Below, piece by piece: positions 1 to 64,000 of a DNA stretch of 64,000 nt; positions within the stretch are counted from its first letter, which is position 1; each line of letters opens with the position of its first letter. Source of the stretch: Lachnospiraceae bacterium (lineage in GTDB: Bacteria; Bacillota; Clostridia; Lachnospirales; Lachnospiraceae). The notes beneath the pieces were generated by a model. It searched no databases. It was given only the letters and a program-made list of their open reading frames with translations, and was not told the DNA's origin. The stretch is from NCBI GenBank assembly GCA_014239155.1, contig JAAZZQ010000040.1, positions 1 through 64,000 on the forward strand, in the 5' to 3' direction. The position numbers and the translations under genes were made by a program.

Positions 1-1
1 G

Positions 2-112
2 GAGAGCGACCGCAACAAACATGCAGCCTGCATCCAATGGCAGTTCACTGCCGATAATGCCAGGACAAAGCTGGTATCTCTATATCCTAAGTTTGATGTG
101 GCCACAAAATAA
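2..112 (+). pseudogene. C-terminal end of an IS630-family-like transposase (partial, cut by window edge)
   Basis: An open frame enters from the left edge and ends at TAA 110-112. It encodes about 36 residues including the motif IQWQFTADNARTKLVSLYP. From memory, IS630-type DDE transposases end in a similar W-x-F-T-x-x-D-A-R-x-K-L-x-x-L-Y-P tail, so I read this as the 3' end of such a gene. Whether the rest is intact cannot be seen. Other IS remnants (3591-4223, 22470-22850) are nearby. Confidence 0.55.
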
Positions 113-136
113 GCTAAATATAATTTGGTCACTACA

Positions 137-865
137 CTAGTCATCAATGCCAAACACAAATTCCAATTGGTCCTCCGCAGCACCCAACTTATCATCCAAC
201 AAATCTAATTCACGTTCTAATTTCTTGTACGCATCCCTTGTCAAAGACTGTCTTTTATAGAGATATTCCAGCTCATCCTCATGCTGGTCAAGCATATCAT
301 CAATTTGCTTTTCTTCTTGTTTGAATGCAAAAAACTGCTCCATATTTTCGGACACTGCCTCACTTGGAACAATTGTGTTTACCTTTGTCACAAATTCCTC
401 CACCACACGATTTAAATCCTCCATTGTATAAGTAGTTCCCATGTTAGCAGAAGCACCTTGTTGCTCTGAAATATCGCCAATTGTAGCAGAATGTAATGAA
501 TTATGATAAATGCTTTCATTATGCCCTGATACAAAGTTATTGCCGACACTTACATCATTTTGTAATTGCTGATTATTGTCTACAGCAGATTGCGTGCTGT
601 CTTCGGTGCTGGCATCCACCTTAGATTCTACACTATCATCTGTTATGATGCCTGTCTGCCCCTGCTCATCTTCCGTTCTAACAAGCATTTTTCCTGATGC
701 CAGCAACTGTTCCAAATCTGATACTTGTTGTTCAAGATGCGCAATCTGTTCCTTCAACGCCTCTGTCTCCACACTATTTCCAGCGTTTGACTGACAACCC
801 GCCATCATAAACGCGACTTCAATTGCGATAACTGCCATTCTGTTTTTCATCTGATTCCTTCTCAT
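137..865 (-). CDS. Putative lipoprotein with coiled-coil segments
   Basis: The product is 242 residues and its function is not recognised. I chose the ATG at 865 because GGAGG sits 8 nt upstream; a longer in-frame TTG start would overlap that site. The N-terminus is basic (MRRNQMKNR), then hydrophobic, then a lipobox-like M-A-G-C with Cys24, so export and lipidation at Cys24 are likely. A glutamate at position 16 inside the hydrophobic core is unusual. After the Cys come a short coiled coil (E/Q/L-rich, about residues 34-60), a low-complexity Asp/Ser/Gln/Asn region, and a second strongly charged helical region at the C-terminus rich in E, D, L and K. It is probably a cell-surface or periplasm-side scaffold. 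It stands alone, with repeat DNA upstream. Confidence 0.75.
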   Translation of the reverse strand: MRRNQMKNRMAVIAIEVAFMMAGCQSNAGNSVETEALKEQIAHLEQQVSDLEQLLASGKMLVRTEDEQGQTGIITDDSVESKVDASTEDSTQSAVDNNQQLQNDVSVGNNFVSGHNESIYHNSLHSATIGDISEQQGASANMGTTYTMEDLNRVVEEFVTKVNTIVPSEAVSENMEQFFAFKQEEKQIDDMLDQHEDELEYLYKRQSLTRDAYKKLERELDLLDDKLGAAEDQLEFVFGIDD

Positions 866-1040
866 AACTCTATCCTCCAATTTTTATAAAATAGACTCTC
901 AAAGCTTTTTCATATTCGGTATTGCAACAAGACTTTTTTAATTTCCCTCATTCTTAGTACTCCATCCACACAGAAATTAGAATTATGGGCTGTATGGTTC
1001 ATGCCAATACTAGAAAAAATTTTAATGGCGATGTGGTGAC

Positions 1041-1597
1041 ATCATCTAGAAATTTTAACAACACAATGATGCGAAACAAACAATGTAGGATTCTAATTCC
1101 TTCATGTGCGCGCACTCTGGCACCTGCGGATTCATGCGAAACAAACAATGCATGATTCTAATTTCTAATCAGATGGAATACTAGGCACCAAAAGAAATAT
1201 ATTCACAGCTCTTAATAATTTGTTCCATAATCCCGTAAACTATTTCATTATAGCACACTGCAACCAAAAACCGCAATCAAATCTATTATGTTGTAAAACC
1301 GATAGTTACAGTTCAGTGTAAAACTTTACATTTACTGCAAATTATGCCTTTATAAGCCACATAAAATTGCGTAGTGGCAGAAATGCATCAAGCCACGGAA
1401 CGTGGCTTTGACACCACAAAGTAATTTTATATGGCCTGATGCCTGTAACAAAAAAACGAAGGCTGAACTATTACAACCAAGAAGAAAGAGTCGTTATCAT
1501 TCACACAGAAATTAACATTTACTGCGAATTTCGTAAGAAAACGCTTAATATCTAGAGTGTGTTTCGCATTATTGCATCGTTAAAATTTTTAGTTGAT
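1041..1597. mobile_element. Non-coding element with 41-bp imperfect terminal inverted repeats
   Basis: Bases 1041-1081 are matched, inverted, by 1597-1557. By my alignment 34 of 41 positions agree, and the shared core includes AAATTTTAAC and ATGCGAAACA. The 557 bp between hold no convincing ORF. They contain a 32-bp direct repeat (1069-1100 and 1134-1165) beginning ATGCGAAACAAACAATG, and a whole family B repeat (1305-1475). The arrangement resembles a MITE or transposase-less IS derivative with a second small element nested in it. No target-site duplication was established. It fills most of the gene-free stretch between the lipoprotein and the MerR-type gene; I see nothing else in that stretch. 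Confidence 0.6.
1305..1475 (-). repeat. Family B MITE-like repeat, copy 1 (longest)
   Basis: The ends are TTACAGTTCAG (1306-1316) and CTGAACTATTAC (1463-1474), which form imperfect terminal inverted repeats. Read on the minus strand, the interior aligns with copies at 11473-11601 and 58034-58184: a TTACAGGCATCA segment, a short hairpin (CCACGTTCCGTGG here, CCACTTCGTGG in the 58 kb copy), GGCTTATAAAG, and TTTGCAGTAAATG near the end. It has no ORF. Confidence 0.7.
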
Positions 1598-1668
1598 ACT
1601 ATATATTTAAAGTACAAAATATATAGTCCACAATTCTATATCCTGTTAAAAAAGATACTTAAAACACA

Positions 1669-2514
1669 CTATGAGTAAAATGCTTGTATCGCCTGACCAA
1701 TATACGCTGTTGTACCCTCCCCATAAATGCTGTCCTGTACCTTCTGTATTATTTCCTTAGTTTGATAGCCATTTGCCAATTCTAACATTAACACGCTGAC
1801 ATCCTCCATTTGATACAACTGTTTTGCCACAAAATCATATTCACCGACAAGTTCTCGCACTTCAAATGTGTTGACATCCATTCCTATCTTGTCCGCCAAT
1901 TTTTGCATGATTGTCGAAATCCGCTTCTGATAGGCGGTGACCAGTCCTGCATCTGTTGGGTTTTTCTGCGCCTCCATTGCCTTTTCTTTGCTTCCATACC
2001 ATTCTATAACTTTTGCAAAGTTTTTCTGAGCTTCTTCTGATGCTGCGCTTTCCAAAAACTGCCCCCTCCATGCTTCCTCACTACCATAATGAGAAATAAA
2101 AAGGGCTCTCTGCGCCTCGTTGCAGTTTTTATAGAGCGAATCCCATATTTCCTCAATCTCACTCTTACTAAACACTTTAAAATTCATACCGTTCTCTCCT
2201 TTCAAAATCTTATCAATACTTGTGATCAGGCGTTCTATCCGCTCCTTCTTGCGGACAAGCATTTTTCGTTGCATCTGTAATATTTGATTTCTGTCAAATG
2301 CTGGATTTTCCATAATAGCTTTGATTTCTTTCAAAGGTAAGCCAAACTCACGAAAAAACAAAATCTGTCGCAAGCGTTCTAATGCTACATCATCATAAAA
2401 TCGGTATCCTGATATACTCTTCTCTGATGGTACAAGCAACCCGATTTCATCATAATAGTGAAGTGTACGCACACTAATACCAGTAATTTCTGAAACTTCT
2501 TTTACTGTCATCAT
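1669..2514 (-). CDS. MerR-family transcriptional regulator with TipA-like ligand domain
   Basis: The product is 281 residues. The ATG at 2514 (or 2511) is chosen because GGAGG lies 6-9 nt upstream; the 16 extra residues of the longer ORF precede that site. The N-terminal winged helix is classical MerR (TVKEVSEITGISVRTLHYYD, then a G-Y-R-x-Y-D wing), followed by a dimerisation coiled coil ending near residue 110. The remainder resembles the TipAS antibiotic-recognition domain found in Mta and TipAL regulators, which activate multidrug-resistance genes when they bind a ligand. A MerR-type promoter with an over-long 19-bp spacer lies at 2665-2695 upstream, implying autoactivation. No efflux gene is adjacent, so the regulon is unknown. 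Confidence 0.9.
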   Translation of the reverse strand: MMTVKEVSEITGISVRTLHYYDEIGLLVPSEKSISGYRFYDDVALERLRQILFFREFGLPLKEIKAIMENPAFDRNQILQMQRKMLVRKKERIERLITSIDKILKGENGMNFKVFSKSEIEEIWDSLYKNCNEAQRALFISHYGSEEAWRGQFLESAASEEAQKNFAKVIEWYGSKEKAMEAQKNPTDAGLVTAYQKRISTIMQKLADKIGMDVNTFEVRELVGEYDFVAKQLYQMEDVSVLMLELANGYQTKEIIQKVQDSIYGEGTTAYIGQAIQAFYS

Positions 2515-2664
2515 ATAAATCCTCCATTCCTGCCAAATCTCATAGTTTTGCGTCTCTGCCAAAATTTTAGATTTAATTATGCATTTTCTGCCAGAGTATG
2601 AAATGCCTATAAATAGTAAAACTGTGACGAAACAGCATTTATAAGCTGTCCCTTCACAGTTTCT

Positions 2665-2695
2665 AAGATAATGTATAACGCCCCGTTATAGTCAA
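2665..2695 (-). promoter_or_regulatory. MerR-type promoter with 19-bp spacer and palindromic operator
   Basis: On the minus strand TTGACT (2690-2695) and TATCTT (2665-2670) are separated by 19 bp instead of 17. The spacer region holds the perfect palindrome TATAACG-GGG-CGTTATA (2674-2690). This is the hallmark of promoters untwisted by MerR activators. It lies about 150 bp upstream of the MerR/TipA-type gene, and the leader between holds an inverted repeat (2618-2627 with 2654-2662). Confidence 0.8.
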
Positions 2696-2867
2696 TACTT
2701 TTTTTATTCTTTGCAATATATTTATGTCATAATCCAATGTTGTAAATTCTAGTTCTATATCATTATTACTGTACAAAATCATAAACTGTATTTTAAATCG
2801 TATGCGAAAAATTATCTTTTCATATATAACAAATTAAAATATCAATCTTCATAGCATTTTTCCTATT

Positions 2868-3485
2868 TTATATTAAATTTACTGAAGAGTTTTCTAAAAC
2901 ATTTGGCAGCAATGTGTAAATATTACAAGCACATAGCTCGTCAAAATGCTTTTTTAACATCATAAATGCTTTCCACTTATCTATCGTAAAATCCGGCAGT
3001 CCATGTCTTAATGCGACATCCACTAGTCGTTTTTCCATAATACATGCACCATTTGGCAATGAAATTGCATCACATAACTGTATTAAACAATCGTAATCAT
3101 TATATTCTCTAGTTGCCAAAAAATTCTCTAGAAACTGTTTTTGTTGTGTTGTGCAGTCATACTTGCCAATATATGTATTTACGTTTTTAATTGGAAAAGA
3201 ATGCGTTAGACAAATGCGGGCTAATTCTTCCTGCCCAATACTCATCATATAGTCGTAGCCATCAAAAATATGTTGGATTCCCTTGACTCCCGCCCTTCGT
3301 CCAATATCATGCATCAATCCCATAACATATGCCTGTTCACTGTCTATTATTTTTGTTTTTTCTGCAATCAGCATAGCATTTTGGGCAACCGATTTGCTGT
3401 GTTGTTCCCACGGGCCAGAACACAGCTTGACGGCCTTTTCAAGTTCTTTTTGCGCTTCCATTATATTTAACATTTTAATCTCCAT
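2868..3485 (-). CDS. HD-domain phosphohydrolase-like protein
   Basis: The product is 205 residues from the ATG at 3485, which has AGGCGG upstream; an internal ATG at 3473 preceded by GGAG is an alternative. Visible HD-superfamily ligands are an early His (EQHSKSVAQNA), the H-D doublet in GLMHDIGRRAG and a later Asp in QLCDAISLPNG. These are the metal-binding residues of HD phosphohydrolases, which cleave phosphate esters or nucleotides. The substrate cannot be told from sequence. The size matches stand-alone HD proteins often annotated as metal-dependent phosphohydrolases. It has no operon partner: downstream is the MerR leader and upstream a decayed transposase. Confidence 0.8.
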   Translation of the reverse strand: MEIKMLNIMEAQKELEKAVKLCSGPWEQHSKSVAQNAMLIAEKTKIIDSEQAYVMGLMHDIGRRAGVKGIQHIFDGYDYMMSIGQEELARICLTHSFPIKNVNTYIGKYDCTTQQKQFLENFLATREYNDYDCLIQLCDAISLPNGACIMEKRLVDVALRHGLPDFTIDKWKAFMMLKKHFDELCACNIYTLLPNVLENSSVNLI

Positions 3486-3590
3486 TCCACCGCCTTTCAA
3501 TTAGTGGCACAAATAGTAATAAAAGTGTTCTAACTTCCACAATGTGATGTAAAATAGCTTGTAAGAAGCTACACTACAAAACACAGGAGG

Positions 3591-4223
3591 TATAGTTGTA
3601 ATAACTTTCTTCGTTTTAGACAGCATTTTAATCAGTGTAAGTTGTGCCTTTTCAAGCATTGGCTTCTCGACAATGGCTACTAGGATGTCTGCACGGAGTC
3701 TACTGAAAACTACTGGTTTTCTATCCTTAATCCTGTTGAAGATGCCCAAAAATACTGTATGTGCCTCGTCCGCGCGCATATGAATTATATCACAGCTGAA
3801 ATCAATGAAGTAGACTCTATGATTAAAAAATTAATTGCTTCTAATCCCAATTATGAAAATGCTGTTCTGTTACTTTATACGATTCCGAGTGCCAAACATG
3901 ATAGTGTTGTCATCGTCATCTCCGAAATCGGTATTGATATGTCTCAGTTCTGTAGTTCCAAACGTTTATGCTGCTGAGCTGGACTTACTCTCGTAAGCAA
4001 TGAATCTAATGGTAAGAAGAAATTTACTCCGATTACACGTACTGGTGTCTACCTCAAGCCTGCATTGATTCAATATGCCCATGTAGCCGTAAAGTCCGAC
4101 AAGTTTCCTTATTACAAAAAGTATAAATCTCTTGTTAAGCGTCATGGTAAAAAAAGAGCCATACATCTTTATATGACATTCAAGATTTGCTTATTTATCA
4201 GAATCATGCTACACTGTTTATGA
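3591..4223 (+). pseudogene. Decayed IS110-family transposase
   Basis: Conceptual translation of the plus strand gives IS110-like pieces with in-frame stops. First comes CTESTENYWFSILNPVED, corresponding to the family's MESTGKYW region. A large internal deletion jumps to a helical stretch (HMNYITAEINEVDSMIKKLI). The C-terminal part then reads LLYTIPSAKHDS, ISEIGIDMSQF, a TGA at 3972-3974 where the family has Trp (CC-stop-AGLT), and FTPITRTGVYLKPALIQYAH. At least two stops and the deletion make it non-functional. No terminal repeats are expected for IS110. Confidence 0.75.
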
Positions 4224-4757
4224 AGATGAACAGTAACTATTCAGAAATAACTTGTGAGAAAAGTATTTAGACAAGTCATTGTACCAAATTCTTTACCAAT
4301 GATTCCTAACGGTACACCAATCATTGAGCAATTAACATACACAGGCTATTTTTAAACCACCTATAAGTAATATAGGAAACAAACGATATCAACTACTCAC
4401 TACCCAAATATAGCGGACTTGTAACTGCCCAGTCATAATAACAGCATATACCTCCGACCTTTAACCCCGATTGGTACTACTGCCAAAAGTGGTGTTACAT
4501 CATAGGGTGGTTGACAGCACCCTTTACAACAAAGATATACTCTGCTGTAACTACTAAACATAGTTTTTGTCTGTATCAGGCACTGAAACTTCCCATGCAA
4601 TGCAGAGATTATACCTTAATACATTTTACACAGTATTCGGTTTTTATATTGTAACCTCATATGTACTTCTCAAAGAGTACCCTCCGCAAAATGCCAAACG
4701 GTTTTCTGTTGTTAAAAAGAGTATTGTAACAGAGTATTTTTGTCAAACATTTTATCT
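4224..4757. other. Gene-free stretch next to IS110 remnant
   Basis: No gene is recognised here. A short plus-strand frame (GTG 4254 to TAA about 4353, around 32 codons) encodes KVFRQVIVPNSLPMIPNGTP and a few more residues. It has no ribosome binding site and matches nothing I know. The stretch is probably degenerate flanking DNA. Confidence 0.3.
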
Positions 4758-4821
4758 GGAAAGGAGTTGGCTGCTCCTCCCACCACACAAACGAAGTGGG
4801 TTTCCGCAGCCTAAAAATTTT
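4758..4821 (+). promoter_or_regulatory. Structured translation-initiation region of the NUDIX gene
   Basis: A strong Shine-Dalgarno (GGAAAGGAG, 4758-4766) lies 55 nt before the ATG at 4822, too far for normal initiation. Between them is a hairpin: GGCTGC (4769-4774) pairs with GCAGCC (4806-4811) and CCCAC (4779-4783) with GTGGG (4796-4800). Folding would bring the SD to about 12 nt from the ATG. CTCCT (4774-4778) can alternatively pair with AGGAG of the SD and hide it. Confidence 0.45.
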
Positions 4822-5385
4822 ATGAATTTATTACAGGATATTAAAAATTACAAACCCTATAACCAGCAAGAAGCATGTGATAAAGAATGTATGATTGATT
4901 TTATAACTCATCACACAGATTATCTGAATCGCGAAAATCAAACTGCTCATTTTTCAGTTTCTATATGGACTGTCAATCAAGAACATACAAAAACATTAAT
5001 GGTATACCATAACATCTACGATTCTTGGTCGTGGATTGGTGGTCACGCTGACGGCAACGAAGATTTACGCTCCGTTGCATTGCGCGAACTACAGGAGGAA
5101 ACTGGCGTTGCACACGCAGTTCTTGTAAGTCCAGAAATATTCAGCCTAGAACTTTTAACAGTCGACGGGCATATTAGGAGAGGCTCTTATGTTCCTAGTC
5201 ATTTACACATGAATGTTACCTATCTGGCGGAGGCAGATGAAAACGAAACATTAATAATTAATGAAGATGAAAATCAAGCCGTAAAATGGTGGTCCTTTGA
5301 AGATGCTCTAAAAGTACCTAAAGAACCTTGGTTTGTAGAATGGATATACAAAAAGCTGATTGAAAAAGTACATGCGATATTTTGA
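4822..5385 (+). CDS. NUDIX hydrolase
   Basis: The product is 187 residues from the ATG at 4822. A longer open frame runs upstream, but its sequence is not NUDIX-like. The complete Nudix box is present: GGHADGNEDL, then RELQEETGV, matching G-x5-E-x7-R-E-U-x-E-E-x-G-U, the Mg2+-binding catalytic helix. These enzymes hydrolyse nucleoside diphosphates linked to another moiety. The residue spread outside the box does not fix the substrate. The protein resembles the NUDIX proteins of about 180 residues common in Clostridia. Initiation is unusual because the ribosome binding site is separated from the start by a hairpin. The gene converges on the TauE-type permease gene, and no operon partner is seen. 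Confidence 0.85.
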   Translation: MNLLQDIKNYKPYNQQEACDKECMIDFITHHTDYLNRENQTAHFSVSIWTVNQEHTKTLMVYHNIYDSWSWIGGHADGNEDLRSVALRELQEETGVAHAVLVSPEIFSLELLTVDGHIRRGSYVPSHLHMNVTYLAEADENETLIINEDENQAVKWWSFEDALKVPKEPWFVEWIYKKLIEKVHAIF

Positions 5386-5414
5386 CCACCACTGCTAAAG
5401 ATAACATTTGCCCC

Positions 5415-6185
5415 CTATTTTGTTGTGAGATTTACGATAAGAATCGCCGCGCCAAGAACTGCAAGTACTACACCTGTTGCACGATTTAGCGTGACAGCGC
5501 TCGCCTTGTTTGCAAACTTTGCAGCGATGCGCGCCCACAATAATGTAGAGACAACACAGAATATAAGACACAAAATATCTGGCATTCCACCGATTGCAAA
5601 GTGGCTGACAGAACCCGTAAGCGCTGTAAAGGTCATAATGAAAACGCTTGTCCCAACTGCTGTTTTCAGCTCATATCCCAAAACACTTGTCAGAATTAAC
5701 AGCATCATCATTCCGCCACCTGCACCGATAAAACCGCAGATAAAGCCAACAATGATTCCGCTAATAATAGATTGAATAATCCGCTTTTTGGGATCCACTG
5801 TCGCCATAGATTCCTTCGTTGTCATAACTGGTTTTACTATAAATTTAATCCCCAAAAGCAGGGTCATAAAAACAGAAAAACTTCCCATTGTTGTATTTGG
5901 CACCATGCTTGCAATCCAACTGCCAAACAGCGTAAACAACAACACTGTAACCATCATAACAATGCCATTTTGAATATCAAGATTTTTATTTTTTCCATAA
6001 GTATATGCACTCACTGCACTTGCAAGCACATCGCTTGCAAGCGCGATACCAACCGCCTCATATGCAGGCAGTCCCAAAAAAGTAATCAACATTGGGCTAA
6101 TCACTGCCGCAGCACTCATCCCTGCAAACCCTGTGCCAAGTCCAGCACCGATTCCCGCAATAAAGCAAATAAAGAATTTGAACAT
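5415..6185 (-). CDS. TauE/SafE-family membrane permease (anion exporter type)
   Basis: The product is 256 residues with about eight hydrophobic helices. AAAGGAG lies 9 nt before the ATG. The two halves have the internal repeat of the TauE/SafE (DUF81) family: an early GIGAGLGTGFAGMSAA loop and a later GFICGFIGAGGGMMMLL loop, both Gly-rich. Members move sulfite, sulfoacetate or other small organosulfur or carboxylate anions across the cytoplasmic membrane. The substrate cannot be fixed here, and no sulfur genes flank it (cysK and metY are 36 kb away). The length is typical. It is probably transcribed alone; the gene behind it (6225-7202) is in the same direction with a 39-nt gap and could be cotranscribed. 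Confidence 0.85.
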   Translation of the reverse strand: MFKFFICFIAGIGAGLGTGFAGMSAAAVISPMLITFLGLPAYEAVGIALASDVLASAVSAYTYGKNKNLDIQNGIVMMVTVLLFTLFGSWIASMVPNTTMGSFSVFMTLLLGIKFIVKPVMTTKESMATVDPKKRIIQSIISGIIVGFICGFIGAGGGMMMLLILTSVLGYELKTAVGTSVFIMTFTALTGSVSHFAIGGMPDILCLIFCVVSTLLWARIAAKFANKASAVTLNRATGVVLAVLGAAILIVNLTTK

Positions 6186-6224
6186 GACGAATTTCTCCTT
6201 TCAATAAACTATAAACTGCAACGT

Positions 6225-7202
6225 TCACGCATTTCTGATAAATTCATACCTTGTTGTCGCAGGTCTATCTCGCTTTATGTAAATAGATTGGCTCTTTTTT
6301 GTATTTCGATTATAAACTTTAATTCTAATATCGCTACTGCCAAAAAACTTAACAAAATGTTCTATATAATAGAAATACGTTCCACTTTTATCCCATCCAC
6401 AGGAATATGAAGAACAACTGTCGAAAACTTTATTCCACCCTGCTTTTAAGGAACAGGTCTTTTTCTTGCGCGTGGTATCATACAAATCAATTCGTTTTGC
6501 ACGATTTCCCAAATAGGCAACATGTTCACCGTTGTCCGAAACAAAACATTGGCTCACATTACAAAGTATTTCCTTTCTTTCTTTTGTTTTTATATTATAT
6601 CTTATAAATTTGTCATTTACAAAATACCAAATAAAATGGTTTCTAATGTCATACGCACAATTATTCCTCTGAGATAATGCTAATTTCTGTGCCTTTTTGG
6701 TTTCCAAATCATATATCATAGAAAAAAGCGTTTCGCCTTCATAACAAATACAAATTTTATTACAGTTGTCAAAAAGAAAGGTGTTGTCCCAAATAATTTG
6801 TTGTTTGTTCCCAATCCATAGTTGTTGCTCATTGCGCAAAAGTTCTGAAGTGCCCTCTTCCAAAGAAAATCGCACAACTCCAAATTTTACAGTTGATGCT
6901 GCATCTGATATGGATTCAGGTCCAAAAGCACTTCTTACACCTGTGATATATTTTTTCTCACGGTCAATTTTACAATTATGAAAATATCCACTCATTTTTC
7001 CTATTTCACACACAGTTTTTGTCTGCGCATCATATTTATAAATCACAGTTTCTATATTTTTATTGTCATATGCCTGAAAATAAATATCCTCCATAGCAGG
7101 CGAATCACCCATTGGTAAAAACGAAATGCAACATACAATTACAAAAAATAAGAGCAGTATAAAAAAAACAATTTTAATGAATTTTGTCTTTCTAAATCTC
7201 AT
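6225..7202 (-). CDS. Membrane-anchored protein of unknown function, beta-propeller-like repeats
   Basis: The product is 325 residues and I do not recognise a family. Residues 8-30 form one transmembrane anchor after a basic start (MRFRKTKFIK), leaving the rest outside the cell. The exterior part is rich in beta-strand-like repeats with aromatic and Asp/Asn turns (for example YDLETKKAQKL, YNIKTKERKEIL, LYDTTRKKKT, VYNRNTKKSQS). This suggests a WD40/TolB-like propeller with blades of about 45 residues. Several cysteines occur in the exterior part. It could be a surface sensor or binding protein. It lies just upstream of the TauE-type gene in the same direction. Confidence 0.65.
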   Translation of the reverse strand: MRFRKTKFIKIVFFILLLFFVIVCCISFLPMGDSPAMEDIYFQAYDNKNIETVIYKYDAQTKTVCEIGKMSGYFHNCKIDREKKYITGVRSAFGPESISDAASTVKFGVVRFSLEEGTSELLRNEQQLWIGNKQQIIWDNTFLFDNCNKICICYEGETLFSMIYDLETKKAQKLALSQRNNCAYDIRNHFIWYFVNDKFIRYNIKTKERKEILCNVSQCFVSDNGEHVAYLGNRAKRIDLYDTTRKKKTCSLKAGWNKVFDSCSSYSCGWDKSGTYFYYIEHFVKFFGSSDIRIKVYNRNTKKSQSIYIKRDRPATTRYEFIRNA

Positions 7203-7447
7203 ACCCTTAACGCCCCATTTCCATCAAGTCGCTAAAGAAGTGCCACTACAGTCGTCTTGCTGAACAAAGCACTTTCCGGCTGCACTCGCTATTATTTTAC
7301 CATAAATCTCCATTTGCTGCTATTATCGTATCCTTAAAATCCATTAAAATTTTATAACTATTGTTTTTAATGCCTTATAAAAAATGATAGGTATCAACAG
7401 AGCTTTCAGTATATGGAATCGTTAGTCAACCAAACAATTCCAAAAAC

Positions 7448-8245
7448 TTATACACGTCCTGACTCCATCAAACTACTGGAGGAATACCGCCGTAATCCAC
7501 GGTAAAATACAAACACCGCAGCGACAGACAAGAGCACCAAATATCCCAGCACTGCAAAAAATTTCCGCCAATCAAACACCATCATAATATGAACTGGATG
7601 ATAAATTGCCATGCCCACAGGCAAAACACTATAGAGTAGAAAGCGCACAATTCCTTTAAATATGCCATCAGGATAAGTCGCAAAGCTAATCGCACTCCCT
7701 ATCATATGATTGCCAAACATTTCCGCTCGCACAAACCAGAAAGTCAGACTGCCCATCAGCAGGGCAAATGCAGTCATAATCAAAGCTGCTATTACTGTAA
7801 ATAACAAAAATAACAATAGTCGTTTCACGCTAAAACAAAAAATACAGATAACCAACACGCCATACAGAAAATCCCCAATAGCAGACGCAGAAGTCGCAGA
7901 AGTCATCACACTGAGCAAAACATTTTTCGGCTGAACTAGATAGGCATCCAGTTTACCACTAATAATTAAATTTGGAAGAGAAAACACTCTCGAAAATAAC
8001 AGATGTGACAACCCGAAACTACTTGCAGCAAGCCCCCACAGCAACATCACTTCACGCATTGTATATCCGCCGACATCTTCTCGCAGGCGCAGCAGAATTA
8101 CCCACTGTACAATAAACGTTGCATTGTTAAATATCATAAACAGAATATTTGTCAAAAAAGTTACTTTGTTAAGCATTTCCCGCATAATATTATACTTTAC
8201 TGCAAGTGCACACACTCGCATCTGATTTTTAACCACCGTTAACAT
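7448..8245 (-). CDS. ABC-2 type exporter permease, subunit 2
   Basis: The product is 265 residues with about six membrane helices. I start at the ATG at 8245, with AAAGGAGG 11 nt upstream; the longer ORF start at 8269 would place the ribosome binding site inside the gene. The first 17 nt overlap the end of the preceding permease gene (8229-9020), which indicates translational coupling. It belongs to the ABC-2 permease group in which two different permeases partner one ATPase (the DUF990-like group). These systems export lipids, peptides or drugs, and no substrate clue is visible. It is the last gene of the three-gene operon. Confidence 0.85.
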   Translation of the reverse strand: MLTVVKNQMRVCALAVKYNIMREMLNKVTFLTNILFMIFNNATFIVQWVILLRLREDVGGYTMREVMLLWGLAASSFGLSHLLFSRVFSLPNLIISGKLDAYLVQPKNVLLSVMTSATSASAIGDFLYGVLVICIFCFSVKRLLLFLLFTVIAALIMTAFALLMGSLTFWFVRAEMFGNHMIGSAISFATYPDGIFKGIVRFLLYSVLPVGMAIYHPVHIMMVFDWRKFFAVLGYLVLLSVAAVFVFYRGLRRYSSSSLMESGRV

Positions 8246-9020
8246 ACAATTTCTGTCCTCCTTTCCCATAAAGCCAGAACAGGATTATGCCGCCAAAACC
8301 TAAATACAACACCTGTGCCAGCAAAATTTCCAGATATTTTTCTACGCTAAAATCCACAATCAGCTTTGCCGGACCATAACAGACCGTATAAATAGGCGTA
8401 AGCTTTAACATTGGCTGCAACGCTACTGGAAAAATCTCCACAGGAAAGATGGTTCCCACCACTAAAATTAGCTTGTCATACAACCATTGAAACGGATTAG
8501 CATCCTCAATCCAAAACGAAAGCATACTGATACACAATTTAAACACTGCATGAATTGTCATACCAAGTATGATGCAGGGTACTACTGCCACAATCGTTAT
8601 CCAATGAAAATTGGGAATCCCTCCCACCATTGTAATTCCAATCACTATGGTAAGCCCTATGTACATTGACAACTGTATGTTCCATTCCCCTGTATATTTC
8701 GCAAGAATATAGAGTGGATAATAGTATGGCTTATTTACCAGATAGGCAATATTTCCGCCACGAATATCCGCCGATACCTGTTCTCTTATTGTGGAAGAAC
8801 GGGCGCCAAACCATATCATCTCTGTTATCATAACATACCATATCATCTGTTCCTTTGTATATCCTGCAATTAGATCATCTGGTGCCGCATACATATAATT
8901 CCACAGATGAATAAACACAAAGATTATCATAAAATAACTAATAAATCCCATTGCAATATTGGCAGCGTACTGCAAATTTTCTATTAAAACGGATCTATAA
9001 ATAACCATATATTTTTTCAT
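8229..9020 (-). CDS. ABC-2 type exporter permease, subunit 1
   Basis: The product is 263 residues with about six hydrophobic helices and an aromatic-rich N-terminal helix (MKKYMVIYRSVLIENLQYAA). The start ATGA (9017-9020) overlaps the stop of the ATPase gene, and its own end overlaps the next permease gene by 17 nt, so the three genes are tightly coupled. It pairs with the 7448-8245 product to form the membrane channel of an ABC exporter. An internal conserved-looking segment (DIRGGNIAYLVNKPYYYP) matches the RxG-x-(I/L)-(D/A)-xx-L-x-(K/R)-P motif common in this permease group, and the partner has a similar ISGKLDAYLVQPKN. Confidence 0.88.
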   Translation of the reverse strand: MKKYMVIYRSVLIENLQYAANIAMGFISYFMIIFVFIHLWNYMYAAPDDLIAGYTKEQMIWYVMITEMIWFGARSSTIREQVSADIRGGNIAYLVNKPYYYPLYILAKYTGEWNIQLSMYIGLTIVIGITMVGGIPNFHWITIVAVVPCIILGMTIHAVFKLCISMLSFWIEDANPFQWLYDKLILVVGTIFPVEIFPVALQPMLKLTPIYTVCYGPAKLIVDFSVEKYLEILLAQVLYLGFGGIILFWLYGKGGQKLYVNGG

Positions 9021-10009
9021 AAACCGTCTACCTTCCCCTCTGCCTTATAGATTTCCATAATAATGTTTTCCAATGGAACGTTTGTGATATTGATGTCCTC
9101 CACATACTCTGTGTCAATGTTGTGTAGCGCATCCGCAATCTTTATCACAGTCGTGTCAACCTCAAATTTGACATTGCCACCTTTTCTCTTTCTTATGGTT
9201 ATCCCATCCATAGACGGCAACTTCACTTCATCCTGCAATTTCACTTCCACAATCTTTTTGTTTAGATAATGATATTTCAAATGCTCCATCGAATCATCAA
9301 GCACAATCTGTCCAGTATTTACAATAATAATACGCTTACAAAGTTTCTCAATATCTCCAATATCATGACTGGTCAGAAAAATTGTTGTGTGTAACTCCCT
9401 GTTCATCTGTTTAATCAATCTGCGGATATTTTCTTTTACAACTGGATCGAGTCCAATTGTTGGCTCATCCAAAAATAAAATTTTGGGTTTATGAATGAGT
9501 GATGCCACAATCTCACATCGAATGCGCTGTCCTAATGACAAATTCCGAACTGGTGTATTGATAAATTCACCAAGCTCAAAAATATCTGCAAGTTCCTTGA
9601 TACGCGCCTCTACGGCATCGTTTGTCAAATCATAGATTGCACCAAAAAAATGAAAATTATCATACGGCGTCAAGTGTGTCCAAAGCTGCTCTTTTTGACC
9701 AAATACTGTTCCTATCTGATAGGCAAGTTGCCTTCTCTTTCGCACTGGGTCAATCCCTAACACTTCCACTCTACCATTATCAGGATACAAAATGCCTGTA
9801 AGCATCTTAATTGTCGTGCTCTTTCCAGCTCCATTTGGACCAATAAATGCAAGAATTTCTCCTTCCTCCACGCCAAATGATACATTGTTTACTGCGCAAA
9901 TTTTCTCTGTCTGCGGGTGAAAAATAGCTCTAATGCTACCGCGCATTCCTTTTTCCTTGTGTTTCACGTGAAAATTCTTGGATAACCCTTCCACTTCAAT
10001 TGCCTTCAT
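9017..10009 (-). CDS. ABC transporter ATP-binding protein
   Basis: The product is 330 residues. Walker A is GPNGAGKST (57-65), the ABC signature is NLSLGQRIRCE and Walker B is ILFLDEPTIGLD, with the switch His in TSHD. An insertion before Walker A (HVKHKEKGMRGSIRAIFHPQ) is characteristic of the daunorubicin/DUF990-type ATPases that pair with two ABC-2 permeases. The roughly 90-residue C-terminal extension is also usual for that group. GGAGG precedes the ATG by 8 nt. It energises export through the two permeases encoded immediately downstream. A terminator at 10047-10093 separates it from the small-ORF transcript upstream, so the exporter may be read partly by readthrough. Confidence 0.93.
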   Translation of the reverse strand: MKAIEVEGLSKNFHVKHKEKGMRGSIRAIFHPQTEKICAVNNVSFGVEEGEILAFIGPNGAGKSTTIKMLTGILYPDNGRVEVLGIDPVRKRRQLAYQIGTVFGQKEQLWTHLTPYDNFHFFGAIYDLTNDAVEARIKELADIFELGEFINTPVRNLSLGQRIRCEIVASLIHKPKILFLDEPTIGLDPVVKENIRRLIKQMNRELHTTIFLTSHDIGDIEKLCKRIIIVNTGQIVLDDSMEHLKYHYLNKKIVEVKLQDEVKLPSMDGITIRKRKGGNVKFEVDTTVIKIADALHNIDTEYVEDINITNVPLENIIMEIYKAEGKVDGL

Positions 10010-10046
10010 TGCCTATCCCTCCTTAAAAAATATTAATAAAATATAA

Positions 10047-10093
10047 AAAACCGCTATGTTACATACAATTTAATGTATATACCATGCGGTTTT
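10047..10093 (-). terminator. Intrinsic terminator of the small-ORF transcript
   Basis: On the minus strand AAAACCGC pairs with GCGGTTTT, with inner pairing ATACAT/GTATGT, followed by a T-rich run. The stop codon of the 42-codon ORF (10070-10072) lies in the loop. It sits between the small ORFs and the ABC operon and may act as terminator or attenuator for the exporter. Confidence 0.7.
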
Positions 10094-10198
10094 CCTTCTA
10101 TAAAATAAATTATGACATTTATCACAATATACAACCTGTCTGTCACAATCTCTTTTGATGTCCGCATAGCCAAATAAGACCTTTCGCCCTACAGCCAT
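10070..10198 (-). CDS. Small Cys-rich protein of 42 residues, unknown
   Basis: The frame starts at ATG 10198 and ends at TAA 10070. It encodes MAVGRKVLFGYADI, then a basic and acidic stretch with Cys18, then YCDKCHNLFYRRKTAWYIH. The C-x-x-C pair (25 and 28) plus His29 and Cys18 suggests a small zinc-binding knuckle. The ribosome binding site is weak (GGTGT), so translation may depend on the preceding 25-codon ORF, which stops 25 nt upstream. Support comes from its place between a good promoter, a structured leader and a terminator, and from its protein-like composition. I do not recognise the family with certainty. Confidence 0.5.
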   Translation of the reverse strand: MAVGRKVLFGYADIKRDCDRQVVYCDKCHNLFYRRKTAWYIH

Positions 10199-10223
10199 GC
10201 ATTACACCGATTGTTTATCAGGT

Positions 10224-10301
10224 TTATTTTGTGGCTGTGTGATGAAAAATCTGATAGTACTGCATCATCAAAATAAATAGTCCAGTATTGTGCTTTAACA
10301 T
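10224..10301 (-). CDS. Leader-type small ORF of 25 residues
   Basis: The ATG at 10301 has a good ribosome binding site (CAGGAG, 7-8 nt spacing). The 25 residues begin MLKHNTGLFILMMQYYQ and end with an HHTATK tail. It lies at the 3' end of a folded leader and just before the 42-codon ORF. It could be a real micro-protein or a leader peptide whose translation opens the second ORF. Nothing in it names a function. Confidence 0.45.
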   Translation of the reverse strand: MLKHNTGLFILMMQYYQIFHHTATK

Positions 10302-10489
10302 ATTATTGTCTCCTGTTTTATAATCGTTACAATTCATGGCCTAGAGGGCTGCTCATAGCAATGATTTGGGCGATATTAAAAGTTCTGCTTCGTAAAAACC
10401 GCCCCTCATTTTTAAATTATATTCTCACGGAATGCGCAGTTTATGTGCATTCCTGCCCATGAATCGCAACTTGTAATCTTCTTAAAATT
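10302..10489 (-). ncRNA. Structured 5' leader RNA (unassigned)
   Basis: From the predicted start near 10489, the transcript has about 188 nt before the first small ORF. Hairpin 1 is GGAATGC/GCATTCC (10453-10447 with 10435-10429). Further on, GAGGGGCGG (10407-10399) can pair with CGCCC (10372-10368) or with CCCTC (10348-10344), giving alternative long-range stems. Long folded leaders before very small ORFs occur in cold-shock and metabolite-controlled genes. I cannot match this one to a named class. Confidence 0.45.
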
Positions 10490-10495
10490 TTTGTT

Positions 10496-10524
10496 AGTAT
10501 AGCACACGATATAGAAAAATGCAA
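10496..10524 (-). promoter_or_regulatory. Promoter of the small-ORF transcript
   Basis: TTGCAT (10519-10524) and TATACT (10496-10501) are separated by 17 bp, and the -10 is extended (TGC before it). Transcription would start near 10489, just behind the end of the GntR gene, showing that the small-ORF region is its own unit. Confidence 0.7.
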
Positions 10525-10535
10525 GCAAAAAAAAT

Positions 10536-11291
10536 TTACATACAAATCTCAATCCGAAATAACCCTGATGGGATATAATGCTTGCTTGAAACCAATATCT
10601 GCCCATCTATGTCCATGATCGTCTCCTGAACCAGCAAAAAAGAATTCTCCTCAGACAAAGTACAAGTGAGCGCCGTAAAATTTCCTGCAGTTGAATGCGA
10701 ACAAATGCGCCGAAAACAATTTTTCTGGTCATAGCACTGTCTCTCCAAATATTCTTGCAATTGGCTAGATTGATTTAGGTCAATTTTCTCTTCACCAATC
10801 CGTTCAATTGGAAGAAAACTTAGCGAGTACGCAAGTGGCATTTCCTTTTGTTTATACCAGCGATCTACAATAACTACAGCAGGAGTGTACTGTTTTAAGA
10901 CATCTAAAATTGATTTTGTGGGCGGTTCAATGCGAAATGCCATCTCCACAGTGTCTAGTTTCTCTGTACAATAAGAATAGACAGGGTGCTGCGGTGTCTT
11001 TATATGAGATTTCTCTTGTCTACTTTCTGATTGACTGCACACAAAATGTCCAACTCCTTGCACATTCCTTGTCATACCATCTTCTTGTAATAAGGTCAGT
11101 GCCTTCCGAAGTGTCATGCGGCTTACATCCAACTGTGCAGACAACACAGTCTCCGACGGAAGCCGAGAATCCGGCGGAAAAGTCCCGTTCTGAATCATCT
11201 CATAAAGCTGTTCATACACTCGAACATGTTTTAACTTGCTTTCTTTATTCTCTCTGTTTTCTTTATTCTCAATCTCTTCCTCTTTTATCAT
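10536..11291 (-). CDS. GntR-family regulator with UTRA effector domain
   Basis: The product is 251 residues. The ATG at 11291 is preferred because GGAG lies 6 nt upstream; the ATG at 11303 has no site. After a charged Glu/Lys/Asn leader, the GntR winged helix runs from about residue 20 (VYEQLYEMIQNG, then PSETVLSAQLDVSRMTLRKAL). The C-terminal two thirds fit the chorismate-lyase-like UTRA fold that binds a small effector, often a sugar or its phosphate. The gene is divergent from udp-nupC-deoB-deoC and is probably its repressor. TATACTTGTCTA (11307-11318) lies directly before its own start and related sites lie over the operon promoter, so autoregulation is likely. Confidence 0.9.
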   Translation of the reverse strand: MIKEEEIENKENRENKESKLKHVRVYEQLYEMIQNGTFPPDSRLPSETVLSAQLDVSRMTLRKALTLLQEDGMTRNVQGVGHFVCSQSESRQEKSHIKTPQHPVYSYCTEKLDTVEMAFRIEPPTKSILDVLKQYTPAVVIVDRWYKQKEMPLAYSLSFLPIERIGEEKIDLNQSSQLQEYLERQCYDQKNCFRRICSHSTAGNFTALTCTLSEENSFLLVQETIMDIDGQILVSSKHYIPSGLFRIEICM

Positions 11292-11306
11292 AGTATTCTC
11301 CATTTT

Positions 11307-11318
11307 TATACTTGTCTA
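11307..11318. promoter_or_regulatory. Candidate GntR operator at its own gene
   Basis: TATACTTGTCTA is close to the inverted form of TATACAAGTATA found in the operon promoter. A further half-match TATACAAGTA lies at 11426-11435. Position 16 bp before the regulator's ATG suits autorepression. Confidence 0.45.
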
Positions 11319-11472
11319 AAATATATTAATAATCTAAAACCAAAAATTATTTTTATTGTGCTTTATCCACACAACAACACAAGGAAAAAATATTGTATTA
11401 ATTTTTTCTGCCTATATTTTAAATGTATACAAGTAAAAAGTCAAGAAATGCAAACTATCTATCTGTATTTCT

Positions 11473-11601
11473 GTAACAGTTTAGCCCTTGGCTTCCTGTT
11501 ACAGACATCAAGCCATGCAAAACCACTTCTTGATGTATCTCTGCCACTACACAGTTTTACGGACTTTGCAGTAAATGCAAAGTCCTAGACTGAACTGTAA
11601 T
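11473..11601 (+). repeat. Family B MITE-like repeat, copy 2
   Basis: The ends are TAACAGTTTAG and CTGAACTGTAA. The interior holds CAAGCCATGCAAAACCACTT and TTGCAGTAAATGCAAAGTCC, shared with the copies at 1305-1475 and 58034-58184. It is inserted in the divergent region between the GntR gene and udp and has no ORF. Confidence 0.7.
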
Positions 11602-11683
11602 GTATTTCTATCTGTGTTTTTTTGATTATGCAATTTTTAAATTCAAAAGCAGAAAACCTTAGTGAATATCCACTAAAAACAGC

Positions 11684-11738
11684 TTGTATAATTTGTCTAA
11701 AAATACATCTTGTTTTTATACAAGTATAGTGTTATCAT
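11684..11738 (+). promoter_or_regulatory. Promoter and operators of the nucleoside operon
   Basis: TTGTTT (11710-11715) and TATCAT (11733-11738) are 17 bp apart. The spacer contains TATACAAGTATA (11717-11728), a near-perfect palindrome, and a second site TTGTATAATTTGTCTA lies just upstream (11684-11699). A repressor bound in the spacer would block RNA polymerase. The divergent GntR/UTRA protein is the obvious candidate. The leader to udp is about 145 nt. Confidence 0.65.
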
Positions 11739-11891
11739 TTATTTACAATCAAAACGTAAAAACAATAAACAAGTGAAATGTATCCCTATGTGCTTCTTTT
11801 ATTACAATAGCGTAACCTTTTACCTTATGTAAAAAAGAAACTGTATAAAAGAAACACTGGGCGTACATACTGCCAAAAGGAGGAAAAGAAT

Positions 11892-12671
11892 ATGCAGAAT
11901 TATTCAGGTGAAGTAGGTTTACAGTATCATTTACAGATTCGCCCGGGCGATGTTGGCCGCTATGTCATTTTACCCGGAGACCCCAAACGCTGCGAAAAAA
12001 TTGCAAAGCATTTTGATGATGCCAAGTTGGTTGCAGACAGCAGGGAATTTGTCACTTACACAGGAACACTCGACGGAGAAAAAGTGAGTGTGACTTCCAC
12101 TGGAATTGGCGGACCTTCTGCATCTATCGCGCTTGAAGAGCTGGTACTTTGTGGAGCAGACACCTTTATCCGCGTTGGTACTTGTGGCGGTATTGACCTA
12201 GAAGTCAAAGGCGGAGATATTGTGATTGCGACAGGCGCTATTCGCATGGAAGGCACAAGCCGCGAGTATGCACCAATCGAATATCCCGCAGTGGCGGATT
12301 TAGATGTGACAAATGCCCTTGTCGCAGCAAGTAAAGAATTAGGCAATCCCTATCACACTGGCGTCGTTCAGTGCAAAGACGCTTTCTATGGACAGCATGA
12401 GCCAGAGCGTATGCCTGTCAGCTATGAACTGTTAAACAAATGGGAAGCATGGAAACGCATGGGCTGTAAAGCCTCCGAAATGGAATCCGCAGCACTGTTT
12501 ATCGCGGCAAGTCATCTGCGTGTTCGCTGTGGCTCAAATTTCCTTGTTGTAGGCAATCAAGAAAGAAATGCCCTTGGCATGGAAAATCCAATTATACATG
12601 ACACAGAATCTGCAATTAAGACAGCCGTTCTTGCACTTCGCAAGCTTATTGCAGCAGACCGCGAAAAATAA
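11892..12671 (+). CDS. udp: Uridine phosphorylase
   Basis: The product is 259 residues and full length for the family. GGAGG precedes the ATG. It carries the nucleoside-phosphorylase signatures: the phosphate-binding loop [13 protein letters not shown], the ribose/phosphate motif [25 protein letters not shown] and the late [14 protein letters not shown] region that holds ribose and base. It splits uridine (and often deoxyuridine or thymidine) with phosphate to the base and (deoxy)ribose-1-phosphate in the cytosol. The product is the substrate of DeoB encoded two genes downstream, and uridine enters through NupC encoded next. Choice of Udp over DeoD-type purine phosphorylase rests on overall motif resemblance. 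Confidence 0.9.
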
Positions 12672-12700
12672 AGCCTCTGGGCAAACAGGAGGCACATTAT

Positions 12701-13900
12701 ATGAAACTACTACTAAATTTAATTGGTATTGTTGTAATTTTAGGGCTTATCTTCCTGCTCTCGTGGGACCGCAAAAGTATTCCTTGGAAAACAGTGCTCC
12801 GCGCAGTGTTAATCCAATTTGTCATCGCTGTATTATTGGTAAAAATACCGATTGGAAAAACCATTGTATCTGTGATTTCTAATGGAATTACCGCAATTAT
12901 CAACTGTGGACAGGAAGGTCTGTCATTTGTCTTTGGAAGTCTTGCGGACAGCGCATCATTAGGCGGTATCTTTATTGTGCAGACACTTGGCAATATTATC
13001 TTTGTGTCTGCACTTGTAAGTTTATTATACTATATTGGCGTATTAGGTTTTGTTGTGAAATGGATTGGAAAAGGTGTAGGAAAGCTTATGGGCACAACAG
13101 AAGTTGAAAGCTTTGTCGCTGTGGCAAATATGTTTCTGGGTCAGACAGACAGCCCTATTTTAGTGAGCAAATACATCAAGTCATTGACCGACAGTGAAAT
13201 CTTTGTTATTCTAGTCTCAGGAATGGGCAGCATGTCGGTATCGATTTTGGGCGGTTATCATGCACTTGGAATCCCTATGGATTATCTGCTGATTGCAAGT
13301 GCTATGGTTCCTGTCGGAAGTATTCTTGTTGCAAAAATGATTCTTCCACAAACAGAAGTTGCACAATCCATTACTGATGTTAAGATGGATAATAAAGGAA
13401 ACAACGCAAACGTTATTGACGCAATCGCTGAAGGTGCTTCCACAGGTATGCAAATGGTTATTTCTATCGCCGCATCTTTAGTTGGTATTATTGGCATTGT
13501 GGCAGTTGTAAATATGTTTCTAGGCTTTGCCGGAATCCGGTTAGAACAGATTTTTTCTTATCTATTTGCACCGTTTGGTTTCCTAATGGGCTTAAATGGA
13601 AGCGATGTGCTAATGGAAGGGTCTCTTCTTGGCAATAAACTGATTGTCAATGAATTTGTTGCCTTTCAGGATTTGGGTACGATACTCAGTTCCCTAGACA
13701 CCAGAACAGGTATGATTTGTGCTATCTCTCTATGTGGTTTTGCGAATCTGTCCAGCCTTGGCATTTGCGTGTCTGGTATCGCTGTACTCTGTCCCGAAAA
13801 AAAGAGTACCCTCTCCCGCCTTGTCTTTAAGGCAATGCTAGGCGGCATTTTTGTGAGTATGTTAAGTGCTATGATTGTAGGAATCATCATGCTGTTCTAA
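12701..13900 (+). CDS. nupC: NupC/CNT-family nucleoside transporter
   Basis: The product is 399 residues with a hydrophobic profile of eight to ten helices. GGAGG lies 8 nt upstream of the ATG. CNT motifs are visible: [20 protein letters not shown] (substrate and ion site), a central [16 protein letters not shown] hairpin, and late [10 protein letters not shown] and [11 protein letters not shown]. It imports nucleosides driven by Na+ or H+. It follows udp by 29 nt and feeds the same pathway. A family A repeat follows its stop before deoB, which could uncouple the second half of the operon. Confidence 0.92.
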
Positions 13901-13907
13901 ACCGAAC

Positions 13908-13999
13908 AATCGAGTAAGAAAGTCTTATCTTCCCTACTCGCCGCGCCGGGTGCCCGTCAGCTTGCTGACATATTTCATTTGGGCACCCGTGTGCATAAA
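13908..13999 (+). repeat. Family A two-hairpin repeat, copy 1
   Basis: Hairpin I is CGAGTAAGAAAG against CTTCCCTACTCG. Hairpin II has outer stem CGGGTGCCC/GGGCACCCG and inner stem GTCAGC/GCTGAC. The element ends in TGTGCATAAAA, directly before the deoB ribosome binding site. It lies inside an operon, so it is transcribed. Related copies are at 21061-21151, 39341-39433 and 41290-41402. Confidence 0.75.
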
Positions 14000-14015
14000 A
14001 AGGAGGAATCATTTT

Positions 14016-15215
14016 ATGGCGAAAATAAAAAAATACAATCGCATTTTTACAATTGTTATTGACTCCTTGGGCATTGGTGCCGCTGCTGATGCAGACGCCT
14101 ATGGTGACGCTGGAACAGATACACTGGGTCACATTGCTCAAAAAACAGAAAACTTTCATATTCCAAACCTTCAAAAGCTAGGAATTGCAAACTTACATTC
14201 TCTGCATAGTATCACACCTGTCGAGAACCCAACAGGATATTTTGCAAGGCTGCATGAGGCGAGCACTGGAAAAGACACAATGACAGGACATTGGGAAATG
14301 ATGGGATTGCACATTACAAAACCATTTCAGACTTTTACAGAAACTGGATTTCCAAAAGAACTATTAGACGAACTGTCTGCACGCACAGGGCACACCATTA
14401 TTGGAAACAAGAGCGCAAGTGGCACAGAAATACTTGACGAACTTGCTGAGGAGGAGATTGCCACAGGACATATGATTGTCTATACCTCCGCGGATTCTGT
14501 ACTTCAGATTTGTGGAAATGAGGAGACATTTGGACTGGAAGAACTCTATCGCTGCTGTGAGATTGCGCGAGAATTGACGATGCGAGACGAATGGAAAGTG
14601 GGGCGTGTGATCGCTAGACCTTATGTCGGAAAGAAAAAAGGCGAGTTTGTGCGCACAAGCAATCGCCATGACTATGCGCTAAAGCCTTATGGAAAAACTG
14701 TTTTAAATGCACTGAAAGACGCTGGATTTGATGTTATCTCCGTCGGAAAAATATATGATATTTTTGACGGTGAAGGGCTTACAGAATCCAACAAGTCCAA
14801 AAGTTCTGTGCATGGCATGGAACAAGCCATTGAAATTGCACAAAGGACATTCCAAGGACTTTGTTTTGTAAATCTTGTGGATTTTGACGCCCTTTGGGGA
14901 CACCGCCGAAATGTGGCAGGTTATGCACAAGAGCTTGAAAAATTTGATGTAAAACTTGGTGAATTTTTAAAGTATCTCAAAAATGATGACTTGCTAATTA
15001 TCACAGCGGACCACGGAAACGACCCAACGCATACAGGGACAGACCACACGCGAGAAGATGTTCCATTTGTCGCTTACTCACCTTCCTTTACAGAAAACGG
15101 CAAACTAGAAGATTCTTCTACTTTTGCTGTGATTGGCGCCACAATTGCTGACAATTTTGGCGTGTCAATGCCTGATGGCACAATTGGTCATTCCTTGCTT
15201 GCTCAATTAAAATAA
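14016..15215 (+). CDS. deoB: Phosphopentomutase
   Basis: The product is 399 residues. The ATG at 14016 is chosen because GGAGG lies 9 nt before it; the upstream ORF extension runs through the repeat. It belongs to the alkaline-phosphatase superfamily: the early metal Asp in [13 protein letters not shown], the [14 protein letters not shown] loop with the phosphorylated Thr, and the late [11 protein letters not shown] and [20 protein letters not shown] metal motifs are all present. It interconverts (deoxy)ribose-1-phosphate and -5-phosphate with Mn2+. It takes the product of Udp and passes deoxyribose-5-phosphate to DeoC, encoded 30 nt downstream. Confidence 0.96.
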
Positions 15216-15245
15216 TTGTAGAAAATGATTAGAAAGGATAATCTT

Positions 15246-15914
15246 ATGGATAAAAAAGAACTTTTAAAAACAGTGGACCACACACTGCTTACACAAACTG
15301 CCACATGGGCAGAAATCCGTCAGATTCTTGATGATGGTATGGCTTATGGCACCGCATCTGCGTGTATTCCTGCTGCCTATGTCAAACAGGCTGCAACGTA
15401 TGTAGATGGAAAACTACCAATCTGTACTGTGATTGGTTTCCCAAACGGCTATCATACCACTGCTGTCAAAGTCTATGAAACAAAAGACGCTATCGCAAAC
15501 GGCGCGACGGAAATTGATATGGTTATTAATATAGGTTGGCTAAAAGACGGGCGATACCAAGAACTTGAAGACGAAATTCGCCAGATTCATAAAGCCTGCG
15601 ATGGTAAAATTTTAAAGGTTATTATTGAAACCTGCCTGCTCACGGAAGAGGAAAAAATCAAAATGTGCGAGATTGTCACAAATGCGGGCGCGGAATATAT
15701 CAAAACTTCCACAGGATTTTCCACTGCGGGCGCTACCTTTGCAGATGTCAAACTAATGCGGGAACATGTTGGAAAAGATGTAAAAGTTAAGGCAGCCGGC
15801 GGTATTGCCTCTCTTGACGACGCTGAGGAATTTCTCCGTCTAGGGGCAGATCGTCTAGGAACAAGCAGAATCATTAAACTCATTAAAAATACAGACAATG
15901 GCTCTGGCTATTAA
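15246..15914 (+). CDS. deoC: Deoxyribose-phosphate aldolase
   Basis: The product is 222 residues from the ATG at 15246 (AAAGGA upstream), the usual length. Class I aldolase features are present: [14 protein letters not shown] at the start, [10 protein letters not shown]-like [27 protein letters not shown], the Schiff-base region [14 protein letters not shown] and [14 protein letters not shown]. It cleaves deoxyribose-5-phosphate to acetaldehyde and glyceraldehyde-3-phosphate, which enters glycolysis. It is the last gene of the nucleoside operon and is followed by a strong hairpin (15921-15954). Confidence 0.96.
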
Positions 15915-15920
15915 GAAGCA

Positions 15921-15954
15921 AATCGAGCAGGGAAGGTTACTTCCCTACTCGATT
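15921..15954. terminator. Convergent bidirectional terminator hairpin
   Basis: AATCGAGCAGGGAAG and CTTCCCTACTCGATT pair around a 4-base loop with a single C/A mismatch. It lies at the meeting point of deoC and the kinase-like gene, whose stop codon is inside the right arm. T runs are poor on both sides. The stem is the same sequence as hairpin I of family A, so it may derive from that repeat. Confidence 0.65.
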
Positions 15955-16541
15955 CGTCTTCTGTCAATATAATCAATCAACATTTCAACTGTTCCATCTA
16001 CGCCTAACTTACTGCTGTTAATAGAAATATCGTAATTTCGCGAAGCACCCCATTTTCCTGTGCAGAAACTATTATGATAACGTCTGCGTTTCCAATCTTT
16101 CTCACGAATTTTTTTCACCGCCTGATTCTTTGACAGCTCATACAAACGCATAATGCGTTCCACTTTCTTATCTATATCGCCAAGCACAAAGATTGTTACT
16201 AGACTGTCAAACTCTTTTAAAATGGTCTCGCTACACCTGCCGACAATCACAAAAGAATCCCCCGATAATGCCCTGTTTTTTAGATACTGAAACTGCATTT
16301 GATACAAGTTTTCCTCTGGTGAACTGCTGTAGCCGCGCACTGTTCTAGAAGACAATCTATTTTTATGCTTTTCATCTAACTCTTTCCAATGTTCCATATC
16401 CATATTTTTCTCTGCTGCAATCTCATCAAGCAGATTGTGGTCAAGCAATGGGATTTTATAGTGTTTTGACAATTTTTCTGCAATCTCATGTCCGCCACTT
16501 CCATACTCTCTGCCCACTGAGATAATTAACTGCTTTTCCAT
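15945..16541 (-). CDS. Cytidylate-kinase-like P-loop kinase
   Basis: The product is 198 residues from the ATG at 16541, which has GGGAGG 8 nt upstream. The N-terminus IISVGREYGSGGHEIAEKL is the P-loop variant of the cytidylate-kinase-like family (AAA_26, PF13189). FVIVGRCSETIL and the basic RIREKDWKRRRYHN-type segment (here KKIREKDWKRRRYHN) are family hallmarks. These proteins are distinct from true Cmk and their substrate is not established. The gene starts 13 nt after the permease gene 16555-17910, so the two form an operon. This suggests a role linked to transport. Confidence 0.85.
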   Translation of the reverse strand: MEKQLIISVGREYGSGGHEIAEKLSKHYKIPLLDHNLLDEIAAEKNMDMEHWKELDEKHKNRLSSRTVRGYSSSPEENLYQMQFQYLKNRALSGDSFVIVGRCSETILKEFDSLVTIFVLGDIDKKVERIMRLYELSKNQAVKKIREKDWKRRRYHNSFCTGKWGASRNYDISINSSKLGVDGTVEMLIDYIDRRRIE

Positions 16542-16554
16542 CGCATTCGCCTCC

Positions 16555-17910
16555 CTATAAATACCGAACATAGATTATCAACATGGAGATCAGTACAACC
16601 ATAACTGTTGCCGGCATCATTTTCTTACAGTATTTTCCCCACTTAATTACATAGCCTTCCCGCGCCGCCGTCGCAATGCCAACAACATTCGCTGAGGCGC
16701 CAATTGGGGTAGCACTTCCACCAATATCGGTCCCCATCGCCAATGTCCACGCAAGCATTGACAAGTCAACGCCATAGGTCACAGACAAGCTTTTAATAAT
16801 TGGTATCATTGTTGTCGCAAATGGAATATTATCCACAAATGCGCTTGCAATCGCTGACAGCCAAATAATAATCGCAACCATCACCATAACATTGCCGCCG
16901 CTAATCTTGCCAATAAACGCTGCCATAATCTCTAAGATTCCTGTCTGTTCCAATCCGCCAATCACAACAAACAATCCAATAAAGAACAGCAAGGTCTTAT
17001 AGTCAACCTTCTTTAATAACAGAATAGCATATTTCCACGACGTTGCCAATGTAGCAATTGCAACAATTGTGCCAATTGCAGATACGGTAAGCCCTGTCTG
17101 TGCATGTGTCACCAGCAAAACAATCGCCACCGCAAAAATAATACTGCTGATGACAAAACCCTTTTTGTCTGTAATTGTTGATTCTGGACTTGGCAAACTG
17201 CCATAATCAATTGGCTGAGAAACATTTGGCTTTAATTCTTTTTTAAAGATTAAGTAAAAATACAACAACACTGCAACCAGCGAAACTGCCACAATTACCC
17301 CTGTATTGGTCACAAAATCTGTAAAGGAATACCCTAGTGAAGTTCCAATAATAATATTGGGCGGGTCTCCACACATTGTCGCAGAACCACCAAGATTTGC
17401 ACAAAAAATCTCAGATAAAATCATTGGAACTGGATTAAATTTTAAAAGTTGTGACAGTTCAATTGTCACTGCTGCCAAAAACAAAATCACAGTAATGCTG
17501 TCAATAAACATTGCAAGGATTGTGGATAGTACCATAAACGTAATAAATAGTGGTATTACCTGATATTTTACAAGCTTGGCAATTCGCATACACAGCCATC
17601 GAAAGAACCCAACGCGCGCCATGCCTTCAACCATCACCATCATACCAAAAATAAATAGAATTGTCTCCCAGTTAATCCCTGCGCTACTGCTTCCTGACTC
17701 TCCAGACAAATACCAGAACTCCGCTGTAAAAATACTTTTTAGATTCATTGTCTCAATCACTGCTGCCATACTGTGCATACCCACACCAAAAACAAAAATA
17801 ATTGTGAGCACTGCGCATATAAGCGATACAATGTGCCGTTCCACAATTTCTGTCACAATAAAAACAAACATTGCAATAAAGATAATTACTGCAAACACTT
17901 GTGCTAACAT
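16555..17910 (-). CDS. ArsB/NhaD-superfamily ion permease (SLC13-like)
   Basis: The product is 451 residues with about 11-12 membrane helices. The two repeats show the paired family motifs GGSATMCGDPPNIIIG and GTDIGGSATPIGASANVVG, and a third FVDNIPFATTMIPI region. Such proteins are arsenite, Na+/H+ or carboxylate/anion carriers. With no ars genes nearby, an anion or Na+/H+ role is as likely as arsenite. It is cotranscribed with the cytidylate-kinase-like gene behind it. Confidence 0.85.
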   Translation of the reverse strand: MLAQVFAVIIFIAMFVFIVTEIVERHIVSLICAVLTIIFVFGVGMHSMAAVIETMNLKSIFTAEFWYLSGESGSSSAGINWETILFIFGMMVMVEGMARVGFFRWLCMRIAKLVKYQVIPLFITFMVLSTILAMFIDSITVILFLAAVTIELSQLLKFNPVPMILSEIFCANLGGSATMCGDPPNIIIGTSLGYSFTDFVTNTGVIVAVSLVAVLLYFYLIFKKELKPNVSQPIDYGSLPSPESTITDKKGFVISSIIFAVAIVLLVTHAQTGLTVSAIGTIVAIATLATSWKYAILLLKKVDYKTLLFFIGLFVVIGGLEQTGILEIMAAFIGKISGGNVMVMVAIIIWLSAIASAFVDNIPFATTMIPIIKSLSVTYGVDLSMLAWTLAMGTDIGGSATPIGASANVVGIATAAREGYVIKWGKYCKKMMPATVMVVLISMLIIYVRYL

Positions 17911-17960
17911 AGATATACCCTTCTTTCTAAAAACAAATCCAAATGTCCTTATGCTTTACT

Positions 17961-18401
17961 TTATGTATTAGAATCAATTTTGGCAATCATTCGTTTTTTT
18001 CCATCTGATTGATGCATATATTCTGTAACCAATGCATCTAATGTCCGATAAAAGGTTTGTATTATCTCGGAAAGCTGATAAAATTTCCCTTGCAAAAGAA
18101 AAAGATACCCTATATGCAATAAACATAGAAACAAATTCCAGCCCGAGGACTGCAAATCGCTTCCAGCGCATTCGCTCAGCATCTTTGTTGTACAAATATA
18201 TGGATTAAAATGGCGCGAATCATTTTTAATAAATGCTCTGCCAAAAATAAAATTCATGGAATTTGATTGAAAAAAAGGATCCGATTTTTCTATTGAATTG
18301 TACACAAAAAAAGAGTCCGTCATAACCACATTAAGGTATATTTCGGACAAGAGCAGCATTATCACAATCGCCATGCAGGCTGTCTTTTTTCTTGTGTGCA
18401 C
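17961..18401 (-). CDS. Small membrane protein of unknown function
   Basis: The product is 146 residues. The start is GTG at 18401 with AAGAGGG 6 nt upstream. There is an N-terminal hydrophobic segment (about 10-27), a polar middle with several Cys, and a second hydrophobic stretch (about 87-104, WNLFLCLLHIGYLFLL), then a basic C-terminus. An extended -10 (TGCTATAAT, near 18462-18470) lies about 60 nt upstream. No family is recognised. It stands between the permease gene and the LysM gene, all in one direction. Confidence 0.55.
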   Translation of the reverse strand: MHTRKKTACMAIVIMLLLSEIYLNVVMTDSFFVYNSIEKSDPFFQSNSMNFIFGRAFIKNDSRHFNPYICTTKMLSECAGSDLQSSGWNLFLCLLHIGYLFLLQGKFYQLSEIIQTFYRTLDALVTEYMHQSDGKKRMIAKIDSNT

Positions 18402-18504
18402 AATAATCCCTCTTCCTCGAAAAATCTATTTATTGGAAGGTCTATTTTTTACAGACCGCCGTAATTATAGCACACTTTTTACGGCAGGGGAAGAGGGTAT
18501 TTCT

Positions 18505-19506
18505 TTATTCTCCTAAGATCCTTTCTCTTGCATTTTTCCTTTCTGCTGTTTTCTGGCTTATCTTATCAAGTACACCGTTAAAGTACTCTTCCATCCACGC
18601 AAAGGAATTATGAATGCCAGCGACTTCCCACGGATCGCAGGGTGCAATCTGAACATTATATCCATTTACCGAAGCTCCGTTTGCCTCAGCAAATTCCTCA
18701 AAGCTTGCAAGCATATACAACACAACATCTTGCACACCTTCCTTGGTGTCAAACCCAGTAAATTCTGCCTGAATATGCTCTGTCTGGCAAACACCTTCGC
18801 ACACATAAATTTTTAGCTCGCCCCAAGATTTGTGTCCGTGCTGTTTTTCATCAATTGTATATATGTACGAAAACAGATGTAATTCTCTTCCATCTTCTGT
18901 CAGATAATCATAAAAAGTTAAATCAGAAATCCTGTCAGCATAATTTTTCTGGACATAAGATTCTATCTTCTGTCTGCTATTTTCCCAATCTGCCAGCGTC
19001 TTCTCTCCTGCCTGTTCCTTATCCCGAATCAAACAGATAACATTTGCCACTTCCTTGCCAAACAACGCACAGTTTGCAAAGGCTTTCCCAGTCTCCAAAA
19101 TGCCAAATCTTGCCAAATCTTGTGTTCCAAACTGATATTCTGGTGTCTTCATTCCATTTACACCCATGCGCTTTTTCACATAGACATTTTGCTTGACTTG
19201 AAGTTGCATATTCGGATAGATCAAATTGGGATTTGAAATCAAACTTGCGTTCTGTGCTACAAGCTGTGTATAATTTTTTCCATTTCCTAATAAAGTTTCT
19301 GAAATGCGCCAAAGCGTATCACCTTCACAAACTTTATATGTGCCAATTTCCCCTGTAAGCACACTGTATTCATCGCGTTCATCTGATGTTACATCATACT
19401 GTACCAGCTTCTCTTCCGATGCATATGCTGTTATAAAAGTGCCCTCTACCAGCCCAAAAAGTGTGCATCCAATGGTTATTCCTGCTATCGCTCGATAAAT
19501 TCCCAT
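18505..19506 (-). CDS. Secreted LysM-domain protein
   Basis: The product is 333 residues. The ATG at 19506 is chosen, with GGAAAGGA 9 nt upstream. A signal peptide (MGIYRAIAGITIGCTLFGLV, cleavage after TAYA-S near residue 30) is followed by one LysM domain (about 55-105: YKVCEGDTLWRISETLLGNG, then LIYPNMQLQV) that should bind peptidoglycan. The C-terminal 220 residues, with a Trp- and Tyr-rich alpha/beta pattern, are not recognised. The start overlaps the end of the upstream membrane-protein gene by 22 nt, so the two are coupled. It is probably a wall-associated partner of the 19485-20423 product. Confidence 0.8.
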   Translation of the reverse strand: MGIYRAIAGITIGCTLFGLVEGTFITAYASEEKLVQYDVTSDERDEYSVLTGEIGTYKVCEGDTLWRISETLLGNGKNYTQLVAQNASLISNPNLIYPNMQLQVKQNVYVKKRMGVNGMKTPEYQFGTQDLARFGILETGKAFANCALFGKEVANVICLIRDKEQAGEKTLADWENSRQKIESYVQKNYADRISDLTFYDYLTEDGRELHLFSYIYTIDEKQHGHKSWGELKIYVCEGVCQTEHIQAEFTGFDTKEGVQDVVLYMLASFEEFAEANGASVNGYNVQIAPCDPWEVAGIHNSFAWMEEYFNGVLDKISQKTAERKNARERILGE

Positions 19507-20423
19507 ATACTCGCATCCTTTCCCAGCCACAAATTCTCCTTTAAATCCTCGCATTCCAAGATTTCTCCTGTTTGCTCTGACTGTTCATACCAATTCCAAA
19601 ATTCTGAATCTGTCCGATATGGCTCTAACTCGGCACTTGAAATATGTGCACAGAAACTATTTTCCAGTGGCAATTTACTGGCAATCTTACTAGGTTTTGG
19701 GTCATAGGACAACCCAATTACAAAATCCTTGTTCTTATCCAGATAGAAAAAGGGGATAAATAGATATTGCATATTTGCCTCCTCATCCTGATTTAAAAAC
19801 CACTGCAAAAACGTTTCCCGCGTGTCCGCATCATTTATAATTAAATCACCATAATCTCCACTCTTTTCTACCTGTGTGCACCAAAACCCTATAAAATCAT
19901 CATTTAATGTAAAAATATCTGAAAGCGCATACTGTTCCCCAGTCATTAAATTGACATTTGCGCAACGCTGTGTTCTATGTACATACTGTAAAGGCGAAAT
20001 TGGCGCATAAAGCTCCTGAAAATGCACACTCATTAGATATTGACTATGATATGGAACCTCACAGCGCACATCACTGCAAAACATCTGATAATCCTTCTGC
20101 AACTCTTTTACTTCATCATCCGGAAAAAGATGCCAAAAATTAACCTTTTCCATTGCCATATCATAAAAAAGTTTATTGAGTGTCTCCTCATATTCCTTGT
20201 TGATTCCAGATACACTTGGATATTCCACGGTCAGCACATCCCAATAATCATATTGTTCTGAATACTCCACATAATATTGTTCCTTCTGTACTGTATAATC
20301 TTTGTATCCCTTTGGCGCAGAAAAATGCAACATACCATAAACACCTGCACCCAACGCCACCATAGCCAGCACTACACCAATCCCAAAACCGATTGGAATT
20401 TTTTTCTTTTGTTCCACTTCCAT
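19485..20423 (-). CDS. Membrane-anchored exterior protein, DUF3298/RsiV-like
   Basis: The product is 312 residues with one N-terminal membrane segment (about 10-32) after a cytoplasmic MEVEQKKKIP and a large exterior domain. The exterior part has the pattern of the DUF4163/DUF3298 folds of RsiV and PdaC: VEYPSVSGINKEYEETLNKL, YHSQYLMSVHFQELYAP, VNLMTGEQYALSDIF and FIPFFYLDKNKDFVIGL. In RsiV this region binds lysozyme, but no sigma-factor-binding segment is visible here. It may sense or bind a wall component. GGGGG precedes the ATG by 6 nt. It overlaps the LysM gene. Confidence 0.6.
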   Translation of the reverse strand: MEVEQKKKIPIGFGIGVVLAMVALGAGVYGMLHFSAPKGYKDYTVQKEQYYVEYSEQYDYWDVLTVEYPSVSGINKEYEETLNKLFYDMAMEKVNFWHLFPDDEVKELQKDYQMFCSDVRCEVPYHSQYLMSVHFQELYAPISPLQYVHRTQRCANVNLMTGEQYALSDIFTLNDDFIGFWCTQVEKSGDYGDLIINDADTRETFLQWFLNQDEEANMQYLFIPFFYLDKNKDFVIGLSYDPKPSKIASKLPLENSFCAHISSAELEPYRTDSEFWNWYEQSEQTGEILECEDLKENLWLGKDASIWEFIER

Positions 20424-20505
20424 ATGTATCCCCCAATTCTATAGAATGATTTCTTTTATCATTTATTATAAAAAAAAGGGGCATCAAACTTGTATCGAAA
20501 TTGCA

Positions 20506-21000
20506 TCATTGTTGCATCATTGTCTCGCTTTCCGTGGTCTGCCTCCAAATATTTTTAATAGAAGAATAGCTTGCCCAGATAGAAAGCGCATATCCAAAAG
20601 CCAAGTCTTTTGCAACTGCACCAATCATTTCTGGCTCCTTTAAAAGTTCTGGAACCAGATGAAAGGAATCCGCCATAGAAAGAGAATACAGTTCTCCAAG
20701 TTCAGAGTGAACCGTAATTCCCAGAGACACAAATTCTGCTGTCAAAATTGCCAGAAAAGAGAGAATAATGCAAAGAATAATTCCCCCTTTTGACAGATGT
20801 CCCCCAAGCAATCCATAGCCCTTCATACCACAAAACACAATGGCATATCCAGCAATTCCAGCAATAAACCCAATACGTCCAAGAATAACCCATAACGCGG
20901 AGCCAAGCAATACACCCAAAATCGCTCCAACCGTTCCCAACAATACATTCTCTCTCACTGATTGTCCTCCTACTGTCAAGTTATCCGTTTGTTCCTTCAT
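20506..21000 (-). CDS. Four-helix membrane protein, unknown
   Basis: The product is 164 residues from the ATG at 21000 (GGAGGG 6 nt upstream; the listed GTG is one codon earlier). A polar N-terminus is followed by three closely packed hydrophobic helices (about 24-110) and a fourth near residue 130-148. The Gly-rich first helix pair (VGAILGVLLGSALWVILGRI) resembles small membrane proteins encoded beside envelope genes. The function is unknown. It is first in a same-direction cluster with the RsiV-like and LysM genes (gap 82 nt), suggesting an envelope task. Confidence 0.65.
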   Translation of the reverse strand: MKEQTDNLTVGGQSVRENVLLGTVGAILGVLLGSALWVILGRIGFIAGIAGYAIVFCGMKGYGLLGGHLSKGGIILCIILSFLAILTAEFVSLGITVHSELGELYSLSMADSFHLVPELLKEPEMIGAVAKDLAFGYALSIWASYSSIKNIWRQTTESETMMQQ

Positions 21001-21060
21001 CACTTTCCCTCCTCAAATTTGTTTTATCAACATCTACCTCTTTCGCGTCTATACTCGTGA

Positions 21061-21151
21061 ATCGAGTAAGGTAAAGTCTTTTTCCCTACTCGCCGCGCGA
21101 CTCGTGCGCCACGTTAGTGGCTTATTTCCTCTGCACGAGTCTGCGCATAAA
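21061..21151 (+). repeat. Family A two-hairpin repeat, copy 2
   Basis: Hairpin I begins ATCGAGTAAGGTAAAG and closes TTTCCCTACTCG. Hairpin II has outer stem GACTCGTGC/GCACGAGTC and inner stem GCCAC/GTGGC, both different in sequence from copy 1 but still paired. It ends TGCGCATAAAA. It sits between the pfkA terminator and the 164-residue membrane-protein gene. Confidence 0.75.
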
Positions 21152-21190
21152 AGAGAACCGCTTGTCCATATTACAGCCAAGGGTTCTCTT
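21146..21190 (-). terminator. Terminator of the phosphofructokinase gene
   Basis: On the minus strand AAGAGAACC and GGTTCTCTTTT flank a loop of about 22 nt, directly after the pfkA stop. The T run merges with the end of the family A repeat. Confidence 0.75.
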
Positions 21191-21201
21191 CCATTTCTTA
21201 A

Positions 21202-22275
21202 TTAGTCGCCAAAACTAATTCCAAGCATCTTTGCTTCTTTGATGATTGTTGAATCAGGATCTACCATCTTAAGTTTACCTGCCACGTCCTGAAGTGGTAC
21301 TTTTACCACCTCTCTGTTCTGATAACCAACCATATAACCGTATTCGCCCTTGAGAATCAGCTTCGATGCCTCTGCGCCAAGTCTGCTTGCAAACACTCTA
21401 TCATAAGGATCTGGACTTCCACCTCTCTGTGTATGCCCGGGAACTGTTACACGTACTTCCATGCCGCTCTTTTCCTTAATTTTATCTGCAATCTCATAAG
21501 ATACACTTGGATACTTGTACTCTGCCATATACTTCTTGAATTCCTTCTTGGAAAGTGCCGCTATCTCCTTGGAAATCGCACCCTCTGCTACCGCAAGAAT
21601 CGTAAACTTACTACCTCTCTCTGAACGTTTCTGTATCGCTTTAATAATCTTATTGATATCATATGGTATCTCTGGTATCAAAATAATATCAGCGCCGCCT
21701 GCAATGCCCGCATTCAATGTGAGATAACCCACTTTATGCCCCATCACTTCCACAATGAACACACGTCCGTGGGAAGCAGCAGTTGTGTGTATCTGGTCAA
21801 TGCATTGTGTTGCGATATCAACTGCACTCTGAAACCCAAATGTCATATCCGTTCCCCAGAGATCATTGTCAATGGTCTTTGGCAACGTCACAACATTTAA
21901 TCCTTCCTCGCGCAAAAGGTTTGCAGTCTTATGTGTGCCATTTCCGCCAAGAATTACTAGGCAATCCAAGCTAAGTTTATAATAATTGTGTTTCATTGCC
22001 TCCACTTTGTCCAAACCATTTTCATCTGGGTCGCGCATATTCTTAAACGGCATACGTGAACTTCCAAGAATTGTGCCGCCCTTTGTTAAGATTCCTGAAA
22101 AATCTGATGGTGAAAGCATCTTGTACTTTCCATAAATCAGTCCTTTGTAACCATCAAGGAAGCCAAAAAGCTCCACTTCCTTCCCCGCATTAAATAACCC
22201 CTTTGCCACGCCACGCATCGCCGCATTCAATGCCTGACAGTCACCGCCGCTTGTTAACATTCCGATTCTTATCAT
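21202..22275 (-). CDS. pfkA: 6-phosphofructokinase
   Basis: The product is 357 residues and catalyses fructose-6-phosphate phosphorylation in glycolysis. It has MLTSGGDCQALNAAMRG (phosphate loop), LPKTIDNDLWGTDMTFGF (catalytic Asp in TIDND), EVMGHKVGYL and VTVPGHTQRGGSPDPYD. The donor-site motifs are atypical. ILGGNGTHK has Gly at the position called 104 in E. coli Pfk but Asn instead of the usual Mg2+-binding Asp103, and PKTIDND has Lys at position 124 where ATP enzymes have Gly and PPi enzymes have Lys. The donor (ATP or PPi) therefore cannot be assigned. GGAGG precedes the ATG. A promoter (22329-22357) and terminator (21146-21190) make it monocistronic. Confidence 0.95.
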   Translation of the reverse strand: MIRIGMLTSGGDCQALNAAMRGVAKGLFNAGKEVELFGFLDGYKGLIYGKYKMLSPSDFSGILTKGGTILGSSRMPFKNMRDPDENGLDKVEAMKHNYYKLSLDCLVILGGNGTHKTANLLREEGLNVVTLPKTIDNDLWGTDMTFGFQSAVDIATQCIDQIHTTAASHGRVFIVEVMGHKVGYLTLNAGIAGGADIILIPEIPYDINKIIKAIQKRSERGSKFTILAVAEGAISKEIAALSKKEFKKYMAEYKYPSVSYEIADKIKEKSGMEVRVTVPGHTQRGGSPDPYDRVFASRLGAEASKLILKGEYGYMVGYQNREVVKVPLQDVAGKLKMVDPDSTIIKEAKMLGISFGD

Positions 22276-22328
22276 GGAAACCTCCTTCTTCGCATTTCGT
22301 ACTTGCGCACTATGTTTTTCGTTATTCT

Positions 22329-22357
22329 ATTATAATCCTTTTTTTACATACGAACAA
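22329..22357 (-). promoter_or_regulatory. pfkA promoter
   Basis: TTGTTC (22352-22357) and a consensus TATAAT (22329-22334) are spaced 17 bp, giving a leader of about 47 nt before the pfkA ATG. Confidence 0.75.
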
Positions 22358-22469
22358 CTTACTAAATAAAAATAATATGAATTTTGTTAAAATGCACAAA
22401 AATTTTCATAGAATCTATCGGCAGCGCCAAAAATACAATTGCACAAAACCGGACATATTTGACCAATAA

Positions 22470-22850
22470 TTTACTTTTTAAAATGGAAAGAACTTCTAAA
22501 AAAGATTATATAAAGTTGCTAAATGTGGCAAAACATAGAGCTTTCATGCGATCGAGTAAATACATAAATCAGATGTCATTGTGGTAAAGCTTTTCGGTTT
22601 CACGCAAGGAGTTGATGCCCTGTTCCATAAATGCAAACAGTATCGCCTTCAGTAACTTCCATGCATCACATCTGGGACGACCCGTTGTGCAGTCCTTGTC
22701 ATCTGCAAAATATTTGGATAAGTCAATGTGATCCACGACTTCACAGAAAGTGTACATTAGGGCAGAAATGTTAATAATTCTTTTTAAATCCAGTGGTAAT
22801 TTGAGCTGTTTGAGTGTAGAATAAATCAAAGTGTTTTTCATTATTAGCAT
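22470..22850 (-). pseudogene. Decayed IS1182-type transposase N-terminus
   Basis: The first 93 codons read like the N-terminal DUF772 region of IS1182/IS5-type transposases: KYFADDKDCTTGRPRCDAWK, then LLKAILFAFMEQGINSLRET. An in-frame TGA follows at NDI-stop. The frame continues recognisably (FMYLLDRMKALCFATFSNFI), then a TAA. The rest of the gene is missing. It is a remnant with no visible terminal repeats. Confidence 0.7.
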
Positions 22851-22863
22851 AATTAATTATACC

Positions 22864-22900
22864 AAAAAATCGCTGAAGTCTCACGACCTCAGCGATTTTT
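22864..22900 (-). terminator. Terminator of the Ig-like surface-protein gene
   Basis: AAAAATCGCTGAGGTC pairs with GACTTCAGCGATTTTTT (one mismatch) around a short loop, followed by T residues on the minus strand, 34 nt after the stop of the large gene. Confidence 0.85.
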
Positions 22901-22933
22901 CTTTATGGACTCTTTTAACAGGCCCTTAAAAAT

Positions 22934-25843
22934 TTACTGAACCACTACCTTCACCTTAGCGGACTTACCATTTAATGCCTTAATTGTAACTGTTGCTGTA
23001 CCGCGGTTCAGTGGTGTAATTTTACCAGTATCATCAACCTTAATAATTAGGGCTGACTTCTTATCTAATGAGTAAGTAACAGGATCTGTTATATATGATT
23101 TTGTGTCGCCTAAATCTTTGCCTAACAAACCATCTTCTCTACCTTGATATTTCTGTGCTGTAACTTTACCATTTGTACCAACCTCATTAACTTGTGTATC
23201 AAATTTTACAGAAAGTTGCGCACTGTTAATCTTACCTTCATCAAAAAGCTTCATAGTAACCTGTTTCTTATCCATATCTTTGACAAGTGTAGCTTCGCCT
23301 TCACCAGATCCTACCTTAGCATAAGGTGTTACAGTTTTGGTCTGTTCAGTTATATAGATATAGCCATATGCCACTACACCAAATTCTGAATAAGCACCTA
23401 CTTTAATAACGCTACCTGTTGTAAAATCACTAGGAACATTAATTGTAACGGACTTATCTTTGAAAGCTTTAATAAGACTATTAGTATCTACTTTGCTTCC
23501 ACCAGATGCACTAGCCTTATATTCCTTATCTGGATTGCTGTTATTATATGCTAATACCTTCCATTCAACTTTACCATATTCTGATTTCTTAGGTGCTTCT
23601 GCTATTGTAAAGGTAACTGTTTGTGCTTTTTTTGGATTAGGATTCTTTACAACAACTGGCTTTGCAAAAGCAATTGACTCTGCCTTTTTAACAGGTGTAA
23701 TATTGATTGTTTTTGTATTCTTTACAGCCTTTGGATTCTTATCCGCTCCTTGGTCTTGCAATGTTATATAAGATGCTTTAAATGTTGCTTTTACATTTTT
23801 GTTAAACCTAGCCCAAAGACTTGAAATGTTATTTCCATCAGGAACTTCTACACTGTAAGAGTCAATACCCTTTCCTGTAACTGCCCATGCAATAGTATCC
23901 ATTTGATTTGCTGATTCAGGGTCTACAGAAGTGGCATCAAAAATATACTGCAGACCAACATCAAACTGTTTTTTATTGTATGTCACTGCATAAGTCTCTT
24001 TACCTCTATTATTGAATGCGCTCATATGAAGAGTTTCATTGGTATCAAATCCTGGATGACCATCCTTCTGTGTAGTGGGTCTATACATGTCAATCTGAAC
24101 CTGCTCTACATCACTCTGCTTCAATGTAATCTCAAATGGCTTCTCAAGTCCCTTTTTCACAGTACTTTTATTTCCATACTTATAACTTGCCACAACATTT
24201 ACACTGATTGTTGCTGTGTCTTTATGATTATTCTTTTTATCCTTAATCGTTAGATCTACAAGCAGATTTGCTGGAGTAACTGTAGCATTTTCTTTCTTTC
24301 CGCTAATCTTTGCATTGGGATCTGTTTTATCTTTACCTTTATCATCTTTAATTTTGTTAATACTCCATGTAAGTTTTGTAGAACCTACAGGAAGCTCATT
24401 TCCATTCTTACCTTTAAGAACAGCCTTCAATGCTATTGGTTTACCTGTATATCCAGAAGTATCACCTTGAATCTCTACAGATTCTGGAGTTGCATACACA
24501 TTAACAGTATATACAGCACTTTTGCCACTTGTAGATTTCACAGTAACTTTAGCGGTTCCTACATCCAGAGCCGTAATTTTTGCTTTTGTACAATCTCCAT
24601 GAGATAATGTTTCTTCAATAGGTTCTACTTTTATTATTTTAGGTTTATTTGTTGACCAAACCAACTCATCAGTTGAAGTTGCAATAGTAGTTGACTTATC
24701 TTTATTGATAATTCCCGGATAGGATAACTCAATACTTGGTTCATCACCCTCATTAAAATCAAGTGTTTTTGTTTTATCCGCAGTATTAAGTTTATTCATC
24801 GAGTTAACCACATTTTGATTAACTAATTTGATTTCATTATCTTTAAGGGAGTAATCTTTATAATCCTCACTGATAACATCAATCTTTATTGTTCCGTCCA
24901 CTAATCCTTTAGTTATCTTAAGCGTTGATCCTGTTATAGTCGCTTTGATTTTTCTACTATCTGATACAGACGAAATAGAATATGTAAGTTTAATATCACT
25001 ATCACTTGCTCGTTGATGTGTACCATCTGTATATTCTAATATTGTAAATTTTCTAAGATCGTACTGACGTTTTCCCCATGTAAACTTATCAAATGTCTTG
25101 AAATTCTCAACATCTGATCCATCCCCTTTACCAAGAGTAGGGTTAAATATAATACCTTTTAAAGTCTTTTTTACGCTGACAGTAGCCTCTGCTACATAAT
25201 CGCCCGCTGTAGGACGATCGTTTTTCTCATTTAAAGACTTACCATCTGCTTCAATCCAAGCATATACTGTCGCTTCACCGGGAAATATTGATTCTACGCC
25301 TACACTTTTTCCACTTGTTGTAGATAATTTAACTGGATTTTCTGCATTCTCTGGAACTTTAACATACCACCGAATACTTTCTTCAATCTTTTTTCTTAGT
25401 GCATCTTTCTCATCTTCAGTAGCCCAGCTCATCTCGTTATCATCAGGTTCTTCCGGATCTTCTGGTTTTTGGTCTGGCTTAGGCATTTCAGACTCATCAA
25501 GAACAACTGTTGCTTCAAGCGCTTGCACCTCTCCTGTAGTCTCAAATTGCAAGTCAGTTGGATTTACTAACAAGGCATGAATAACAGGATATCCTGGTTC
25601 TATTGGCACCCACGGTATGCCTCCTGAATTTGTGTTTGTGTTTGTGTCTGTGTTTGTGTTTGTGTCTGTGTTTGTGTCTGTGTTCGAATTTGTGTTTGAG
25701 TTCGAGTTTTTACCATCTGCTCCGTCAACACTGTATGCCTTTTGAAGCACACTTTCTGACGCCGATGCCGTCATTGGTGTTGTGATAACCATGGCACCCA
25801 CCAATAAGTATGCCATAATCTTCTTAATAACACGATTTTTCAT
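22934..25843 (-). CDS. Large secreted protein with bacterial Ig-like domains
   Basis: The product is 969 residues. The ATG at 25843 is chosen; it has a GGAGG/AAAGG site and starts a typical signal peptide (MKNRVIKKIMAYLLVGAMVI, cleavage near ASA-SE). The longer ORF start lacks these. A linker of alternating Asn/Asp/Ser and Thr follows (about residues 46-75), coded by hexanucleotide repeats. Then come a Pro/Glu-rich stretch and several Ig-like modules of BIG_2 type, recognisable by endings such as GTAKVTVKSTSGKSAVYTVN and RGTATVTIKALNGKSAKVKV. No LPxTG, SLH or choline-binding anchor is visible, so attachment to the wall is unexplained. It is Lys-rich and Cys-free in the repeats. A promoter lies at 25974-26002 and a terminator follows the gene. 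Confidence 0.85.
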   Translation of the reverse strand: MKNRVIKKIMAYLLVGAMVITTPMTASASESVLQKAYSVDGADGKNSNSNTNSNTDTNTDTNTNTDTNTNTNSGGIPWVPIEPGYPVIHALLVNPTDLQFETTGEVQALEATVVLDESEMPKPDQKPEDPEEPDDNEMSWATEDEKDALRKKIEESIRWYVKVPENAENPVKLSTTSGKSVGVESIFPGEATVYAWIEADGKSLNEKNDRPTAGDYVAEATVSVKKTLKGIIFNPTLGKGDGSDVENFKTFDKFTWGKRQYDLRKFTILEYTDGTHQRASDSDIKLTYSISSVSDSRKIKATITGSTLKITKGLVDGTIKIDVISEDYKDYSLKDNEIKLVNQNVVNSMNKLNTADKTKTLDFNEGDEPSIELSYPGIINKDKSTTIATSTDELVWSTNKPKIIKVEPIEETLSHGDCTKAKITALDVGTAKVTVKSTSGKSAVYTVNVYATPESVEIQGDTSGYTGKPIALKAVLKGKNGNELPVGSTKLTWSINKIKDDKGKDKTDPNAKISGKKENATVTPANLLVDLTIKDKKNNHKDTATISVNVVASYKYGNKSTVKKGLEKPFEITLKQSDVEQVQIDMYRPTTQKDGHPGFDTNETLHMSAFNNRGKETYAVTYNKKQFDVGLQYIFDATSVDPESANQMDTIAWAVTGKGIDSYSVEVPDGNNISSLWARFNKNVKATFKASYITLQDQGADKNPKAVKNTKTINITPVKKAESIAFAKPVVVKNPNPKKAQTVTFTIAEAPKKSEYGKVEWKVLAYNNSNPDKEYKASASGGSKVDTNSLIKAFKDKSVTINVPSDFTTGSVIKVGAYSEFGVVAYGYIYITEQTKTVTPYAKVGSGEGEATLVKDMDKKQVTMKLFDEGKINSAQLSVKFDTQVNEVGTNGKVTAQKYQGREDGLLGKDLGDTKSYITDPVTYSLDKKSALIIKVDDTGKITPLNRGTATVTIKALNGKSAKVKVVVQ
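25629..25711. repeat. Hexanucleotide tandem repeat inside the surface-protein gene
   Basis: Units of TTTGTG and TCTGTG (plus strand) repeat about 13 times with drift at the edge. On the coding strand they encode Asn-Thr and Asp-Thr dipeptides. Because units are 6 bp, gain or loss changes linker length without shifting frame. Confidence 0.85.
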
Positions 25844-25973
25844 AGCACCTTTTTCCTCCATTATACTATTTAACCTTTCATAACTTCTCAGCGCTTTTAT
25901 GCATATATAGGAACACAAATACGTTCAAATTGCCTATGAAAACATATCGCTGCTGAACCATTATACTTTATAT

Positions 25974-26002
25974 ATCATATACCCAAATGAAAAGTCTCGC
26001 AA
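25974..26002 (-). promoter_or_regulatory. Promoter of the surface-protein gene
   Basis: TTGCGA (25997-26002) and TATGAT (25974-25979) are 17 bp apart, with an additional TATAAT about 15 bp downstream. The leader is about 125 nt. Confidence 0.6.
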
Positions 26003-26072
26003 GCTTTTTTTCTAAATATCTGCAAATTTAGTCAACTTGTACATCTTTACATTGATATTCGCTATACAAAAA

Positions 26073-28202
26073 TCAGTTTTCCTCAATATATTCCATATGT
26101 TGAAGCGGATGCAAACGTTTATCATACCATCGCCACCGCTCCGCTAATTTCTGATTTTTGTTAACTACTAGCGCATAACTTCCCTTTGTGTCTACGACCT
26201 CACATTTGTCCTTAATTATATCGTCATTAAGGAGTTTTTTATTTAGTATGAATAAGGCATCTTCATCAAAATCTACCTTTCCAAATTTTGTTAGATGTAA
26301 TTTCTCAGGGCCTATCATATACTGTAAAATCTCACCTTGCTTATAACTCAGCCAGTCATTAATAAAATAAATATTCTCTCCACCCGAAAGCCTTTTGGTC
26401 CACTCGGCAATCTGTGGTGCAGCACCAGACTGCTTTTGATTTCTAACCACCACATAATGATCAACAATTTCTGTATAGATATGATTCCATACACCTACAG
26501 GAAGCATAAGTGCAATCACTAGCCGTAATGTTACCAGCCGGCTTGCCTTGTTTCCTGATGATCCTATTCGTGATATTAGCACAAATCCCGCTGCAAATGG
26601 CACTACATATCTTGCCACCTCCTTTATCTTACCCGTAGGCGATTCATAATTCCAAAATATTCTACCAAATACCACAGCATGAATCAATTCATACTCGGTG
26701 CGCTGCAACTGATCATATGCATACTGACAGTATGCTCCCGCCGCCAAGTAAGCTCCAAGATAGACGAACCAGAACCAAATCCAATGTCTGTCTGCCATCA
26801 TTCGATCGACACTGTAAACTAATACAAATCCGATAAGATACTCTATATATCTACCGTTAATTAAGTCATCTACTTTATAGAACCCTTCTTTATAAAGAGC
26901 ATTTATCATAAAAGCACTTGCAAACGACAAGAACATTCCTAATAGAAATATATGTGCCTCAAAATCAGTACAAATCCTTGTGCTGATATCATGCTCTTTT
27001 CCTCTTATTGCTTTAACAATTCTTCTGCAGCCATCCACAACCAAAAAAATTGCATTCAAAAACAAATCCCTCAGTCCCCAGCAAATGACAAGTCCTGTAG
27101 CCGCAGCAAGATAATACCATTTTCCTACGACGCTTGTTCCAAGGCGAATCAGCCCATATTTCGTAAACACCTTCTTTAACATGCCGATCTGCCCTGACAG
27201 TTCGTTAATCGCAAGAATTGATTCTCTCCCGCCTCCAGGTGTCTCCACTAGATTCACCCCCATCGACACTGCCCCACAAGCTATAACCACAGCTGATACT
27301 AACAGCGCCAATCCCAACTTGACTTTCCCCTTATCAAGAATATATAGCCAGAAGAGGACCGCAACAATCACAGCGAAAATTGCAAACATTGATTTTGTTA
27401 GAATTATGGAAAGAATTCCTCCCATATCATCTAGTGTTTTTCCCAGATAATTTACATTCCGAACATAAGACTTTACTATACTATGAAGCATATACAAAAT
27501 ATATACACTCCCTAGAAATGCTGTTGTCTGCCGCAAACCATTTCTTTTTAATAATCTTAAGACAATTATTATCAATATCGCGGTGAGAACAAGTCCTAAC
27601 GTTCTTTGATGCACTGTATACATATAGATTACTATAGCTGACAGTCCAATATGATTTGCCATGCTCGGTTTATCTATAACCCGCATCATTGTATAGGCAA
27701 AAATCCAAAAAAGAAACGATAATGTACACTCTGTCAATGTAATATGTGTGTAGAGCATACTAGATGGATAAATAGCTGCTACAAAGCAAACCACTGGAAT
27801 CATAATCCAGTTTAAATGTTTCATATAGCGTTCTGCGATCTTAACAGACAGAAAATAACCCGCAACCCCAAAAATAATATTGAAGACTACAGCTACCTTA
27901 TACAAATCAGTCCAACCATATCCACAAAATGCAGCCACTTTCTGTATAAGACAAAGTATTAGACTGTATCCATAAGAATAATAATTAATCCTTCCTGTCA
28001 AATCAGTCCAATCTTTCCCCATAAACAGCATACTGTTAGACCAATATCCAAACTCGTCGTCAAGAATAATGGGCATTGTCAACTCTCCAAGTCTATACAC
28101 TCCCATCCAAACAAGCACGGCTGCAAATATATACTTTAATATTTTTTCTTTTCTAAATAATCCAAATAATGTCTCCCTGATTTTTTGCTTACTTACTATC
28201 AT
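26073..28202 (-). CDS. Multi-spanning membrane protein, probable GT-C glycosyltransferase
   Basis: The product is 709 residues with about 12-13 hydrophobic helices and a C-terminal exterior domain of about 100 residues. Helix 1 is followed by an acidic loop (ELTMPIILDDEFGYWSNSML), placed as in GT-C enzymes where an Asp/Glu in the first exterior loop is catalytic. These enzymes transfer sugars from polyprenyl-phosphate to acceptors outside the membrane. The gene follows a polyprenyl-phosphate-hexose-synthase-like GT2 gene by 2 nt, so donor synthesis and use are probably coupled. The acceptor is unknown. The neighbouring secreted protein with a Thr/Ser-rich linker is one candidate. Confidence 0.7.
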   Translation of the reverse strand: MIVSKQKIRETLFGLFRKEKILKYIFAAVLVWMGVYRLGELTMPIILDDEFGYWSNSMLFMGKDWTDLTGRINYYSYGYSLILCLIQKVAAFCGYGWTDLYKVAVVFNIIFGVAGYFLSVKIAERYMKHLNWIMIPVVCFVAAIYPSSMLYTHITLTECTLSFLFWIFAYTMMRVIDKPSMANHIGLSAIVIYMYTVHQRTLGLVLTAILIIIVLRLLKRNGLRQTTAFLGSVYILYMLHSIVKSYVRNVNYLGKTLDDMGGILSIILTKSMFAIFAVIVAVLFWLYILDKGKVKLGLALLVSAVVIACGAVSMGVNLVETPGGGRESILAINELSGQIGMLKKVFTKYGLIRLGTSVVGKWYYLAAATGLVICWGLRDLFLNAIFLVVDGCRRIVKAIRGKEHDISTRICTDFEAHIFLLGMFLSFASAFMINALYKEGFYKVDDLINGRYIEYLIGFVLVYSVDRMMADRHWIWFWFVYLGAYLAAGAYCQYAYDQLQRTEYELIHAVVFGRIFWNYESPTGKIKEVARYVVPFAAGFVLISRIGSSGNKASRLVTLRLVIALMLPVGVWNHIYTEIVDHYVVVRNQKQSGAAPQIAEWTKRLSGGENIYFINDWLSYKQGEILQYMIGPEKLHLTKFGKVDFDEDALFILNKKLLNDDIIKDKCEVVDTKGSYALVVNKNQKLAERWRWYDKRLHPLQHMEYIEEN

Positions 28203-28204
28203 TG

Positions 28205-29182
28205 CTACTTGTCATCTTTCTTTTTCTCGCCCTCTGGGTCTAGCAATCCCAGCTCAAGCTTTTTTACACGGAATTGTATATCCTCAAGCAGTTTGCGGTT
28301 GGCTGATATAATGTCTGCCTGCATACCTGTCACAAGCGTCTGGAATCCAATGATAATCATCATAGCAGCAAGGATCAAAGATTGTGTATGTCCCGAACCG
28401 TTTCCTGTAAAGAAAAAATACAGAAATCGAATCCCTATCACTGTGCCAAACAGTATAAATAAACTGCTGATTAGCGTAAAGATTTTCATCGGCTTGTACA
28501 TTAGGACCGCACGCAATATCGTCAGTACAGATTTCTTGATATAACTCCCCGTGGAATTCATTAACCTGGATTTGCGCAGCTCAGGATTTGTGTGTACTGG
28601 AACTGAGGTAATTGCCATTTTATTCCTGCCTGCCTGCACAATTGTCTCTAATGTGTAAGTATACTCATTATGTACGTTCACCCGCATCGCAGCTTTTCTG
28701 CTATAGGCTCTAAAACCGCTTGGTGCATCTGGTATGCTTGTCTTCGATGCCGCGCGCACTACCCAACTTCCAAAACGCTGCAGCCGTTTTTTGAGCCAAG
28801 AAAATTCTTCAATCTCATCAATTGGTCGCTCTCCAATAACAATGTCTGCCTTTCTTTTTAGAATTGGCTGTATTAATTTCTCAATGTCTGCACCACAGTA
28901 CTGGTTATCTGCATCTGTATTTACGATAATATCCGCACCGTGCCGCAGAGCAAGATCAATACCGGCAAGAAATCCCCTTGCCAATCCCAAATTTCTTTTG
29001 AAATGCACAACATAGTGCACCCCCCAGTCTAGGGCAATACGTTCCGTATCATCATCACTCCCGTCATTTATAATCAGGTACTCTATCTCATCAATGCCGT
29101 CAATATGGCGTGGTAGGTCATTTAACGCTATCTCTAGTGTCTCTGCCTCATTGTAACAGGGGATTTGTATGATCAGTTTCAT
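28205..29182 (-). CDS. GT2 glycosyltransferase, polyprenyl-phosphate hexose synthase type
   Basis: The product is 325 residues from the ATG at 29182, which sits behind GGGAGGAGAAGG; the longer ORF start is not supported. The GT-A domain shows IIQIPCYNEAETLEIALNDL, the donor motif YLIINDGSDDDTE and the metal D-x-D in IIVNTDADNQY. Two helices near the C-terminus (about 235-300) anchor it in the membrane, and a charged tail follows. This layout fits DPM1/GtrB-like enzymes that load a hexose onto polyprenyl phosphate on the cytoplasmic face. It forms an operon with the GT-C-like gene downstream. Confidence 0.88.
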   Translation of the reverse strand: MKLIIQIPCYNEAETLEIALNDLPRHIDGIDEIEYLIINDGSDDDTERIALDWGVHYVVHFKRNLGLARGFLAGIDLALRHGADIIVNTDADNQYCGADIEKLIQPILKRKADIVIGERPIDEIEEFSWLKKRLQRFGSWVVRAASKTSIPDAPSGFRAYSRKAAMRVNVHNEYTYTLETIVQAGRNKMAITSVPVHTNPELRKSRLMNSTGSYIKKSVLTILRAVLMYKPMKIFTLISSLFILFGTVIGIRFLYFFFTGNGSGHTQSLILAAMMIIIGFQTLVTGMQADIISANRKLLEDIQFRVKKLELGLLDPEGEKKKDDK

Positions 29183-29370
29183 CCTTCTCCTCCCAGTGTC
29201 TTTCGTCCACCTGCATTTCTGTGCTGCTTGCAAAACAGTATCTGTGTGCTCAGGTTACTGTCGCAGCTCTCATTATATCAAACTTTTTTATTTTGTACAT
29301 GCTATTTCTTTAATATACATAAATTACCACGATTATGCAACCCTTTCTTTTGCAAAACTTAGACATTACA

Positions 29371-29425
29371 TAACAGTTCAGCCTAGAACTTTACATTTAC
29401 TGCAAAATTTTAGGCTGAACTGGTA
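29371..29425 (-). repeat. Family B MITE-like repeat, copy 3 (minimal form)
   Basis: TAACAGTTCAGCCTA and TAGGCTGAACTGGTA face each other as 15-bp near-perfect inverted repeats. The 25-bp core reads TTTGCAGTAAATGTAAAG on the minus strand, as in the right end of the longer copies. It looks like an internally deleted derivative. Confidence 0.7.
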
Positions 29426-29469
29426 TGATATTACATTTTCTTTGTCAATTCAGAAATCTGCTTATCTCG

Positions 29470-29759
29470 ACAAATTCTGAACGTAACTGCTTAAACGCCT
29501 CAGTTCTTAATATTCGCACGGCTTAGTGCCGAATTTACTCCATAATGTTCCTGCTGGAAATAATCCGGCCCTTTAATTGCTTTCTGCTGTGCGCTGATAT
29601 GAAACAGGAAGTTTTGAACACGCAAATATTGTAGAAAACACTGTTTCCAAAAGAACTTTCTCTCTCTTGATATTTCTTTGGCAAATGATATATTTGATAA
29701 AGGATATCATACGAAAATACGTTTTCTTCCTCCTGATCCTTTTCCCTCATTAGAGTCAA
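29470..29759 (-). pseudogene. Possible remnant of a BTAD-type regulator
   Basis: A 74-codon frame (29535-29759) begins MTLMREKDQEEENVFSYDIL, continues YQIYHLPKKYQERESS and ends LKGRIISSRNIME. This vaguely recalls the domain after the response-regulator or BTAD part of Lachnospiraceae regulators. A further piece (EAFKQLRSEFVEISRFLN) follows after a stop. There is no ribosome binding site or complete domain. I cannot exclude chance. Confidence 0.25.
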
Positions 29760-30046
29760 TTTAGTGCTTTTCTATCCCCCAGCCCTTATCCGAAACATCA
29801 ACAATAATCTACGCCAGTTATTTTCCTACAACTTCTTAATTAATACAAAACTTAAAGTTTGTTAGCGCAAACGTTATTATTCACGCCCACCAGTTTTTAG
29901 CAAAATTTTAAGTCGTGCTGACATAAACAGTTCTGCACGCAAAATACTAGAAAACAAACATTTGGGCACATACTTTTTACTACTTTTGCAGAGTCATAAA
30001 AAATAATAATACAAATAACAACATTTTTTCTGGTCAATTCTGTCCC
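29760..30046. other. Gene-free AT-rich stretch before the peptide gene
   Basis: I see no ORF, RNA gene or convincing repeat here. It contains a short inverted repeat around AACGTT (GTTAGCGCAAACGTTATTAT region) of no clear meaning. Confidence 0.3.
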
Positions 30047-30075
30047 TTGAAAACAACATTAAATTTGGTTATATT
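30047..30075 (+). promoter_or_regulatory. Promoter of the small peptide gene
   Basis: TTGAAA (30047-30052) and TATATT (30070-30075) are spaced exactly 17 bp. The leader is about 75 nt and contains the palindrome at 30102-30124. Confidence 0.65.
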
Positions 30076-30101
30076 TAATTATAGTAATAGTCTAGGCTAC
30101 T

Positions 30102-30124
30102 GACTACGCATTTTATACGTAGTC
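30102..30124 (+). promoter_or_regulatory. Palindrome in the leader of the peptide gene
   Basis: GACTACG and CGTAGTC form a perfect 7-bp inverted repeat with a 9-bp centre, about 20 nt downstream of the predicted transcription start. It could be an operator of the neighbouring regulator or an RNA hairpin; the sequence alone does not decide. Confidence 0.45.
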
Positions 30125-30157
30125 TTATCTTGTATGTAAAAAATGGAGGTTTTTCAA

Positions 30158-30325
30158 ATGAAACGTTTTAATTTTGGAAAGTTGTTGTTAACACTGGCTT
30201 TTGTGATTTTAATTCAAAATGGTACTGTCATAGTGTATAATGCGGCGGGGACAGAAGATTATACGGACAAAGGAAACATTTCAACCTTAAGTGATAAGCC
30301 TTATTTAGAAGACGACTATTCATAA
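30158..30325 (+). CDS. Small exported peptide precursor, candidate signalling peptide
   Basis: The product is 55 residues. The ATG at 30158 is chosen because GGAGG lies 8 nt upstream. A basic start (MKRFNFGK) leads into a hydrophobic stretch (LLLTLAFVILIQNGTVIVYN) with a possible signal-peptidase site at NAA-G near residue 30. The remaining 25 residues, acidic and Asp/Tyr/Ser-rich (TEDYTDKGNISTLSDKPYLE then DDYS), would be released or trimmed. The shape matches the precursors of Phr/PapR/NprX-type peptides sensed by TPR regulators. The gene converges on such a regulator 118 nt away. No lantibiotic-type enzymes are nearby. The role is inferred from architecture and neighbour. Confidence 0.65.
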   Translation: MKRFNFGKLLLTLAFVILIQNGTVIVYNAAGTEDYTDKGNISTLSDKPYLEDDYS

Positions 30326-30380
30326 AAGATACTGTCAAATGTCTTCTAAAGTAATATGAAATATATCAAGCTATTACTTT
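30304..30380. terminator. Overlapping hairpins between peptide gene and regulator
   Basis: TTTAGAAGAC (30304-30313) and GTCTTCTAAA (30341-30350) are perfectly complementary and enclose the peptide stop codon. AAAGTAATA (30348-30356) and TATTACTTT (30372-30380) form a second stem. The two share bases 30348-30350 and compete. The second works as a weak terminator in either direction. Confidence 0.5.
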
Positions 30381-30442
30381 CCTGCATTGATTCAGTAACT
30401 TTTTTCTACAAAACGAGACAAATCCGGGCTGACATACATAAA

Positions 30443-32305
30443 TCACTTTTTAATTATTTTGGACTTATAGAATGATTCATCAATTCCCTGCTTACAAAAA
30501 TGGCTGAGTAAAATGCATTGTTGTAATTTCTCAGTCATTTTTTCCTTCTTATATAACTGATTTCCGTTTTGTTCACTCTGATTCTCATCCCACAAAATAT
30601 TATACAAACTATCAGCAATAGTCCATGCTCTTTTACACATTAATGACTCTTTAAGTAACCTTTTGCCTAAATCTATAGAAGTATGATACTCTCCCATATT
30701 TCCCAACTCGTTCATTACACCTACCATCACAAATTCATATATAACAATACAATCAGACAATGCATTTCTTTTTGCAAACCAATCAAAAAACTGTAACAAA
30801 AAATCAATACTTTTCCGCTTTTCTGTCTCATTAGCTACCTGTATTCTTTTCCGAATACAAAACATCTCCATCTGCGTTAGATACACCTCCTCCAAATCAT
30901 ACAAATTTTTAACCTTTAATGTACACCGAAGTGCCTCTTTCTCCCTTGATGCAAATTCCTCTTTTGTAATCTTCCCCTCAACCCAATCCAAGGAAGCTTC
31001 CGTTTCCAGAAAATATTGTTTATTTTCTGGTATGTCCATAGAGACGCGCTCCCGCATTTGTTCTAATAGCGCTCTTGCCTTGTCTTGCTCACGATTGTTG
31101 CGGCTCGCTGCAATTTCCTCTCTTAGTTTCAGCACTTCCCTGTCATTTGCAACGAGCCGTGCACGCTGAAACTCCTTGGAAATTCCCAGCTTTCTAAGGA
31201 GTTTTCCCAAAACCTCCTGCTGCATGTTGGCTTCCTTTTTTTCTGTTCTGCGCAGCGTTCTGACAGAACAAATTCCATCACACAGTTTCTTCTGTGTCAG
31301 TCCATACATATTTCTGCGTATGCGTAGAACATCTCCCACATAGAACATCCATCTCTGCCGGTACAGATAAGTAGAATCCTGCATATATGTCGGCACATGA
31401 TACTCTGTACAGAGATTTTTTAACAATTCTATAAAATTTTTACACTCTTGCATGCCTGATTCCAATGTATCGTCTTTATTCTCAGACAGTATGCTTATTC
31501 CTTCTAACAGTTTCAGTTTGGTTTCCAAAAGCTCCAACAAATAATATAATCGTCCAGTGTCACGCAACATCTCCACTGCGCGGTCACAAATTTGTAGATA
31601 TCCAATCAATGCAGGCTCTGTTATGTGTGTATTGAAGCCAGTATAAACTTCACGCAGATAATAATACACAATCTTTGGATACACTTTAACTTTGCACAGC
31701 GCATCATAGGCAGCTTGCTCTACAAAAAGCATCAGCGCCTTGCACTTCTTTTCAAAATCCGTATCTTTGTGAGAATACTCATATTCCAAAATCACATTGA
31801 TTTCTTGAATAGAAAGTACTCGCTTTTCATAAGATATGTGTGTTATATCAGGAATCGTACATTTAGCTGCCGTTTCATAACATGCTCCAATCACACTAGA
31901 GTCTGCCCTCTGTTGCTTTAATACCTCTGCCTTCATCATCAGACAAAACTGTTGTTGGACTCCATCTTTTGTCAGTTCTTGGGACTCATAATCCCAAATA
32001 AGTTTCTGTGCTTTTTCAGTCTCCTGAGATTCTATTGCACACAAAATACAGCGCTGCTGTTCCCATACCGCATGGTCTTCAATATTGAGCATATTTTCAT
32101 ACAAATCACTGGCAATCCCAAGTCTTCCCAGCAGACAATCCCGCATATTTTTTGAGATAGGGCGCTGTCCTTTCTCAATCCTTGCAAGGTTGCTGACTGT
32201 CATCAAACCTTTTGACAGTTGTTCCAATAATACATTTTCCTCTTTTCTAACAGGCTTTAAAAAACGGGGAAAATCCTGCCCCGCTTCCAAACGTTTTCTT
32301 ATCAT
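30443..32305 (-). CDS. Double HTH-TPR regulator, candidate peptide receptor (RRNPP-like)
   Basis: The product is 620 residues with two halves of similar plan. An XRE-type HTH is at about residues 22-60 (LLEQLSKGLMTVSNLARIEK). It is followed by about 240 residues of alpha-helical repeat resembling TPRs, a second XRE-type HTH at about 324-375 (LRIRRNMYGLTQKKLC, then SVRTLRRTEKKEAN), and a second helical-repeat region to the end. RRNPP receptors (Rap, Rgg, NprR, PlcR, PrgX) combine one N-terminal HTH with TPRs that bind a short secreted peptide; two HTH modules in one chain is unusual. The ATG at 32305 has GAGG about 13 nt upstream. A TGCAGT/ACTGCA inverted repeat (32328-32347) lies in its leader. 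The converging peptide gene is the likely partner. Confidence 0.75.
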   Translation of the reverse strand: MIRKRLEAGQDFPRFLKPVRKEENVLLEQLSKGLMTVSNLARIEKGQRPISKNMRDCLLGRLGIASDLYENMLNIEDHAVWEQQRCILCAIESQETEKAQKLIWDYESQELTKDGVQQQFCLMMKAEVLKQQRADSSVIGACYETAAKCTIPDITHISYEKRVLSIQEINVILEYEYSHKDTDFEKKCKALMLFVEQAAYDALCKVKVYPKIVYYYLREVYTGFNTHITEPALIGYLQICDRAVEMLRDTGRLYYLLELLETKLKLLEGISILSENKDDTLESGMQECKNFIELLKNLCTEYHVPTYMQDSTYLYRQRWMFYVGDVLRIRRNMYGLTQKKLCDGICSVRTLRRTEKKEANMQQEVLGKLLRKLGISKEFQRARLVANDREVLKLREEIAASRNNREQDKARALLEQMRERVSMDIPENKQYFLETEASLDWVEGKITKEEFASREKEALRCTLKVKNLYDLEEVYLTQMEMFCIRKRIQVANETEKRKSIDFLLQFFDWFAKRNALSDCIVIYEFVMVGVMNELGNMGEYHTSIDLGKRLLKESLMCKRAWTIADSLYNILWDENQSEQNGNQLYKKEKMTEKLQQCILLSHFCKQGIDESFYKSKIIKK

Positions 32306-32613
32306 TTAGCTTTTATAACCTCTTCTGTGCAGTTTGTTGACACTGCATATTTTATCTCTTGTGTTGTGTTTTTATAGTGCTTTTATTTTACTTTTCTCTA
32401 TCTATCTTCTCTATCAGATTACCATCTTTTATTAGTGCAAACAAGAGACATAACTGTCCAAAACATGTTTTGCCTCAAACAGTACGATAGAAAAAGAATG
32501 AAAATATACCAAAAAGACCATAAAAGACCCGGTGTATGAATTCATATTTTGTAGAATAGAACTGTTAAAAACCACAAATAACATATTAATAAAGTGTATC
32601 GAGGTGGATACGA

Positions 32614-32856
32614 ATGAAAGCACAAGAAGCAGTTGTATTGCGCATTAAAAGTCTATGCAAAGAAAGAAATCTAAAGATATCGCAGTTGGCCTATTCTGCG
32701 GGCATGCCGGAATCGACTCTAAAAAACGTTATGAATGGTCACAGCAAAAACACCGGAATTGTGACTATCAAAATAATATGTGATGGGCTTGATATTTCGT
32801 TGGATGATTTCTTTCAATGCAGCCTGTTTCATAAGCTGGAACAGGAAATTAGCTGA
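32614..32856 (+). CDS. Small XRE-family HTH regulator
   Basis: The product is 80 residues, essentially a single helix-turn-helix domain: VVLRIKSLCKERNLKISQLA, then GMPESTLKNVMNG and a C-terminal helix with DISLDDFF. GAGGTGG lies 7-9 nt before the ATG. It binds DNA as a phage-repressor-like dimer; its targets are unknown. It is divergent from the 620-residue regulator (308-nt shared region that may hold operators for either) and converges on a small unknown gene 24 nt downstream. Confidence 0.85.
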   Translation: MKAQEAVVLRIKSLCKERNLKISQLAYSAGMPESTLKNVMNGHSKNTGIVTIKIICDGLDISLDDFFQCSLFHKLEQEIS

Positions 32857-32879
32857 AAATTTTTTCGGTTTGCAGGGAG

Positions 32880-33182
32880 CTAAGGAACCGCCCATGCAAT
32901 GATCTGAGCCACATCCTTAGGTGTCACATACATGAGTGAACTGTCAAGCGGAGTCTTATGATGCTCCCAGCAGCCGGAAGTTTTCTCTCCTCGAAAGTAC
33001 CGCCCCTTGCTTATGACAGTATCGTTTTCGTTGCCAATTGGACATGCAAGAATAATTTTTTTATCCTCAGAAACAATATTTAAATAAAATCTATCACAAT
33101 CGTCATCATTCGGCGAAACCCACCATACAAAGTTTTGCCCTCCATACTGAATCTGCCGCCGCTTTTTCGCAAATACTCCCAT
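32880..33182 (-). CDS. Conserved-looking small protein of unknown function
   Basis: The product is 100 residues, soluble and mixed alpha/beta, with an aromatic-rich middle (FVWWVSPNDDDCDRFYLNIV) and the segment KKIILACPIGNENDTVISKG. AAAAGGAGG precedes the ATG, so it is well translated. No domain is recognised; the pattern (short strands, then a C-terminal TPKDVAQIIAWAV helix) resembles stand-alone proteins of unknown function in Lachnospiraceae. It ends 24 nt from the stop of the convergent XRE gene. Confidence 0.65.
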   Translation of the reverse strand: MGVFAKKRRQIQYGGQNFVWWVSPNDDDCDRFYLNIVSEDKKIILACPIGNENDTVISKGRYFRGEKTSGCWEHHKTPLDSSLMYVTPKDVAQIIAWAVP

Positions 33183-33331
33183 TACAACCTCCTTTTATGT
33201 CATTATTTTTTAGTGTATCACGCTTCTTAGAAAACGTAAAGAAATACGATAATAATTAGAGTTATTATTACTTTTGCGTTCACAAATCGTTCATAATTCT
33301 TTGAAAAATAATTCAATAAATAAACATGATT

Positions 33332-33610
33332 TAGACATGAAAGCACTTTATACTATAAACATAAGGTGATACGAAACAGCACCTTAAAAGCAACGAGTGA
33401 TAACTTTACTTATAATAACTTTTTCATAATATATGCCAAGTAGTCGTAAGATTACTTGGCATCCTCCCTTTTATGAGGAAATATTCTTTTAAAATCCTTT
33501 TTGTTTTCAATTTTTTTATAAGTCTATATGGAAATTACTTGCATTTTTTTACATATTCCTGTATAAATATTAATAAAGAGAATAGCCCTGACAGGATATT
33601 CTCTCTTTTT
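33332..33610 (+). ncRNA. Candidate structured RNA (sRNA or leader) upstream of the symporter gene
   Basis: A possible promoter (TAGACA 33332-33337, TATAAA 33354-33359, spacer 16) is followed by the stem TAAGGTG/CACCTTA (33362-33368 with 33380-33386). Next come a perfect 10-bp hairpin ATGCCAAGTA/TACTTGGCAT (33433-33462) and a textbook terminator AGAGAATA/TATTCTCT plus five T (33577-33610). It could be an independent small RNA of about 240 nt or a riboswitch-type leader of the sodium:alanine symporter gene. I could not match it to a known aptamer class. Confidence 0.5.
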
Positions 33611-33734
33611 ATGTACAGACCCGTACAGAGCAAATACACCGCTAACACGGCACCCTCAGAAAGATTGTCAACAAAGCTGACAGGTATGTGCAAAACAAAC
33701 TCGAACGGTTATCCATCTTAAAGGGAGGTTTTTT

Positions 33735-35291
33735 ATGCTTGATATGATTGCAAAAATTAACAGTGCCATCAATGGCGTCGTGTGGGGAATTCCAATGCTT
33801 ATACTGATTATTGGTACTGGAATCTGCATGACTGTCCGCACTAAATTTTTTCAAATTACGCATGCCCGTCATGTGTGTGAGAAAACAATTGGCGGTGTGT
33901 TTCAGAAAGGAAGTGGTGTCACTCACTCCAAAGAAAAGGCGTCCATCTCACAATTTCAGGCGTTGTGTACAGCACTCGCCGCAACGATTGGGGTTGGCAA
34001 CATTGCAGGAGTTGCAGCGGCAATTGCAGCAGGTGGTCCCGGCGCTATCTTCTGGATGTGGTTGTCTGCCTTCTTTGGTATGATGACCAATTATTCGGAA
34101 AATGTGCTTGGTATCTATTATCGACGAAAAAACAGCCATGACGAATGGTGTGGCGGTGCAATGTACTATCTAAGGGACGGACTTGGCTCCAAAAATGGGT
34201 GTAATGGCATTGGAAAGATGCTTGCAGTGCTATTTTCTATTTTCTGTATTCTCGCCTCATTTGGTATTGGCAATATGAGCCAAGTAAATACAATTTCCGG
34301 CAATATCACTTCTGTATTTTATATAAAAACGCTTGACCGTGAGATTGCGTTTGGCACTACCAAAATTAATTTGTATGCTTTGATTATCGGATTATTGCTC
34401 ATGGTACTCGCAGGACTTGTGATTGTGGGTGGCATTAAGAGAATCGCACAGTTTACCGAAAAGTTTGTGCCATTTATGGCGTGCGCATACATACTTGGTT
34501 CGCTGATTGTATTTATTGCAAATATTGAAAAAGCTGGCGAAGTGTTTGGTGCTATTTTTAGCTTTGCTTTTGGATTTCGAGCAGTTGGTGGTGCAGCAGT
34601 CGGTTTAGCAGTCAGAAACGCTATGACATGGGGATTGAAACGCGGCGTATTTTCCAATGAAGCGGGTCTTGGCTCCTCTGTGATGGTACACTCCGCATCC
34701 AATGTAATTGAACCTGTAAGGCAGGGCATGTGGGGAATTTTTGAAGTATTTGCTGATACAATTGTTGTCTGTACTCTCACCGCTTTCTCAATCCTTTCTA
34801 CAGGGCTAATTGACTTGCATACAGGCGAGATGCTTTCTACAAACGAACAGACAGCACTTGTGAGCGAAGCTTTTGGCACAGTATTTAATATTGGAGGCAT
34901 CAATATTGGAGGCGCCTTTATCGCGGTCGCAATCTTACTCTTTGCATTTTCGACTGTACTTGGTTGGAGTTATTATGGCACAAAAGCTTGGGAATTTTTA
35001 TTTGGAACAAAAGCAACGATTATCTATAAAATTGTGTTTGTGATATTTATTGTGTTTGGAGCTACTATGAATCTCAATCTGGCATGGGATATTTCTGATA
35101 CTTTTAATGGGTTGATGGCAATCCCAAACTTGATTGGTGTGTTGACACTTTCTGGAACTGTAATTAAAATTACCAAAAATTATGTTGCGCGTATTTTTCA
35201 TGGTTCTACAGAAAAGCCAATGTTCTCTGCATTTGAAGATATTCAAATGGAACAGGAAAATAAGTGGAAAGCTACTCACAGCCGGCTTTAA
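33735..35291 (+). CDS. Alanine/glycine:sodium symporter (AGCS family)
   Basis: The product is 518 residues with about 11 membrane helices; GGGAGG precedes the ATG. AGCS signatures include the early RTKFFQITHA segment, ALAATIGVGNIAGVAAAIAA, GPGAIFWMWLSAFFGMMTNY, the GLKRGVFSNEAGLGSSVMVH block (the family motif) and the late VLGWSYYGTKAWEFLFG. It brings alanine or glycine into the cell with Na+. A C-terminal cytoplasmic extension makes it longer than many members. A terminator-bearing structured RNA lies 125 nt upstream. The stop codon is inside a palindrome shared with the convergent gene. Confidence 0.93.
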   Translation: MLDMIAKINSAINGVVWGIPMLILIIGTGICMTVRTKFFQITHARHVCEKTIGGVFQKGSGVTHSKEKASISQFQALCTALAATIGVGNIAGVAAAIAAGGPGAIFWMWLSAFFGMMTNYSENVLGIYYRRKNSHDEWCGGAMYYLRDGLGSKNGCNGIGKMLAVLFSIFCILASFGIGNMSQVNTISGNITSVFYIKTLDREIAFGTTKINLYALIIGLLLMVLAGLVIVGGIKRIAQFTEKFVPFMACAYILGSLIVFIANIEKAGEVFGAIFSFAFGFRAVGGAAVGLAVRNAMTWGLKRGVFSNEAGLGSSVMVHSASNVIEPVRQGMWGIFEVFADTIVVCTLTAFSILSTGLIDLHTGEMLSTNEQTALVSEAFGTVFNIGGINIGGAFIAVAILLFAFSTVLGWSYYGTKAWEFLFGTKATIIYKIVFVIFIVFGATMNLNLAWDISDTFNGLMAIPNLIGVLTLSGTVIKITKNYVARIFHGSTEKPMFSAFEDIQMEQENKWKATHSRL

Positions 35292-35301
35292 TAGCCGGCT
35301 G
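35279..35301. terminator. Perfect palindrome shared by two convergent stop codons
   Basis: CAGCCGGCT (35279-35287) and AGCCGGCTG (35293-35301) form a 9-bp perfect stem around TTAAT. The stop codons of the symporter gene (35289-35291) and the convergent gene (35288-35290) both lie in the loop. There is no T run, so termination would need another factor. Confidence 0.5.
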
Positions 35302-35830
35302 CGAATGTTCCTTCGTGCCGCCCGGAAGAATACTGTTCTCCCAGTACACTGTGTATTCCCTTTTTATCGTAGGAATACAGAAGAAAACCAGAACAACGAT
35401 TTGCATCCAGCTTGTCAAAGTCTGTCTCATCCTTTTTCTTGTGATATCTGCTGAGCTGATATTGTGCACTGGGATCCTTTGCGAGTGCTTCCTCAAACTT
35501 TTTGATATTGATGCGATCTGCCGCACGTCGCTCCAAGTCAGATTTTGCATTTGCCAACTGATTTTGATCAGCTGCTGACTGGTACTCTTTCATCTGTCTG
35601 GCAAACTGTTCTTGATCATTCTTTCTCGAATCCCCATCACTCTGAGTATACGTATCCTGCCTACGGAAATCATACACTGTATCCTCCTTCACCATATAGG
35701 TGCCTAGTGCCTCCTCTATGGTAAATGCGTTTGTGGTGCGCTCTTTCGTATTTTGCGGATACCTATCCCGCGCAGTGATGCCTCCTATACGTGACACTCT
35801 CTGCAGCGTAAGTTCTCGTCTTCTATTCAT
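35288..35830 (-). CDS. Soluble charged protein of unknown function
   Basis: The product is 180 residues from the ATG at 35830 (GGAGG 9 nt upstream). It is strongly hydrophilic: basic start (MNRRRELTLQRVSRIGG), middle rich in Asp, Gln, Lys and Arg (DTYTQSDGDSRKNDQEQFAR) and predicted helical, then QLSRYHKKKDETDFDKLDAN and a short hydrophobic strand (GFLLYSYDKKG). No family is recognised and there is no signal peptide. It overlaps the convergent symporter gene by 4 nt at the 3' ends. Confidence 0.6.
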   Translation of the reverse strand: MNRRRELTLQRVSRIGGITARDRYPQNTKERTTNAFTIEEALGTYMVKEDTVYDFRRQDTYTQSDGDSRKNDQEQFARQMKEYQSAADQNQLANAKSDLERRAADRINIKKFEEALAKDPSAQYQLSRYHKKKDETDFDKLDANRCSGFLLYSYDKKGIHSVLGEQYSSGRHEGTFAAGY

Positions 35831-36056
35831 ATGCTGCCACCTCCCTGTGACTTTTGTTGGCAAAATCCCTTTTACCTACATTATATATATCGGTTGAATC
35901 CTGTCAGCCTTTATCTTTTTTCTAATTTTAGAATCTGTAAAAACCAATTATTTACAATTGTTTATTCCTGTTCTCGAACATATCTCCATTTTATTCCCGT
36001 TTGAAAATGGATTAAAAAACAATCCTCTGCATGTTCCATATTTTAAAAAACTATGG

Positions 36057-36062
36057 TATACT
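36057..36062 (+). promoter_or_regulatory. Extended -10 element before the zinc-ribbon-like gene
   Basis: TGGTATACT is an extended -10; the -35 region is poor. The predicted leader is about 55 nt. The rest of the 35831-36123 interval is AT-rich without other visible features. Confidence 0.4.
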
Positions 36063-36123
36063 GATAGAAAACAATATTTTTTCATTCTAGTGACAAAATA
36101 AATTTAAGAAAAGAGGTATTCAT

Positions 36124-36459
36124 ATGTTTACTGAGCAGAAATTAGAACATCACTATGCATCCATTCCCTCTGACGCACTCCACATTATCCGTGATGAGTA
36201 CAAATGGGCGCTTGAAGAATGTGGCGTGCACAATGAAGAGCAATTAAAATACATAGAAAAAACGCTCAGTCTGAGAGGCGAAAGCCTTGCTGTGCGCTTA
36301 AACCGTAAAATTCTCTTTCTATGTAAATGCGGGCAGAGCCGCATTGTAACAACCAATGTCTCTGATGACCAGATTAAAATGTTTATCTTTGAACAATATA
36401 AAGTCGTCTGTCCAAAATGCAGAACTGCAAATATGTACACATGGAAATATATGGACTAA
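36124..36459 (+). CDS. Small protein with C-terminal zinc-ribbon-like cysteines
   Basis: The product is 111 residues. AAGAGG precedes the ATG. The N-terminal half is helical and charged. Then C-K-C (residues 68 and 70, LFLCKCGQSRIV) and C-P-K-C (95 and 98, VVCPKCRTANMYTW) form a four-Cys set that could bind zinc as a ribbon. Zinc ribbons commonly bind nucleic acid or serve as structural modules. The function is unknown. It converges on the acetyltransferase gene, 28 nt between stops. Confidence 0.65.
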   Translation: MFTEQKLEHHYASIPSDALHIIRDEYKWALEECGVHNEEQLKYIEKTLSLRGESLAVRLNRKILFLCKCGQSRIVTTNVSDDQIKMFIFEQYKVVCPKCRTANMYTWKYMD

Positions 36460-36487
36460 AGCATTTTTAATCATGTCCCTTATCCTT

Positions 36488-37720
36488 CTAAAATGTATCC
36501 GCTTCAGGCAGGTAGAACGGCAACGGAAACCAGCCTGTGGGTGCATTTTTTAATTTGTTCTGCTCTCCTTTAAGCTGCTCCACAAAACAGAAACTTGTTG
36601 TCAGCAATCTGATAAGTTCGAGCGATGTCAATACAATATCAGCCTTCTGCTCTGTACGAATTACATGAATAGTATCCTCCGTAACCGACAATTGATATTG
36701 TTCCACAGCCTTTGTCTGCTCATTGCAAACGCCAATCACATATGTTCCTGCTGTAAGTGTGCTATACTGCTTTTTCCATCTCAACAGAAACGTAAAAACT
36801 TTCTCGTAATCAATAATCTTTATCATATGTGACATTGAAGCATCACAATAGTCGCACATTTTTTCCAGCCATTCTATCTTGTCTGTCTCATCCATTCCCA
36901 CACTGATATCAAGCTGATCTATACCAAATTCTAACATTAAATTTTGTATCACTCCTGCAAGGACTTGTGTCTCTTCCAATTCAAACTCCGAGACACTTCT
37001 CTGGTTGGCAGACAAAACAACATATCCAATCACACGCTCTTTTTCCAAAACAGCATACGCCACCGAGCCATAGCTCTGCAGGCTCAGCCAAAAATCTTCC
37101 TCTGACCGCGCTGTCACAAGCCTGCGCTGATAAAGCTTATAGAGATAAGCAAGCCTAGAACCTTCTAGTCTTATCTCCTCAAACCGATATGCTTGTACTG
37201 TTGTCGCAGGCTCCTTATAAATCAGGGCACAACAGTGCCGAATATTATTTGACTCAATATGAAATCTATAGCGGATACCTGCATGTTCAAAACCATAGTT
37301 TTGGTATCTGTGCCTATCGCCATCCAAAATCATAAGTGCATAGCCTTGTCGAACTGCATCCTCCTCGATCCGTTTCATAAGTTCTATCATATATCCTTTT
37401 CCACGCGAATTTGGATGTACACACACAGTTCCCACATAGCAGGCTTTCATGGCGTATTCTTCCTTATCCTTTATCCGCATTGTCAGCGGATAGCTGTCAA
37501 TCAGTGCTCTTATGCTCTTTTCTTCCCGAATAATATGATGCGTAGGAATTTGACAGCGCTCTTTAGAATAGGCTTTTGGCAAAAGAAAAGCAAAATCCGT
37601 ACTGCTATACTCCACGCTAAATACCATATTGGCAAAATCAAGAAGCTCCTCTGTTTTCCTGCTTTCATCTTGCGCAAACTGCTCTTTGCTATATTTCCAA
37701 CTTAAAGAACTTCTATTCAT
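36488..37720 (-). CDS. Eis-like GNAT acetyltransferase
   Basis: The product is 410 residues. The acetyl-CoA-binding motif GTVCVHPNSRGKGYMIELMK (V-x-x-x-x-R-G-x-G) is at about 103-122 and a second GNAT-like half follows with VIGYVVLSANQRS. A C-terminal region of about 100 residues resembles an SCP2-like fold (EQYQLSVTEDTIHVIRTEQK). This three-part plan is that of Eis and related N-acetyltransferases, which acetylate amines, including aminoglycosides in some cases. No resistance role can be claimed. The start ATGA (37717-37720) overlaps the stop of the bactofilin gene, so translation is coupled. Confidence 0.8.
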   Translation of the reverse strand: MNRSSLSWKYSKEQFAQDESRKTEELLDFANMVFSVEYSSTDFAFLLPKAYSKERCQIPTHHIIREEKSIRALIDSYPLTMRIKDKEEYAMKACYVGTVCVHPNSRGKGYMIELMKRIEEDAVRQGYALMILDGDRHRYQNYGFEHAGIRYRFHIESNNIRHCCALIYKEPATTVQAYRFEEIRLEGSRLAYLYKLYQRRLVTARSEEDFWLSLQSYGSVAYAVLEKERVIGYVVLSANQRSVSEFELEETQVLAGVIQNLMLEFGIDQLDISVGMDETDKIEWLEKMCDYCDASMSHMIKIIDYEKVFTFLLRWKKQYSTLTAGTYVIGVCNEQTKAVEQYQLSVTEDTIHVIRTEQKADIVLTSLELIRLLTTSFCFVEQLKGEQNKLKNAPTGWFPLPFYLPEADTF

Positions 37721-38460
37721 TCTGCATCAACCCTCTTGATTGCTTTTGGTCTGGCAACCACTTTGGGTTTTGCCACTGCCCTTGGTTTTGCCACTGCCTT
37801 TGGTTTATCCTCTTCTACCTTTGCCGGCTGAATAGGCACTTCTGTTAGTTCCTCAGCAATTTCCTCTGTTGGTATATCCTCATCTGCAACAAACTCGGCG
37901 GATTCTTCTGTTATCGTGTCCTCCTCTGCCAAATCCTCCACAATTACATCTTCCTCCACATCAGATTCTTCCAAGTCCTCCGGTTCTTCTATCACCGGGA
38001 AGACTTCTGACAAGTCGACATCTGCATAACATAAAGAACAGGTTCCATTTATGGAAGCTCCGTTATTTACTTGAATTGTCTTTGCCTTTATATCACTGTC
38101 CACAATCGCTCTCTTCCCGATTGTGATGCCATTTCTAACATCAATATTACCCTGTATAGCACCATCAACAACCAAATCCTCCGCTATAATATCCCCGAGG
38201 ATTACGGTGTTCTCACGCACAGCCGCCCCTTTCTCGCACGCAATCTGTCCCACAATAAAAGAATCTTTTGCAAAAAGGTCCTGTGCATTGATATTTCCCG
38301 TAACATTTCCTGCAATGTTAACTTGATTGTCCGAACGGATGTCGCCATTGACTACCCCATACATATCAAGTTTTCCACTAATAACAATATTTCCATTTAT
38401 AACGGTTCCTTTTGGAATAATCGCCGTCTCTATATTATTTGTTTCTTCAAAATTATCCAT
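37717..38460 (-). CDS. Bactofilin-type polymer-forming cytoskeletal protein
   Basis: The product is 247 residues. GGGAGG precedes the ATG. Residues about 14-135 form the bactofilin beta-helix, seen as repeated hydrophobic strands with Gly turns (IPKGTVINGNIVISGKLDMY, then IQGNIDVRNGITIGKRA). It ends in ASINGTCSLCYADVDL. An acidic tail (DLEESDVEEDVIVEDLAEED) leads to a basic Lys-Pro-Ala repeat (AVAKPRAVAKPKVVARPKAI). Bactofilins self-assemble without nucleotides and localise wall or motility proteins. The acidic-then-basic tail may contact membrane, DNA or wall precursors. It is coupled to the Eis-like gene. Confidence 0.88.
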   Translation of the reverse strand: MDNFEETNNIETAIIPKGTVINGNIVISGKLDMYGVVNGDIRSDNQVNIAGNVTGNINAQDLFAKDSFIVGQIACEKGAAVRENTVILGDIIAEDLVVDGAIQGNIDVRNGITIGKRAIVDSDIKAKTIQVNNGASINGTCSLCYADVDLSEVFPVIEEPEDLEESDVEEDVIVEDLAEEDTITEESAEFVADEDIPTEEIAEELTEVPIQPAKVEEDKPKAVAKPRAVAKPKVVARPKAIKRVDAE

Positions 38461-38697
38461 TATAATAAACCTCCCTGAAAAAAATCGAATTTTGACACTT
38501 TCTATACTATATTAAATCCTATTTATTCCTAAAAATCAATAGAATTTAAAATAATTATAACTGTCCCGATAAAAATATTAAAAATTGTCTATTTCTTAAA
38601 TGGCACTTTGCAGTATACTAAACAGTAGCGTTTATTATTATAATATGCATAAACAGGCAAATCAATCAAATTTTTTATAAAATGAGGAGGAATACTT

Positions 38698-39330
38698 ATG
38701 AACTTAAAAAATGCGACGGTCTATAAAGTCACTCTAACTGGTCTAATTGCAGCGTTATCTTATGTTGTCTTTACCTTTTTGCAAATTAAAATTATGATTC
38801 CGGGCACTCCAGACGCCACCAGTATTCATTTAGGAAATGCTGTGTGTGTACTAGGTGCTTTGCTGCTTGGCGGGTCTTTGGGCGGTATTGGCGGCGCAAT
38901 CGGAATGACAATTGGTGATTTACTCGACCCAATCTATATTCTTTCTGCCCCCAAAACATTTATATTAAAATTATGTATTGGTCTTGTCACAGGGCTTGTA
39001 GCACACAAAATTGGGCATCTATCCACCTGCAAAGACTCCAAAACTGCATTGAAATGTTCCCTTTTTGCTGCAATCTGTGGACTTGGATTTAATATGGTAT
39101 TTGATCCAGTATTTAGTTATTGTTATAAGCTAATCATTCTTGGAAAGCCAATTGCAGAACTTACCCTGCTCCCAAACCTTGCCACTACAACAGTCAATGC
39201 AATTGCTTCTGTTATCGTATCCACCGCTGTGTACAATGCCCTTCGTCCTGCTTTAAAAAAAGCTGGGCTGCTTCCAGTCATAGGAACACCTGTAGATACA
39301 AACAAATTTCATAAAAAAAGCGCTGCCTGA
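38698..39330 (+). CDS. ECF transporter S-component-like membrane protein
   Basis: The product is 210 residues with about six helices and GGAGG before the ATG. The pattern of short helices, LGNAVCVLGALLLGGSLGG, GGAIGMTIGDLLDPIYILSA and TFILKLCIGLVTGLVAHKIG is that of ECF (energy-coupling factor) S-components, which capture a vitamin or similar small molecule and dock onto a shared EcfA/A'/T module encoded elsewhere. The substrate is not determined; PgsA-, folate- or queuosine-type controls are not visible upstream. A terminator (39313-39345) overlaps its stop codon. Confidence 0.82.
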   Translation: MNLKNATVYKVTLTGLIAALSYVVFTFLQIKIMIPGTPDATSIHLGNAVCVLGALLLGGSLGGIGGAIGMTIGDLLDPIYILSAPKTFILKLCIGLVTGLVAHKIGHLSTCKDSKTALKCSLFAAICGLGFNMVFDPVFSYCYKLIILGKPIAELTLLPNLATTTVNAIASVIVSTAVYNALRPALKKAGLLPVIGTPVDTNKFHKKSAA

Positions 39331-39345
39331 CGACAGCGTTTTTTA
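39313..39345 (+). terminator. Terminator of the ECF S-component gene
   Basis: AAAAAGCGCTG and CAGCGTTTTTT flank an 8-nt loop holding the stop codon, followed by T residues. It adjoins the family A repeat copy 3. Confidence 0.8.
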
Positions 39346-39433
39346 TGCGCAGCCCCTTGCCAGATGAAATATTCCACTAATATGGCGCACGGGTCGCGCG
39401 GCGAGTAGAGAAAAGGAGACTTCCCTACTCGAT
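39341..39433 (-). repeat. Family A two-hairpin repeat, copy 3
   Basis: Read on the minus strand it starts ATCGAGTAGGGAAG, closes hairpin I with TCTCTACTCG, continues CCGCGCGACCCGTGCGCC and ends TGCGCATAAAA. Hairpin II is weaker than in copies 1 and 2. It lies between the convergent ECF S-component and chemoreceptor genes. Confidence 0.7.
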
Positions 39434-39435
39434 TA

Positions 39436-41151
39436 TTATTCCAAAGTAAACACTTCAATATTTTGGGAAAGCCCTTTTGACATTGTAATAATTCGGTCAA
39501 TTTCTCCACTGCATTCAGAGACAATATGTCTCAACTCTTGCATGGAAGCAGAAGTTTCCTGTGTGCTCGCCGCGTTCTGTTGTGCGATTGACGCTAGACT
39601 TTGAACCGCATTGAGAATATCGGACTTTAAATCATTAATCTTGCCAATCTCACCTCTAATATTGTCAATAGCCCCGCTTACCTCGCCAATTTCATGATTC
39701 AGATTTCCAAATACAGTTCGTGTTCTGCCAAGCTCCTCCCCCTGTTTTTCCATAGCCTCTGTCACATTTTTCATGGTGTCAACAGTCGTGTTGGAATTTG
39801 TAATCAACATTGCAATAATGGTTGTAATTCTGCTTGCAGATTCCGCTGACTGCTCCGCAAGTTTGCGAATTTCATCTGCTACAACCGCAAATCCCTTTCC
39901 ATGCTCTCCTGCACGTGCTGCTTCTATACTGGCATTTAGAGAGAGTAGATTCGTCTGATCCGCAATGTCTGTAATGATATCTGCAGCCGACTGAATGTCC
40001 TGTGCTGACTGATTTGTCATATTTGTCTGCTCATAAACCACATCAAATGCATCTTTGGTTTCACTGCTAATGCGAATCAACTCCACGAGTGTATCTTCAA
40101 CACTTGCATTGTACTCCCGCATTTTATCTGTATTGCCAGCAAGCTGTTGCGCATTCAGCGCAGTTGATTCGACTGCATCTCCCATATATGAAATCTTATT
40201 CCCCACATCGGAAGTATCCTGTGCCTGCTGCGTGGAACCTGTCGCCATTTCCTCCACAGCTGTGTCCACACTGCCAATATTACTTGCCATTTTTCCAAAG
40301 GATCCAGAAAATCCTTCGGAAATCTCATCCAGCCCTATTGCCGCAGACTTAATTTCCACTACAATTTCTGACAAGCTGCGCACTAACTTGTCAACGCTGT
40401 TTGCAATATCCCCAATTTCGTCTCCTCTCCTAAGAAGCTTGCTCTCTACTGATACATTTAACGCTCCGTCTGCAAGCTTGTTTAGCTCTACAGTAACCAA
40501 TTTAATTGCCCTGACTAAAACGCTAACCGATATGGTAGTTGCAATAATACCCACCACAAAAATCAACATAAGTATCAGAGAACTTTTAATAAAGTTTGCT
40601 GTATAAATCTCATTGATATGCCCTTTCTCAAGTCCGACAAAAGTCATACCTATAATCTCTTCTGAATTATGTTGGTACAGCGGGCAATACATTGCATAGT
40701 AAGTGTTGTCGCCAATCACCACATTATTGGAATAGTAATCTTGTCCCTGCCTGACCACTAAGTCATAAATCTTTGAGTCTGCTTCCGTTCCTACCATGCG
40801 TTTTCCATCCTCATCCATAAGGCTAGTCGCAACGCGAAGATCATCATAAAAAACAGTCACTTGAAGGTCAACCTCATGACTAAAGTTATCAAAAAACTGC
40901 GTATTATCGCTAATATTGCGCTTGCCTTTATAAAACTTTCCATTGGTATACATATATGTGCCCTGCGCAATATTTGCAATCGCTGTCTCAAAGGCATACT
41001 GTGCCGTCGCCAACTCATGTTGAACCATCTCCTCCGTAATGGAATTGCAAGATGACTTGATGCCCACTACAGCCGCCGCAAACATCAATACCAAGGGAAC
41101 TGCTGCCACAAGAACAAGCCGCAGTGTAAGTTTTATTCCTTTTCTCCTCAT
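39436..41151 (-). CDS. Methyl-accepting chemotaxis protein, membrane-bound
   Basis: The product is 571 residues. TM1 is about 8-30, an exterior cache-type sensor domain about 35-190 ([20 protein letters not shown], then [20 protein letters not shown]), TM2 about 192-215, HAMP to about 270, and then the signalling domain. The hairpin tip that contacts CheA/CheW is present ([20 protein letters not shown]). The exterior part resembles the single-cache domains that bind small organic ligands. It shows that the organism has chemotaxis or a related array; no flagellar genes are in the window. The gene stands alone, with family A repeats on both sides. Confidence 0.93.
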
Positions 41152-41289
41152 AACATAGCCTACCTTTCTAAACAGTTCCTAGATTTTCTCAACAACTATA
41201 TTTATATCTATTTTTAATGCTAACACACTTCGTTGTTTTTTACAATAATTTTAAAGATAGATATATAATTTTTGTTATATTTATCTATA

Positions 41290-41402
41290 ATTGAGCAAGT
41301 AAGACTCCCCTTACTTTCTTATCGGCTTATTTCCTCTGTACGAATCTATGCAATCGAATAGAAAAGTCTCATCTTTCCTTATTTGCGCGCCGGGCGTCCA
41401 TC
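41290..41402 (+). repeat. Family A repeat, two decayed copies in tandem
   Basis: The first unit (about 41290-41351) keeps TTGAGCAAGTAAG, GGCTTATTTCCTCTGTACGA and ATCTATGCA. The second (41352-41402) keeps ATCGAATAGAAAAGTCT and GCGCGCCGGGCGTCC. Hairpin pairing is largely lost. The rest of 41152-41289 is AT-rich leader of the chemoreceptor gene. Confidence 0.5.
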
Positions 41403-41404
41403 AT

Positions 41405-41447
41405 TATAAAAAAAGTTAAGCCAGTAATCAAAACTGACCTAACTTTT
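41405..41447 (-). terminator. Terminator of cysK
   Basis: AAAGTTAGGTCAGT and ACTGGCTTAACTTT pair with two mismatches, followed by TTTT on the minus strand, 25 nt after the cysK stop. Confidence 0.8.
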
Positions 41448-41471
41448 GTATTATTTTTTATAGATAATCTA

Positions 41472-42398
41472 TCATATAAAAAGTGGTGTCGAATAATATC
41501 GGTCCCCACTGTCTGGCAAAAGTACTACAATCGTCTTTCCTGAATTTTCTGGACGCTTTGCCAGCGCAACTGCCGCAGAAAGTGCTGCCCCCGAGGAAAT
41601 CCCAGTGAGAATACCCTCTTTTTTTGTCAGTTCTCTCGATGCCTCAAATGCCTGTTCATTCTCCACAGTTATAATTTCATCATAGATATTGGTATCGAGC
41701 ACATTTGGAACAAATCCAGCACCAATCCCTTGTATCTTGTGTGCGCCTGCCTGCCCGCCTGATAATACTGGAGAATCTGATGGCTCCACAGCCACTATTT
41801 TTATATTCGCATTTTTCTCTTTCAAAAATCTGCCAGTGCCTGTAATTGTGCCACCAGTGCCAACGCTTGCAACAAAAACATCGATAACGCCTTCGGTATC
41901 TTCCCATATTTCAGGTCCTGTTGTCTCATAGTGCGCCTGTGCATTTGCGGGGTTATCAAACTGGGCTGGAATAAAGGCTCCCTCAATTTCTTGCGCAAGT
42001 TCCTGTGCCTTTTCGATTGCGCCCTTCATACCCTTTGCCCCCTCCGTAAGAACAATTTCCGCACCATAGGCTTTCAGGATATTTCTACGTTCCACGCTCA
42101 TAGTATCTGGCATTGTAAGAATCGTGCGATACCCCTTCGCCGCTGCAATCGCTGCCAATCCAATGCCAGTATTTCCACTAGTAGGTTCTATAATAACGGA
42201 ATCCTTTTTTAAAATGCCCTTTTGCTCTGCCTCTTTTATCATATAATAAGCAGCCCTATCCTTTACACTGCCCGCTGGGTTACAATATTCAAGTTTGACA
42301 AGAATTTTTGCCTTTAAATCATATATTTGTTCGATATTTGTAACTTCTATCAGAGGCGTTTTTCCTATCAATTCCGTAAATCCTTTATATATTGCCAT
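41472..42398 (-). CDS. cysK: Cysteine synthase (O-acetylserine sulfhydrylase)
   Basis: The product is 308 residues, the usual length. The PLP lysine is in [12 protein letters not shown] (about residue 46), the substrate loop is [14 protein letters not shown], and the PLP-phosphate loop is [13 protein letters not shown]. It makes cysteine from O-acetylserine and sulfide in the cytosol. It follows the sulfhydrylase gene metY (156-nt gap), and together they cover sulfide fixation into cysteine and homocysteine. An extended -10 (42410-42418) lies only 11 nt before the ATG and there is no ribosome binding site, so a transcript from it would be almost leaderless. Readthrough from metY would give a normal leader. 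Confidence 0.95.
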
Positions 42399-42409
42399 TG
42401 TTTTATTCT

Positions 42410-42418
42410 ATTATAGCA
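42410..42418 (-). promoter_or_regulatory. Extended -10 promoter very close to cysK start
   Basis: TGCTATAAT on the minus strand ends 11 nt before the cysK ATG, predicting a leader of about 4-5 nt. The -35 region is weak, as allowed with an extended -10. Confidence 0.5.
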
Positions 42419-42554
42419 GCCCCTATATCTATAAAACCGCTACAAAAACTCCTTTCTACAACCTTTAAGAACCATTTGCTAATGGTCCCGCTCAATATCA
42501 CTTTACCTTATTTAAATGCCCATCTAATGTATCAAAAAATCTCGACGCGGTCTA

Positions 42555-43868
42555 TCATAAATTTTCTACTGCCTTAAAGGCTTCCTCCAAATCCTCAATA
42601 ATATCATCTATATGTTCGATTCCAATGGAAAGACGAATGGTATTTGGTTTTATGCCTTGGTCCGCTTTCTCCTGCGCATTTAACTCCGCGTGTGTTGTCG
42701 AGTAGGGATGAATGACGAGGGACTTTGCATCTGCGACATTGGCTAGTAGTGAGAACAGTTCTAGGTTGTCAATAAATGTCTTTGCATTTTCCTCACCACC
42801 CTTGATTTCAAACGTAAAAATAGAACCTCCGCCGTTTGGAAAGTATTTCTTGTAAAGTTTCTGTTGCTCTAAATCGGCGGTCACAGAGGGATGATTTACT
42901 TTTTCAACCAGAGGGTGTTTTGAAAGATAATCGACTACTTTCAGTGCATTTTCCACATGACGCTCTACGCGCAATGAAAGTGTCTCAAGTCCCTGCAAAA
43001 AAATAAATGCATGAAATGGAGAGAGCGTGGCGCCCATATCCCGCAGCAAAATAGCGCGAATCCTTGTGACAAATGCCGCAGGACCAGCCGCCTCCACAAA
43101 ACTAATGCCATGATAACTTGGGTTTGGCTCTGTAAACTGCGGAAATTTTCCACTCGCTTTCCAGTCAAATTTACCGGAATCAATAATAATACCACCAATG
43201 GTCGTGCCATGCCCACCAATAAATTTAGTCGCAGAGTGTACTACAATGTCTGCGCCATACTCAATCGGACGCACAAGATAGGGTGTTGCAAACGTACTGT
43301 CTACAATTAACGGAAGATTATGATTATGTGCAATCTTAGACACTGCTTCAATATCCGAAACCTCAGAGTTTGGATTGCCAAGAGTTTCTATATACAACGC
43401 TTTTGTATTATCCTGAATTGCCTTCTCAAAATTGCTTACATCAAGTGGGTCTACAAATGTTGTTTCCACGTTGTAATCAGCAAGTGTATGCGCAAGGAGA
43501 TTATATGTGCCACCATAGATATTCTTTGCCGCAACAATATGCCCGCCGCTCTGTGCAAGGTTTTGAATCGTGTAAGTGACTGCCGCTGCTCCAGACGCGG
43601 TTGCAAGTGCTGCCACACCTCCTTCAAGCCTTGCCATGCGCTGTTCAAAAACATCCTCTGTCGGATTTGTCAGCCTGCCGTAAATATTTCCCGCATCCTG
43701 CAAGGCAAACCGCGCGGCAGCATGAGCCGAATTTTTAAAGACAAAAGATGATGTCTGATAAATTGGAACTGCCCTTGCATCCGTCACTGGATCTGGGGAT
43801 TCCTGTCCTACATGAAGCTGCAATGTCTCAAATTTTAAATTTCTGTTCACATAATTTTTCTTGCTCAT
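42555..43868 (-). CDS. metY: O-acetylhomoserine sulfhydrylase
   Basis: The product is 437 residues. The ATG at 43868 (GGAGGAG upstream) is chosen; the longer ORF begins before the ribosome binding site. It is a Cys/Met-metabolism PLP enzyme: [20 protein letters not shown] and [18 protein letters not shown] at the N-terminus, [17 protein letters not shown], and the Schiff-base lysine in [18 protein letters not shown]. These features and the length (cystathionine lyases are about 380-400) point to O-acetylhomoserine sulfhydrylase, making homocysteine from sulfide. Four inverted ATTCCTA-type half-sites overlap its promoter (43973-44037). Confidence 0.92.
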
Positions 43869-43972
43869 AATATTCTCCTCCGTACATTTTTCCTTCTGTA
43901 TCATGAGGATTGCGCTATCCACAACCGCAAAACAGCACTCCCTCACAATACAAGCCCTATTTCAATTCCTAT

Positions 43973-44037
43973 TAATTTAGTATGTTTTAACCTAGGAATA
44001 TCATACTCTTATATTCCTAGTATGTCAATAGGAATTG
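43973..44037 (-). promoter_or_regulatory. metY promoter with four operator half-sites
   Basis: On the minus strand TTGACA (44023-44028) and TATGAT (44000-44005) are 17 bp apart. Around them lie ATTCCTA, TAGGAATAT, ATATTCCTA and ATAGGAATTG in alternating orientation; successive inner pairs are inverted with 9-bp centres. The pattern fits a dimeric repressor of sulfur metabolism such as an Rrf2-type CymR, but that name is inference. No regulator gene is adjacent. Confidence 0.7.
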
Positions 44038-44047
44038 TATGTTTTTT

Positions 44048-45013
44048 TTATTTCTTTTCTTTTATTAACGCTTCAATTTCTGCTGGAGATGGCATTACGC
44101 GCAACGCGCCTTTACGGGTGGTAATAAGCGATGCTGCGGCATTTGCAAAAGTAAGCATCTCCTCCAATTTTGACGCGTCAAAATTCTCAATTCCATACTT
44201 CAGTACATAATGTAAACAGCAAGCGCCAAATGTATCGCCTGCACCTGTCGTTTCAATTGTATTTTCCTGCAAAAAAGGTTTTACCTCAACGCGCAAATCT
44301 TTATAGTATGCTCTGCTTCCCTCTTTTCCCATAGAAAATAAAATAAGCGGAATTTGATATTGCTGGCGAAGTTTCTCAATCCCAGCATCAAAATCCTCCT
44401 CTCCAGTAAACCACTGAACTTCATTGTCTGATATTTTTAGGACATCACAGTGCTCTAAACCGTACTTCGCTTGCTCCTTTGCATCATCAAGAGATTTCCA
44501 AAGTGGTGGTCTTAAATTTGGGTCAAAAGAAATGACTGCGCCTGCCTCCTTTGCAATCCCAATTGCTTTTCTTGTCGCAGCGCGGACGCCTTCATGGGTC
44601 ATAGAAAGTGTGCCAAAATGAAATATTTTAGAACCTCGTATCTGTTCGGTCGGAACCTCTGCCTCTGTCAGCATCATATCCGCCCCCGGATTGCGATAGA
44701 ACGAAAAATCTCTATCCCCGTCAGGATATGTATGGACCAACGCAAGTGTTGTGTGAATCTCCTCATCTTGGTACAGACTATCGGCATTAATCCCTACCTC
44801 TGTAATTGCATCTTTCAACTGCTTTCCAAAGAAATCGTTTCCTACCTTTCCAACAAAGGCAGTCTTATGCCCCAGCCGAGAGAGCATCGCTAGAACATTG
44901 CATGGCGCGCCACCGGGATTTGCCTCAAATAGTGGATTACCCTGATTGCTCACACCATTTTCTGTAAAATCAATCAATAGTTCTCCCAATGCTATAACAT
45001 CATAATTCTTCAT
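44048..45013 (-). CDS. Fructokinase-like PfkB-family sugar kinase
   Basis: The product is 321 residues with AAAGGGG before the ATG. PfkB signatures are present: GELLIDFTENG at the start, the Gly-rich GGAPCNVLAMLSRLGHKTAF, NPGADMML, and the catalytic ETTGAGDTFGACCLHYVL near residue 250 (Asp in GAGD is the base). The closest pattern is bacterial fructokinase (ScrK/Cscr-like), phosphorylating fructose with ATP; other hexoses are possible. It is not in a sugar operon here. It lies between the atp terminator and the metY promoter and has no obvious terminator of its own. Confidence 0.88.
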   Translation of the reverse strand: MKNYDVIALGELLIDFTENGVSNQGNPLFEANPGGAPCNVLAMLSRLGHKTAFVGKVGNDFFGKQLKDAITEVGINADSLYQDEEIHTTLALVHTYPDGDRDFSFYRNPGADMMLTEAEVPTEQIRGSKIFHFGTLSMTHEGVRAATRKAIGIAKEAGAVISFDPNLRPPLWKSLDDAKEQAKYGLEHCDVLKISDNEVQWFTGEEDFDAGIEKLRQQYQIPLILFSMGKEGSRAYYKDLRVEVKPFLQENTIETTGAGDTFGACCLHYVLKYGIENFDASKLEEMLTFANAAASLITTRKGALRVMPSPAEIEALIKEKK

Positions 45014-45048
45014 AATTTTTGCCCCTTTCTAAATAAATAATCATATTC

Positions 45049-45092
45049 AAAAAAAGACCACTGTCTGAGATAACTCCCGCGAGTGGTCTTTT
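45049..45092 (-). terminator. Terminator of the atp operon
   Basis: AAAAGACCACT and AGTGGTCTTTTTTT flank a loop of about 20 nt directly after atpC on the minus strand. Confidence 0.9.
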
Positions 45093-45100
45093 CGCTGTTC

Positions 45101-45505
45101 TTATTTTAACTTTGCGGCATTGATGCGTGCAATAGAACGCATCAGGGCCGCCTCTGCTCTCGCAGTATCTGTACCGCTGCCGCGTTCTGCAAGCCGTCCC
45201 TCCGCTCTCTGCTTTGCAGCATTGGCACGCGCTTCATCAATCTCACTGGGCCACTCGATAATCTCTGCAAGTATCGTGATCTCCTGTGGAAGTATCTGAA
45301 CGAATCCGGCATGAAGCGCTGCATTTCTCACAGTATCCCCCTGCGTAATCACAAGAATACCAGGATTCACAATCACTGTAAGCGGCGCATGACCAGCATA
45401 GACGCCAATCTCGCCCTCTGTTGTATTGAATTCCACCATATCCGCCTCTTCATTAAAAAATTCACGGTCTGGGGTCACAATTGTAAGCTTGAACTTCTCT
45501 GCCAT
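45101..45505 (-). CDS. atpC: ATP synthase epsilon subunit
   Basis: The product is 134 residues with AGGAGG before the ATG. The N-terminal beta-barrel (LTIVTPDREFFNEEADMVEF, EGEIGVYAGHAPLTVIV) and the C-terminal helical hairpin (IDEARANAAKQRAEGRLAER) are both complete. It couples rotation of the central stalk to catalysis and can inhibit ATP hydrolysis. It is the last gene of the operon, 11 nt after atpD, and is followed by a terminator. Confidence 0.96.
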   Translation of the reverse strand: MAEKFKLTIVTPDREFFNEEADMVEFNTTEGEIGVYAGHAPLTVIVNPGILVITQGDTVRNAALHAGFVQILPQEITILAEIIEWPSEIDEARANAAKQRAEGRLAERGSGTDTARAEAALMRSIARINAAKLK

Positions 45506-45516
45506 AGCAGCACCTC

Positions 45517-46923
<1,407 letters not shown>

Positions 46924-46961
46924 CTATCACTTTTTATTCATTGTGCACCACTATTTCACCC

Positions 46962-47813
46962 TTATGAAATAGCCTGTGCACCTGCAATAATCTCTGTCAG
47001 CTCCTGCGTAATCGCACTCTGACGCGCTCTGTTGTAGAGCAACGACAGACTTGAAATAATCTCATCTGCATTGCTTGTCGCATTGTCCATCGCCTGCATT
47101 CTGGCACCATTTTCACTCGCCACAGACTCAACCATCGCTCCGTATATCAGGCTTGTAATATATTTGGGAATGATAAGTTCAATTGCTTCTTCTGTCTCCG
47201 GCTCAAAGTCAAGCACCGCCTTGTCCTCATCACTGCGCTTGTCTTCAATTTTAATTGGAAGCAACTTCAACATTGTAGGTATATGTGTCACAGTATTTTT
47301 AAACCCTGTATAGACAATATAAATCTCACCTACTTTTCCAGTTGCAAAGTCTTCAAGTACCTGTCTGCTAATCTGCATCGCATCTGCATAGAGCGGTTCG
47401 TCTATCGCGGAGGAATAATCTGCTCCCATCTCATAGCCAAGTCTGGCAAAGGTATCTCTTCCCTTGCTTCCAATTGGATAGATAATCAAATCCTCTTTAT
47501 TCCAATCGTTATCTCGCACAAGCTTAATAATATTAGAGTTATAACCGCCCGCAAGTCCCCTATTTCCAGTGATTACAATCACTGCTTTTCTAGGAGAATT
47601 GTTTGCCTTGAGGTATGGGTGATTGATATCGCCTGCTTTGGAAAGCATAGAAACCACCGTGTCATACATGCAGTTAAAGTATGTCTTAGACTTCTCTGCA
47701 CGTCCTTTCGCCCTTTGCAGTTTGACGGTGGAAACAAGCTTCATGGCTTTTGTGATTTGCTGTGTACTTTGCACAGAGCCCTTACGTCTCTTTATGTCTC
47801 TCATGGAAGCCAT
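46962..47813 (-). CDS. atpG: ATP synthase gamma subunit
   Basis: The product is 283 residues. The N-terminal helix MASMRDIKRRKGSVQSTQQI, then TKAMKLVSTVKLQRAK, and the C-terminal SLLYNRARQSAITQELTEII form the coiled-coil rotor shaft; ITGNRGLAGGYNSNII is the conserved Rossmann-like core. It links the c-ring to the catalytic head. It lies 22 nt after atpA. Confidence 0.97.
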   Translation of the reverse strand: MASMRDIKRRKGSVQSTQQITKAMKLVSTVKLQRAKGRAEKSKTYFNCMYDTVVSMLSKAGDINHPYLKANNSPRKAVIVITGNRGLAGGYNSNIIKLVRDNDWNKEDLIIYPIGSKGRDTFARLGYEMGADYSSAIDEPLYADAMQISRQVLEDFATGKVGEIYIVYTGFKNTVTHIPTMLKLLPIKIEDKRSDEDKAVLDFEPETEEAIELIIPKYITSLIYGAMVESVASENGARMQAMDNATSNADEIISSLSLLYNRARQSAITQELTEIIAGAQAIS

Positions 47814-47835
47814 AAATATTCAGTTCCCCCTTCTC

Positions 47836-49900
<2,065 letters not shown>

Positions 49901-49913
<13 letters not shown>

Positions 49914-50458
49914 GTGCTATCACCTATTTCTTTCAATGTCTTATCAATGAGTTCATGCTGGGCATTTGTGTCAATATTTGCCTGCACGATTTTGGCTGCC
50001 ATCACAGAGGCAACCGCAATCATCTCGCGTTTCACCTCATCGGCAAGCTTCTGTTTCTCAAGCTCAGCCTCTTTTCTCGCATTGTTGACAATCCGGGTTG
50101 CCTCCTGCTTCGCCTCGGCAACAATCTTTGCTTCATTCTCCATACCACGTCTGCGCGCATCTGCTAAGACAGCCTCCGCCTCTTTATCTACCTGAGCAAG
50201 CTTCTGCTCATAAAGGGCACGTGTCTCAGCCGCTGATTTCTGATCTGCCGCAGCCTGATCAAGCTCTCCTTGAATCTTCGCCTTTCTGTCTTCTAACATC
50301 TTTCTTACTGGATTAAATAAAAAGTGCGATGCGACAAGGAAAAGGACAAACATGGCGATGATCATGAGGACTGTGTCTGCCAAAAGCTGAAAATCCAAAT
50401 CAAATAATCGGCTTAATCCCTCTGTCTCGGCAGCGAGTATCATGGTGTGATTCACCAT
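49901..50458 (-). CDS. atpF: ATP synthase b subunit
   Basis: The product is 185 residues with GGAGG 9 nt before the ATG. One membrane helix (about 23-47, LLADTVLMIIAMFVLFLVAS) is followed by FNPVRKMLEDRKAKIQGELD and a long charged coiled coil rich in Ala, Glu, Lys and Arg. It is the peripheral stalk that stops F1 from turning. It is a single b gene, with no b' copy. Confidence 0.95.
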
Positions 50459-50533
50459 ACCTTTGTACCTCCTTTTTCATAATACTTAGCATTTTTAGAG
50501 AACAGCCCGCTGTTCTCTTAAACGAAGAGATTT

Positions 50534-50791
<258 letters not shown>

Positions 50792-50869
50792 TCATTCCTC
50801 CTGCTTAATTGATTAATTTGTCATTCTCAACCTATGCCCTGCATTGGCTGAAATTTCCACTTGTGTTAT

Positions 50870-51586
50870 TTACCCTTCGATTGCATTGTTAATGTATGTC
50901 ATTGTCAACATACAGAATACATATGTCTGGATAGCACCAGAGAACAAATCGAAGTACACATGAAGCGCTGCCGGCCAGCCTGTAGCGATAAAGCCAAGCA
51001 GACCATAGAGCAGTGCCATCATAACGGTTCCTGACAGAACGTTTGCAAACAAACGAAGTGACAAGGAAATAGGAACTGCTATGTCACCAATCACATTGAT
51101 CGGAGCCCAGATTGGCCACGGGTCACACAACCCTTTGATTACGCCTGAAACCTTCTGATACTTAAATTTATTAAAAGTAATCAGCGTAAACGTAATCAAG
51201 CCAAGTGCAAATGTCACACCATAGTCTGCTGTAGGTGCCCGGAGTCCCATCAGACCGGAAATATTGCTGACAAGAATAAAGATAAACAACGTGCCAATAT
51301 AGTTGGCAAAAGCTGTCGCATTCTTTCCCATAACTCCCTTAATCATACTGTCAAGCTTCTCGACAATAAGTTCCACAACATTTTGGAACCCTCCGGGGAC
51401 CTCTGTCGCACGTTTAATTGCCCTGTTTGCACACAAACAGAATATAATGATGATTGCCATGACAATAAACAGGCATACATGTGTGGTTGTTATCCACAGT
51501 TTCTGTCCAAAAAGCTCATACTGAAATACGCCATGTATCATAAAATCAATGTTGTCCGCACCAGATAACAATATTCCTGCTCCCAT
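50870..51586 (-). CDS. atpB: ATP synthase a subunit
   Basis: The product is 238 residues with about six helices; GGAGG lies 7 nt upstream. The essential arginine lies in SLSLRLFANVLSGTVMMALL, and the C-terminal helix ends YVFCMLTMTYINNAIEG. It forms the ion half-channels beside the c-ring. Its partner c subunit carries Na+-type ligands. Confidence 0.96.
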   Translation of the reverse strand: MGAGILLSGADNIDFMIHGVFQYELFGQKLWITTTHVCLFIVMAIIIIFCLCANRAIKRATEVPGGFQNVVELIVEKLDSMIKGVMGKNATAFANYIGTLFIFILVSNISGLMGLRAPTADYGVTFALGLITFTLITFNKFKYQKVSGVIKGLCDPWPIWAPINVIGDIAVPISLSLRLFANVLSGTVMMALLYGLLGFIATGWPAALHVYFDLFSGAIQTYVFCMLTMTYINNAIEG

Positions 51587-51611
51587 ACACTCACCTCCTT
51601 ATTTTCTTTCT

Positions 51612-52022
51612 CTATTCAGTTTTCATATTGTCTGGTTCATGAAACCATTTGGCGAGCAACGGCTGTAGATAAGCTGATAGTTTCAGTCCCATGATTCCGG
51701 CAAATGCAGCCAGTGGATTGCCGATTCTCGTCATCATTAAAATACCTAAAATAATCACCACCACAAGATATCTGATGATATTTTGTCTCGTTGCTGCTGC
51801 CTGCGCCCCCTTTACATCTCTTTCCACGGCAGAATTTAGCGTCACCGCCATGTGAAAAGCCATAAATATTGCAGTAAGTACTCCTACCCAGAGTCCTATG
51901 CTATAGTCTGCCTTATCTGTCACGAGAAACCAACCGACTACTTGGAAAATCACACCAAACCCAATAATTCCAAAGAGAAGCCCCGGCAGAGCAGTATTGA
52001 TTTTTCTAAGTCTCGTCCTCAC
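51612..52022 (-). CDS. AtpI-like membrane protein of the ATP synthase operon
   Basis: The product is 136 residues with four helices. I start at GTG 52022, which has GAGGGAG 9 nt upstream; the in-frame ATG at 52031 abuts the ribosome binding site and longer starts lie inside the preceding gene. It resembles the AtpI/ATP-synthase-I family, placed just before atpB, thought to help c-ring assembly. It overlaps the end of the AtpZ-like gene by 17 nt. Confidence 0.8.
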   Translation of the reverse strand: MRTRLRKINTALPGLLFGIIGFGVIFQVVGWFLVTDKADYSIGLWVGVLTAIFMAFHMAVTLNSAVERDVKGAQAAATRQNIIRYLVVVIILGILMMTRIGNPLAAFAGIMGLKLSAYLQPLLAKWFHEPDNMKTE

Positions 52023-52254
52023 CCTTGTCATCTCCCTCGTAAATCTTCTTTGCCAGAATATAAATATTCCGAAAACCCGCCAAAGCGCCCACAAAGAATA
52101 ATAAGACAAACCAGAATGCGGTTCCTAATTTCCTGTCCAGAAACAGACCCGCAAAAGAGCATAAAAAGATTGGGACAAGCATGTTGATTCCAAACTGGGA
52201 GATTACAGCCAACGATTGATAGACTGACTTCTTATACTTTTTATCTTTTCCCAT
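52006..52254 (-). CDS. atpZ: AtpZ-like small membrane protein
   Basis: The product is 82 residues with two membrane helices (about 12-34 and 42-64): MGKDKKYKKSVYQSLAVISQ, then FAGLFLDRKLGTAFWFVLLF and FRNIYILAKKIYEGDD. This is the AtpZ family (F0F1-ATPase gene 1-like) that often heads Na+-type and other Firmicute atp operons, with a proposed role in ring assembly or Mg2+ handling. It is the first gene after the atp promoter (52380-52408). Confidence 0.85.
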   Translation of the reverse strand: MGKDKKYKKSVYQSLAVISQFGINMLVPIFLCSFAGLFLDRKLGTAFWFVLLFFVGALAGFRNIYILAKKIYEGDDKGEDET

Positions 52255-52318
52255 TTCTCCGCCTCCATATGCTTATCATGATCCAATAATATAAATTCAA
52301 CTCCAATCTTTTACAATC

Positions 52319-52408
52319 GCGGCAAATGTACATAGGTTTCTAAAGTCCTATGATAACCGCCGCAAAACGCTCAATAGTAATTATACAAAAAAATGGTAAA
52401 AATGTCTA
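52319..52408 (-). promoter_or_regulatory. atp operon promoter and leader hairpin
   Basis: TAGACA (52403-52408) and consensus TATAAT (52380-52385) are 17 bp apart. The leader folds into a hairpin with GCGGC/GCCGC (52363-52359 with 52323-52319) and inner CATAGG/CCTATG. The leader before atpZ is about 120 nt. Confidence 0.75.
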
Positions 52409-52422
52409 GTAAATGTCCGATT

Positions 52423-53526
52423 TTACTCAACTAGCTCCGCATCCGCAAAAGAAAATCCTTCCTCTGTCATAATGAGCAGCTCTGCCTTGGCAAGCCGAAA
52501 GCATTCCAGCATCTCCGGCGAAAAGACTCCACACTCCCCATCCATAATCATACGAATTGCATCGTCCACCGCATATGCACTCTTATATACACGTTGGCTT
52601 ACCAGAGCATCATACACATCTATAATCGAGACAATTTGCGCCCAGATGGGAATCTCATCGCCTTTTAGGCTATCAGGATATCCATTTCCATCATGGCGCT
52701 CATGATGATATCTACAAATATCATAACAATAGTGATAAAACTCATTATCCTCCTGCTTAAATTTCTCCAAAATCTCACAGCCATAGAGAGTATGCCGCTT
52801 CATCTCCTCGAATTCTTCCTGCGTAAGCTTCCCCGGTTTTAAAAGAATGCTGTCTGGTATCGCAATTTTGCCGATATCATGAAGTGCCGACGCACTGACA
52901 ATCAACGCAGCTTGCTCTCTTGTGATACCATACTTGGGATAATATTTCATAAGATACTTTAAAAAAATCTTTGTGAAATACTTCACTCTCTGTATGTGTT
53001 CGCCTGACTCAAGGCTGCGAAACTCTACTACTGAGCTAAGTGCATTCACTAGAAATTCATTGCTCCGCTCCAGCTTTTCCCTACTCTCCCGCAACTGTCT
53101 TGTACGCATCTCAAGCTTGCGCTCCACATAGATTCTATGCTCAAAAAGCTCTATAATATTCTTGGCACGTCGCATGACAACATTCGGTGCAAACGGTTTG
53201 TAGATAATATCAGAAGCACCATACTCATACGCCTTCTCATCTGTCTCATCCGTCGCCTCTCCAGTGATCATAATAACGGGAATATAATCAATATAATCTT
53301 CCTCATTCATAAAACGCAGTACATCTAGCCCGGACATCTTTGGCATCAGTAAGTCCAAAAACAAAAGACACAGTCGGTCGCTATTCTCCACAATCAACTT
53401 CACAGCCTGCTCTCCATCCTGAGCTTGCAAAATATTGTATTGCTCCTCAAATATAAACTTAATCATCTCGCGGTTTAGCTCTGCATCATCCGCAATCAGA
53501 ATGGTATCTTTCTCTATTGTTTCCAC
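52423..53526 (-). CDS. Response regulator with HD-GYP output domain
   Basis: The product is 367 residues, starting at GTG 53526 (AGGAG 10 nt upstream; no early ATG). REC is about 8-125, with the phospho-acceptor Asp58 in LFLDLLMPKMSG and the acidic pocket at IADD. A coiled linker (about 130-165) follows, then the HD-GYP phosphodiesterase domain: ALHDIGKIAIPD (HD), HTLYGCEIL and the signature YHHERHDGNGYPDSL (GYP). HD-GYP enzymes degrade cyclic di-GMP or related dinucleotides. It is the last gene of a four-gene signalling operon and is the likely output of the HPt protein encoded 13 nt upstream. Confidence 0.94.
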   Translation of the reverse strand: METIEKDTILIADDAELNREMIKFIFEEQYNILQAQDGEQAVKLIVENSDRLCLLFLDLLMPKMSGLDVLRFMNEEDYIDYIPVIMITGEATDETDEKAYEYGASDIIYKPFAPNVVMRRAKNIIELFEHRIYVERKLEMRTRQLRESREKLERSNEFLVNALSSVVEFRSLESGEHIQRVKYFTKIFLKYLMKYYPKYGITREQAALIVSASALHDIGKIAIPDSILLKPGKLTQEEFEEMKRHTLYGCEILEKFKQEDNEFYHYCYDICRYHHERHDGNGYPDSLKGDEIPIWAQIVSIIDVYDALVSQRVYKSAYAVDDAIRMIMDGECGVFSPEMLECFRLAKAELLIMTEEGFSFADAELVE

Positions 53527-53539
53527 TACTTTTCATCTC

Positions 53540-53890
53540 CTATCCCAGCAATTTGCCTATCCCTGCGATTACAATATTATAGTCCTCTGTCACCGTGTCA
53601 AGCATCTTCTTTGCTCCTTCTAAATCTTTTCCACGAAGAATTTCTGTAATCTCATGGCTAGATTGATAAAGTCTTGTAAATGCCATATTCTGGCACATTC
53701 CCTTCATGGTGTGCGCAGCGCGAAATGCCTCCTCCACATCTCCATCCTGAATACTTTTTGCAAGTGTATTGTAGCTCTCATCCCTCGTAAACATTCCCGC
53801 AAATTTTTTGATTCTGTCCTCTGTCCTCAGCCGTGACATAATATCATTGTAGTCGCCGCCCACCTCATCATAGAACTCTTGTACTGTCAT
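53540..53890 (-). CDS. Histidine phosphotransfer (HPt) protein
   Basis: The product is 116 residues, all helical, with AGGAGG before the ATG. The phospho-site is His60 in AFRAAHTMKGMCQNMAFTRL, with the usual H-x-x-K-G. It can pass phosphate to or from a REC domain. No histidine kinase is encoded in the operon, so the donor is unknown; a remote hybrid kinase or reverse flow from the REC-HD-GYP protein are options. It lies 79 nt after the soluble-MCP gene. Confidence 0.9.
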   Translation of the reverse strand: MTVQEFYDEVGGDYNDIMSRLRTEDRIKKFAGMFTRDESYNTLAKSIQDGDVEEAFRAAHTMKGMCQNMAFTRLYQSSHEITEILRGKDLEGAKKMLDTVTEDYNIVIAGIGKLLG

Positions 53891-53969
53891 AACTTCCCTC
53901 CTAAATCATTCCTTCAGTCACTTATGTATTTAAAATTATATCTCAAAACTTTATACAATTCAACGTATT

Positions 53970-54923
53970 TTATACAGTTTCCTCACTCTCTGACATCTCC
54001 TCCACCAACGGACAAATCTGGGACAGCATATTGTCAATATCCTCAAACATCGCGCTCTTGGTCGTTCCAAGATTGTTGGCACGGTCAATATGCTTAACAA
54101 CATCACGATACTGCTGTTTGATCTCGTCAAAAAACTGTCCGATATTCTGCAATTCTCTGTGTGCATCTTCAATCACATTGGAGATTTCCGCTTGTACAGC
54201 CACTGTATTGTCCGCTGTCTCAGTAATTTTATTAAATGACTCATAGGTACTATTTACCGTATTTATATTGCGGTCTAATGCCTTCTGTGACACAGAAATA
54301 CTGTCGTTGAGTTCTCCTGTGCCACGCTCTACTTCATAAATTCCTGTATCTACTTCCCCTGCAAGTTCTTTAATCTCATCTGCAAGCTCTTTCACATTAG
54401 ATGCAACCACTGCAAATCCCTTGCCCGACTGACCAGCTCTTGCCGCTTCAATCGATGCATTGATCGCCAAGATATTCGTCTGCTCTGCAATTGATATAAT
54501 CTTTTTCATACATCGCTGAATGCCTTCCACAGCAGATTGCAATCGCTCAAAAGTCTGCTCCATATCACTGTAAGACTGCTCTACTTGCACGGAAGTGCTC
54601 TTCAATTCTTCAACTTTGCTCTGCGCCTCCGATACCGAGACACTAATTGCTCCGCGCACCTCATCAAATTGACCTGCCACAGTATTAATCTCAGCAAAAG
54701 ACTGCTCAAAGTTTGACAACTGCTCATAAAAATGATTTGCTTTTTTAATGACTTCTTTAAAAGAACTGCCAACCAATCCAAGTTCCCACAGAGACTCCAC
54801 TTCCTTGTCAATCAAGTCCTTGCGGTATTCCTTCAAACTGTCTATCACATGCAATATTGGAAAAAGGTTTTTCATATTCTTTTTATTTTTAACTGTTTTT
54901 CTCCACGGAAAGTTTAAAAACAT
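53970..54923 (-). CDS. Soluble methyl-accepting chemotaxis-type signalling protein
   Basis: The product is 317 residues with GGAGG before the ATG. There is no membrane segment. The N-terminal 75 residues are an uncharacterised helical part. The remainder is an MCP coiled coil with the tip motif [20 protein letters not shown], then [15 protein letters not shown]. It should couple to CheA/CheW or signal through an alternative partner. In this operon it stands 18 nt after the FIST gene, which suggests FIST is its ligand-sensing partner. Confidence 0.92.
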
Positions 54924-54941
54924 TATTTCTTCCTCCTTGCT

Positions 54942-55997
54942 TTACTCAAATACCACGCAGGTCATAGACTGATTCACAAACCGATTGTTGTAATGCTCGC
55001 CATAACCGACAAGTCCAGCATGACTCCCAAGCTCCGCCATCTCCTGCAAATAAGTCTGCATATAATCACGCTCACAAAACAATTTGTAACGAAACAGACA
55101 GTTTACAGAAAAGACTGCGGATCTATGCGGAAAATCCCTACAAATTGTTTGAATTGTCTGCTGTACAACTTCCTCGTAATCTGCAAGTTGCAACAAAATT
55201 AAGACATCAGAATCATTTACTTGACGAAAACATGCAAGCGCATCTCCTCGGACCTCTTTTATAGAAATAATACAAGTGTCATCCCCGTTAATCTTTCCAA
55301 ACGGATTTTGAAAAGTTTGTGTCAGAATTTGCTCGTCTGTCACATGGAGAATACTTTGATAAACCTGCTTTGCAGGTCTTCCATTCAGCGTTCCTATCAC
55401 ATAATTTTCTCTGTCTGTATCCGCAGCAATAAAGCGATAATTACCCAATTTGCGGTATATATTCTCCTTGTAGGTTTTCACTCTGCCATCATGATTGCGA
55501 ATTAGAGCATATGCTACCGCATCCTGATAAATCTTTCCGTTTGCTGACACCTTTCCCGCATCCCCTGTACCACCGACCAAAGAAATGCCATTGTGCCTAA
55601 GCACAGTATTGATTGTCGTCAACACACAAGCATCGTTTCCGCAGCAAAAATCAATACATACTGTATCCTCACTCGCAGCATTTACTCTTCTAAGATCTTC
55701 CTCAAGACGGCCTATGTATTTTACTGGCATAACAGAGACCTGTTCTAGGACATTTGCCGCAGCACTCACCCCATCCAAAAACGCTACTACACCGACTCCT
55801 TCCTCCACCATTCTGATATCATAACTCATACCGACACAACCGATGCTCGGAACTCCGGGGTAGTATTTCTCCAACGCCTTTACATGTTTCTCAAACTGGG
55901 CATTGTTAGACATCAGCATTATAAACTGGGGATTTTCCAGTCCGCTGAGTGCCTCCGCTAGATCTCCGCTTTGGCTCATTCCAAAAAACTGTCTCAT
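54942..55997 (-). CDS. FIST-domain sensory protein
   Basis: The product is 351 residues with AAGGAGG before the ATG. The N-terminal FIST_N part (MLMSNNAQFEKHVKALEKYY, PSIGCVGMSYDIRMVEEGVG, GGTGDAGKVSANGKIYQDAV) and the C-terminal FIST_C part (ETNPFGKI-like QNPFGKINGDDTCIISIKEV, AVFSVNCLFRYKLF, GLVGYGEHYNNRFVNQSM) are complete. FIST domains are proposed to sense small ligands, possibly amino acids, and occur with c-di-GMP or chemotaxis outputs. It heads the operon after a good promoter (56062-56090). The conserved Cys in VNC and the FCCGND cysteines are visible. Confidence 0.9.
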   Translation of the reverse strand: MRQFFGMSQSGDLAEALSGLENPQFIMLMSNNAQFEKHVKALEKYYPGVPSIGCVGMSYDIRMVEEGVGVVAFLDGVSAAANVLEQVSVMPVKYIGRLEEDLRRVNAASEDTVCIDFCCGNDACVLTTINTVLRHNGISLVGGTGDAGKVSANGKIYQDAVAYALIRNHDGRVKTYKENIYRKLGNYRFIAADTDRENYVIGTLNGRPAKQVYQSILHVTDEQILTQTFQNPFGKINGDDTCIISIKEVRGDALACFRQVNDSDVLILLQLADYEEVVQQTIQTICRDFPHRSAVFSVNCLFRYKLFCERDYMQTYLQEMAELGSHAGLVGYGEHYNNRFVNQSMTCVVFE

Positions 55998-56061
55998 ATT
56001 GTCGCCTCCTTATGTGTTTCTATTATTTTGTACAATGATACATTTTTTGACAACTGTCTTG

Positions 56062-56090
56062 ATTATACGTTAAAATCGCCCAAAGTGCAA
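56062..56090 (-). promoter_or_regulatory. Promoter of the FIST-MCP-HPt-HD-GYP operon
   Basis: TTGCAC (56085-56090) and TATAAT (56062-56067) with a 17-bp spacer, about 55 nt upstream of the FIST-gene start. Confidence 0.75.
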
Positions 56091-56201
56091 CGACTATTTA
56101 TTGCTATTGCTCTTATTCCGATGACAAAAAACACGTTACTGTTTATGTCCATCTAATTTTGGCACATTTTTTTGAGGGCGTTGAAAAAGCATCGAAAAGC
56201 A

Positions 56202-56230
56202 TTGAAGCCATTGTAAAAATGCGCTACACT
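56202..56230 (+). promoter_or_regulatory. Promoter of the DUF402 gene
   Basis: TTGAAG (56202-56207) and TACACT (56225-56230) are 17 bp apart. Imperfect repeats of GCATYGAA precede it. Confidence 0.45.
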
Positions 56231-56295
56231 ATAAACATAGCCTTTTTCTTTTAGAACAGAGGTTAAATATAAAATTATAAGGAGAGTTACATGTC

Positions 56296-56775
56296 ATGGA
56301 TCATTTAAAAATTTACCGCAGGCGTATGATACCTGATGAGTGTATCTTACTAAAAGATGATATTATCCTTGAACAGACAAAAGACTTGATTATCACAAAA
56401 TGGAACACCTTAAAGCCACGACGGGATTTTCATCATGGCTGCTCCTGTTATTTTCTTAGTCACGGCTATAAGGTGAGTAAATTTTACCGGGAGGATAACA
56501 CATTCCTCTATTGGTATTGTGATATTGTAGACTATCAATATAAAGAAGAAGAAAACTCGCTTATTGTCACAGACCTTCTAGCAGATGTGGTTATCTATCC
56601 AGACGGCTTTGTCAAAGTTCTTGACATCAATGAACTTGCCGTTGCCCTTGAGAAAAGTCTCTGTAATCCGCAACGCATTATACAGGCATTGAAAAAGCTT
56701 GACAATCTCCTAAATCTAATCTATGATGACAAATTTGATACATTGTCCTCCAAAATAGAACAGTGGATTCAATAA
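56296..56775 (+). CDS. DUF402-family protein (nucleotide phosphatase-like)
   Basis: The product is 159 residues; GGAG lies 11 nt upstream. The family core is clear: SKFYREDNTFLYWYCDIVDY, LLADVVIYPDGFVKVLDINE. The Tyr/Asp-rich core resembles DUF402 phosphatases such as Ntdp, which hydrolyse nucleoside tri- and diphosphates with divalent metal. The C-terminal half is helical. The substrate is not shown. It converges on the CDF exporter gene (18 nt between stops). Confidence 0.85.
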   Translation: MDHLKIYRRRMIPDECILLKDDIILEQTKDLIITKWNTLKPRRDFHHGCSCYFLSHGYKVSKFYREDNTFLYWYCDIVDYQYKEEENSLIVTDLLADVVIYPDGFVKVLDINELAVALEKSLCNPQRIIQALKKLDNLLNLIYDDKFDTLSSKIEQWIQ

Positions 56776-56793
56776 AACATAGGTTCTGCTCCC

Positions 56794-57687
56794 TTATTCT
56801 GCGGGATTGACATGCACCATAATGTGTTTTACGCTGGCAAAGCTCTGTTCTATAGAGTCATGCACATGTTCTGCAATCTTGTGCGCATCGCGCAAAGATG
56901 CATTGGCATCCGCACTAATCTCAATATCTACATAAATCCGATTGCCAAAAACCCTTGTGCGCAGGAGGTCAACTCCAATCACGCCCTCCTGTGCCAGTGC
57001 ACAGTTTTTCAAATCGTTCTCGACATCCTCACCGCAAGCTTTATCTACCATTTTATCAATCGCATCTCTAAAAATCTCATATGCCGCCTTCTCAATAAAA
57101 AAACAGATACATAAACTTGCAGCCGCATCACAGACAGGATATCCAAGCCTTGAACCTGCAATACCAACCAATGCCCCAACAGAAGATAACGCATCGGAAC
57201 GGTGATGCCACGCGTCAGCCATAAGCGCACTCGAATCAATCTTTTTTGCATTAATCCTTGTATACCAATACATACTCTCTTTTACCGCAATAGAGATAAT
57301 CGCTGCCACAAGTGCTAAAACACCGGGAACTTTCAAATTGCCATATTGTCCTGACAAAATTTTTATCATGGCGGCATAACCAATCCCAAGTCCAGTAAAT
57401 GCCAGAATTGTGGCAAGAATAACAGCCGCCACACACTCCATACGCTCATGTCCATAAGGGTGCTCTTTGTCCGATGCTTTTCCTGACAATCGGATACCTA
57501 TTATTACCACAACGGTGCTGATCACATCTGACGCAGAATGAACTGCATCACTAATCATTGCTCCAGAATGTGCAAAGATCCCTGCCAACATCTTAAATAT
57601 TGACAGTACAATATTTGCAGCGATACTCACAAAGGAAACCTTCATTGCAACTTTCTCAAATTCGCTTTTTGTCAAATCTTTTTTCAT
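56794..57687 (-). CDS. CDF-family divalent cation exporter (Co2+/Ni2+ predicted)
   Basis: The product is 297 residues with six helices; AAAGGCGG precedes the ATG. Metal-site motifs in helices II and V are SDAVHSASDV and DAWHHRSDALSSVG, giving the H/D-x3-D pattern of CDF proteins, and a C-terminal cytoplasmic ferredoxin-like domain follows (about 210-297). It exports divalent cation in exchange for H+. Control by a NiCo riboswitch in the leader (57786-57906) points to Co2+ and Ni2+ rather than Zn2+. Confidence 0.92.
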   Translation of the reverse strand: MKKDLTKSEFEKVAMKVSFVSIAANIVLSIFKMLAGIFAHSGAMISDAVHSASDVISTVVVIIGIRLSGKASDKEHPYGHERMECVAAVILATILAFTGLGIGYAAMIKILSGQYGNLKVPGVLALVAAIISIAVKESMYWYTRINAKKIDSSALMADAWHHRSDALSSVGALVGIAGSRLGYPVCDAAASLCICFFIEKAAYEIFRDAIDKMVDKACGEDVENDLKNCALAQEGVIGVDLLRTRVFGNRIYVDIEISADANASLRDAHKIAEHVHDSIEQSFASVKHIMVHVNPAE

Positions 57688-57785
57688 AAAAATCCCGCCT
57701 TTTTTAATTGATACTGCTATTTATCTATAGCATCTGCGTTTTGCTGATCCTTATGAACTATAGGTGTGACAGATTTTTTGAAAAA

Positions 57786-57906
57786 TAAAGAAAAACACCC
57801 GCGAATCAGTATTAACAGCTACTGTCCCGCGGATGTGAAAATATCCACTGTCGCATAGGCGACCCGGCTCCATAGGTAATTCCTCGGCCTGCTCAGATTG
57901 TACTGT
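57786..57906 (-). ncRNA. NiCo riboswitch (czcD motif) with terminator
   Basis: On the minus strand the leader of the CDF gene reads CTGAGCAGG, a stem GAGGaattaCCT, GGAGCCGGG, a stem TCGcctatGCGA with CAG, a stem GGAT/ATCC and GCGGGACAG. This order of conserved segments (GAGCAGG, AGCCGGG, CAACAG/CGACAG, GGGACAG) matches the NiCo riboswitch as I know it from Clostridium scindens. The last stem overlaps a terminator: ACATCCGCG and CAGTA pair with TACTG and CGCGGGTGT, then TTTTT (57792-57840). Metal binding should stop the terminator from forming and switch the exporter on. Confidence 0.88.
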
Positions 57907-58033
57907 AGATTTATATGCAGTGCAAAGAGTGCGTTTACTATAATATATGAACCGATTACAAATTGGTTATATTTTTTAATATACCATATATTTACGAGAA
58001 TTTCAAGTTATAAGCAAATTATACCACAAAATT

Positions 58034-58184
58034 TGAACAGTTCCATTTTTGATTTCCAACTACAGGGATCAAGTTATGCAAAACCACTTCGTGGTGGTTT
58101 GATGCGTTTCAGTCACTGCATCATTTTACATAGCTTATAAAGTCATAATATGCAGCAAATGCAAGTCTTGGGTTAAACTGTTAC
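58034..58184 (+). repeat. Family B MITE-like repeat, copy 4
   Basis: The ends are GAACAGTTCC and TTAAACTGTTAC. Shared interior segments are CTACAGGGATCAAG, ATGCAAAACCACTTCGTGG, GCTTATAAAG and TGCAGCAAATGCAAG, in the same order as copies 1 and 2. It lies between the NiCo riboswitch promoter region and the glycosyltransferase cluster. Confidence 0.7.
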
Positions 58185-58233
58185 CAAAATTTATACTGTA
58201 ACATTAGATGTTTTTGTGACCCTAACCCATCAT

Positions 58234-60039
58234 CTAAAGCGAATGGGATTGCGACCACGTTACTTCAAAGAATACTTTTCTATTTCTTATTCGAGCGTTA
58301 TCTATACCAATATCCTTTAATACTTTCTGATATTCCAGTATTTTTTGTTCCTCCCAAGTACACAATTTTATTGTGTATCCCTCAATTAGATAATTTTTTA
58401 AACTTTGTTTATCCACTTCTAAAAGAACTGGAATCTGATTCATAGTTAAGTAATTAAATCCACAATACAATCCCCACTCCGGAAACACATACACCACTTT
58501 CTCGCCCATCTTATTCTCTTCAAGTGCCTCTTTGCTTAGTTGGTTTATCTCGCTAGAATACTTGTCTACTCCACCGACAATTTTTATATTCGTATCTAGC
58601 AAATTAGAATTTATCATACTTACAACTAAAATCACTGCTATACAAGGACCAGCTAGCCTTTGCGCCCAATTTCCTTTTTGAGAATACAAGTATCCCAATT
58701 CCAATATAATAATTAACATCATTATAAAATAATTTGGTGTAAAATGTTGCCCCCCCATTCTCGAAATAAAAGGCAAAGAAAATACATAATAACTACTTAA
58801 TAGCAAAAAACAAAATTTAATCCCTATCAATATAGAATGATTCCCTTTTTCTTTTCTTATTACAATGAGAAATAATAATATCAACAATAAAAATACAATA
58901 TTATAAGTTTGCGGTAAAATACTTGTATTTTTACCCAATATCATCTGTTCTAAAAAACGATTTGACATTACTCCTTCCCAAAGCACAAAAAACTGCTGTA
59001 TTCTGGCATGAAAAGGAATCGTTTCTCCCAAAACATGCAAAGTCTGTACTTGAGGCAGAATAACCTTTAAAATATAACTTAAATTTACTCCTACAATAAA
59101 AATGCCAATCCCTGCGATAAGAGCAACAAAGATACATACCCGTCTTATTACTTTATCTTTATGATAGTTTTTAATACAGACAAAACAACACCCTCCAACG
59201 ATCGCAATTACACCGACTGTAAACGCGTATATTATGCACTTTTTTATTTCATCATTCAATGTCGTGTATGTAAGAAACAGGTCAAAGAATCCGACAATGT
59301 ATAGTGTACCCCCCCCCAGTACCCCAACCAAATATATTACAACATTTTTTGTCTTCTCTTTTCTTGATATTGACTCTATTGCACAAAAAACAATTATTGC
59401 TGGTATATAAAATAAAAATATGAAATAGGTGTATGCTGCTAACCCACAAAATACGCCTGATAAAATAAGTAACTTTCCTTTATTTAGATCATTTTTACGC
59501 ATTTTCATAAGAGTATATATTGCTGCCAGCAAAAAGAATGTACCTGGCAACTTTATGTAATATTGTGTCCTAATCATTGCATAAACTTGTGGACTGAGTA
59601 TAATAACTGCAATTCCACTATATAAAATTCCTTTCTGAATGTTTGCCCATTTGCCAACTCGGTAGCAAAACCAACATATACCAACAATATAAGCCATATT
59701 GACTGTCCGTATTGTCCACAAGGAGGCATTTCCTGTCAGTCCAATCACTAGCGCCTGCACCCATGCAGTAAAGGTCCCATGATACAATTGTCCCAGCAAT
59801 GGAAGCCCTGTATGCGGCACAATCCATAGCGGATTTTCAACCTGTGGATAAAGTAACTGTACTGCCATATAATCAGGATTGACTGCATCATAGTATAACC
59901 CAGGATATTCAATACATCTAAATACTTGAAAAAATGCAAGAATCAGCATTATTATTAATACAATTATCTGTTCTTTATATTTTTCTATCAATGTTACAAC
60001 TTTTCTATTCACAATTGTTCTCCTTGCCCTACTTTTCAT
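58234..60039 (-). CDS. Multi-spanning GT-C-like membrane glycosyltransferase
   Basis: The product is 601 residues from the ATG at 60039 (AAAGGAT 8 nt upstream). It has about 12-13 helices. The first exterior loop holds the acidic pair expected for GT-C catalysis (YPGLYYDAVNPDYMAVQLL), followed by an aromatic-rich segment (PLWIVPHTGLPLLGQLYHG). A short exterior C-terminal domain ends the protein. It probably transfers a sugar from a lipid carrier to a surface polymer. It lies downstream of a LtaS-like gene and a two-domain glycosyltransferase in the same direction, forming a polymer cluster. The substrate is unknown. Confidence 0.7.
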   Translation of the reverse strand: MKSRARRTIVNRKVVTLIEKYKEQIIVLIIMLILAFFQVFRCIEYPGLYYDAVNPDYMAVQLLYPQVENPLWIVPHTGLPLLGQLYHGTFTAWVQALVIGLTGNASLWTIRTVNMAYIVGICWFCYRVGKWANIQKGILYSGIAVIILSPQVYAMIRTQYYIKLPGTFFLLAAIYTLMKMRKNDLNKGKLLILSGVFCGLAAYTYFIFLFYIPAIIVFCAIESISRKEKTKNVVIYLVGVLGGGTLYIVGFFDLFLTYTTLNDEIKKCIIYAFTVGVIAIVGGCCFVCIKNYHKDKVIRRVCIFVALIAGIGIFIVGVNLSYILKVILPQVQTLHVLGETIPFHARIQQFFVLWEGVMSNRFLEQMILGKNTSILPQTYNIVFLLLILLFLIVIRKEKGNHSILIGIKFCFLLLSSYYVFSLPFISRMGGQHFTPNYFIMMLIIILELGYLYSQKGNWAQRLAGPCIAVILVVSMINSNLLDTNIKIVGGVDKYSSEINQLSKEALEENKMGEKVVYVFPEWGLYCGFNYLTMNQIPVLLEVDKQSLKNYLIEGYTIKLCTWEEQKILEYQKVLKDIGIDNARIRNRKVFFEVTWSQSHSL

Positions 60040-60100
60040 ACGAAACAATCCTTTGCCGGCGTCATTCTACTTGTTGTTTCACACTTTATATTCCTCCCTG

Positions 60101-61892
60101 TTATGCAATTTCCTTATATAAAAATTTATTTTTCCAATAATACTGTAAGTTAGAAAAATTTTGATACATTTCAAGTCTTTCCTGTGGTATTCCATGACAA
60201 AACTGCCCATCAATTACAAAGGTCCAACTAAGGGCTACCACTGGCATAATTTTCATCGTTTCATTCATTGCTTGCATAAATGCTGGTCCTTTCCAGGAAC
60301 ACTGTTCAAACAACAAATTCATAAGGTAGCAAGGAGAAATCATAGGTCCTTCGCCCACAAACTCACTCTTGAGCCTTTCCTTTGCAGCATCATTTGCCCA
60401 GATTAAATATTCGGTTGTATACTGCATCTTGTTTGCTTCCTCTGTACCTTGTGTAAAATCCATTCCCATCTCGTTATAATATGCATTCCCATCCCCCATC
60501 CAAGGCAGGTGATCACTGAACAACACTAAGACAATGGGTTCCTCATCCTTGCGCAGTTGTTCCACAAAACGCATCAATTCCCTGTCACTGTCCATAATCA
60601 TTGCCATATAGTTATTCACTGCATGCATCACTATATTGTCCTCCGACAAGATATTCTTCCCCGTTGTTTTGGGTTGTATCATACGGTCCATGACTTTGCA
60701 CATTCACGCTAAAAGAAAAATATGGTTTCCCAGTTGTCTTATTGTTTGTAAAGTCTTTATATATCTCAGAATACAAATATTTGTCTTCTGGATAATATGA
60801 ATTTGTCATTGTCTCATAGTCTCCTTCATAAAACCGATACTTCTCAAAACCTAAATACTGGTTGATATTCCGCCGATTATAAAACCATTCATGAAAAGGA
60901 TGGCTCCCTTCCACGGTATATCCTTGCTTTCTAAAATACCAAGGATAAGCATTGACATTGGAACGATAATTCTTGATGTGGAAACTGCCTGTTAAAAACT
61001 CCCGCTCTGTATAAGTCGTTCCACCCGCAAATATATTTACATATAATTGCCCTGCGTAACTCTCCGCCTGAAGTTGGTGGTACAAGTCATATCCACTACA
61101 ATCCAACCCATCAATCTTATATTGTGAGAAATCCACATATGCCTCACGCATCACAGCAAACACATTCACCTTCTGCGCGGCAGGAATATCTTCCTCAGAA
61201 TATGCCGCTAGATATGCAACTGCATCTTTCTCATTGTATCCTTCTGGCGCCTTATCCTTATTTTGTGAAATACTATATATAAAAGGATATATAAACCCGT
61301 GCGATACAAAAATTTGTGTCTGACTGTTTGCATTCAATGTCTGATAATTTTGGAAGGAAGTGTATACCTTATCCTTTTGATACACTGGATACAATACACC
61401 ACATATTCCTACTGTCAATAAAATAGTGATTACCCGCTTCTTAGAACTGCACTTCTTACCCAATCTTTTTTCTGCCTTATACAGCAAAAATAGGATTCCC
61501 ACGGTCACCAGAATAATCCCAATAATCTTTGCATTTAGAAATAATTCATAAGTGCCTGTCATATTTGCTGCCTCACGTATAATCAATATATCTTCAAATA
61601 AGAGCGGATCATCTCTAAACACTAGTTTATAATAATTGCACAGACTAATAACCAATGTAATCACACTTCCAAATGCATAGGCAGTTGCAGCCGTTCCCAA
61701 TATGCCATAAAATAAAAATATTAGTAAAATCACAGGCGCTATATTTAAAAACACCAATTTAGGGCTTGATAGATACTCCAAAAATACCTGTTCAGAATAT
61801 CCTCCAATAGCCAGAAGCAATGCTGTCACACCGCTTACGACACTAGCTAGAAATAGAAATAGTTCTATATACAATTTTTTTCGTATCTCCAA
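60101..61892 (-). pseudogene. LtaS-like phosphoglycerol transferase, split by a TGCA duplication
   Basis: Two overlapping frames encode one alkaline-phosphatase-superfamily enzyme. The first (61892-60612, TTG start behind GGGGG) has about five helices, the metal Glu in FAVMREAYVDF, the catalytic Thr in GGTTYTEREFLTGS and ends VQSHGPYDTTQNNGEEY plus a frameshifted tail. The second (to 60101) continues AVNNYMAMIMDSDRELMRF and the metal motif VLVLFSDHLPWMGDG. At 60620-60627 the plus strand reads TGCATGCA; removing one TGCA joins QYSDA directly to AVNNYMA in frame. Intact, it would be about 596 residues and add glycerol-phosphate to a surface polymer. Loss of the His/Asp metal site makes the first fragment inactive. 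Confidence 0.8.
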
Positions 61893-61904
61893 TTTCTTGT
61901 CCCC

Positions 61905-64000
61905 CTACACAATTGTACAATCCAAATTTGTAACAGATGCGACACCCGGTCTGTTTTTATGTTTTTTCCACACAATATTCCATTTTTGCTCAAATAGATC
62001 TCTGTTTTTATGAAACAACTCCAAAAATGCCTCATCTTGTATTTTCTTGAAGGATACTCCTTCAAAATGATGGACAAACGAGTCCTCTGCAATTGATAGT
62101 ACATATCCTTTTTTCTTGACTGCCTCCGCATAATCATCATCTTCAAACATACCAATTCCATAATTTTCATCTAGATATCCGCACTCGTTAATCACCTGTC
62201 TTCTAATAATTGTACAGAAAAGTGCAAGTACATTTATCTTTTGATAGGTCTCACCAAGATGTTTTGTTGTATAGTCATAAGAAAATCGCTCTAATTCCCG
62301 CATACTGTGATAATTTACTTTAATCTTGGCCTCATTGCCAATAGAATTTGTGACTGGTCCACACATTCCAAGGCTACTGTCCTGCTCCATATGCTTTGTC
62401 AATGCTGTCAACCACCCTCGTGTGACAACAGTATCATTATTTAACAACACGATATATGCGCCGTCGGTATTTTTTATCCCAACATTATTTCCAGCAGCAA
62501 AACCAATATTTTTGTCATTCAATATCACCTTAACATTCGGTTGCTCTTCTGCAAGTTTTGTCAGATATGCCCTTGTTCCATCAGTCGAGCAGTTGTCTAC
62601 TACAATCAGTTCATAATTGGGATAAGCTGTCTTCTCAAAAATGCTTTTTATACACATCTTGGTAATTTCAAGATTGTTGTATGTGAGCACAATCATTTGA
62701 ACCTTTGGTATTCTTTTCTTACAAAACAAATCAAAATGATCATAGCGTTCCTGCCAGTCATGCTGTCTTGCAAAACAAACACATTCCTCTGCACTACACA
62801 GTGTATCTGTCCCATCAAGACACATCTTGACATAGCGCAAAAACTGTGCATTTTCATTTGCCATATAGACATACCGATCTCTATATATCTCCAACTCTGG
62901 AATTTCCGTTGCTACTATCTTCTTTCCAGCACTGAGATACTCATAAAATTTTACCGGATTTGTCGCTTTAATCAAATCTGTTGATGTGTCAAACGGAATA
63001 ATACAGACATCAAATGTCTGTAAATATTCAGGAAGCGCGCAATAAGATTTTTCCCCTAGAAGCTTAATATTAGAAAGTTTTCGCAGTTCCTCCTCTCCTC
63101 TTGTCAAATGACCAATAACAACAATATCACACTCTGGCATTTTCTGCGCCAGATAGACTACTTTTTCTATCTGAAACCATTCTGCTACTGCACCATAATA
63201 TCCTATAATCTTCCGATTATGTTCCACTGTGCCAAACGCCTTATAAAAATGTTCAAACTCTGTGCCATTTCGCACAATTGTAACATTTTGATTATATTCC
63301 ACCGCAATATCAAACAGAAACTGTGAACTTGCCACCACGCCATCTGATATGGTAAGAAGCCGCTCACAATTTTTCCGAACCAACTCTTCCGCCGGATTTA
63401 AAAAACCAGTATAATCATCCATATAGTCTGTGATCATCTTAAATCCATATGTTTCTCTCAGATACTCTGCTGCGTAAATCCAGTTGGGATAATCCACAAT
63501 CGTCACCGCATCGCGAATACAATAAGCATCCAAAATCTGTTTTATCTGCTGTATTAGCACTTGTCTCTGTGATCCCCAGTCTGTCAGATGGATTGCAGTA
63601 AACTTTTCATTATAGATGTTTAGCACATACAAATTCTTTTGTATCTCATAAACTGTATTTTCTCGAAAATGATTTGCATTAAAATAAAAAACTCTGTGTC
63701 CGTTTTGTGCATAGCGAACTGCCAATTGCTGTGGACGCTGAAACCGAAAATCATAATCAATTACACTCAATATAATCACATCAAATTTTGTATAAGTTTG
63801 CCCCAAAATCAGACCTAACTCCTTATCAAAACTACTCTGAATTGTTTTTGCCCGTTCCAGCCAAGTATTGTCCTGCGCAATCTGTGGTGCGCATTTTGCT
63901 GCCATCTCTTTATATTTCACATCGACAAGCTTATCCAAATAAAATAAAAACTCATCATATCCATCCGCGCATGCTACATAATCACAGACATATTTCTCCA
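61905..64000 (-). CDS. Two-domain glycosyltransferase (GT4-like plus GT2), 5' end outside window
   Basis: The frame is open to the right edge (upstream codons read EKYVCDYVACADGYDEFLFY), so the start lies outside; at least 698 residues are encoded here. After a helical part, a GT-B-type domain (about 50-390 of the 677-residue segment) shows DVIILSVIDYDFRFQRPQQL, NGTEFEHF and a late ATNPVKFYEYLSAGKKIVAT donor-site motif. A C-terminal GT2 domain has MIVLTYNNLEITKMCIKSIF, VVDNCSTDGTRAYL and LLNNDTVVTRGWL, with MFEDDDYAEAVKKKGY as the catalytic ED-D motif. Such fused enzymes build rhamnose- or hexose-rich surface polysaccharides. It ends 12 nt before the LtaS-like gene. Confidence 0.88.
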   Translation of the reverse strand, partial: EKYVCDYVACADGYDEFLFYLDKLVDVKYKEMAAKCAPQIAQDNTWLERAKTIQSSFDKELGLILGQTYTKFDVIILSVIDYDFRFQRPQQLAVRYAQNGHRVFYFNANHFRENTVYEIQKNLYVLNIYNEKFTAIHLTDWGSQRQVLIQQIKQILDAYCIRDAVTIVDYPNWIYAAEYLRETYGFKMITDYMDDYTGFLNPAEELVRKNCERLLTISDGVVASSQFLFDIAVEYNQNVTIVRNGTEFEHFYKAFGTVEHNRKIIGYYGAVAEWFQIEKVVYLAQKMPECDIVVIGHLTRGEEELRKLSNIKLLGEKSYCALPEYLQTFDVCIIPFDTSTDLIKATNPVKFYEYLSAGKKIVATEIPELEIYRDRYVYMANENAQFLRYVKMCLDGTDTLCSAEECVCFARQHDWQERYDHFDLFCKKRIPKVQMIVLTYNNLEITKMCIKSIFEKTAYPNYELIVVDNCSTDGTRAYLTKLAEEQPNVKVILNDKNIGFAAGNNVGIKNTDGAYIVLLNNDTVVTRGWLTALTKHMEQDSSLGMCGPVTNSIGNEAKIKVNYHSMRELERFSYDYTTKHLGETYQKINVLALFCTIIRRQVINECGYLDENYGIGMFEDDDYAEAVKKKGYVLSIAEDSFVHHFEGVSFKKIQDEAFLELFHKNRDLFEQKWNIVWKKHKNRPGVASVTNLDCTIV

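Follow-up and report, generated by a model that had tools for sequence, protein, structure and literature searches.

The window analysed here, a 64,000-nucleotide stretch of a Lachnospiraceae genome, holds a short gene for a likely exported peptide that converges on a gene for a 620-residue protein with two DNA-binding modules. The question raised by this locus is whether two peptide receptors have been joined in one chain and, if so, which genes such a chain would control. The preliminary description of this DNA had proposed, on the grounds of architecture, a candidate quorum-sensing pair with an unusual double HTH-TPR receptor. We consider it probable, at roughly 0.7, that the two genes form a peptide quorum-sensing pair in which the receptor is a covalent RRNPP pseudo-dimer, activating its own peptide gene and defence-rich operons through the 15-bp site CAATTCTGTCCCTTG.

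Architecture and relatives of the receptor

The receptor gene comprises the following features.

30443..32305, minus strand: 620-aa double RRNPP receptor, from the open reading frame, profiles and an AlphaFold model
32123..32272, minus strand: first XRE-type HTH, residues about 12-61, from AlphaFold helices and a profile of the N-terminal half that matches the Rgg and PrgX HTH
31403..32083, minus strand: first TPR superhelix, residues about 75-301, from the AlphaFold model and structural matches
31190..31339, minus strand: second XRE-type HTH, residues about 323-372, from Pfam HTH_3 at 327-378 and the AlphaFold model
30449..31141, minus strand: second TPR superhelix, residues about 389-619

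That the protein carries two XRE-type HTH modules, each followed by helical repeats, had been proposed earlier and agrees with the AlphaFold2 model of the whole receptor (mean pLDDT 91.0, pTM 0.90), in which HTHs at residues 12-61 and 323-372 precede repeats at 75-301 and 389-619 that form two TPR superhelices; the first half modelled alone scored a pLDDT of 90.6 and a pTM of 0.89. A fold lacking TPRs or with degenerate HTHs, named beforehand as evidence that would speak against the idea, is not what the model shows, HTH and TPR being predicted in both halves. Searched with the 620-aa protein alone, Pfam recognised HTH_3 clearly only in the second module (best stretch 327-378), found the first as a weaker second stretch at a lenient threshold and gave no TPR match; the first HTH module is clear with the family profile, through matches to Rgg and PrgX. 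In the profile search against RRNPP receptors that the preliminary description had called for, a profile of 35 relatives matched PlcR along the entire second half (E 2e-18) and, on the first HTH, matched Rgg and PrgX, and each half alone aligned with PlcR nearly end to end, the N-terminal half over 3-285 (E 3.3e-8) and the C-terminal half over 16-306 (E 3.1e-15). The two halves also match one another, with an hhalign probability of 99.9. Structure searches returned PlcR with PapR and DNA as the top PDB match each time, with ComR, NprR, Rgg2 and PrgX also high; unrelated TPR proteins come near in Z, and the sequence profiles therefore carry most weight. The Pfam model RNPP_C (PF18768) matched 3 of 35 family members, the window protein not among them. 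The RRNPP assignment itself is upheld, both halves consisting of HTH plus TPR and matching known RRNPP receptors in sequence and structure.

An XRE-type HTH followed by a TPR superhelix occurs here twice in one chain, and the total of 620 aa falls outside both the 250-500 aa that RRNPP_detector keeps and the 285-473 aa of validated RRNPP receptors (both as given in the available part of PMC10075063). The halves, of 312 and 309 residues, would each satisfy the 250-500 aa rule alone, and the protein is therefore filed as a variant made of two RRNPP units, not as an ordinary member. By its profiles and predicted fold, the 620-aa protein is two complete RRNPP receptors placed head to tail in one chain.

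The same genome has four further receptor copies, P0002 (50% identical), P0003 (33%), P0004 (26%) and one in two ORFs, besides a short receptor fragment (L007, 174 aa). Receptor matches at E 1e-10 or better occur in 27 of 397 genomes of the family (own genome included); across the order, 58 of 392 genomes match at 1e-20 in a profile search, the forms found being double, half-size or adjacent half pairs; and in a phylum-wide draw 7 of 398 genomes match, own genome included, the other six having only open frames of 210-333 aa. Named relatives among the matches listed come from at least 14 loci, all Lachnospiraceae. The collection holds 75 distinct double receptors (540 aa or more), identical C-termini having been merged and related ones counted apart. 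Among eight split loci examined, five (L025, L033, L065, L107 and L108) have a separate gene for each half, the two genes overlapping or lying 20 nt from each other and the second having its own RBS; no RBS was found before the second gene in L110, L067 and L126. The halves can therefore exist as separate proteins, which makes a covalent heterodimer the natural reading of the fused form.

Several individual loci deserve mention in their own right. L126 (6562-8358, minus strand; G000:C8, about 50.6-52.4 kb) is the fifth receptor copy of the own genome, with ORFs of 269 and 319 aa; no signal can be recognised in the small ORF at its 3' end, whose tail resembles, by eye, the peptide of L030, the sister of the L126 receptor in the tree, and the locus is either a decaying pair or a split pair. 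In L036 (3501-5365), from Lachnospiraceae bacterium IMSAGC_011, the receptor is interrupted in the deposited sequence, with peptide ORF and site present, and L091 (1952-6148) has tandem double receptors, a convergent peptide gene being found only after the second. An 80-aa Cro/C1-type HTH gene (32614-32856, plus strand) adjoins the window's receptor, as it does the L210 orthologue; next to other receptors of the clade, in L200, L206 and L234, a different XRE gene, of 120-122 aa, takes its place.

The convergent peptide gene and its pairing with the receptor

On the opposite strand, the peptide gene and its upstream region show the following.

30047..30075, plus strand: peptide-gene promoter, with -35 TTGAAA at 30047-30052, a 17-nt spacer and -10 TATATT at 30070-30075; 10 of 12 consensus matches
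30102..30124, plus strand: short leader palindrome GACTACG-n9-CGTAGTC
30145-30149, plus strand: RBS GGAGG of the peptide gene
30158-30325, plus strand: 55-aa exported-peptide precursor, a likely pheromone precursor, from RBS, basic N-terminus, hydrophobic stretch and aligned relatives
30278..30322, plus strand: C-terminal 15 residues of the precursor, ISTLSDKPYLEDDYS, a likely source of the mature signal

A 55-residue exported precursor with its own promoter, convergent on the 620-residue protein, had been described before, and the coordinates, the RBS and the TTGAAA-17-TATATT promoter all agree with that account. A promoter scan of the region gave 13 promoter-like matches against 9.3 in shuffles, and the scan by itself is therefore no proof of the peptide promoter. 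The leader palindrome, also part of the earlier account, is present; it is short and its second arm is lost in the nearest relative (L036), for which reasons its function is doubtful and it is given no weight. The basic N-terminus and hydrophobic stretch of the precursor make it an export candidate under a home-made rule on hydropathy, used in place of a trained predictor of signal peptides. An SD-containing core near the precursor end is kept in most of 15 relatives, the preceding linker varying in sequence and length, and the precursors of the window's clade likewise keep the basic-hydrophobic start and the SD-containing core on either side of a variable linker. On sequence grounds, this pattern is as expected of a secreted signal.

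The pairing of the two genes recurs well beyond the window. Of the 75 double receptors, 74 have 300 nt or more of sequence downstream, and under a fixed rule (gap -60 to +300) 50 of these 74 have a convergent Sec-like small ORF at the receptor 3' end; control genes gave 2 of 238 and shuffles 12 of 1,480. A stricter rule gave 47/74 against 0/238 control genes, and in 43/74 the small ORF is within 20 nt of the receptor stop. Placement is equally specific, the strict rule finding the ORF in the convergent 3' position at 39 of 61 receptors and in each of three other placements at 0 of 61. In seven of the 24 misses a plausible precursor narrowly escapes the rule (L011, L019, L035, L045, L062, L122 and, weakly, L111), and about 17 of the 74 have no peptide recognisable by script or by eye. 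The expectation that homologues would always neighbour a small exported peptide thus holds for most and not for all, and the pairing is common, not universal. The window's own pair has the adjacent short-precursor gene by which RRNPP systems are recognised, of 55 aa and with 117 nt between the two convergent stops.

Stop codons of receptor and small ORF often overlap by 4-10 nt in relatives, as might be expected if the ORF encoded a small protein that is structural or acts on membranes, and if antisense transcripts were the means by which the convergent overlap acted. We regard this as very improbable: each half of the neighbouring protein has the fold of a peptide receptor, the tail of the small protein keeps its core while the linker varies, and the window's own pair has no such overlap.

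The candidate operator and its promoter geometry

Upstream of the peptide gene lies the sequence through which the receptor may act.

30035..30049, plus strand: candidate receptor operator CAATTCTGTCCCTTG, which overlaps the peptide-promoter -35; the genome has 7 exact copies

This 15-mer is common to the peptide promoters of the window's clade. Its seven exact copies in the 4.57-Mb own genome compare with about 0.01 expected by simple base counting, and the pattern read backwards has 0 occurrences there; one copy is at the window's peptide, two are inverted at the peptide of P0002 and four are elsewhere. Nine further receptor-bearing genomes, picked by receptor and not by site, with close receptors confirmed in all nine, hold 6, 1, 4, 6, 6, 4, 8, 5 and 8 exact copies, which brings the total to 55 copies in 10 of 10 receptor-bearing genomes; the genome with a single exact site (G1107) has it at its own peptide. 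In the other genomes of the family the site occurs in 3 of 396, once each, about the chance level, and all three occurrences are without a -10. Six more close receptors, seen only by coordinates, gave three exact peptide-side copies and three with one mismatch.

The position of the site relative to the promoter is also fixed. A -10 of the form TA...T lies exactly at +35 from the site at 29 of 32 distinct sites, the next best of the offsets tested (25-49) reaching at most 6/32, and from this fixed distance it follows that the site overlaps the -35 and is centred near -41. The -35 hexamers at these sites are fixed only as TTG, and a TG ahead of the -10 is frequent (19 and 20 of 32 sites). Because the site overlaps the -35, the receptor might instead repress there and be relieved by the peptide, so that high density would derepress the targets; this is the mode of Rgg3 or PrgX. 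We think this unlikely, as a site centred near -41 over the -35, together with TTG-only -35s and a frequent TG before the -10, is the usual class II activator arrangement, and it is this geometry that points to activation as the probable sign of regulation. Paralogues that share a site could nevertheless act oppositely, as two Rgg regulators do according to the available part of PMC3150281.

Within the 15-mer, symmetry is limited to the outer CAA/TTG and the inside is asymmetric, which fits two different HTH heads. The preliminary description had suggested that two heads in one chain could act as a covalent dimer or bridge two operators. The first idea gains support from the five two-gene loci and from an operator with symmetric outer triplets and an asymmetric inside. 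As for the second, an additional inverted copy (at least 12 of 15 bases) lies 29-35 bp upstream at 14 of 32 sites, 10 of these at peptide loci, and the window's own site has no second inverted copy (best 9/15); a receptor bridging two operators is possible.

Which protein reads the site is a separate matter. P0002 has the same site at its peptide promoter, with two exact inverted copies at its locus where the window's pair has only one, and the small HTH gene at 32614-32856 adjoins both the window's receptor and the L210 orthologue. The RRNPP pair could thus be real while some other regulator, P0002 or a factor unrelated to it, is the main user of the dispersed CAATTCTGTCCCTTG sites and has the window's pair as one more target. 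This we hold to be doubtful: an exact copy was present at 12 of 12 P0001/P0002-type loci read, several of them in one genome in some cases (in L199 the peptide falls within masked sequence); no small HTH gene of this kind was seen at the P0002-type loci L002, L199 and L201; and receptors of another clade have a different site together with different residues in both HTHs. Binding by the window's receptor, P0001, together with P0002, is the tentative assignment we prefer for the site.

That other clade consists of P0003-type receptors, which have their own, related but different inverted site pair upstream of the peptide. The half-site GGACAACTCTGGGCATTG is exact in L124, L042 and L044 and changed in L043, L045 and L049; in its exact form it shares the skeleton GGnCAAnTCTGnnCnTTG with the first site type, and in L045 and L049, inside the P0003 clade, the CAA of this skeleton is broken. 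In the own genome, exact GGACAACTCTGGGCATTG is found only at the locus of P0003, between the peptide gene and a divergent gene of 423 aa that is radical-SAM by eye.

L124 9599-9885 (G000:C8): candidate P0003 inverted operator pair, between the peptide gene and the divergent radical-SAM-like gene

From this placement, a peptide-natural-product operon is probably under the control of P0003. Columns that are constant inside each group of receptors and differ between the groups number 6 of 51 for the first HTH, 9 of 52 for the second HTH and 40 of 601 overall, a distribution that would fit receptors reading their sites with both heads; the groups compared are also two lineages, so that the HTH differences need not stem from the site. 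Only 10 of 71 peptide promoters show the general pattern of CAA-n9-TTG plus -10, and two clades account for 8 of the 10; other clades thus use other sites or none recognisable.

A candidate defence regulon

Of the 55 exact sites, 20 lie by position at receptor-peptide loci and 35 elsewhere; three at contig ends, one same-contig repeat and one near-identical orthologue set aside, 30 distinct readable dispersed sites are left. These lead into defence genes (10), radical-SAM operons (3) and other or unknown genes (17), as judged from a partial scan of the first genes behind the sites, and a shared regulatory site thus stands before defence operons at 10 of the 30, a gene or operon being counted as defence when it matches a defence model or carries an effector domain. 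In the own genome, the site precedes a type III CRISPR operon (Cas10, Csm3, Csm4 and Cas6 models), III-A by its best Cas10a and Csm matches, as well as a calcineurin-STAND gene (PDC-S60), and a SIR2_2 gene starts about 1.1 kb past its site. In relatives it is found before a TIR gene (L200), before RdrB behind a match-less 924-aa gene (L203, RADAR-like), before LmuA-LmuB (L203, Lamassu), before LmuA at a contig end (L236), before a PNP_UDP_1 effector (L232), before a TIR/ThsB-like gene on the outward arm of a receptor locus (L234) and before FRG and TIR together with an RdrA-like gene (L240). The radical-SAM operons are those of own C10, L198 and L204, and the 17 other or unknown genes include a lysozyme, an AMP-ligase, membrane proteins and a DUF4062-AAA protein, along with an Hsp70 and a metallo-beta-lactamase-fold protein that are both weak PADLOC matches. 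At 1e-3, PADLOC matched 18 of 29 proteins from site-linked stretches, hand-picked with a leaning to likely defence and one of them beside rather than behind a site, against 0 of 10 unrelated own genes, which were also hand-picked.

Some of the stretches behind sites hold proteins of other kinds. A membrane-like protein pair (about 480 and 715 aa) lies more than 1 kb past the site in L195, L196 and L233, from two genomes; the L195 pair has no Pfam match, and in one genome the unit appears close to each end of a single contig, which may be an assembly artefact. Operons behind the site encode a 2,083-aa protein without match in L202 (1933-8184) and, in L205 (2690-9701), a protein of 2,337 aa or more that has one cold-shock and one AAA-type stretch, and these very large proteins are candidates for undescribed defence genes.

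Computation establishes the gene pair, the doubled RRNPP fold, the repeated convergent arrangement, the site with its constant promoter spacing and its tie to genomes that have this receptor type, and the genes that follow it. From these findings we infer a circuit in which the 55-aa precursor would be exported by Sec, its C-terminal part (around SDKPYLEDDYS) released, and the released peptide re-imported by an oligopeptide permease; three ORFs of the own genome match PF00496 above cut-off (oligopeptide-type solute-binding), which permits, and does not show, such import. The peptide would then bind a TPR groove of the receptor, and one receptor chain would dock its two HTHs, which are not identical, on one 15-18-bp site, (GGn)CAATTCTGTCCCTTG, near -41 and over the -35 of a sigma-A-type promoter, activating transcription. 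One target would be the peptide gene itself, giving positive feedback, and the others would be dispersed operons with a large share of anti-phage defence, represented in the own genome by the type III (Csm-type) CRISPR-Cas operon, the calcineurin-STAND gene, the SIR2 gene and the radical-SAM cluster; a phage phenotype may go with such control. As P0002 shares the site, two peptides may feed one regulon, and as the site recurs before phage-defence genes, cells may switch on immunity on sensing their own kind.

RRNPP receptors with their peptide genes, quorum control of CRISPR and the control of radical-SAM operons by Rgg are already known (available parts of PMC10075063, PMC9765709, PMC12462963, PMC5179492 and PMC13361665). 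The present pair resembles PlcR-PapR in the HTH plus TPR fold along the whole length of each half and in the exported peptide gene beside the receptor, and differs from it in having two complete units per chain, a convergent 3' placement and an asymmetric site. With the Rgg/SHP systems of streptococci, some of which drive radical-SAM peptide operons according to the available part of PMC13361665, it shares the HTH-TPR receptor, the adjacent short peptide gene and radical-SAM operons among the likely targets; the receptors there, however, have a single HTH, and the same part of that source describes no dispersed defence regulon. SHP peptides are exported by PptAB, as stated in the available part of PMC10075063. 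Cell-density signals also act on CRISPR-Cas in other bacteria (available parts of PMC5179492 and PMC12462963), for example in S. aureus, where agr represses type III-A CRISPR-Cas indirectly through SarA and ArcR (PMC12462963, same part); the signals there are others, whereas here one site stands before several kinds of defence, beside an intracellular peptide receptor. A literature search found no report of a double RRNPP receptor or of an RRNPP defence regulon.

Taken jointly, it seems to us a somewhat better than even bet that Lachnospirales-type gut bacteria use undescribed fused-RRNPP quorum sensors, in which one polypeptide reads an asymmetric operator, and that one clade of these is a master switch of immunity that senses kin through a private peptide. 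If this is true, kin density would turn on CRISPR, RADAR-like, Lamassu, TIR, SIR2, STAND and peptide-natural-product operons, and defence genes would join by gaining one 15-bp promoter element, so that the arsenal could change while the switch stays. RRNPP surveys that filter at 250-500 aa (available part of PMC10075063) would pass over double receptors, and may thus have overlooked a class of cell-cell signalling in a common gut family. With the natural split forms and the asymmetric site one can ask how two heads per chain read one operator, and the 15-bp site could be used as a tag for new defence systems, several of the genes behind it having matched none of the families searched. The regulon would also be a testable case for when bacteria deploy costly or suicidal phage defences, namely amid kin.
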